Shown piece by piece: positions 1 to 36,892 of a stretch of DNA of 36,892 bases (its first letter is position 1; every line of letters begins with the position of its first letter). A program made the translations under genes and the position numbers. Origin of the DNA: Candidatus Moraniibacteriota bacterium. GTDB lineage: Bacteria > Patescibacteriota > Minisyncoccia > Moranbacterales > UBA1568. Below the pieces are notes generated by a model. That model was not told the origin of the DNA. It worked only from the letters and a program-made list of their open reading frames with translations, and made no database searches. Where the stretch lies: NCBI GenBank assembly GCA_008012175.1, contig SSEF01000009.1, forward strand, positions 1-36,892, in the 5' to 3' direction.

Positions 1-310
1 CCCGGCCGCGAGAGATCGAGACGCCTTCGCGCCTGAGCCGAGCGGTTTTCGCTACAGCCCCGCCAAAAGCATAGTCCCCGTCTGATCCGTCCGAACGCAC
101 GACTCGATGGCAGGGTACGTCGCGATAGCAGTTTTGCGCCATCGCCGTCCCGACCGCTCGCGCCGCGCTAGGGACGCCAGCCCGCGCCGCGACTTCCCCA
201 TATGTCAAAACGCTGCCTTCAGGAATGCTCGCGACAACCCGGTAGACGGCCTGACGAAAGGGAGAGAGGTCCTTTCCTTCTCTATAGCTCGTTTCAGTCG
301 GGACGCGCAT
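1..310 (-). CDS. Methylated-DNA--[protein]-cysteine S-methyltransferase (Ogt/AGT family), 3' end truncated by window edge
   Basis: Manual translation from ATG at 310 (absent from ORF track because there is no in-window stop): MRVPTETSYREGKDLSPFRQAVYRVVASIPEGSVLTYGEVAARAGVPSAARAVGTAMAQNCYRDVPCHRVVRSDGSDGDYAFGG...; PCHRV active-site motif and winged-helix region of the AGT family. Confidence 0.9.
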   Translation of the reverse strand, partial: MRVPTETSYREGKDLSPFRQAVYRVVASIPEGSVLTYGEVAARAGVPSAARAVGTAMAQNCYRDVPCHRVVRSDGSDGDYAFGGAVAKTARLRREGVSISRGR

Positions 311-352
311 AATCGAACAAGAGTAGCGTTCGGAAGCCAGGTTCCGTCTGTA

Positions 353-1162
353 TTAGTCTTCCTCGAACGCCTGTTTCAGTTCGGCATTGGCGAGCGCGAG
401 GTCGGTCTGACACGTCTTCAGAGCGGTCGCGACACGCGACTTCCGGACCTCGACGCGCTTCTTCGCCTCTTCTTGTAGCCCTTCGGCAGCCTTCTTGTCA
501 TTGGCCAGCTTGGTCCGAGCGGCGGCGAGATCTCCCTTGAAATTCGAGAGAAGGGTCGCCGTGGACAATCCGTCAGCACAGCCCGTCTCGAGCCTGGCGA
601 CTGCTGCCGCAACTGACGACCGGAACGCGTCACGAGCTGATTGCATCGCCGCCTTTCGCTTCGTAACAAGCGCATCAGTCTCTGTCCGGAAGTCGAGGAT
701 AGCCGCATCAATAGCCGCACGACGATCGTCGACCGCCTCCTCTACTCGTTCTTGATAGTCTTCGACCGCATCTTCTTCGTTATCGCCATCGGCACGGAGC
801 GCGAGACGCGTATACCATTCGCCGCGCAGCTGATCGGCCTCTGAACGCGCTTCCTCCAGCTTTGCGTCGCGCTCGTTACGTCCATTCTCGAGGTCCTCAG
901 GAAGCGCATCGAGATATGCCGCGACGGCTGACTCTTTTTCAGCGAGCCTCGACTCAATTTGCGATTTCGTTTCAGCGAACGCCGAACAAAAGGCTTCAGT
1001 GTTCGGAAGTTTCACCGGGTATTTCAGTTTGAGCTCAGAAACTTTCGGCTGAACGGATTGAACTACGCTCGTGACGAGGTCGAGCGGCGCAGCCGAAGCC
1101 GCTGCCGGGAAAACAGCGAGGGCAATCGACGGTACTAAAAGACTAATAACTCGCTTCATCAT
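353..1162 (-). CDS. Secreted coiled-coil protein, copy 2 of a duplicated module
   Basis: N-terminal signal peptide (MMKRVISLLVPSIALAVFPAAASA), then charged helical protein with Cys residues; similar to 1591..2475. Confidence 0.85.
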   Translation of the reverse strand: MMKRVISLLVPSIALAVFPAAASAAPLDLVTSVVQSVQPKVSELKLKYPVKLPNTEAFCSAFAETKSQIESRLAEKESAVAAYLDALPEDLENGRNERDAKLEEARSEADQLRGEWYTRLALRADGDNEEDAVEDYQERVEEAVDDRRAAIDAAILDFRTETDALVTKRKAAMQSARDAFRSSVAAAVARLETGCADGLSTATLLSNFKGDLAAARTKLANDKKAAEGLQEEAKKRVEVRKSRVATALKTCQTDLALANAELKQAFEED

Positions 1163-1520
1163 AGCTCGTTCCTAATTGCTCCATCACGACGGCCCCATCC
1201 ATGAAACTCTCGCTCTCGCCAGCGTACTCAGCCTCGAGCGCGCCCTCATCGCCCGTGGCTGTCGCTTCGATTTCAGCCATGAGGTTGGCGATCGCCTCAG
1301 CGTCCGACCCGAGATCGGCATCATCTGTTTTGTCAGGAGATGAGAGATTTGTCTCGTCAGCCGTTTCGCCTTGACTCGCCGGCATCGATTGGACCGATGC
1401 CGGTACAACTGACGCGGACCGTTTCAGGCTCCATCCATAATACGCGGCCACGCCAAAGACGCAGACGGCAACGACAGCGATAAGCGCGATCCAGGAACGT
1501 TTCATAGGGTTAGTATACAC
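1143..1520 (-). CDS. Small acidic protein with one N-terminal TM helix
   Basis: TM segment WIALIAVVAVCVFGVAAYYGW then Asp/Glu-rich tail; overlaps start of the downstream coiled-coil gene. Confidence 0.75.
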   Translation of the reverse strand: MYTNPMKRSWIALIAVVAVCVFGVAAYYGWSLKRSASVVPASVQSMPASQGETADETNLSSPDKTDDADLGSDAEAIANLMAEIEATATGDEGALEAEYAGESESFMDGAVVMEQLGTSYDEASY

Positions 1521-1590
1521 TCTCCTCGGAAGAGATGAAAAAGCCCGCGGCTCTACGGGCCAATCGGGCTTTTCTTGAAATGACAGCGGG

Positions 1591-2475
1591 CTATTTGCTG
1601 TCGCTTCCCATGGCAGCCCGGAGCTTTTCCGCAGCCGCTTTCACGGTCGACTTGAACGTATCGATCGCTGATTCAATCGCCTTCTTGCGGGTCTCGGCGA
1701 GTGCCTTCACATCGTCACGGATCTTGTCGATCGAGGAGCGATCCTCCTTGAGGGCCTCGCGAGCCGTCTTCATCGCCGCCTGATACTCGGACATGACCGT
1801 CTTCGGATCGACATCGGCCTCGCAGTCGCTCTTGGCCTTGGCCGCGGCCGCATCAGCAGCTGACTTGAACTTCGAGTATGCATCCGCTCCGCCGCTCTTC
1901 CTCGAGGCAACGAGCGCATCGACAGCCGAACGGAAATCTTCGATCGCCTTGTCGACGGCCACGCGACGCGTCTCTACAGCAGCATCGACAGTTTTCTTGA
2001 ACTCGGCAACAGCAGCCTTTTCGGCATCAGTATCAGCCTTTTCATCGAGCTTGGCATAGAGCGCGGTGCGGCGCTCATCCTGAGTGTCGCGCTTCCCGTC
2101 GAGCCACTCGTCGCGATCATCACGACGGTCGGTCCGGCGGCTCGTACGGTTTTCGATCCGCTCCTTCGCATTGTCGGCACGATCGCCCATGCGCTCGTCC
2201 TTGTTGTCGAGCCGCTCAGTGAAGCGAGCGCAGAAAGCGTCCTGGCGTTCATCTTTCCGCTCTTCTTTCTTCTCTTCCCAATTCGCCTTCCGCTCTTCCA
2301 TGGCGGCATTGCGCTCCTCCATCCGCGCCTTGGCTTGTTCGGCACGCTGGGTAAATCGGGTGTTGGCATTCCCCGTCTCGGCCGAGGCCATGAGCGGCGA
2401 CCCGAGGACGGCCGCGAGCGAGAGCGCTGACAAAATGCGTTTCGAGACGATTGTATTCATACGTAAAGCAATCAA
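1591..2475 (-). CDS. Secreted coiled-coil protein, copy 1 of a duplicated module
   Basis: Signal peptide then Arg/Glu/Lys-rich helical protein (AFCARFTERLDNKDERMGDRADNAKERIENR...); one Cys near the N-terminus and one mid-protein. Confidence 0.85.
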   Translation of the reverse strand: MIALRMNTIVSKRILSALSLAAVLGSPLMASAETGNANTRFTQRAEQAKARMEERNAAMEERKANWEEKKEERKDERQDAFCARFTERLDNKDERMGDRADNAKERIENRTSRRTDRRDDRDEWLDGKRDTQDERRTALYAKLDEKADTDAEKAAVAEFKKTVDAAVETRRVAVDKAIEDFRSAVDALVASRKSGGADAYSKFKSAADAAAAKAKSDCEADVDPKTVMSEYQAAMKTAREALKEDRSSIDKIRDDVKALAETRKKAIESAIDTFKSTVKAAAEKLRAAMGSDSK

Positions 2476-2478
2476 TGG

Positions 2479-2781
2479 TTAGTTCCCCTCTTCGATATCG
2501 GACAGCTCATCCTCAGTAAAGGCTGAGAGATCATCGCGATCGGCGATCGCTTCATCGATGAGATCGTCGGCCGCTGTATCCGGATTCACCGCTGTCGGCA
2601 AAGGAGCAGTCACGGTCGACGGTGCGGTCGTCTTTTCTGTGCCCATGGATGGCTTGGATCGGACCATATCATCGCCAGTGTTCGGCTCCCGTCGCATCGC
2701 GAACTGGGAGTAAATGACTGCGAGAATCACCATGATGAGAAACAGGGCGAATCCGAAGCCGAGTATTCTTCTCGGTATCAT
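2479..2781 (-). CDS. Small acidic protein with one N-terminal TM helix
   Basis: ILGFGFALFLIMVILAVIYSQF TM segment, acidic C-terminus; 3 bp upstream of 1591..2475. Confidence 0.75.
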   Translation of the reverse strand: MIPRRILGFGFALFLIMVILAVIYSQFAMRREPNTGDDMVRSKPSMGTEKTTAPSTVTAPLPTAVNPDTAADDLIDEAIADRDDLSAFTEDELSDIEEGN

Positions 2782-2949
2782 ATGTTTTTGTTAGGTAAGC
2801 TTACGTTGGTTACTACGCGCGACCCGGCTGCCCGGACGCGTTTCATCCTCAGTATAGCACCTCACTGAGGGGTAGCGGCTTGCAAACGATAGGAGGAGGG
2901 AGTATGTTCGAAGCATTCGCGTGGTCCCTTACCATCCATGGAGGTCGCC

Positions 2950-3360
2950 ATGAGCAAGGCCATGACACTCTTCAGTCGTCCCCTCGCGGCAAGCGCTGTC
3001 GCCCCGGACGAAACCTATGAAGTTTCGCTCCTGAAGAAGCTCCCCCGTTATCAGCCCGACACGGGGACGGTATCCGTCATCGAACACGAGTGGGTGTACA
3101 GCACGATCGTCTCAGCTGTGGCACCCGGGCTTGCAGTCTACGAAGCGCTCCACGAGTACTTCGCCTGGCGGCTCGCGAAAAAGTGGCAGACGCGAAGGCG
3201 CCTCCTCACCCGACGCGATCTGACCCTCGTCGATCTCTTCGCCAGGGATTTGGCCGAGTCAGCGATGCGCCGAGCCGGGACACCGAGCCAGATGATCCAT
3301 GCGATCGTCACCCCTTGGGAACCGGGCTGCATCACGCTCCACTTCCTGGCGCGCCCATGA
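2950..3360 (+). CDS. Hypothetical protein
   Basis: ORF 2938..3360; start at 2950 (MSKAMTLFSRPL...) preferred because of ggagg at proper spacing; codon-like composition, followed by a terminator. Confidence 0.65.
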   Translation: MSKAMTLFSRPLAASAVAPDETYEVSLLKKLPRYQPDTGTVSVIEHEWVYSTIVSAVAPGLAVYEALHEYFAWRLAKKWQTRRRLLTRRDLTLVDLFARDLAESAMRRAGTPSQMIHAIVTPWEPGCITLHFLARP

Positions 3361-3383
3361 GGTGCCGAGTCAGGACCAGTTTC

Positions 3384-3418
3384 CCCGACCGCGCTATGCT
3401 GGCCGGGTTTTCTTTTTT
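3384..3418 (+). terminator. Rho-independent terminator overlapping the convergent uvrB 3' end
   Basis: cccgacc-gcgctatgct-ggccggg stem (one mismatch) followed by tttcttttttcc. Confidence 0.6.
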
Positions 3419-5445
3419 CCTTTTCCGCCGTCGAGCTGCGCTTCGAGCGCGCGGATCTCGTCGCGGAGGATGGCGGCCGTCTCGAAATCGAGAAGTTTTA
3501 CCGCCGCCTTCATCTCACGCTCCTTGGCGCGGATGATTCTAGCCGGATCCTTGGCAAATCCCTTCGCGTCGAGCGCGAGCGATACCGCGACCGCCTTGTC
3601 ATGCTCGCTCTGCAGCTTTTCAGTGATGTCATGGATGTTCTTGCGAATCGTCTGTGGGGTGATGCCGTGCTCGGCATTGTAGGCGATCTGGAGCGCTCGG
3701 CGCCGCGCCGTCTCGGACAGCGCATAGTCGATCGACCCTGTCACCTGGTCAGCATAGAGCGTCACGCGGCCGAGGACATTGCGCGCCGCGCGGCCGATAA
3801 TCTGGATGAGCGATGTCTCGGAGCGGAGAAATCCTTCTTTGTCCGCATCGAGAATACCGATGAAGGTCACTTCGGGGAGATCCAGCCCTTCACGCAGGAG
3901 ATTCACGCCGACCAGTACGTCGAACTCGCCCTTGCGGAACCGGGTGAGCACCTTGATGCGATCGATCGTCTTCACGTCGCTATGGAGGTACTCGGCTTTC
4001 ACCTCTTTTTCTTTCAGATACTGCGCGAGATCTTCAGCCATCTTTTTCGTCAGAGTCGTAGCAATGACGCGACCGCCCTGCTTCACCTCTTTCTCCGCTT
4101 CCGCGATGAAGTCTCCGATCTGTCCGGGATAGTCCCCATCCGCCCGAATACCGCGGACCGTGACCTCGGGATCAAGGAGCCCAGTCGGACGGATCACCTG
4201 CTCGACGATTTCCGTACTCACCTCGCGCTCATAATCGGCAGGCGTAGCTGAAGTAAAGATGACCGATCCGACGCGTTCCTGAAATTCTTCGTACCGGAGC
4301 GGACGGTTGTCGAGCGCCGACGGCAATCGGAAACCGAACTCGACGAGCGTTTTCTTCCGGGCCTGATCGCCGTTGTACATGCCCCGGAGCTGGGGCAGGG
4401 TCACGTGCGACTCGTCGATAATGGTCAGAAAATCCGGCGTCCCGTCGGGAAGATGCGGAAAATAGGAAAGGAGCGTCTCAGGTGGCTCACCTGCTGCCTT
4501 GCCCGAGAGATGCCGCGAGTAGTTCTCGATCCCCGAGCAGTAGCCGATCTCGTCGATCATCGCGAGGTCGTAGTGAGTGCGCCGTTTCAGCCGCTCCGCT
4601 TCGAGGAGCTTCCCTTCCTGCTGAAACTTCGCGAGCTGCTCCCCGAGCTCCTCGCGGATGGTGACGAGCGCGCGTTCCTTCTTGTCGTCGTCGGTGATGA
4701 AATGCTTGGTCGGAAACAGAATGATCGCTTCCTCCTCGCGGAGAATCGCCTGCGAGACCGGATCGATTTTGGTGATAGCCACGATCCGATTGCCACCGAG
4801 CTCGATGGAATAGATGAATTTCTCAGAAATCGGCATCACCTCGATCCGGTTGCCAATCGAGCGAAAGTGTCCCGGCAGAATATCGGCATTCGTCCGCTCG
4901 AAGAAAATCGCGATGAGGCGGCGCATGAGCGCCTCGCGCGTGACTTCCTCCCCAACTGCCAGTCGGATATTTTCACGGAGGTACTCCTCGGGACTGCCGA
5001 GGCCATAGATGCACGAAACGCTCGCGACGATGATCACATCTTTCCGAGTCAGGAGCGATTGGGTCGAGGCATGACGGAGCCGATCGATCTCTTCGTTGAT
5101 GGACGCGTCTTTCTCGATATAGGTATCCGTCACCGGCATATACGCCTCAGGCTGATAGAAGTCATAGTATGAGACGAAATAATGCACGGCTGCATCTGGG
5201 AGGAACTCCTCGAATTCTTGGGCGAGCTGGGCGGCGAGCGTCTTGTTATGAGCGATGACGAGCGCGGGCTTGCCGATATTCGCGATCGTGTTCGCCATCG
5301 TGAACGTCTTGCCGGACCCCGTCACGCCGAGGAGCGTCTGGAACCGGCTCCCCCGCCCGAGACCGGCCGTGAGCGCAGCAATGGCCTTCGGCTGATCGCC
5401 AGCTGGCGGCCAATCGGATTTGAGCTGAAAGGGAGACTGATGCAT
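3394..5445 (-). CDS. uvrB: Excinuclease ABC subunit UvrB
   Basis: LLGVTGSGKTFTMAN Walker A, helicase motifs (DESHVTLPQLRGMYNGD, QIIGRAARN), C-terminal UVR domain. Confidence 0.98.
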   Translation of the reverse strand: MHQSPFQLKSDWPPAGDQPKAIAALTAGLGRGSRFQTLLGVTGSGKTFTMANTIANIGKPALVIAHNKTLAAQLAQEFEEFLPDAAVHYFVSYYDFYQPEAYMPVTDTYIEKDASINEEIDRLRHASTQSLLTRKDVIIVASVSCIYGLGSPEEYLRENIRLAVGEEVTREALMRRLIAIFFERTNADILPGHFRSIGNRIEVMPISEKFIYSIELGGNRIVAITKIDPVSQAILREEEAIILFPTKHFITDDDKKERALVTIREELGEQLAKFQQEGKLLEAERLKRRTHYDLAMIDEIGYCSGIENYSRHLSGKAAGEPPETLLSYFPHLPDGTPDFLTIIDESHVTLPQLRGMYNGDQARKKTLVEFGFRLPSALDNRPLRYEEFQERVGSVIFTSATPADYEREVSTEIVEQVIRPTGLLDPEVTVRGIRADGDYPGQIGDFIAEAEKEVKQGGRVIATTLTKKMAEDLAQYLKEKEVKAEYLHSDVKTIDRIKVLTRFRKGEFDVLVGVNLLREGLDLPEVTFIGILDADKEGFLRSETSLIQIIGRAARNVLGRVTLYADQVTGSIDYALSETARRRALQIAYNAEHGITPQTIRKNIHDITEKLQSEHDKAVAVSLALDAKGFAKDPARIIRAKEREMKAAVKLLDFETAAILRDEIRALEAQLDGGKGKKKTRPA

Positions 5446-5475
5446 AGAGGTAGGCCGAAAGTATATCCGAGGACG

Positions 5476-6171
5476 CTATTTCTGAGAAGTCAGGCCGGAT
5501 AGCCAGGCCGCCAGCCGACGATAGAGATGAAGGCCGCGTCGACGATGCACATAGAGAAAGACGAGGCCGCCGAGGATGAGCATCGTGAGGAGCGCACCGA
5601 CACCGAAACGGATGCGCTCGACATCCATGAAGAAGGCACGGAGCGCGCGAACGCCGTAGTACCCAGCAAAGGCGTAGAAGAGATCTTTGCAGAAATTGCC
5701 CGCATACGAGGCGATAAGAAAGACGCGGGTCCGGATCCGGACGACACCAGCCGCGATCGAAACGAGAATGGTCGGAACGAATGGAATGACGCGAAGCATA
5801 AAGAGGAGTGCACCGTCACGCCAGGGGCTGCCATTGAATTTTTGCCCGATACGCTCGACATCAGCATGAGCGAGCCCGAGGTAGCGACCGAACCGACCGA
5901 CGACGACATCTTCAAGCTTGTCACCAAGCGTGTAATAGATGAAAGATCCGATGAGCTTGCCGATGTTGCCGAGGATCACGAGCCAGACAAGAAAGAAGGT
6001 TGTCCGCCCCTCGAGCTGAGCAAAAAAGCCTGCCGTCGTCATCACGAGCATCGACGGAATCGGCGCGACTATTTCCTCGGCCAGCGCTCCAAAGAACGCA
6101 AACAACTCGAGCGGGACGATCGCCGCCAATTCTCGGATACCCGTCTCAATCTCGCGAAGCCAGAGATGCAT
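5476..6171 (-). CDS. DedA/SNARE-associated family membrane protein
   Basis: Multi-TM; FFGALAEEIVAPIPSMLVMTTAGFFA and RVIPFVPTILVSIAAGVVR motifs characteristic of DedA. Confidence 0.85.
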   Translation of the reverse strand: MHLWLREIETGIRELAAIVPLELFAFFGALAEEIVAPIPSMLVMTTAGFFAQLEGRTTFFLVWLVILGNIGKLIGSFIYYTLGDKLEDVVVGRFGRYLGLAHADVERIGQKFNGSPWRDGALLFMLRVIPFVPTILVSIAAGVVRIRTRVFLIASYAGNFCKDLFYAFAGYYGVRALRAFFMDVERIRFGVGALLTMLILGGLVFLYVHRRRGLHLYRRLAAWLSGLTSQK

Positions 6172-6185
6172 GCCGAAAGAAGATG

Positions 6186-6509
6186 CTAGAGCGCCCGATT
6201 GAACGCATCGTCAATGCGGTCGAGGTCTTTGTGCTCGAGACCGAGCTTGGCCGCATCCTCGCGAAGCTCGCCCATGAATTCCTCCTTTTCACGGAGATTC
6301 ATGCCGCGAGACAGTCCCTGCTGATCCATATGGCCCTCGGCCGCCGCTTCGACAATGGCGCGCTCACGCTCATTGAGTCCTTCGCGGCGGAGACGACCGA
6401 GGACGTCTTTTTCGAGCTCACGCTTGGTCACATGGCCATAGGCGCGCGGGGTTACGCCAGATGAAGAGACAGATGGCTTTGGCTTGGAACTCGGGAAAAA
6501 AAGAGACAT
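6186..6509 (-). CDS. Hypothetical protein
   Basis: ORF 6186..6602; internal start MSLFFPSSKPKPSVSS at 6509 is more plausible (upstream part holds promoter-like sequence). Confidence 0.65.
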   Translation of the reverse strand: MSLFFPSSKPKPSVSSSGVTPRAYGHVTKRELEKDVLGRLRREGLNERERAIVEAAAEGHMDQQGLSRGMNLREKEEFMGELREDAAKLGLEHKDLDRIDDAFNRAL

Positions 6510-6567
6510 ATTGTTTAGACGCATTAATGTGACTGACGATTCTATTCTACACCCTTTTGGCTTTCCA

Positions 6568-6596
6568 TAGACATTTCCCTGGCTTTTCCGTATAAT
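6568..6596 (+). promoter_or_regulatory. Sigma-70-type promoter for the tRNA cluster
   Basis: TAGACA (6568-6573) - 17 nt - TATAAT (6591-6596), 20 bp before tRNA-Ala. Confidence 0.75.
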
Positions 6597-6615
6597 CGCC
6601 ATTGACGTTACATCT

Positions 6616-6688
6616 GGGCCGTTAGCTTAGTTGGTAGAGCGCCGCGTTTGCAACGCGGAGGTCGCCGGTTCGAATCCGGCACGGTCCA
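6616..6688 (+). tRNA. tRNA-Ala (TGC)
   Basis: Cloverleaf by eye: acceptor gggccgt/acggtcc, anticodon loop tttgcaa, TTCGAAT T-loop; CCA not encoded. Confidence 0.93.
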
Positions 6689-6776
6689 CCGGGGAAAAGA
6701 AACGATAGATCCCTTGAAAGAGGGCTGGGGCTTGATTGTTTCCGCCAGCTATTGTAGGATTCAGGGGCTTTTCAGC

Positions 6777-6850
6777 GGGTGATTAGCTCAGGTGGTTAGA
6801 GCGCGACACTGATAATGTCGAGGTCCCAAGTTCGAGTCTTGGATCACCCA
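6777..6850 (+). tRNA. tRNA-Ile (GAT)
   Basis: Acceptor gggtgat/atcaccc, anticodon loop ctgataa. Confidence 0.93.
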
Positions 6851-6875
6851 CAGGAGCCAGTCTCCACCAAAATAC

Positions 6876-6949
6876 AGCGGGGTAGAGCAGTCTGGCAGCT
6901 CGCTTGGCTCATAACCAAGAGGTCGGTGGTTCAAATCCACCCCCCGCAA
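6876..6949 (+). tRNA. Initiator tRNA-fMet (CAT)
   Basis: A11:U24 pair in D stem, 1:72 mismatch (A:A), anticodon loop ctcataa, TTCAAAT T-loop. Confidence 0.88.
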
Positions 6950-7051
6950 CAAATAACAGCCATCAGCAGGTGACAGATACTGTGGCATCTCTCCCCTTGC
7001 TCTTCGCGTTATTTCCGCGCTATGCGCCGCGGCACAGCAGGTCGCATCCCC

Positions 7052-7128
7052 GCCAGGGTAGCTCAGTTGGTTAGAGCACGGGACTCATAAGCCCGGGGTC
7101 GAGAGTTCGAATCTCTCCCCTGGTACCA
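7052..7128 (+). tRNA. tRNA with CAT anticodon (elongator Met or lysidine-modified Ile2; not resolved)
   Basis: Acceptor gccaggg/ccctggt, anticodon loop ctcataa, T arm gagagTTCGAATctctc, encoded CCA. Confidence 0.88.
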
Positions 7129-7162
7129 GGCGTTCTGAATAAAATAGTGAACGAAACAGTGT

Positions 7163-7585
7163 ATGACATTCGAAATGCCGACTGCGATACAGCCGAAACG
7201 CGAAAGACCGGCTTCGGAAACTCTCAGGAAAGGATTGCTTGAGGCGGGAGAGGTCACGTTTCGGGATATACCGGCCGATCGCTCTGGATCACCCTTCCGA
7301 GATACTCACGAATCCCCCGTAGCCCGGAAATCGTGGGGTGAAATCGTAGGAGCTAACGAAAGAGACCCGAATCTAGAGGCGGCATTTGAAAGCCTGGTGA
7401 AAGAAAGTGGGGTTTCTCGTGAGGCATTGGATCAAATGAGTTCCGATACTGACACAAAAGCCCTTATGAAAAATTTGGCGAGAGAATACCTGGAAACATG
7501 GAGAAGTACCGCAAGTGACACTCCGAGAAGGGCTGAAACGGTACGGGAAAAGTTCCGAAATGCAGTGAAAAGTCGTTTACAATAG
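7163..7585 (+). CDS. Hypothetical protein encoded between tRNA genes
   Basis: 140-aa ORF filling the gap between tRNA(CAT) and tRNA-Asp. Confidence 0.6.
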   Translation: MTFEMPTAIQPKRERPASETLRKGLLEAGEVTFRDIPADRSGSPFRDTHESPVARKSWGEIVGANERDPNLEAAFESLVKESGVSREALDQMSSDTDTKALMKNLAREYLETWRSTASDTPRRAETVREKFRNAVKSRLQ

Positions 7586-7611
7586 GCAATAGAAGTGGAG
7601 AAGCAAAACAC

Positions 7612-7685
7612 GGGGGCGTAGCTCAGCTGGTTAGAGCGTCTGCCTGTCACGCAGAAGGTCACGGGTTCGAGTCCCGCCGTCCCCG
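7612..7685 (+). tRNA. tRNA-Asp (GTC)
   Basis: Acceptor gggggcg/cgtcccc, anticodon loop ctgtcac, TTCGAGT T-loop. Confidence 0.93.
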
Positions 7686-7707
7686 CTCAAATAGAGATCG
7701 TATCAAT

Positions 7708-7851
7708 ATGTTCACTGTGAGGGATTTCTTCCGCTCCGTCGTCCTCGGTGTCCTCGTCGGCTGGCTTCTCGTATCCATTCACGATCCGACACACAAGCGC
7801 TTCGACTTCAAGGTGACTGACGCTATCTTTATAGAACGGACTATAGGATAG
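7708..7851 (+). CDS. 47-aa single-TM microprotein (not in ORF track)
   Basis: Manual translation MFTVRDFFRSVVLGVLVGWLLVSIHDPTHKRFDFKVTDAIFIERTIG*; hydrophobic segment; terminator follows stop. Confidence 0.6.
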   Translation: MFTVRDFFRSVVLGVLVGWLLVSIHDPTHKRFDFKVTDAIFIERTIG

Positions 7852-7867
7852 GCGCGGTTGCGAAGAA

Positions 7868-7899
7868 TAAAAAAAAAACGGCCGGCCGGCCGCTTTTTT
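7868..7899. terminator. Bidirectional intrinsic terminator
   Basis: A-tract, cggccggccggccg palindrome (7879-7892), then cttttttta; lies between convergent genes. Confidence 0.75.
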
Positions 7900-7919
7900 A
7901 TCGGAGAGCCGCTCGCCCC

Positions 7920-8732
7920 TCACCAGACCCAGCGCAGCGTGACAAAAAAATATCCGGCTGCGAGAAGCGCAAAAGATGCAAGGAAAAATCTTCGGCCACG
8001 GGTTCGAAGGACCAGATCGGTTGAGATTTCTTTAGAGACGATTCCGATATTCTTGAAGAGAAAGAGCGTTTCATACAGCCGAACAAGCACCACCCATCCG
8101 AGGAACAGGCCGACATAGAGGCCCAGCCCGGGCATCCATGGATTGGCAAGCTCGAGTGTCGGGGCAGCCGGCGCCTTGGTCAGCCACTTCACCCAGCCAG
8201 CCCACTTCATGTCGAAAACGTGGATCACAGCGAGGAGAATAACGAGGCGCATCCCCCAGCGTTGCAGGAACCACCAGCGCGCTGGACCAAGCAGGCCGAT
8301 GATCTTTTGAAACGATATGACGAAGAGAAATACGAGGAGGACGATCCCGACCAGGCCAGCAGCAAATTCCGCCTCAGCGAATGAATACCATTCGGCTGGA
8401 AATTTCTTCGGGAGAGCAGCATACGAGATGATCGCGTGCGCCGCGATGAAAAACGCGCCGACGATGCCGAGCTCTTTCCGGAGCCCGAGCCATTTATCGA
8501 ATCGGTCGAAGTAACGCGTGATCGGCCCGACGAGGAACGTCAGCGCGAGCATCACCATACCGACGCCAGCGAGCGCCTTGTTCGGGACGTAGAGCATGTC
8601 GGCAGTCGGTGGCGCATCGAAATAGTAGCCGCGCCGCACCAAGAGGTATGAACTGAAGAGCACGAAGAGAATGAGCGCTACGAACAGGGTGATGAAATAA
8701 TCCCGTCCACTGAATGGCTTATGCCCTTCCAT
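7920..8732 (-). CDS. Ferric-reductase-like (MsrQ-type) transmembrane protein
   Basis: Multi-TM; KELGIVGAFFIAAHAIISY and RLVILLAVIHVFDMKW helices resemble ferric reductase-like domain. Confidence 0.7.
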   Translation of the reverse strand: MEGHKPFSGRDYFITLFVALILFVLFSSYLLVRRGYYFDAPPTADMLYVPNKALAGVGMVMLALTFLVGPITRYFDRFDKWLGLRKELGIVGAFFIAAHAIISYAALPKKFPAEWYSFAEAEFAAGLVGIVLLVFLFVISFQKIIGLLGPARWWFLQRWGMRLVILLAVIHVFDMKWAGWVKWLTKAPAAPTLELANPWMPGLGLYVGLFLGWVVLVRLYETLFLFKNIGIVSKEISTDLVLRTRGRRFFLASFALLAAGYFFVTLRWVW

Positions 8733-8782
8733 ACGCTTGTATTATATATCTCATTGAATACTGACAGTATACCAGACCTAAC

Positions 8783-9487
8783 TCATCCGCGGACATTAAC
8801 CTGCCGTTCCGGCGTCTGGAACCGTTTCGCCAATCCGGCCATCTCATCCATGCTGAACCCATGGCATTGTGCGAAAGCCGGATCGAGCGTCTGAGCCGGA
8901 CGGAAAGCTTGAAAGTACAGTCGGCAAACGCCCTCAAGCAGTCGCGAAAGCTCAGCGAGTACCGGTTCAGTATGATGTTCGCGGATGAGCGTCGTCCGGA
9001 ATTCATGTTCGATGTTGCTTCCGCTGATGAGGCTGATGCTCCGCTTGATATGCTCCGGCCTCACTCCCGGACCAGCGAGCTCTCGGTACCGTTCCAGCGA
9101 GGTCTTCACGTCCATAGCGATATAATCGACAAGTCGCCCGGCGATGAGCTGTTCGATCATGTCCGGATTATTGCCATTCGTATCGAGCTTCACCGAAAAC
9201 CCGAGCATCCTTATCTGATCGAGGAAATCCGGCAAGTCCCGCCAGGCCGTTGGTTCACCGCCTGAGACCACGACCCCGTCGAGGAGCCCCTGGCGCTTCT
9301 CGAGGAACCGGAAAAAATGCTCGGCCGAAATGAAGCTTTCCGAGATGGCGCATAGCCGCTCCGGCAGGACGAACTCCGGATTATGGCAGAACCCGCAGCG
9401 AAGGTCACAGCCTGGCGTGAACGCGATGCAGGCGACTTTTCCAGGAAAGTCGAGTAGGGTAAAGCGCTGGATCGCCGAGAGCTTCAT
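8783..9487 (-). CDS. nrdG: Anaerobic ribonucleotide reductase activating protein (radical SAM)
   Basis: FTPGCDLRCGFCHNPEFV radical-SAM CxxxCxxC (CDLRCGFC), VVSGGEPT motif; adjacent to nrdD. Confidence 0.92.
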   Translation of the reverse strand: MKLSAIQRFTLLDFPGKVACIAFTPGCDLRCGFCHNPEFVLPERLCAISESFISAEHFFRFLEKRQGLLDGVVVSGGEPTAWRDLPDFLDQIRMLGFSVKLDTNGNNPDMIEQLIAGRLVDYIAMDVKTSLERYRELAGPGVRPEHIKRSISLISGSNIEHEFRTTLIREHHTEPVLAELSRLLEGVCRLYFQAFRPAQTLDPAFAQCHGFSMDEMAGLAKRFQTPERQVNVRG

Positions 9488-9702
9488 GCCTGTGCAACTA
9501 CCGGATTGTCAGCCATGAAGCGATGATTGTCCGCAACGCACTCTTCGAAATGCTTCCTCGAATAATGCTCGGCCTTTTTCCCGATATTGAAATGTGAAAC
9601 CGGACGATGATACCCCATGACGCGGGTCCAGACTTCGCAACGGGTGCGCTGCCCGTTTACTCTCGATTCTACAACCTCCGCCCCAACCAGCTTCTTGTTC
9701 AT
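9484..9702 (-). CDS. Separate glycyl-radical C-terminal segment of class III RNR (NrdD-like)
   Basis: RTRCEVWTRVMGYHRPVSHFNIGKKAEHYSRKHF resembles the NrdD C-terminal RVxGY...NxGK glycyl-radical region; ATGA overlap with nrdG. Confidence 0.8.
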   Translation of the reverse strand: MNKKLVGAEVVESRVNGQRTRCEVWTRVMGYHRPVSHFNIGKKAEHYSRKHFEECVADNHRFMADNPVVAQA

Positions 9703-9730
9703 AGCTTTTTCTTTACTGAGTTACTTTTGG

Positions 9731-11848
9731 CTATTTAACCGCATCTTGACTCATATAGGCTTGGCGTAGCGCCGCATCGTATCGCGACCCCTCCTCTATC
9801 CCGAGTGCTGCATCGCATTTCGGACAGAAGTCATGCTCCCCGTTGAGATAGCCATGCATCGGACAGATAGAAAATGTCGGCGTGATAGTGATGTACGGCA
9901 GGCGGAACCGGGAAAGGATGTTCCGGACCAGGCTGCGGCAGGCTTCTCCCGAGCTCACCCGCTCGTTCATATAGCAATGGAGTACCGTGCCACCGGTGTA
10001 CTTCGTCTGAAGCGTATCCTGGAGCTCGAGTGCCTCGAAGACGTCGTCCGTGTAGCCGACAGGGAGCTGGGACGAATTCGTATAGTACGGTGCCTCGGCG
10101 GTACCGGCTTGGAGAATATCAGGAAACCGCTTGCGATCTTCCTTTGCGAAGCGATATGTCGTCCCCTCGGCCGGAGTTGCCTCGAGATTGTAATAATTCC
10201 CCGTTTCCTCCTGATAGTCTTTGATCTTCTCGCGCATGAAGTCGAGCACCTCGATCGCAAAGGCCTGCCCCACTGGCGTCGTGATATTCTCGGCATCCCG
10301 GGTGAAGTTGCGGATCGCCTCATTCAGGCCGTTGATGCCGATCGTTGAGAAGTGATTCTTCAGATATCCGAGGTAGCGCTTCGTGTAGGGAAACAGCCCC
10401 CTGTCGATCCACTTCTGGATTTCGGCGCGCTTGATCTCGAGCGACTCTCTCGCGAGCTCCATCAGATGCGCGATGCGTCCCAGGAACGCCTCTTTGTCCC
10501 CAGCCGAAAGATAGCCGATGCGCGCTGCATTGATAGTCACCACCCCGATCGATCCCGTCATCTCGGCCGAACCAAAGAGACCACCGCCACGCTTCCGGAG
10601 CTCGCGGAGGTCGAGTTGAAGCCGGCAGCACATCGAACGCACGTCGCCGGGGTTGAGATCAGAATTCACGAAGTTCTGGAAATACGGCGTGCCGTACTTG
10701 GCCGTCATCTCGAAGAGCGGCAGGTTCTTTTCATCGCGCCAGTCGAAATCCTTGGTGATATTGTAGGTCGGAATGGGAAAGGTGAATGTCCGACCCTTAG
10801 CATCCCCTTTCGACATGACAGCGATGAACGCCCGATTGATGACATCCATCTCCGACTGGAGCTCGCCGAAAGTATACGCGAACGGTGCACCGCCAAGCCG
10901 GAGCCGCTTCTCGCGCATGTCAGCCGGACAGTCCCAGTCAAGCGTGATGTTCGTAAACGGCGTTTGTGTCCCCCAGCGCGACGGAATATTCAAGTTGAAG
11001 ACGAAGGACTGGATGTTCTGATAGACGTACTCATAGACCTTATCTGCGATGTACCGTTCACTGTCCTCATCGGAAGCAAAACTCATGCCATATCCTTCAA
11101 GATCCGCCCTGAGCTCCAGCTCGTATTTCTTCACGAACGGGGCAAGGTACGTATCGAAACTTGAAAAGGCCTGAGCGCCCGCCCACTCATTCTGGAGCGT
11201 CCCGAGAAAATTCACCATCTGCGCGACCGCGGATGAGAGATGCTTGGGCGGCCCAGACTCGATCTTGTTCGGTACCCCATTGAAACCTTCTTCGAGGAGC
11301 ACGCGCAGGCTCCAGCCAGCGCAGTAGCCGGAAAACATGTCGAGGTCGTGGATATGGTAATCGCCGTTCCGATGCGCATCGCCGACCGCCTTCGGATAGA
11401 TATGTGAGAGCCAGTAGTTTGCGATGACACTCCCTGCTGTATTCAGGATCATGCCGCCAAGCGAATAGCCCTGATTCGAGTTGGCATTCACCCGCCAGTC
11501 GAGCTTTTCGAGGTACTCTGAGACGGTCTTCTCGACCTGAACGACGACATTCCTCTCCTCACGCACCTCCCGCCGGCGTTCGCGGTACAAGATATATGCT
11601 TTGGCAACATCGGCATAATCATAGCGGATCAGGATCTCCTCAACGATATCCTGGATATCCTCAACGCCCGGTATCCGTTCGCCGAAACGCTCCTCGGAAA
11701 GCGCGACTACATCTAGGGCGAGCACCCGTGCACGTTCGAGATCATCGGTCCGGGTCGCGGCGAGCGCCTTCCGGATCGCTTCCTCGATCTTTTTCGCTTC
11801 GAAATCGACGATTGCCCCATTCCGCTTTTGGATCTTGTAGAGTGGCAT
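9731..11848 (-). CDS. nrdD: Anaerobic (class III) ribonucleoside-triphosphate reductase large chain
   Basis: N-terminal ATP-cone (MPLYKIQKRNGAIVDFEAKKIEEAIRKA), catalytic core, C-terminal zinc motifs CPMHG/CPKC; start at 11848 preferred over ORF start 11962. Confidence 0.95.
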   Translation of the reverse strand: MPLYKIQKRNGAIVDFEAKKIEEAIRKALAATRTDDLERARVLALDVVALSEERFGERIPGVEDIQDIVEEILIRYDYADVAKAYILYRERRREVREERNVVVQVEKTVSEYLEKLDWRVNANSNQGYSLGGMILNTAGSVIANYWLSHIYPKAVGDAHRNGDYHIHDLDMFSGYCAGWSLRVLLEEGFNGVPNKIESGPPKHLSSAVAQMVNFLGTLQNEWAGAQAFSSFDTYLAPFVKKYELELRADLEGYGMSFASDEDSERYIADKVYEYVYQNIQSFVFNLNIPSRWGTQTPFTNITLDWDCPADMREKRLRLGGAPFAYTFGELQSEMDVINRAFIAVMSKGDAKGRTFTFPIPTYNITKDFDWRDEKNLPLFEMTAKYGTPYFQNFVNSDLNPGDVRSMCCRLQLDLRELRKRGGGLFGSAEMTGSIGVVTINAARIGYLSAGDKEAFLGRIAHLMELARESLEIKRAEIQKWIDRGLFPYTKRYLGYLKNHFSTIGINGLNEAIRNFTRDAENITTPVGQAFAIEVLDFMREKIKDYQEETGNYYNLEATPAEGTTYRFAKEDRKRFPDILQAGTAEAPYYTNSSQLPVGYTDDVFEALELQDTLQTKYTGGTVLHCYMNERVSSGEACRSLVRNILSRFRLPYITITPTFSICPMHGYLNGEHDFCPKCDAALGIEEGSRYDAALRQAYMSQDAVK

Positions 11849-11930
11849 ATATTTTATGCTCGAAGTAGCTTTGAATGAGACAAAGCTTTTGCAATTTAGT
11901 GGCCCACATACCTCTAAACACTCTGGTACG

Positions 11931-11952
11931 AAAAAAGGTGTCATCCGACACC
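11931..11952 (-). terminator. Intrinsic terminator downstream of the PAS-sigma gene
   Basis: Minus strand: ggtgtc-ggat-gacacc followed by tttttt. Confidence 0.75.
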
Positions 11953-11985
11953 AAATGCTCAACCAGTTGTAGTTTTGGTTTCCCC

Positions 11986-13041
11986 CTAGCTACCAGAGAG
12001 GAGTGGGCGGAGTTTTTTCCGGGCGCGAGAGAGAAGGAGCTTAGCTGCGTTTTCAGAACATTCAAACCGAACGCTCATCTCCCGGACCGAGTAGCCCTCG
12101 CGATAGTAGGCAGAGAGGGCGAGACGCTCGCGTACGGTGAGCTCGGGCATCTCCCAAATCCAGTTACTTAGCTCGGGCGCAGGCATCACTGAAGGCGCTT
12201 CGGTCAAAGAAAGATCGACCATTGGCTGACGACGGAATGAGTTTAGAAGGATGCTGTGAGCGATACGGAGGAGGTATGTACCATAAGCTGCATTGCGCGT
12301 CTCATAGCCGTCCAAACGCTCGAAGGCGCGGATGAAGGTATCCTGTGCGAGATCGAACGCTTGATCACGCTGCCCAGGCAAGTGGCGCATGAAATAGCGT
12401 TCGATGGTTTCAAAATATTTCTCGTAGATCGCCTGATAGGCCTGAGGATCCGCCTTGGCTGCCGCGATGAGCGCCCGATCATCAAAGCGGCGCTGAAACC
12501 GATCGCGAAGCACCCCTGACCAATGCCGCAGGGTCCAGTCAGAAAAAAATCCGCCAGTGTCTCGCTCTGCCCCCTGAGAAAGTTCACCTGGAAACCATTC
12601 CGAGAGCCACGATACGACAGGGGCGGCGGCGATCGACGGGCTTTTGAATACCGCTCGCCACTCTCTCACGAATCGATCAGCATCTTCGATCGCTGCCGGA
12701 CGAAGGGCGAGGTACTGGACCGAGCCATCCGAGCCCTCGAGTGGACAAACCGTCAAGAGTTCGGCGTACTCACGTCCCGCCTTTGAGCGGTTAGTCACCG
12801 ACCCGACAAAGCTAGACCGTTTGTCTCGGATAGTACGCCACATCTCATCATAGAACGAGCGTGGCATCCGCCCACCCCAGAGCCTGCCCGGTTTCGCACC
12901 AAGGATCTCGGCGACAGAAAACCCGGTCCGGAAAGCAATGCCCTCATTGGCATAGGTCGCTACCCCGAGAGCGTTCGTCAGAAGAATATTTCCCAGCAGT
13001 CGGCCTGTCTGGACAGGGCGACCCGATTCCATCTGTGTCAT
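11986..13041 (-). CDS. PAS domain-ECF sigma-70 family RNA polymerase sigma factor fusion
   Basis: N-terminal PAS-like domain (NILLTNALGVATYANEGIAFRTGFSVAEILGAKPGRLWGGRMP...), C-terminal sigma2 (DQAFDLAQDTFIRAFERLDGY) and sigma4 HTH (YREGYSVREMSVRFECSENAAKLLLSRARKKL). Confidence 0.88.
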   Translation of the reverse strand: MTQMESGRPVQTGRLLGNILLTNALGVATYANEGIAFRTGFSVAEILGAKPGRLWGGRMPRSFYDEMWRTIRDKRSSFVGSVTNRSKAGREYAELLTVCPLEGSDGSVQYLALRPAAIEDADRFVREWRAVFKSPSIAAAPVVSWLSEWFPGELSQGAERDTGGFFSDWTLRHWSGVLRDRFQRRFDDRALIAAAKADPQAYQAIYEKYFETIERYFMRHLPGQRDQAFDLAQDTFIRAFERLDGYETRNAAYGTYLLRIAHSILLNSFRRQPMVDLSLTEAPSVMPAPELSNWIWEMPELTVRERLALSAYYREGYSVREMSVRFECSENAAKLLLSRARKKLRPLLSGS

Positions 13042-13050
13042 ATCCGGCGA

Positions 13051-13079
13051 TTCGCAATTGCTATTTCAGACTGTATAAT
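13051..13079 (+). promoter_or_regulatory. Sigma-70-type promoter of the 2-hydroxyacid dehydrogenase gene
   Basis: TTCGCA - 17 nt - TATAAT, 30 bp upstream of ATG 13109. Confidence 0.55.
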
Positions 13080-13108
13080 AGCATTGTTAATATATCAGGC
13101 GAACTGTT

Positions 13109-14110
13109 ATGCGCATCGCATTTTTTGAAATTCAGGACTGGGAGCGGCCGCTCCTTGAGGAGGCATTCAAGGAGCACGAACTCTTCTTCTCCGACCAGCC
13201 GCTTCAGGATTCCGATCTTTCAGAAATCAAGGACTTTGAAGCGCTCTCTGTCTTCATCTACAGCCGAGTCGGCAAGGAAATTATCGATACCATGCCGAAC
13301 CTCCGGCTCATCGCGACCCGGTCGACCGGCTACGACCATATCGATCTCGTTGCCGCAAAAACGAAGGGCGTCATCGTCTCGAACGTCCCGACTTATGGCG
13401 AGCACACCGTCGCGGAGCATACGTTTGCGCTCATCCTGGCTCTCTCGCGCAATGTCCATAAATCCCATGTCCGGCGGTTGAAGAATGACTTCTCAATCGA
13501 GGGATTGAAAGGCTTCGACCTCAAGGGTAAGACTATCGGCGTTATCGGTGCCGGCAAGATCGGCCTCCACGTCATCCGGATTGCCCGCGGCTTCGGAATG
13601 CACGTCCTCGCCTACGATGCCTTCCAGAACGGCTTCCTCTCGGACGTCCTCGATTTTGACTATGTCCCGCTCGACCGACTCCTTGCTGAATCCGATATCA
13701 TCTCGCTCCATACTCCATACAATGAAAAGACGCATCATCTCATCAACGAGCATTCGATCGCGAAAATCAAGCGAGGGAGTCTACTCGTGAATACGGCCCG
13801 CGGCGAACTTGTCGACAATGACGCGCTCATCCAAGCGCTCGATCAGGGCATCCTCGCTGGCGCCGGACTCGATGTGATCGAAGGCGAACAGCTCATCAAA
13901 GAGGAAAAAGAGCTCCTCTCCGGCACCAAGGTGAGCAGCGATCTCTCAGAACTCGTAAATGATCACAATCTCCTTCGCCGCGACAATGTCGTCTACACTC
14001 CACATATCGCCTTCTACTCCGAAGAAGCACTCCACCGCATCCTCCGAACCACGATCGAGAATATCACCTGCTTCACCGAAGGCGCCTGCCAGAACACTGT
14101 CGGGAACTAG
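13109..14110 (+). CDS. D-isomer-specific 2-hydroxyacid dehydrogenase (D-lactate dehydrogenase-like)
   Basis: GKTIGVIGAGKIGLHVIRIARGFGM Rossmann motif; VNTARGELVD; PHIAFYSEEAL. Confidence 0.92.
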   Translation: MRIAFFEIQDWERPLLEEAFKEHELFFSDQPLQDSDLSEIKDFEALSVFIYSRVGKEIIDTMPNLRLIATRSTGYDHIDLVAAKTKGVIVSNVPTYGEHTVAEHTFALILALSRNVHKSHVRRLKNDFSIEGLKGFDLKGKTIGVIGAGKIGLHVIRIARGFGMHVLAYDAFQNGFLSDVLDFDYVPLDRLLAESDIISLHTPYNEKTHHLINEHSIAKIKRGSLLVNTARGELVDNDALIQALDQGILAGAGLDVIEGEQLIKEEKELLSGTKVSSDLSELVNDHNLLRRDNVVYTPHIAFYSEEALHRILRTTIENITCFTEGACQNTVGN

Positions 14111-14574
14111 TCTCCAAGCGTGGCAATCAGCATGAACTCAGCCTCCGTTACCGGCGTGATCGACAGCCGATTCCCTGGACGGAGAATAATGAGGTTCTTC
14201 AGGTCTTTTATCTCCCGCAGCTGAGGCAGAGTGATAGTGTTTCGGAATTTCCTCTTGAATTTCACATCGATGAGCATCCAGCGCGGATTTTCTTTCGTCG
14301 CCCTCGGATCGTAGTACGAGCCCTTTTTCTCGAATTGCGTCGCGTCTGGGTAGGATGTCCCGGCAACTTCAGCAATCCCAGCCACCCCGGGAACGGGACA
14401 GCTGGAATGATAAAAAAGCACGGTGTCCCCGGAGTGCATCTCGTCTCGCATGAAATTCCGCGCCTGGTAATTCCGCACGCCATACCACGGCACCCGTTTG
14501 TCGCGCCGCAAATCATCGATCGAATATTCGCTCGGCTCGCTTTTCATGAGCCAGTAGCGCTTTAACCGCTTCAT
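14107..14574 (-). CDS. EVE domain-containing protein
   Basis: YWLMKSEPSEYSIDDL... WYGVRNYQARNFMRDEMHSGDTVLFYHSS...GVAGIAEV...YPD. Confidence 0.92.
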   Translation of the reverse strand: MKRLKRYWLMKSEPSEYSIDDLRRDKRVPWYGVRNYQARNFMRDEMHSGDTVLFYHSSCPVPGVAGIAEVAGTSYPDATQFEKKGSYYDPRATKENPRWMLIDVKFKRKFRNTITLPQLREIKDLKNLIILRPGNRLSITPVTEAEFMLIATLGD

Positions 14575-14587
14575 GACTGGAGTATAT

Positions 14588-14626
14588 CAAAAAAATCGAG
14601 CCCGGATCTCTTGTGAGTACCCGGGC
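14588..14626 (-). terminator. Putative intrinsic terminator downstream of the 224-aa ORF
   Basis: Minus strand gcccgg-15 nt-ccgggc followed by tcgattttttt. Confidence 0.5.
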
Positions 14627-14657
14627 CCAGATGCGTCGACGCATGAGTCGGCGTGCT

Positions 14658-15332
14658 TCAATAATTGACGAGCTGATCGAAAATTTCCTGACTACGATGC
14701 TCGATAAGCCATTTCTCCACCTCCTCGGTACCGACAGCCAGGCAGGTTTTCGTTGCCCAATCATGCAGCCCTCCTCGGAGTCGAAAAAGGTGATCGCCGA
14801 TGCAGTTGATATTCAGTGGGGCAGAATTTTTGGTGCTGATCGCTTCGGGCTCCGACATCCTCATCCAGCCTAATCGGCTGCTCGGCTCCGTAAAACCGAA
14901 CGAGGGCTGATTGGCGCCATTCGGATAGAACGGATGCAATGCCTGCTGCCACACCACAGGAATGAGATATGCCGTCGATGGGGCAAACCGGATCTTCATG
15001 CGGCCGCAGCCGGTTTCCGATCTCGACAAATGTTCCCTGATGATCTTTGGGGGGCGCGAGATTCGTGCTGCATGCGTCCAATAGACTGTCTCGGATATCA
15101 TTTCAGACCCGTGAGCGAAGCTATGTGCCCCGCTCGGAACCCTGGCGAGGAACTCATGGCACATCAAGACGAGCTCACCTCCAAATGGAACTATTGCCTC
15201 CAGAATCTTATCGGCCAGCCGGTTCTTGAAAACCCTGGACAACTCGCATCGATCATCTTCTTGAGCAGATCGTGCACCTTCCCATTCAGTAACCAACATC
15301 CGTATAGACAGATGATGAGAGTCTATCAACAT
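14658..15332 (-). CDS. Hypothetical protein (224 aa)
   Basis: Long ORF filling the intergenic gap, terminator-like hairpin downstream; no family recognised. Confidence 0.55.
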   Translation of the reverse strand: MLIDSHHLSIRMLVTEWEGARSAQEDDRCELSRVFKNRLADKILEAIVPFGGELVLMCHEFLARVPSGAHSFAHGSEMISETVYWTHAARISRPPKIIREHLSRSETGCGRMKIRFAPSTAYLIPVVWQQALHPFYPNGANQPSFGFTEPSSRLGWMRMSEPEAISTKNSAPLNINCIGDHLFRLRGGLHDWATKTCLAVGTEEVEKWLIEHRSQEIFDQLVNY

Positions 15333-15440
15333 GTCCGCTCCTCAATTTGTCAATGTTCGTTTCGCCGGACCATCCAGCCAAACCTGGTCCCACCCTATCG
15401 GGAATGAATCCCGTAGTCAAGTTCTGTTACCAATGGAAAT

Positions 15441-15469
15441 TTGCTGGAAATCTTCCCCTCGTCTAGAAT
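15441..15469 (+). promoter_or_regulatory. Sigma-70-type promoter of dprA-topA
   Basis: TTGCTG - 17 nt - TAGAAT, 16 bp upstream of ATG 15485. Confidence 0.55.
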
Positions 15470-15484
15470 AGGCTTCATTTACAT

Positions 15485-16576
15485 ATGGATGAATCTCTCG
15501 CCTTCCATCTCCTGAACCGACTCCCAGGTGTCGGGGCCAAAACCATCCGGTCGCTGACCGGACACTTCGGCAGTGCCTGGGCTGCCTGGGAAGCACCTGA
15601 AAGCGCCTGGGTAGCTCTCGGCCAGCCCCGGCTCAGCGGAATTGCTCGAGAACGAAGAAGCCTCGATCCGGTCGCTGAAGAAGCAAGCCTTGCCGAAAAA
15701 AACATTTCTATCATCCCCTTCTCTGACGCTGCCTTTCCCGCGCTCCTCGCCGAGATTCCTGATGCTCCAGCCCTCCTCTATGTCCGCGGAGCATTCCGAA
15801 CATGGAATGAGCGACCCCTCATCGCTATCGTCGGCTCACGGAAATCCACCCCTTACGGAAAGCAGGTCGCGAGCGAGCTTGCCCGATCGCTCGCCGAAGC
15901 CGGCTATGCGATCGTCTCCGGACTTGCCTTCGGGATAGATGCTATCGCCCATGAAGCGGCACTCGAAGCTCATGGAACGACAGTTGCCGTTCTCGGAAGC
16001 GGGATCGACGATCTATCGATCTCGCCCCAGACGCACCTTGCACTCGCGAACGATATCGCCCGAGAAGGAGTCATCATCTCCGAACTCGCACCGGGGACAT
16101 CAGCTTCCATCGGTACCTTCCCAGCAAGGAACCGCATCATGGCTGGCATGTGCCAAGGCGTGGTCGTCGTTGAGGCAGCCGAGGAATCCGGCAGCCTCAT
16201 CACCGCTCGGCTCGCACTTGATTACAACCGTACCGTGTTCGCTGTCCCTGGCTCCATCTTTTCACCTGCCTCAGTCGGCACTCATGCTCTCTTAAAGGAG
16301 GGGGCGCGGCTCGTCACGAGCATGACAGACGTTCTGGAAGAGCTCGGTGCTGGCTCAGCTACGAAAAACGAGAATGCGATGGGAGGCATGCCGAATGACC
16401 TCGATCCAGACGAGCAATCGGTCTACCAAGTGCTCTCTCGTGAAGGACTTCACGTTGACAAGCTCGCGGCGCTCGTTAGACTGGAGACGACCCATGTGAA
16501 CATGGCTCTGACGAGGCTTGAGCTCCGCGGCCTTGCAAAGAATATTGGGAACATGCATTATATTCGCGGACGCTAA
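15485..16576 (+). CDS. dprA: DNA-processing protein DprA
   Basis: HhH-like N-terminus; AIVGSRKSTPYGKQVASELARSLAEAGYAIVSGLAFGIDAIAHEAALE Rossmann-like DprA core; C-terminal winged helix. Confidence 0.95.
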   Translation: MDESLAFHLLNRLPGVGAKTIRSLTGHFGSAWAAWEAPESAWVALGQPRLSGIARERRSLDPVAEEASLAEKNISIIPFSDAAFPALLAEIPDAPALLYVRGAFRTWNERPLIAIVGSRKSTPYGKQVASELARSLAEAGYAIVSGLAFGIDAIAHEAALEAHGTTVAVLGSGIDDLSISPQTHLALANDIAREGVIISELAPGTSASIGTFPARNRIMAGMCQGVVVVEAAEESGSLITARLALDYNRTVFAVPGSIFSPASVGTHALLKEGARLVTSMTDVLEELGAGSATKNENAMGGMPNDLDPDEQSVYQVLSREGLHVDKLAALVRLETTHVNMALTRLELRGLAKNIGNMHYIRGR

Positions 16577-16585
16577 CATCCTTCC

Positions 16586-18796
16586 ATGAAACTCCTCATT
16601 GTAGAATCTCCCTCCAAGGCGAAGACGATTGAAAAGTATCTCGATGGCGAGTACAAGGTCGTCGCCTCGATCGGCCATATCCGCGATCTTCCAAAAAGCA
16701 ACAAGTCTGCCATCGACATCAAGGGCGGTTTCGTGCCGAACTATGTCATCAGCCCTGGCAAGGAGCATGTCGTCGAATCCATACGAGCGCTCGCGAAGAA
16801 AAGTTCGACTGTACTCCTCGCCACAGACCCTGACCGCGAGGGTGAGGCGATCGCCTGGCATGTCGCCGAGACAGCCGGCCTTAAGAAACCAGCGCGCGTC
16901 TTGTTCTACGAGATCACGCCTGCTGCCATAAAGGAGGCAATCGCTCATCCGCGGCCGCTCGATGTCAACCTTCGCAAAGCTCAAGAGGCCCGCCGCGTCC
17001 TCGACCGACTCGTTGGCTACGACCTGTCCGGGCTCATTTGGAAAAAGCTCCGTTACGGACTCTCAGCCGGACGCGTCCAGTCACCTGCGCTCCATATATT
17101 GGTCGAGCGCGAAAAAGAGATTCGCGCCTTTGTCCCGGAAATCTATTTTCAGTTTACGGGCAGTTTTTTGACCGCCGCTCAGAAGCATCTCACGCTCACT
17201 CATACCAGCGAACCTCAGCCAAAAAAGGATGAGGAGGCAGTCCGTAAAGATGCCGAGGCTCTCGTCGCACGGGCGAAACGCTCCACCTGGACTATCGAAG
17301 ATGTGAAGGAGGCGCCCGCCAAGAGAAGCCCCTATGCGCCGTTCACGACCTCGACCTTGCAGCAGGCGGCGAGCTCACGCCTTGGGTTCGCCCCGAGCCG
17401 TACGATGAAGGTGGCCCAGAAGCTCTACGAGCACGGCTACATCACCTATATGCGTACTGATTCGACCAACCTGAACAAAGATGCGGTCGCTGCCATTCAC
17501 GCACATGTCGAAAAAACCTATGGGAAGGCCTCTGTCATGCCGCGAGTGTTTAAGACAAGGTCTAAGAATGCCCAGGAAGCTCACGAAGCGATCCGACCGA
17601 CACATATCGACGGGAAAATCTACGGAAAGAATGAAGATGAGAAAAGGCTCTATGCGCTCATCCGCTCCCGCACCATCGCCTCGCAAATGGCTGATGCGGA
17701 GATCCTCCGAACAAAGATCATTGCCCGGGCAAGCGATTCGACCGTCCCTATTTTTACTGCGACCGGATCCATCGTCGTGACCCCTGGCTGGCTTACCGAG
17801 GATGCAGCTGCTCGCGGCGAAGATACTGAGCTACCAAAAGTCACTGCGGGCGAAACCATAACACTTGCAGAAATCGAGAGTGAAGAAAAATGGACCGAGC
17901 CGCCGAAGCGCTACACCGAAGCCGGCCTCGTGAAAGAACTCGAGAAGCGCGGCATCGGCCGGCCGTCGACCTATGCCTCGATCATCCAGACCATCCAGAC
18001 CCGCGGCTATGTCGAGAAGGATGGCCGTACCCTTATCGCGACCGAAACCGGCGAAGTCGTCGACGATTTTCTTTCACTTCATTTCACCGAAATTCTCTCC
18101 GACGCCTTCACCGCCGAGATGGAGGACCAGCTCGATGAGATCGCTGAGGGAAAGCGCGAATACGAGAAGACGCTTCGCGATTTCTACGGCCCGTTTTCAA
18201 AGGAAGTGAAGAGCAAGGACAAGCTCGAGAAGATGTCGAACTTGGGCGCCGCTCCGAAAGAAATGCGCTGCCCCGCCTGCAAGAGCGACATGATCGTGAA
18301 GCTTGGCCGAAGTGGCAAATTCTACAGCTGCAGCCGTTTTCCTGAATGCACCGGAGCGCTCACCCTCGAGGGAAAAGTCGTCGAGGGACCAAAAGCGACC
18401 GGCGAGAAATGCCCGCAGTGCGAGAAGGGCGAGCTCGTCGAGCGCGAAGGGCGTTTCGGCCGATTCGTCGCCTGCAGCAACTACCCGAAATGCAAGTACG
18501 TGAAGAAAGACGACCCGGCGAACCTGCCGACCACGGGCGTACCGTGTCCGGTCTGCCAGAAGGGCGAGATGGCCGAACGTCGCGGCCGCTTCGGGATTTT
18601 CTACAGCTGCTCGAACTATCCCGACTGCAAGCATGCGATCAAGGCCAAGCCAACTGGCGCGCTCTGCAGTTACAAGCGTGAGGATCGAGGTGGCCAGACC
18701 TGCGGCGCGCTCATGATGGAAGGCACAAAAACCATTCCCGAACGCTGCAGCGACAAGACTTGTCCGAATCACAATCCGCACAAGCTAAAGGCTTAG
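16586..18796 (+). CDS. topA: DNA topoisomerase I (type IA)
   Basis: TOPRIM MKLLIVESPSKAKTIEKYL, LATDPDREGEAIAWH, YITYMRTDS active site, C-terminal Cys4 zinc ribbons. Confidence 0.98.
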   Translation: MKLLIVESPSKAKTIEKYLDGEYKVVASIGHIRDLPKSNKSAIDIKGGFVPNYVISPGKEHVVESIRALAKKSSTVLLATDPDREGEAIAWHVAETAGLKKPARVLFYEITPAAIKEAIAHPRPLDVNLRKAQEARRVLDRLVGYDLSGLIWKKLRYGLSAGRVQSPALHILVEREKEIRAFVPEIYFQFTGSFLTAAQKHLTLTHTSEPQPKKDEEAVRKDAEALVARAKRSTWTIEDVKEAPAKRSPYAPFTTSTLQQAASSRLGFAPSRTMKVAQKLYEHGYITYMRTDSTNLNKDAVAAIHAHVEKTYGKASVMPRVFKTRSKNAQEAHEAIRPTHIDGKIYGKNEDEKRLYALIRSRTIASQMADAEILRTKIIARASDSTVPIFTATGSIVVTPGWLTEDAAARGEDTELPKVTAGETITLAEIESEEKWTEPPKRYTEAGLVKELEKRGIGRPSTYASIIQTIQTRGYVEKDGRTLIATETGEVVDDFLSLHFTEILSDAFTAEMEDQLDEIAEGKREYEKTLRDFYGPFSKEVKSKDKLEKMSNLGAAPKEMRCPACKSDMIVKLGRSGKFYSCSRFPECTGALTLEGKVVEGPKATGEKCPQCEKGELVEREGRFGRFVACSNYPKCKYVKKDDPANLPTTGVPCPVCQKGEMAERRGRFGIFYSCSNYPDCKHAIKAKPTGALCSYKREDRGGQTCGALMMEGTKTIPERCSDKTCPNHNPHKLKA
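18726..18777 (+). repeat. Direct repeat copy 1 (inside topA 3' end)
   Basis: 52 bp caaaaaccattcccgaacgctgcagcgacaagacttgtccgaatcacaatcc, identical to 18929..18980. Confidence 0.95.
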
Positions 18797-18803
18797 GGAG
18801 AAA

Positions 18804-18839
18804 GTCGACGCAAACTGCTTTGCGTCGACAGTTGTTTTT
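18804..18839 (+). terminator. Intrinsic terminator after topA
   Basis: 11-bp perfect stem gtcgacgcaaa-ctgc-tttgcgtcgac then agttgttttt. Confidence 0.75.
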
Positions 18840-18928
18840 GTGAGGCGGAGCGATATTTCGAGAGCACGAGAAATCGCGAGCCGGGGTCGCGGAACTATCC
18901 GAGCGGCGGCGAGGAGAGTATCTGTGAC

Positions 18929-19005
18929 CAAAAACCATTCCCGAACGCTGCAGCGACAAGACTTGTCCGAATCACAATCCACATAAACTCGCGGGAAAGA
19001 AATAG
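18929..19005 (+). pseudogene. Detached duplicate of the topA 3' end (repeat copy 2)
   Basis: 18929..18980 identical to topA 18726..18777; reading on gives KTIPERCSDKTCPNHNPHKLAGKK*; no start and an in-frame TGA just upstream. Confidence 0.75.
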
Positions 19006-19020
19006 CCTTTAAAAAAGAAA

Positions 19021-19055
19021 AGCGGCGGGAGCAATCATTTATTGCTACCGCCGCT
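19021..19055. terminator. Bidirectional intrinsic terminator
   Basis: agcggcgg-g-agcaat-cattt-attgct-a-ccgccgct stem; A-rich upstream and T-rich downstream. Confidence 0.75.
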
Positions 19056-19072
19056 TAATTTCCAGCTATCTA

Positions 19073-19513
19073 TCAGGCTGCGTTCTGATATGCCGGAACG
19101 ATACAGAACCAATCCGATGGATTGTCCAGACCGTAGAGCTTGAATGTCTGTGGTCCCGCCCCATCAAACTCAATCTGAGCGAGCACTCCGCCTGGTTCCA
19201 ACACTACCTTGACCTTGGTGAAATGCTGAGTGATGGCAATCAATTCGGATCCAGGAAACTCCAGGCGCTCATAGTCTGTTCCGAGCTCCGTCATTGAAAA
19301 GCATCCACCTGTCACAAATTCGACGCTCTGTTTTCCTTCTTGGCGGCGCCTCAGGGAAAGCATGATCACGCGAAGATGTGTTCCGGGATACCGCCGCATT
19401 CCACAGAGGAAATCGACTCCCGGCTGAAGCGAACAGATCCCGCCGCTCCACTCCCATTTCACCCGCGGCAAGCCCAAAATCGAAACTTCCACCACCTCAG
19501 GATTGTCTTTCAT
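19073..19513 (-). CDS. Hypothetical protein (146 aa)
   Basis: ORF with gagggggg SD-like sequence upstream and terminator downstream. Confidence 0.65.
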   Translation of the reverse strand: MKDNPEVVEVSILGLPRVKWEWSGGICSLQPGVDFLCGMRRYPGTHLRVIMLSLRRRQEGKQSVEFVTGGCFSMTELGTDYERLEFPGSELIAITQHFTKVKVVLEPGGVLAQIEFDGAGPQTFKLYGLDNPSDWFCIVPAYQNAA

Positions 19514-19672
19514 TCATTGCACCCCCCTCTTCGTGAAAAGAACGTGACGTATGACAACAGGACGACAGCTTGTGACTTTCATCACATCACCCACATCCTA
19601 TTTCGGTATAGCATACATGAAAACCAATATTTTGTCAATAAATAAAATGTTATTTTTTTCCCTCTAATAAGC

Positions 19673-20476
19673 CTAGTTTTTCCTATTTCCCAGGTAAGAA
19701 ACAAGGAATTCGATTAAGCTAAACAGCACGATAGTCGCACCACTCGGAAGGTCTAGTCGATAGCTTACAAAAAAACCGGCAAGCACTGACCCTTCAGCAA
19801 TTACGATACTGAGGAGGAGCGTTGTCAGAAACGATCGTCGCCACTGCATCGCCGCAAGCACTGGGACGATCATGAGTGCACCGATGAGCAGTGCGCCAAC
19901 AATAGTGATCGATCCAGCTACGACCGCAGACGCCAGGAGAATAAAGAGCACATTGTACTTATCGACTGATACCCCACTAACGCGCGCTAAATCCTCATCG
20001 AGCGCAAGCAGAAAGAGTTTTCGATATCCAAGGAAAATGAATATACATGTTACAAAAAGAAGCAATGAAAGAATCATTAAATCAGTGTTTGTGACCGTAG
20101 TAATGCTACCAAAAAGATATGATAAGAGGTTGATACTAACTCCATCGCTTATTGCAAGGAGGACAAGTGCAGACGCGAGACTTCCTGACAAAAACAGGGC
20201 GAGAATTGATTCGCTCATGACCTTTCCTGATCGGCGAAGAAACTCCATGCCGAGTCCGCCTAGAATAGACGACCCGAGAGCTCCAAAAAATATCGGGAGC
20301 TTAAAAAACACCGCGAGTGCAACGCCAAGGAGGGAGACATGTGAAAGCGTATCTGCAAGGAGCGAAAAACGGCGAACGACTAGAAATTGACCAACAACCG
20401 GTGCGAGGATGCCAAGCAATACTCCAGCGATGAGCGCTCGAGTCAAAAATTCGTACTGGAAGAAATCAGTGATCAT
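19673..20476 (-). CDS. znuB: Metal (zinc-type) ABC transporter permease, ZnuB family
   Basis: Multi-TM; APVVGQFLVVRRFSLLADTLSHVSLLGVAL motif of ABC-3 family. Confidence 0.9.
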   Translation of the reverse strand: MITDFFQYEFLTRALIAGVLLGILAPVVGQFLVVRRFSLLADTLSHVSLLGVALAVFFKLPIFFGALGSSILGGLGMEFLRRSGKVMSESILALFLSGSLASALVLLAISDGVSINLLSYLFGSITTVTNTDLMILSLLLFVTCIFIFLGYRKLFLLALDEDLARVSGVSVDKYNVLFILLASAVVAGSITIVGALLIGALMIVPVLAAMQWRRSFLTTLLLSIVIAEGSVLAGFFVSYRLDLPSGATIVLFSLIEFLVSYLGNRKN

Positions 20477-21228
20477 ACATGGTCAATATGCTGAACACGA
20501 GAACCGAATAGTCGCTTGATCACCTCTTCATCATGAAGCGCCTTTGCCGGACCGGAATAGACAATGCCACGATTGAGACATATGGCCGTCTTCGCTTCAT
20601 GTGCGATGATTTCAAGATCATGAGAGATGAGCAGAATCGTGATGCCATGCTTCTTATTCAGCGTCTCAAGGAGATCGTAGAAAGCCTCTTGAGCTGCCTG
20701 GTCAATACCCGCAGTCGGTTCATCCAAAATCAGAAGTTCTGGACGCGAAACGAGCGCACGGGCGATGAAAACGCGCTGTCGTTCTCCGCCCGAAAGCTCG
20801 CCGATCCGCCGACCGAGGAGATGCTCTATCCCTGCTGTCTGAAGAGCATGAGTGATGGGTTCGCACTTACTCAAGCCAAGCTGACAAAGGATCGAATTTT
20901 CACTCATATGACCGCTCTCCACTACTTCTCGGACGGTGGCCGGGAAAGCTCGGTCGCCTCGAAAGACATGTTGTGGTACGTAGCCGATCCGTTGCCATTC
21001 GGAAAACTGCCTTACCGGCTGGCCAAAAAGCTCAACTGAACCAGATTTGACAGGCAACAATCCAAGTAAGAGCTTTACGAGCGTTGATTTTCCCGAACCA
21101 TTTGGACCAACAAGGCCGATATAGTCACTCTTGGACAAATCCAAACTCACCCTATCGAGAATAGGTTCTGCGGCGTACCAGTAAGAGAGATCTTTGATTT
21201 TGACGATTGGTTGTTCCATCACTTGCAT
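20473..21228 (-). CDS. znuC: Metal ABC transporter ATP-binding protein, ZnuC family
   Basis: Walker A GPNGSGKSTLVK, signature LSGGERQRVFIARAL, Walker B LLILDEPTAG. Confidence 0.93.
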   Translation of the reverse strand: MQVMEQPIVKIKDLSYWYAAEPILDRVSLDLSKSDYIGLVGPNGSGKSTLVKLLLGLLPVKSGSVELFGQPVRQFSEWQRIGYVPQHVFRGDRAFPATVREVVESGHMSENSILCQLGLSKCEPITHALQTAGIEHLLGRRIGELSGGERQRVFIARALVSRPELLILDEPTAGIDQAAQEAFYDLLETLNKKHGITILLISHDLEIIAHEAKTAICLNRGIVYSGPAKALHDEEVIKRLFGSRVQHIDHV

Positions 21229-22262
21229 TCTAGCGCCTTCTGAAGGGCCGACAAGTTATCTTGCATGAGCGACCAGTAGCCGATCCCGGCGGCTGACTCC
21301 TCAGCAGTCACCCCCTCGATTGGATTAAACACCAGCGTCCTAGCTCCAGTTTCTCTGGCGAGAGTTTCTGCTATCCTTGGACTGACAAGCGTCTCAAAGA
21401 AGATGAATTTTATCTTTTCTTCTTTCACTTCAGCAGCAAGTTCGGCTAAACGTTTCGGAGAAGGTTCCTCTTCGGGGGAAATTCCGGCCAAAGCATGCGT
21501 TTTAAAGCCATACCGATGAGCTAGGTATCGGAACGCATCATGAGAGGTCACGACTTCATTCTTGGAACAGAGAGCGAGCCCTGTTTGATATTCACTATCA
21601 AGCACCTCGAGTTTCTGAACAGTTCTCTCGGCATTTGCCTGGAACTGGGTGTGATTTTCGGGAAAACGTTGAGACAAAGATTCAGAAATCGCATACACGA
21701 GCGATCTGGCACTAATAGGATCGAGCCAAAAATGAGGGTCCCATTCTCCATGTTCATTCACGTCACCTTGTTCTTCCCTTGCTATCGATCCCATACCGAC
21801 CAGCTCGACACTTTCTTTAACATGCTCGTCCTCATGTCCAGAATTTTCATCAGACTTAAGAAGAATGACCTTATCAGCGAGTCGGAGTGATGGGACGCCC
21901 TTCGACCTGAGGTCTGACGTTAGCTTTTCCGCCCAAGCATCCATACCAGCACCGTTCAGGAGAAAAAGATCTGCATCATAGATTTTCTTGATATCACCAA
22001 TCGAAGGCTCATAGTCATGTGGTTCCATCCCGGCCGGGACGATTGCCTCTACTCCACCAAGATTACCAACGACACCGGCAGCCAATTCACGGATCGGATA
22101 GAATGTTGCAACAACCTGCACTGGCCTTTCGACATTTCCGACTGCCGGAAACGCAACTTCCTCTCCCCTCTCTTTATCCGTATTCCAGAAATATGCTGCA
22201 CATCCAAATACAATAACAAGTGCAATTCCAATTATCTTTTTCATAGACGATAGAATATACAT
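21219..22262 (-). CDS. znuA: Metal ABC transporter substrate-binding protein, ZnuA family
   Basis: TFYPIRELAAGV..., VPAGMEPHDYEPS, HGEWDPHFWLDP; acidic/His loop (ENSGHEDEH). Confidence 0.92.
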   Translation of the reverse strand: MYILSSMKKIIGIALVIVFGCAAYFWNTDKERGEEVAFPAVGNVERPVQVVATFYPIRELAAGVVGNLGGVEAIVPAGMEPHDYEPSIGDIKKIYDADLFLLNGAGMDAWAEKLTSDLRSKGVPSLRLADKVILLKSDENSGHEDEHVKESVELVGMGSIAREEQGDVNEHGEWDPHFWLDPISARSLVYAISESLSQRFPENHTQFQANAERTVQKLEVLDSEYQTGLALCSKNEVVTSHDAFRYLAHRYGFKTHALAGISPEEEPSPKRLAELAAEVKEEKIKFIFFETLVSPRIAETLARETGARTLVFNPIEGVTAEESAAGIGYWSLMQDNLSALQKALECK

Positions 22263-22291
22263 AAATTTAGAAGACTGAGGTATTTAAAATA

Positions 22292-22720
22292 TCACTTTGA
22301 ACGAGCGCAGGAATGACACAGGCCATAGAATTCGACAGCATGGGACTGGATGAGAAATCCAAGTTTCTCCCCAAGACGATCAGCTCGCTTCAATACAGCA
22401 GCCTCATCAAGATCGATATCTTTAATCTCTTCGCAGCGCGTACAGATGAGGTGATGATGATGGCCACGCTCAGTCAGCTCAAAATACTGCTTCCGATCAC
22501 TAACGATAACCTTCCGGACGATTCCTGCTTTTACGAGTGCGTCGAGATCGCGGTAGATAGTTGTCTTGTTCGCTGGCCGCCCCGCCTGGTGGCAGAGACC
22601 GAGGATCGCCGAGGGAGTCAGCGGCCTGTCTGCCTCATGAAGAAAAGAGAGTATCAATCCCCGCGTCTTTGTCTGACGTAGTGCATGATCGGCCATCTGT
22701 TTGAGACAGGATTCAAGCAT
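22292..22720 (-). CDS. zur: Fur-family regulator, probable Zur
   Basis: Winged helix (KTTIYRDLDALVKAGIVRKV), metal motif ERGHHHHLICTRCEEIKDI, C-terminal CHSC; first gene of znu operon; start at 22720 preferred. Confidence 0.88.
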   Translation of the reverse strand: MLESCLKQMADHALRQTKTRGLILSFLHEADRPLTPSAILGLCHQAGRPANKTTIYRDLDALVKAGIVRKVIVSDRKQYFELTERGHHHHLICTRCEEIKDIDLDEAAVLKRADRLGEKLGFLIQSHAVEFYGLCHSCARSK

Positions 22721-22728
22721 ATGTCTAC

Positions 22729-22756
22729 ATATTAGCAACTTAGTTGCATTTGTCAA
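22729..22756 (-). promoter_or_regulatory. zur-znu promoter with embedded operator dyad
   Basis: Minus strand TTGACA (22756-22751) - 16 nt - TAATAT (22734-22729); spacer contains GCAAC-TAA-GTTGC (22735-22747). Confidence 0.75.
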
Positions 22757-22845
22757 GAAGCACGATAGCCTCCTTGAAGAGACTCGGCAGCCGTGGCAGA
22801 ATAACCGAGTCGATCCCCATACCCTACCAGACAGACGTCTCCTCT

Positions 22846-24357
22846 ATGGATGCCCCCATTACTATCGATTCCGTCATAAAGGCGAGCCGCTTCCCTGTGA
22901 AAAGCGATGCCGAAAGACGCATCCGTGAAGCTTTTACCTTTGCAGAAAAAGCCCATGCCGGACAGCTTCGCCGATCCGGAGAGCCCTATATCAGCCACTC
23001 GCTCCATGTCGCCAAGATCCTGGCTGAAATTGGCATGGATACGACGACACTCGTTGCCGGACTCCTTCACGATGTTCCCGAGGACACTTCCATCCCTCTT
23101 TCCGAGATTGAGACACGTTTTGGAGAAGACGTTGCTTACCTTGTCGATGGCATTACCAAGCTCGGCAAGATCAAGTTGCGTGGCTCGCGCGAAGAGTACT
23201 TCCTCGAAAACCTCCGGAAGATGTTCCTTGCCATGGCGAAAGACATCCGCGTTGTGATCATCAAGCTCGCTGACCGACTGCACAACATGCGCACCCTCGA
23301 GCATGTCCCCTCTGAGAAACAGGAACGTATCGCGCGCGAAACGATGGAGATTTATAGTCCAATTGCCAACCGCCTCGGCATCGGAGAAATAAAGGGTGAA
23401 CTCGAAGACCTCTGCTTCAAGTACCTCGATCCTGAGCGCTACGCAGAGACGAAAAAGATCGAGGAGACCTACCTCCACCATGGAAAAACCTACATGGACA
23501 GTACGGTGAAACTTTTCCGCCAGCTTCTTGAAAAAGAAAAGATCAAAGTCCTCGATATCAGCGGCCGGACGAAGTTCCTCTATAGGCTCTGGAAAAAGCT
23601 CGAGCGGCATGACATGGATATCTCGCGGATTTATGACTTGGTAGCAATTCGCATCATCGTCCCCGAAGTCGCCGACTGCTACGAAGCACTCGGTATCATC
23701 CACCGTGAATACCGACCAATGGTCGGGAGAATAAAAGACTACATCTCCCTTCCGAAACCAAATGGCTACCAATCACTCCACACGACAATCTTTGGACCAA
23801 ATGGTCGCATCCTGGAAGTCCAAATCCGAACTGAAAAGATGCATACCGAGGCCGAGTTCGGGATCGCTGCCCATTGGATCTATACCGAACGTGCCGAACG
23901 TGGATGGAAGAGTTTTTTTAGCCGGAAAAGGGAAGCTCAGCCAAAAGAACCGCGGGGGCTTGAGTGGGTACGCCAGCTTCAAGAATGGCAAAAGGAAATC
24001 GGCCGGGATGACGAAGAGTTTCTCAAAGGGCTCAAGATTGATTTCTTCAAGAACCATATCTTTGCTTTTACGCCGAAGGGTGACATCATCGAACTTCCCG
24101 AAGACGCCACACCGATTGACTTCGCCTATTCTATCCATAGCGAGATAGGTGATGCGGCATCTGGCGCCAAGGCTGATGGGAAAATCATTCCGCTCGATCA
24201 GCCAATTATGAACGGCCAGGTTATTGAGATCCTCAGAGAGAAGAATAAAAAAAAGCCTAGCCGAGATTGGCTGGATTTCGTCAAGACAGCAACTGCAAAA
24301 TCACATATTCGTCGGGCATTGCGGAGTACGGACCTCTTCTCAAAAGAAGGCCGCTGA
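22846..24357 (+). CDS. RelA/SpoT-family (p)ppGpp synthetase/hydrolase without C-terminal ACT domain
   Basis: HD hydrolase (LLHDVPEDT), synthetase (YDLVAIRIIV..., GRIKDYISLPKPNGYQSLHT), TGS domain; ends shortly after TGS. Confidence 0.92.
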   Translation: MDAPITIDSVIKASRFPVKSDAERRIREAFTFAEKAHAGQLRRSGEPYISHSLHVAKILAEIGMDTTTLVAGLLHDVPEDTSIPLSEIETRFGEDVAYLVDGITKLGKIKLRGSREEYFLENLRKMFLAMAKDIRVVIIKLADRLHNMRTLEHVPSEKQERIARETMEIYSPIANRLGIGEIKGELEDLCFKYLDPERYAETKKIEETYLHHGKTYMDSTVKLFRQLLEKEKIKVLDISGRTKFLYRLWKKLERHDMDISRIYDLVAIRIIVPEVADCYEALGIIHREYRPMVGRIKDYISLPKPNGYQSLHTTIFGPNGRILEVQIRTEKMHTEAEFGIAAHWIYTERAERGWKSFFSRKREAQPKEPRGLEWVRQLQEWQKEIGRDDEEFLKGLKIDFFKNHIFAFTPKGDIIELPEDATPIDFAYSIHSEIGDAASGAKADGKIIPLDQPIMNGQVIEILREKNKKKPSRDWLDFVKTATAKSHIRRALRSTDLFSKEGR

Positions 24358-24393
24358 CGCAGACTGAAAATCAGCACCCTGATTCCCGTCATC

Positions 24394-26139
24394 TCACTCC
24401 TTGGTTGCGCGCATCACCTCCTCAACCGTCGTCATTCCCTGAACAATCTTGATAAAACCGTCTTCTACCATCGTTTCCATACCGCTCACTCGGGCCTGCT
24501 GCTCAATTTCCTCGCTTGTCGCCGATTGGGTCACGAGTTTCCGGATGTCCGTGTCCATCTCAAGCACCTCATAAACCCCGACGCGCCCACGGTACCCTTC
24601 GGTACATTGATCGCAACCGACGGCTTGATAAAGCTCTATGTCTTCCCACGCTTTCGCCTTTTCGACAAACTTTTTCGCCATTGGGTTCTTTCTTAAAACT
24701 GCAAGTATTTCATCAAGCTTATAAAGCTTCCCGAGCGATTCCACCTCCTTTGCGTCAAGCCTGTAGGATTTTCGACATTCGACGCAAAGTCGCCGGACAA
24801 GTCTCTGCGCAATAATCACATTAACTGTTGAGGCGATGAGAAAAGGTTCGGCGCCCATATCAAGCATGCGCGGCAGTGTCGCTGCGGCCGAATTTGTATG
24901 AAGCGTCGAGAGCACAAGGTGACCCGTCATGGCAGCATGGAGAGCAATCTCAAGGGTCTCTTCATCACGGATTTCACCAACCATGATAATATCCGGATCT
25001 TGACGAAGCAGTGATCGCAGCGCCGCAGCAAAAGTCATACCGATTTTCGGATTGACCTGTGTCTGATTGACTCGGATCATCCGGTACTCGACTGGATCTT
25101 CGACCGTAGAGATATTCACATCAGGAGTATTGAGGATATCCATCGCCGTGTAGAGTGTCGTCGTCTTCCCTGAGCCCGTCGGACCAGTCACGAGAATAAT
25201 GCCGTTCGGCTTTCCAATTTCACGACGGACTTTCTCAAGCGGCTCTCCCATAAGTCCCATCTTCTCTAATGTCAAGCCATGCGAAGATTCATCAAGAAGG
25301 CGCATGACTATTTTCTCACCATCAAAAACTGGAAGGATGCTCACTCGAAAAGATATCTTATAGTCTTCTTTCTCGATTTTGAAGCGCCCATCCTGCGGAA
25401 GCCGATGTTCATCAAGTTTCAAATTTGAGAGTACTTTGATGCGCGCAACGATACCAGCCGCAACATCCTTCGGAAGCGTCATCGCATCATGGAGAACGCC
25501 ATCGATGCGATATCGGACGATGACTTCAGTTTCAAGCGGTTCGATATGGATATCGGACGCCGACTGCAGGATAGCGTGCTTCAGGAGCGTATTAACAATC
25601 CGGATAATCGGGAGACCGGCAGCAATTTTTTCCAAATCACCATCTTTTTCTTCTTCCTGACTCTTATTCACCTCATCAGTCAATATATCTCCGAATTCGG
25701 CCTTCAAGCTCTTTTCATACTGCCGGAGCATGATCTGGATGCTCTCACGCGATGTCAGACAGGGAACGATTTTCAACCCGGTCTTCTTCTTGATGAAATC
25801 GATCGTCTGTATGTCCTCCGGGTTCAGCATCGCAACCTTCAGATTCGTTCCCGTCTTTTGGAAGGCGACGATACCGTACTTCTTAGCAATTGGCTCAGGA
25901 ATGATGGAAAGGATATCAAACGGGATCGCATCCTTTGAAAGATCGACAAACGGGATCCCAAGCACGTAGGCATAGACCTTTTGGAGCTCAGCTTCGGTGA
26001 TGTACTGCTTTTCCAACAAGCAAGCTGCGAGATCCTTGCCCTCTGCCCCGCACTCCTTGATCGCCAGTTCAAGCTTGTCCTTTGGAATGAAGTTCGAATC
26101 GAGCAGGAACTCCTGCAATTGTCCCGGTTTGATCTGCAT
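24394..26139 (-). CDS. pilB: Type IV pilus assembly / type II secretion ATPase (PilB/GspE)
   Basis: N-terminal T2SSE domain, GPTGSGKTTTLYTAM, Asp and His boxes, Cys4 CVECRK...CDQCTEGYRGRVGVYEVLE. Confidence 0.95.
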   Translation of the reverse strand: MQIKPGQLQEFLLDSNFIPKDKLELAIKECGAEGKDLAACLLEKQYITEAELQKVYAYVLGIPFVDLSKDAIPFDILSIIPEPIAKKYGIVAFQKTGTNLKVAMLNPEDIQTIDFIKKKTGLKIVPCLTSRESIQIMLRQYEKSLKAEFGDILTDEVNKSQEEEKDGDLEKIAAGLPIIRIVNTLLKHAILQSASDIHIEPLETEVIVRYRIDGVLHDAMTLPKDVAAGIVARIKVLSNLKLDEHRLPQDGRFKIEKEDYKISFRVSILPVFDGEKIVMRLLDESSHGLTLEKMGLMGEPLEKVRREIGKPNGIILVTGPTGSGKTTTLYTAMDILNTPDVNISTVEDPVEYRMIRVNQTQVNPKIGMTFAAALRSLLRQDPDIIMVGEIRDEETLEIALHAAMTGHLVLSTLHTNSAAATLPRMLDMGAEPFLIASTVNVIIAQRLVRRLCVECRKSYRLDAKEVESLGKLYKLDEILAVLRKNPMAKKFVEKAKAWEDIELYQAVGCDQCTEGYRGRVGVYEVLEMDTDIRKLVTQSATSEEIEQQARVSGMETMVEDGFIKIVQGMTTVEEVMRATKE

Positions 26140-26200
26140 GCGTGTTTCTTTGTTTTTATCCCATTACATTATACAACACCGCCAGGGAGGGCTCGGTATG

Positions 26201-26224
26201 AAAAAAGAGCCTCAGCTCTTTTTT
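26201..26224. terminator. Bidirectional intrinsic terminator downstream of groEL
   Basis: Perfect inverted repeat aaaaaagagc-ctca-gctctttttt. Confidence 0.7.
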
Positions 26225-26258
26225 CACCACTACCAAATTTCTCCACCCATCCAGAGAA

Positions 26259-27917
<1,659 letters not shown>

Positions 27918-27937
27918 TTATGATTTACACAACCAAA

Positions 27938-27964
27938 TTAGCACTCTCTATTATAGACTGCTAA
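27938..27964 (-). promoter_or_regulatory. CIRCE element (HrcA operator) upstream of groEL
   Basis: TTAGCACTC-N9-GACTGCTAA; one mismatch to consensus TTAGCACTC-N9-GAGTGCTAA. Confidence 0.9.
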
Positions 27965-27989
27965 AAAAAGCCGTCAAGATCAGGCTACC

Positions 27990-29408
27990 CTAAGCTTTCC
28001 CGATATATCGCTCGACGCCAATGAAATACAAGACTCGACGGTGATCGTCTAGGATGGGCGCAACCCGGATGAGTGCCCGATAGCGGGCGCCCGACTTTCC
28101 CTTATTTACGATTTCACCCTCAAATACTTGCTTATGCAGTCGAATCGTGTCCCAGAACTGGCGATAGAACTCTCCTGGCATCTGGCGCCCCCAAAGCCCC
28201 GGAGTCTCTCCGATTATCTCCTTCCGACTGTATCCGGTCAGCTGTTCTGCAGCCACATTCGCATAGAGGATTTTACCTTCCGGATCGGTGATGATCATAT
28301 GGTCAAAGCTCTGATCAAGCGCTATTTGGAATTTTTCCAATTCATTCCGGCTTCCAATGGCTAAATCATTCGATTCCTGAATTTTCTTGATCGCCTCCAT
28401 CATGACCGTAGCGAGGTAAGAGAAATCATCAATATCCCCTTCAGGCAGGCCGCCCGACTGAAGCACGCTTACCTGGCGGGCGATCCGGCGCATATGCTCG
28501 ATCCGCTGAAGCAGGAAATAATCGATCAGCACAATCAGAACACCAACATAGCTCACCATGGCGACAAAAAGATAGGCAAATCCCTTAAGAAGGAAGTGGT
28601 GCCCTCGGATAAGGATATTCGAGGGATACTCTATCCGAAGTGACACCGATGGATTTCCAAATACGTTCTCTAGGAGACGCCAGCCGATTGTTTGACCAGA
28701 AACATATTCGATCATAGTCCGAGAGTCAGACTGGGACGCTACTGCCAAACTCTCGCTATCTGACGATCCTGCAAACCCATAAGGTGCGATCCGAACGCTG
28801 ATCCCTGCAAGTGTGCTCAGCATATCAGCATACTGCTGGTCGACATATCGAGCGAAAACAAGCGTCCCACGTCGAGGGCCCTTTCCATCACTCATGAGGA
28901 TTGGTTGACTCGAGACGAGAAACATTGAATCCGGCAGAGTTAAAATACCATGCCTCACGGAAATTGAATCATCGAAACGGAGCAGTTCGCTCTCACCTTG
29001 GAAATGCTTCATGAATTGTACGGGGGGCGAATCAGTCTCCGGTGCACCACCATAGACCTGCTTCGCAAAGACGACATCACCAGCATTATCTACGAACGCC
29101 ATGATATGGACACCGATCAGCGCGAGTGATTCGTCATTCAGGTTTGAATCGATATACGCCTCATTCCGATCTGACATAAAGACATACGTATCGTCCCAGT
29201 GCGCCCAATCCGCCTGCGTCCGACTCATATTCTCAATTTCCCTGCCGAGGATTCGCTCTACCAGAGCGAGCTGCTCCTCAGCGCTCTCATATTGGAATAT
29301 CTTCAGACTGCTGTCCGTCGTCTGCCAAATGACTCCGCACACGCACAGGAGAAAAATTCCTGTTGCAAACAATATAATAAGGTATGTCTTTTTTCTGAGC
29401 GACAGCAT
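27990..29408 (-). CDS. CHASE4-PAS membrane sensor protein without recognisable output domain
   Basis: Two TM segments flanking a CHASE4-like region (SRTQADWAHWDDTYVFM), HAMP-like linker, C-terminal PAS (HMIITDPEGKILYANVAAEQLTGYSRKEIIGETPGLWG), stop follows. Confidence 0.82.
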   Translation of the reverse strand: MLSLRKKTYLIILFATGIFLLCVCGVIWQTTDSSLKIFQYESAEEQLALVERILGREIENMSRTQADWAHWDDTYVFMSDRNEAYIDSNLNDESLALIGVHIMAFVDNAGDVVFAKQVYGGAPETDSPPVQFMKHFQGESELLRFDDSISVRHGILTLPDSMFLVSSQPILMSDGKGPRRGTLVFARYVDQQYADMLSTLAGISVRIAPYGFAGSSDSESLAVASQSDSRTMIEYVSGQTIGWRLLENVFGNPSVSLRIEYPSNILIRGHHFLLKGFAYLFVAMVSYVGVLIVLIDYFLLQRIEHMRRIARQVSVLQSGGLPEGDIDDFSYLATVMMEAIKKIQESNDLAIGSRNELEKFQIALDQSFDHMIITDPEGKILYANVAAEQLTGYSRKEIIGETPGLWGRQMPGEFYRQFWDTIRLHKQVFEGEIVNKGKSGARYRALIRVAPILDDHRRVLYFIGVERYIGKA

Positions 29409-29445
29409 GATTTTTTTTTATTTCTTTACCCTCTTTTTCAGAACC

Positions 29446-29892
29446 TTATTGGTCCACCGGGGAAAGGAGCGCCCGGAGAATGTCGTGAGCCGTCACGATG
29501 CCAATCAGGGTATTGGAATCGTTCACAACTGGAAGCGTGTTGAAGTTCTTCTCCACAAGAAGGCGGCCAGCCGCCTCAACAGTGAGCGTTGGGCCAATCG
29601 AAATACAGGGACTCGCCATGATGTCTCTCACTTTCACATCTGAGAGATTCGCGTTCCCTGGGGCCGATTTCTTCTTCATCAAGCGGCCAACGAGATATGA
29701 TGCCATAGTGGCCGGACCCGAGTGCTGATAGAAAAAATCTCCTTCAGCGACAATCCCCTGGAGCTCGAACAGCTCATTGACGATCGGAACGGCATGAATC
29801 TGATGCTGGACGATGATATCAGCAACTGCCTGAGCCGAACTATCCATCTTCACTGAGATGATATCCGTCGTCATGATCTCTTTCACGAGCAT
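29446..29892 (-). CDS. CBS domain pair protein
   Basis: Two CBS repeats: VKEIMTTDIISVKMDSS... and VRDIMASPCISIGPTLTVEAAGRLL...GIVTAHDILRAL. Confidence 0.9.
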   Translation of the reverse strand: MLVKEIMTTDIISVKMDSSAQAVADIIVQHQIHAVPIVNELFELQGIVAEGDFFYQHSGPATMASYLVGRLMKKKSAPGNANLSDVKVRDIMASPCISIGPTLTVEAAGRLLVEKNFNTLPVVNDSNTLIGIVTAHDILRALLSPVDQ

Positions 29893-29936
29893 ACACGTGC
29901 AATTAACGATATAACGTATTGTATAACATCACTTCC

Positions 29937-32060
29937 TTATTCGTAACGGAGAGCATTCAGTGCAGAGATGCTCGTGGCTCGACGAGCAGGATAGATACCC
30001 GTCACGATGCCAACGATGAGCGAAAAGATAAGGATGGCGATAACGAACGAGGGGGGGATGTATGAGACATCGATCGCGCCAGCCCCTTTAAAGATAGCCA
30101 AGAGCGAGAGTCCTGCACCAAGCGCTTTCCCACCTATGAATCCAACCAAGAGCCCCAGGATACCACCGAAGAACGCCATAACCATCGACTCCGTCAGGAA
30201 GAGTTCTTGAACCTCGACTGACTTCATCCCGATCGCCTTCATCAAGCCAACCTCTCGAGTACGCTCCAGGAGCGATACGGTAAGCGTATTGAACATGCCA
30301 AGTGCCGCGACTCCGAGAGCGACCATGCCGAGCAGTCCAAGAATAATTCGGGCGCTCGCAAAAAAGGAATTTATCTGCGTGACTGTATCAGCAACTGAAT
30401 TTGTCACATATCCCATGCCTTCGACTTGCTTACGAACATCAGCCAACATATCCTGACTCCGCGCTGTCACTTTGGCCTGGGAATAGTATTCGATCCCAAG
30501 ACCACGCAAATCAATAAAGGGCACGTAAAAAATTGGTGTCTTATCCTCAGGGACCACACCGACAATCGTATAGTCCTCAGGAACCGATTCAACTTTCTTC
30601 TGGGAGTCAGACAGGAGGCTGCCGGTCACTACAAAACTTGTGTTGAACGTCTTTCCGATCGCTTCCTCCTCGGGGATAGAGAGGACTCTCAGCATCGCCC
30701 GGCTAACAACGGCTTCACGCAGGGCACTCGTTGCTAGCGCCACACGCTCTAGATTGTCAGCAGCCGCCGCCTCACCCTCGCCATCAACTTCGACCCATCC
30801 ATCACCAGATTCCTTGATATTGAATGTAGGATTCTGAGCTTCCGCCTGGAGAAGAGCCGTCTTCTCTTCCGTGGTTAGGGTGCGAAGCGTAAGCCAATCG
30901 TCTGTAACCGCAAAGTAGGATTGCCGAGTAATAGGGACGTCACTTCCGTCACGCATAAGGAGATATCCTCCGCCCACGCAGTCAGCCTCAGCGACCGAGC
31001 AGGTTGTCTCTTCGAAGACCGGAAGTTCTGCTCGGATCCACTTTCCGACCGGCTGATTATTTACGTCTGTTCCAGCGCGACCGAAGCTCTCCTCATCCGA
31101 ATACGCACCTCCCCACACGATATCCCCCATCCCCTCCACGTCTTCAATCTTTCCATACCCTATAAACCCCGCATCCGTATCAGGACTTTCGCGCAACCGG
31201 ACCCATCTGAGACCCGTCGTTGAAAAGGCGATCTGATCGACCACTTCCCCTCGGCGTTTCGGTTTTTCACGTAGTACCGTTTCTTCCTCGATACCCGTTG
31301 GTAGCACAGTTTCATGGCTTTCAAAAAAAGATCCTTGAACCGGTCGCAGTGCCGACTGAGAGAGGTATTTCGTCGTCACGCCATAGACAGCCATGTCCGA
31401 AACAGAATTCTGATAGTTCACCCGGCCGACAACTGAAATAAGCGGGTCAACTGATGCGATATTCGGAATCTGGGTAAAATCAGCAATCGTCCTGTCCTGA
31501 ATCTTGATCTTGCCGCCCGGCTGGAGAGAAACATCCGCCTGTTGCATTTCTTCAAGCTTTGCTACCTGAGAAATAACGAGACGCTGCAGGCCATAGCCGA
31601 TAGAGACAAGGAAGACGATTGAGCCAATACCTATCGCCATGCCGCCGATCGTAACCGCTGTTCGCGTTTTCTTCCCTTTCATGTTGCGGATTGCGATCTC
31701 AATCAGACTGATCTTATCAATACTTTCCCCGCTCGCTGTGTGAAATATCCGGAACAAACGCTCGGCATAACGTGAAAAGAGGATTTCCGAAGGCATACCC
31801 GCATTGCTACCATCGCCACTCTGGCTCCGCCGCTCCCGCCACAACACACGCCAATACCAGATATGAAACGATATTTTGGCAAGGATGTACGTGAGAATAA
31901 GCAAGATGAAGACGAATATCCGTACCAGGCTGTGTCGGAAAAACTGACCGGTGGATCGGGCCCAGCCGAGCAATCCCCAGTGCTTCGGTATCCGAGCAGG
32001 CGATGCTGGCCGAATAGTCGTCGGCGCATCAGAAACTGGTTTCTTTCTCCAGATCCACAT
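29937..32060 (-). CDS. MacB/FtsX-type ABC transporter permease
   Basis: RNMKGKKTRTAVTIGGMAIGIGSIVFLVSIG and C-terminal FtsX domain (LLERTREVGLMKAIGM...YPARRATSISALNALRYE); additional N-terminal TM. Confidence 0.92.
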   Translation of the reverse strand: MWIWRKKPVSDAPTTIRPASPARIPKHWGLLGWARSTGQFFRHSLVRIFVFILLILTYILAKISFHIWYWRVLWRERRSQSGDGSNAGMPSEILFSRYAERLFRIFHTASGESIDKISLIEIAIRNMKGKKTRTAVTIGGMAIGIGSIVFLVSIGYGLQRLVISQVAKLEEMQQADVSLQPGGKIKIQDRTIADFTQIPNIASVDPLISVVGRVNYQNSVSDMAVYGVTTKYLSQSALRPVQGSFFESHETVLPTGIEEETVLREKPKRRGEVVDQIAFSTTGLRWVRLRESPDTDAGFIGYGKIEDVEGMGDIVWGGAYSDEESFGRAGTDVNNQPVGKWIRAELPVFEETTCSVAEADCVGGGYLLMRDGSDVPITRQSYFAVTDDWLTLRTLTTEEKTALLQAEAQNPTFNIKESGDGWVEVDGEGEAAAADNLERVALATSALREAVVSRAMLRVLSIPEEEAIGKTFNTSFVVTGSLLSDSQKKVESVPEDYTIVGVVPEDKTPIFYVPFIDLRGLGIEYYSQAKVTARSQDMLADVRKQVEGMGYVTNSVADTVTQINSFFASARIILGLLGMVALGVAALGMFNTLTVSLLERTREVGLMKAIGMKSVEVQELFLTESMVMAFFGGILGLLVGFIGGKALGAGLSLLAIFKGAGAIDVSYIPPSFVIAILIFSLIVGIVTGIYPARRATSISALNALRYE

Positions 32061-32063
32061 ACG

Positions 32064-33005
32064 CTATTGCTTATGCTCTAGGACACTGAAATCCGCCTTC
32101 TTATACGTAAGCTTTGATTCAAGCGCCTCCTTATCCTGGTCGCGATAGACGCCCTCGATCCGTCCATCCTTCATATTCAAGGCGGTTTTTGAATAGCGGA
32201 TATACTCGAGGTCGTGCGTCACCATGATAATCGTCTTGCCCATATGATTGAGATCATTCAACAGATACATCAGGTTCTGGCCCGCCTCATAATCAAGATT
32301 ACCGGTCGGCTCATCAGCTACGAGCACTTCGGGATCGGTGATGATCGCGCGGGCGACCGCGACGCGCTGCTGCTGTCCGCCTGAAAGCTCCATCGGATGA
32401 TAGTGTGCCCAATTCTCCATCTTCATGACCTTGAGAGTATCATACGCCTTCTCAAGGCTCTTCGTCTTGTCCTCACCAAGAAGCATCATTGGGAAGGCGA
32501 CATTTTCGAGCACCGTGAGCGACTTCACCCAGTTCGACTGTTGGTACACCATGCCGATATGGTGCTTGCGGAACTGGGCGCGATCATCTTCCGACCGGCC
32601 CGCATACATGTCCTCATTTAGAAAGGTTATCGTCCCCTTGGTCGGTGGCTCGAGGCCGAGCAAGATATGCAGTAGTGTCGACTTTCCACAGCCCGAAGCG
32701 CCGAAAAGCACCATGAAGTCCCCTCGCTCGACAGAAAACGTCACCCCTTTCAGCACAAGCACCATCTGCGTACCAATATCAAACGCTTTGAAGACCTCGT
32801 CTGCCCGAATGATTTCATCTCCGGAAGTCGATACTGGCGAGGTAGGTGCTGCGGACATCACCGGAGCAGAGGGCGATTCAACCACAACCGGCTCAGCTGG
32901 AGCATCCGCAGCCGCCTTCGTCGTGCGCGCTCGCCTGACGGCAGGTTGCCTTGGAACAGTCTCAGATTTTGTTTTTCTTGTTGACATGAAGTTTCTATTC
33001 TCCAC
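32064..33005 (-). CDS. MacB/LolD-type ABC transporter ATPase with Ala/Pro-rich N-terminal extension
   Basis: [45 protein letters not shown]; true start may be 32987. Confidence 0.93.
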
Positions 33006-33015
33006 CCTTTACTGA

Positions 33016-36000
33016 CTACTGGCCCAGGATAGAACGCAGGCTCGTAATCACGAGATCAAGGGCATTCGCGGTCGCCTTCGGTGTAATGGCAACGGTATCA
33101 ACAGAATTACCGACATTTCCTGCCTTATCACGAGAAATGATACGGAGATGATACACCTTGGAAGGCGTTAGCCCGGAAATGATCACTGTATGATTCGTAA
33201 TGAGGTTGCCGTCCTCTTGCGTCTTTTGCGCGTAGGTACTGCCCGTTCCCTCTCCATATTCTACCTGAGAAGTCGATTGCTCATCCGTCGACCAGGAGAC
33301 GACTAATTGCGCTTCGGCTTGCGCTTCGGCATCATCATTCACCTGCGCCGAAACCGTTCCTTCAATATTCACGTCGATCACCTGGGGCGGGCGCGTATCG
33401 GTTGCAGTCGTGAAGCGCTGAGGATCGGACTCTGCCTCATTCCCTGCTTTATCGCGTCCCCTTACGACGAGCACGTAGGGCGTCTGGGGCAAGAGATTGC
33501 GGACCATCACCCTATGTTCGCCCTTGATAAGCTTTGCGTTCACCTCATCACGGCTCTCTTCCGGACGGCCTTCGGGGTAATAAGTTACGATCGTCGATGT
33601 CTCCGTATTTGTTGACCACGAGACAAGCATCACCGTCTGTGCTGAGCCGCGAACCTGCTGGATTCGAACATTTGATATCTTTGGTCGAGGCAAAGTCTCG
33701 AAGGAAAGCGTGCTGCCGTCATACTCTTCGTCCTCGCTATCAAGCGTATTCACCTTGTAGAAATACTTCGTCCCGTCAAGCAGATTGTCGAGCGTCACAT
33801 TGTACGTTGTCTTTGTTGTCGAGGTAGCGATTTCCTTTACGCTCCCGAAAGAGGCCGTCGTTCCATAGTAGATCTTTACCGAGTTTGCATCTTCTGCCGT
33901 GAACTCGAGAACGACGCTCGAGAGCCCGACAGTCTTCGCCTGAGGATCGGTCACGGTCGGCGCCGGCAAGGTTTCGAACGAGTCCTCGGTTGAGACTCCT
34001 GTGTTTCCATCCTCATCGGTCCATTTCGCCTTAAAGTAATAGCGAGTGCCCGGCGACAAATTCGACAGTTTTATCTCATGATCGGTCAGCTGATCGGAAT
34101 TGCTCGGCTCCTCACTGAAATACGACCGTGCACTCTTCCCATACTGGATCTTGCTGTCTGAGGTTCGGTCCGTTCCCCAGCTGATGGTTGCAGAGCGCGT
34201 TGTGATAAGCGAAACCTTCGGCTCGGTCGAAAGCTCGGCCGCCGAAGTGAAACGACCGGTCGGCATAAGCTCGACTGCCGTCGAGAACGATCCACAGTTA
34301 TGAACATTATCGCAAGCCCGGATCTTATAGTAGTACGTCTGCTGAAGAAGCCCAGTATCAACAAACGCGATGCCCGTCGTCGACGCTGCCTCGGTATAAT
34401 TCGTACCATCGGTCGAACGGTAGATCTCATAATCTTGGACCGATGATGCGCCAGACGATGGCGGTTCCCAGGAAAGCGCAATCTTCCAGGAGTTCGTGCT
34501 CTTCACGGATACATCGGCGATCTCGACATTGAGCGGGATACCTGGTGCACTCGTGTTCGCCGTAAAGGTGACGCTGTCATACGCGCCATAATTGATCGCC
34601 CCGCCGACCGAATCATCGTTTTTCGCCACGACATAGAAAGTGTTCGTACCGACCTGTGTGGCAAAGCTGCCCGCCGCAAGCGATGTCGCGCCAGCTGATG
34701 TGAAGCTGCAGGTGATTTCGGATGGGAGCGTATTGATCGTATAGCAGTAGGTCAAATCATCAACATCACCGGAGTAGCTCGTCGGCGGATCCCATGAAAA
34801 GGCGAATGAGTTAACACTATTAGATGCCGGTGACACATCGGCATTTTCCGGCGCTGTCGGACCGGTGCCAGAGTAGTAGAATGCCACCTGAACATTCACG
34901 CTCGAGACATTCCCCGCATTATCGAGCGTTCGGAGATGGAACAGGTTCTCGCCCGTCTGATACGCCGCGCCTGGGAGATTGACGCTCGTAGTCACGATCG
35001 TCGACGACCAGCTCCCCGGATTGACGCTCGCGCCGACCTGATACTGATAGCCTGCGACACTGGAAGCTGCATCACTCGCCGTATTCGTCCAAAAAAAGGT
35101 GAAGTCGTTGGTCGACGAATAGCCCGTCGGAGCGACTGTCACGCCGGTCGGATTCTGCGGGCCGGTCGAGTCAAGGCGATAGATGAAGGCTGCGTAGATA
35201 GAGCTCACATTCTGCGCATTATCTCGCGCCCGGACTCTCAGATAATATGTCGTCCCGCTCGTCAGGCCTGACGGAACGAAAGTGTTCGCCACCTGGAACG
35301 TACCGGCTGTTTGCGGATCAGCTGTATTGTCCGTCCCGAAATAGACATAGTAGCCGGCGATTCCCGATCCGGCATCGCTCGCGCCCGACCAACTGAAAGA
35401 AGGCGCCGTATACGGATACCAAGTATTGGTTGTCAGGCTTACGAGTCCGCCGGACTGGTCGAGCGCGGTCAGGCTGCTCGGTGCAGTCGGAACAGCTAGA
35501 TCCGAGGTTGACTCCATGATGACTTCGTCGAGCGAGACCAGCTGATCCCCATCCCCAAGAAATACTGCCTGCCAGATAAACCCGTCTTCCGTCACGGGAA
35601 AGGTCTGGATATTTGCATTCACAGTCGCAACATCATTGGCCTGGGTGAATCCAGATGATGTCGTCCATGCCGCACCGTCCCAATACTTCCAATTCGTCCC
35701 GCCATCATCGGACAATCGATAGGTGATTGTCCCGCCATTCGGGACTTCGGTCGCAGAAAATGTCTCCCAGAAATCAACGCCTGAAAGACGGACTGCTGCC
35801 GAGGGCTGGATCGCGACGCGAGTATTCGTATACGGCGTGGTATTGAAACTGGATCGAGCGATACTGCTGATACGCACCTCGTCGAGCATGCCAGCAAAAG
35901 AGGATGGGGCGCGACCGGCTACCGTCGATCCAGCATGAGTCCCGAGGAGAAGCGGGTGGACAGTATCCGACATCGTCGCTGTCGTTGCCACGCTCGCATC

Positions 36001-36892
36001 CTCCGTACCGTCGATGAAGAGCGTGATTTCGGATCCATCGTATGTCACGGCGATATGATGCCAGCTCGTATCCTGGCCGACCGTGGCCGATTCAAGAAGC
36101 GTGTTGCCGCCGTAGGCCCAGATTGTCGCATCGCTATTCGCAGAAAGCCCCGTACCCGCATAGAGTCGGCCGCGGTAAACCGCCATCGTACCGATACGCT
36201 CAACGATATTCGTCCAGCCTGAGTTGGCGCCATCGCCGCCGATACGCGACCACGTACTCGTGTTATAGCGCCAGACCTCGCCCTCGCCCGTGCCGTCGCC
36301 GAGGCTCACGATGAGATCGCCATTGTAGGTCACCATTGACTTGATGCGCTCATAGAGTACGTCCGTCCAGCTTCCATTCAGCCCGTCGCCCGCAACCGCG
36401 GCGCTGCCCCAATTCGTCCCGTTCCATTTCCAGAGCTCGGCATCGCCGGTACTCGCCCCGAGACCGGCATAGAGCTCGCCTCGGTACCAGGTCAGTGCAG
36501 TCACTTCTTCATAGGTCGAATTCGCCCAGCTTGAATTGACCGCATCGCCGCCGAGCTTGGTCCAGCCAACCGTCTGCGTACAGCTTGATCCGGTATCGCA
36601 TGTCCAGACTTCGGCATCGCCTGCGCTCGATCCGAGACCGACATAGAGATTCGCTCCTCGGACCGCCATGCTCCAGACCGCTTCAAAAGTCGTATTATTC
36701 CAGCTCTGCCCGCCTGCGCCGGTCGCATCACCGCCACGAAACGTCCAGCCAGCAGTCGTCGTACACGTAGCGGCCAGATCACAGGCCCACATCTCACCGT
36801 CCCCCGCTGCCGTCCCTTGGAGCCCAGCATAGAGCGTCGATCCGATAACGGCCAAAGAAGGGACGGATCGCTTCGTTCCTGCTGTCCATGAC
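33016..36892 (-). CDS. Large multidomain surface protein: repeat blades, LamG-like domain, multiple Fn3 domains (5' partial)
   Basis: Repeats (LYAGLGASTGDAELW...), LamG (SWHHIAVTYDGSEITLFIDGT...MLDEVRISSIARS), many Fn3 modules (GLTSGTTYYLRVRARDNAQNVS etc.); frame open to window edge. Confidence 0.9.
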   Translation of the reverse strand, partial: SWTAGTKRSVPSLAVIGSTLYAGLQGTAAGDGEMWACDLAATCTTTAGWTFRGGDATGAGGQSWNNTTFEAVWSMAVRGANLYVGLGSSAGDAEVWTCDTGSSCTQTVGWTKLGGDAVNSSWANSTYEEVTALTWYRGELYAGLGASTGDAELWKWNGTNWGSAAVAGDGLNGSWTDVLYERIKSMVTYNGDLIVSLGDGTGEGEVWRYNTSTWSRIGGDGANSGWTNIVERIGTMAVYRGRLYAGTGLSANSDATIWAYGGNTLLESATVGQDTSWHHIAVTYDGSEITLFIDGTEDASVATTATMSDTVHPLLLGTHAGSTVAGRAPSSFAGMLDEVRISSIARSSFNTTPYTNTRVAIQPSAAVRLSGVDFWETFSATEVPNGGTITYRLSDDGGTNWKYWDGAAWTTSSGFTQANDVATVNANIQTFPVTEDGFIWQAVFLGDGDQLVSLDEVIMESTSDLAVPTAPSSLTALDQSGGLVSLTTNTWYPYTAPSFSWSGASDAGSGIAGYYVYFGTDNTADPQTAGTFQVANTFVPSGLTSGTTYYLRVRARDNAQNVSSIYAAFIYRLDSTGPQNPTGVTVAPTGYSSTNDFTFFWTNTASDAASSVAGYQYQVGASVNPGSWSSTIVTTSVNLPGAAYQTGENLFHLRTLDNAGNVSSVNVQVAFYYSGTGPTAPENADVSPASNSVNSFAFSWDPPTSYSGDVDDLTYCYTINTLPSEITCSFTSAGATSLAAGSFATQVGTNTFYVVAKNDDSVGGAINYGAYDSVTFTANTSAPGIPLNVEIADVSVKSTNSWKIALSWEPPSSGASSVQDYEIYRSTDGTNYTEAASTTGIAFVDTGLLQQTYYYKIRACDNVHNCGSFSTAVELMPTGRFTSAAELSTEPKVSLITTRSATISWGTDRTSDSKIQYGKSARSYFSEEPSNSDQLTDHEIKLSNLSPGTRYYFKAKWTDEDGNTGVSTEDSFETLPAPTVTDPQAKTVGLSSVVLEFTAEDANSVKIYYGTTASFGSVKEIATSTTKTTYNVTLDNLLDGTKYFYKVNTLDSEDEEYDGSTLSFETLPRPKISNVRIQQVRGSAQTVMLVSWSTNTETSTIVTYYPEGRPEESRDEVNAKLIKGEHRVMVRNLLPQTPYVLVVRGRDKAGNEAESDPQRFTTATDTRPPQVIDVNIEGTVSAQVNDDAEAQAEAQLVVSWSTDEQSTSQVEYGEGTGSTYAQKTQEDGNLITNHTVIISGLTPSKVYHLRIISRDKAGNVGNSVDTVAITPKATANALDLVITSLRSILGQ

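Follow-up and report, generated by a model that had tools for sequence, protein, structure and literature searches.

Here, we report a gene that joins a PAS domain, a conserved linker and the sigma2 and sigma4 domains of an ECF sigma factor in one protein, in the following termed PAS-ECF. It is located in a stretch of 36,892 nucleotides, referred to as the window, which belongs to a Candidatus Moraniibacteriota genome of 1.02 Mb in 40 contigs with a completeness of 95% (G000; the other sampled genomes likewise carry G-numbers). We consider it likely that PAS-ECF acts as a one-protein redox or oxygen switch dedicated to the operon of nrdD, the gene for the large subunit of the class III ribonucleotide reductase (RNR). 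The following features of the window are relevant here:

7920..8732 (-): membrane protein resembling ferric reductases, encoded behind nrdG; in G027, the homologous gene carries a copy of the promoter for itself
8783..9487 (-): nrdG, radical-SAM activase
9484..9702 (-): separate small ORF of 72 aa with the glycyl-radical motif RVMGY (CEVWTRVMGYHRPVSHFNIGKK), between nrdD and nrdG
9731..11848 (-): nrdD, large subunit of the class III RNR, lacking the glycyl-radical end; MPLYKIQKRNG is taken as the start
11915..11943 (-): predicted ECF promoter of nrdD, TGACACCTTT-N12-GTGTTTA, from motif comparison
11937..11952 (-): hairpin GGTGTCGGATGACACC followed by a T-run, with the -35 element as its 3' arm; probably the terminator of PAS-ECF
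11986..13041 (-): gene for PAS-ECF (351 aa)
12007..12147 (-): sigma4 domain (region 4), aa 299-345
12226..12486 (-): sigma2 domain (region 2), aa 186-272
12487..12699 (-): linker, aa 115-185, conserved and helical, perhaps a HisKA-like region that has decayed
12700..12993 (-): PAS domain, residues 17-114, with W68 and N84 at FAD-determinant positions (PMC10468136, PMC9668731)

The composition of the gene is confirmed. An earlier note, made from the sequence of the window alone, had assigned sigma2 and sigma4 of the ECF type to the C-terminal part, and the Pfam models Sigma70_r2 (residues 207-272, E 5e-9) and Sigma70_r4_2 (residues 299-344, E 8e-9) as well as the NCBIfam model TIGR02937 for sigma70-ECF (59 bits) all match above their cut-offs. 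The domain search returned no region 3 match in the window protein, whose sigma part comprises sigma2 and sigma4 only, as in ECF group IV. For the N-terminal ~120 aa a PAS domain had been proposed, and this is borne out despite a Pfam score below the curated cut-off (PAS_9 at residues 19-111, E 2e-4, 21.8 bits versus 27). PAS models match all nine aligned family members (best E 4e-10 for PAS_9 and 1e-8 for PAS), and thus the low score of the window protein is not a matter of chance. A phmmer search with its N-terminus retrieves FAD-binding PAS domains, namely those of MmoS, NifL and Aer, at E-values from 3e-7 to 3e-6. In the structure predicted by AlphaFold (mean pLDDT 70, pTM 0.50), PAS topology is found together with sigma2 and sigma4, and the Foldseek matches of this model comprise sigma-E, SigW, NifL, Aer and LOV structures. 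No anti-sigma gene adjoins PAS-ECF in the window, in line with the note; among the relatives, only G302 has a neighbour that resembles an anti-sigma factor, a DUF5667 membrane protein, and there an ordinary ECF is encoded separately close by. The idea of a cytosolic one-protein sensor and transcription initiator is supported as well, with its intramolecular mechanism and the reading of a promoter being inferred.

Of the 27 further genomes in this GTDB family, nine contain a homologue of PAS-ECF. Others are found in G047, which represents another family within the order, and elsewhere in the phylum in G202, G229, G302 and, in divergent form, G251. Together with G512, G518 and G519 this amounts to 17 genomes besides that of the window, and since they carry homologues of the same architecture, the fusion is real. 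Besides the window, 13 full-length loci keep the order PAS, linker, sigma2, sigma4, to which the divergent G251, a fragment at a contig end (G009 C21) and three further loci can be added; the co-occurrence of PAS and sigma70_r2/r4 that the earlier note proposed to check is thereby borne out. Overall identity to the window protein is 33-44% across two orders. In a tree of the sigma2-sigma4 part, which took in the PAS-ECFs known at that point, these form one well supported clade (100/98) together with a PAS-less protein of G452, distinct from the remaining ECFs that these genomes encode. A single origin of the fusion would be the simplest reading of this tree, though neither transfer between groups nor a loss in G452 is excluded. 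Outside the phylum, a scan of genome contigs with the window protein, which detects close relatives only, gave matches to ECF or PAS separately and to no complete fusion.

A few copies deserve separate mention. The PAS-less ECF of G452 (L144 1483-2061), whose sigma part falls within the clade, has a non-nrd context. The divergent PAS-ECF of G251 (L182 9650-10882) has a longer linker and comes without the Asn of the PAS domain discussed below, without linkage to nrdD and without the promoter motif; perhaps it has a different target. In the copy of G015 (L084 1501-2532), the PAS part is interrupted near its start by an in-frame TAG, for which decay or an assembly error is possible, and its nrdD promoter is kept.

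In G000, G007, G008, G009 (two loci), G010, G020, G022, G026, G027, G202 and G302, nrdD is located directly after PAS-ECF on the same strand. It is the next gene also in G512, G518 and G519, which gives 14 genomes from two orders; in G015 it lies about 5 kb downstream, again on the same strand. The gap between the two genes measures about 50-240 bp, nrdG is mostly next after nrdD, and the NrdD matches at these loci are 72-83% identical to that of the window, with two contig-end fragments as exceptions. This is in good agreement with the earlier note, which had regarded the vicinity of anaerobic RNR genes as compatible with redox sensing: the order of PAS-ECF and nrdD is kept across orders, and nrdD has a predicted promoter of its own. 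The divergently oriented 2-hydroxyacid dehydrogenase gene, also named there as a relevant neighbour, did not stand the comparison. It is not conserved among the compared neighbourhoods, and we rejected it as a partner because this neighbour varies across PAS-ECF loci.

The class III RNR of the window is itself split. NrdD stops before the glycyl-radical domain, which sits in the separate 72-aa ORF. The same arrangement was found in ten related loci and, judged by second NRDD matches in ORFs of ~90 aa, it is widespread in the order. DoxX-like genes follow nrdG in G202 and G302.

Ahead of nrdD we find a conserved two-box pattern, TGACACC-N14/15-GTGTTTA, i.e., with 15 or 16 nt between TGACAC and GTG. 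In the window it lies about 65 nt ahead of the nrdD ATG, and the chance expectation for the window is 0.01 matches with up to three mismatches allowed. All 13 loci first examined, G015 included, have TGACACCTTT(T)-N11/12-GTGTTTA or a near variant ahead of nrdD. Within the order, 10 of 124 genomes contain the exact pattern, and each of these has PAS-ECF; the 113 genomes without PAS-ECF do not contain it. nrdD is present in 110 of the 124, and the reversed pattern used as a control gave no match in this set. The eleventh PAS-ECF genome of the order, G007, shows GTGTTTG in place of GTGTTTA. Fisher's exact test gives p = 7e-14 for the association of motif and PAS-ECF when kinship is ignored, a value which overstates independence because the genomes are related. 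Furthermore, nine of the motif-bearing genomes are partly circular evidence, since the motif was first derived from them. Among 380 genomes across the phylum, the exact pattern was found only in G000 and G229, both of which are PAS-ECF genomes.

The cases in which sigma gene and motif are not adjacent are the most telling tests of the pairing. In G047, the sigma gene is located on contig C33 and the motif ahead of nrdD on contig C2; in G229, about 9 kb separate the sigma gene from the motif, which again lies ahead of nrdD. The genomes G512, G518 and G519 were found after the motif had been defined, and they carry TGACACCTTTTG ahead of nrdD with a -10 element of the CGTTTA, GTGTTTG or GTGTTAG type. 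Hence, the search for a shared non-housekeeping promoter motif that the earlier note had recommended yields a conserved pattern ahead of nrdD which tracks the PAS-ECF genomes. The pairing of PAS-ECF and promoter is strongly supported by comparative genomics; that PAS-ECF reads TGACAC-N15/16-GTGTTTA is inferred, and binding data are not available.

Searching 15 PAS-ECF genomes with a relaxed pattern of 13 bases revealed 14 sites, 13 at nrdD and one at a ferric-reductase-like gene. In G027, a second copy of the promoter precedes a ferric-reductase-like membrane gene that is 62% identical to the gene behind nrdG in the window. From these sites, the sigma factor seems to serve one operon and not itself. 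Positive autoregulation is usual for ECFs. It was rejected for PAS-ECF, as the motif was not found upstream of the sigma genes in the loci and PAS-ECF genomes scanned.

Could the conserved sequence be an operator for another regulator, e.g., NrdR, or a structural element, while the adjacent sigma factor acts elsewhere? The -35 half does double as one arm of a hairpin that looks like a terminator at several loci (besides the window in G020, G026, G302 and, weakly, G027), and NrdR is encoded in 26 of the 27 family genomes. Nevertheless, we give this explanation very little credence: the motif follows PAS-ECF and not nrdD or NrdR, with about 100 nrdD genomes that lack both PAS-ECF and motif; it has the form and spacing of -35 and -10 elements; it is unlike the NrdR box, of which the window holds none within three mismatches; and it occurs in trans in G047 and G229 as well as at a second gene in G027. 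A search for structured RNA in the nrdD leader gave no Rfam match. The hairpin between the sigma gene and nrdD fits separate transcripts of the two. We retain the interpretation as a promoter, with a possible contribution of NrdR: since NrdR is present, control of the nrd genes may be shared. A replacement of NrdR by PAS-ECF was rejected for the same presence in 26 of 27 genomes. A perfect single NrdR-like box, ACACTATATATAGTGT, was found just upstream of the nrdD promoter in G022 (L175 10742-10757), the only case among the loci scanned.

The genome of the window also encodes class I nrdA and nrdB, located beside an Fe/Mn superoxide dismutase gene on contig C10 (L248, 1332-5666), a cluster with the appearance of an aerobic module. 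An oxygen-dependent and an oxygen-sensitive RNR therefore coexist. In E. coli, nrdDG is activated by FNR (PMC4009431). A Crp/FNR-type HTH over the cut-off was found in none of the 27 family genomes versus 14 of 14 control genomes.

What the PAS domain may sense has to be judged from its residues. Binding of FAD by PAS domains depends mainly on a Trp on F-alpha, with Asn and His as secondary determinants (PMC10468136); in Aer, W70 stacks on the adenine and N85 bonds to the flavin ring (PMC9668731). All 14 aligned PAS-ECFs have the FAD-type Trp (W68), and 13 have the Asn (N84), the exception being G251, which also lacks the nrdD promoter. The combination of Trp and Asn that characterises FAD-binding redox PAS domains (NifL, Aer and MmoS clusters) is satisfied, while the His is not kept. 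The Aer contacts H53 and R57 are not kept either; the window protein has Arg at the position of Aer R115. The 48-60 loop of the PAS domain (GAKPGRLWGGRMP) contains no Cys, and the LOV criterion of a photoactive cysteine is not met. We infer from these positions that the PAS domain most likely binds FAD; this is not proved, and no cofactor has been seen.

It is conceivable that the sigma factor reads the nrdD promoter and that its PAS domain binds a small molecule or a protein partner, e.g., by PAS-PAS contact with a membrane sensor, or serves as a dimeriser only. PAS domains are versatile, and the PAS-ECFs share a conserved LWGG patch which was not found in Aer or NifL. Moreover, the window itself encodes (27990-29408, minus strand) a CHASE4-PAS membrane protein that ends right after its PAS domain without a kinase domain, its relatives being full histidine kinases; the PAS domains of this protein and of the sigma factor share 37% identity. 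However, among the loci inspected this kinase-less sensor is restricted to the window's genome, the Trp and Asn that mark FAD binding are kept, and the enzyme targeted is sensitive to oxygen, with an oxygen-dependent alternative encoded in the same genome. We regard a non-redox role as unlikely, though it should be kept in mind.

The ~70-aa linker described in the earlier note is present, conserved and helical; tentatively, it may be of decayed HisKA descent. An HMM built from the linkers scores 31.7 bits against the HisKA region of a degenerate PAS kinase in G430, compared to 9.3 bits for the best of 500 shuffles, and the matched region is a clear HisKA by a kinase model of the phylum (57 bits). 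Direct hhalign comparison with normal HisKA domains was not significant. A plain HisKA remnant thus failed the direct profile comparison, and the link rests on the single intermediate G430. Descent of the linker from the HisKA region of a histidine kinase seems plausible but is unproven. The G430 protein (L183 8667-9800) is soluble and combines PAS and HisKA with an ATPase part that is strongly degenerate. A protein of 157 aa comprising PAS and linker only was found beside a DoxX-like gene in G200 C4 (L184).

Such a descent allows for the possibility that the N-terminal domain is a vestige of a kinase fusion and that the sigma factor is regulated simply through transcription of its gene by way of a housekeeping promoter. 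PAS and linker resemble kinases of the phylum, the copy in G015 has its stop codon in the PAS part, and the close relative in G452 does without PAS. Set against this, PAS residues, linker and FAD positions are conserved across two orders at the overall identity given above, and we hold a vestigial domain to be improbable. For a functional sensor, the history could be that of a phylum-specific lineage in which a kinase PAS, perhaps with a dead HisKA helix, was fused to an ECF, and which replaces FNR by a flavin-sensing oxygen switch for one operon. On this broader proposal we are evenly divided.

The switch that we favour would operate as follows. The PAS domain, most likely FAD-bound, would read the redox or oxygen state of the cell. 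Under anaerobic conditions, with the flavin reduced, the sigma2/sigma4 part would be free to bind RNA polymerase, a direction of switching that is inferred. The holoenzyme would start transcription at one promoter type, TGACAC-N15/16-GTGTTTA, and thereby drive nrdD, the separate glycyl-radical gene and nrdG, presumed to be co-transcribed, in some genomes also the ferric-reductase-like membrane protein. The class I enzyme encoded elsewhere would serve oxic conditions. Several points speak against the switch: there is no experiment, the cofactor has not been observed, the -35 element is not the exact TGAAAC of SigW, and the divergent G251 has neither the motif nor the Asn. To these are added the PAS score of the window protein below the Pfam cut-off, the absence of Aer H53 and R57, the missing autoregulation and the presence of NrdR.

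If true, sensing and promoter choice would reside in one soluble polypeptide with a single target operon and without anti-sigma factor, kinase or phosphorelay, and the route leading from oxygen or redox state to RNA polymerase would be unusually short. This would suggest how bacteria with small genomes and no FNR could switch between oxygen-dependent and oxygen-sensitive RNRs. Sigma factor, promoter and predicted cofactor residues are defined and would make a ready test system, and a redox-gated orthogonal sigma factor for laboratory use is possible.

In the literature searched, we found neither a PAS-fused ECF nor a sigma factor dedicated to nrdDG; this search did not extend to the 2021 ECF reclassification or to the majority of subscription papers, and absence is not proof. 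PAS domains are not mentioned among fused ECF extensions in two reviews (PMC8999054, PMC8103513), which describe ECF41, ECF56 (SnoaL-type), ECF42, IutY/ECF243 (anti-sigma) and ECF36 (N-terminal TM/DUF2275). PAS-ECF resembles these in combining sigma2 and sigma4 with an extra domain and in having no separate anti-sigma factor. In those ECFs, what is added is mostly located at the C-terminus or is a membrane anti-sigma part, whereas PAS-ECF has a cytosolic N-terminal PAS domain and, unlike them, a promoter that is not autoregulatory. With regard to the sensor, the closest solved relatives are NifL, Aer and MmoS, which share the FAD-binding Trp and Asn, apart from the two Aer contacts named above. 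The outputs differ: NifL is an anti-activator, Aer a chemoreceptor and MmoS a kinase-like sensor, and in PAS-ECF the output is sigma2/sigma4. With regard to the target, PAS-ECF is proposed to do at nrdDG what FNR does in E. coli, i.e., oxygen-responsive activation of the class III RNR (PMC4009431, PMC12176259). FNR is an Fe-S activator that uses the housekeeping sigma factor, while PAS-ECF is a sigma factor carrying its own sensor in a genome without a detected FNR-type HTH. Finally, SigW of B. subtilis has a similar fold and a similar two-box promoter form, TGAAAC-N16/17-CGTA (PMC2375139), with a -35 element that PAS-ECF does not match exactly. SigW is held by the anti-sigma factor RsiW and controls a stress regulon; in PAS-ECF, a fused PAS domain would take the place of the former and a single operon that of the latter.
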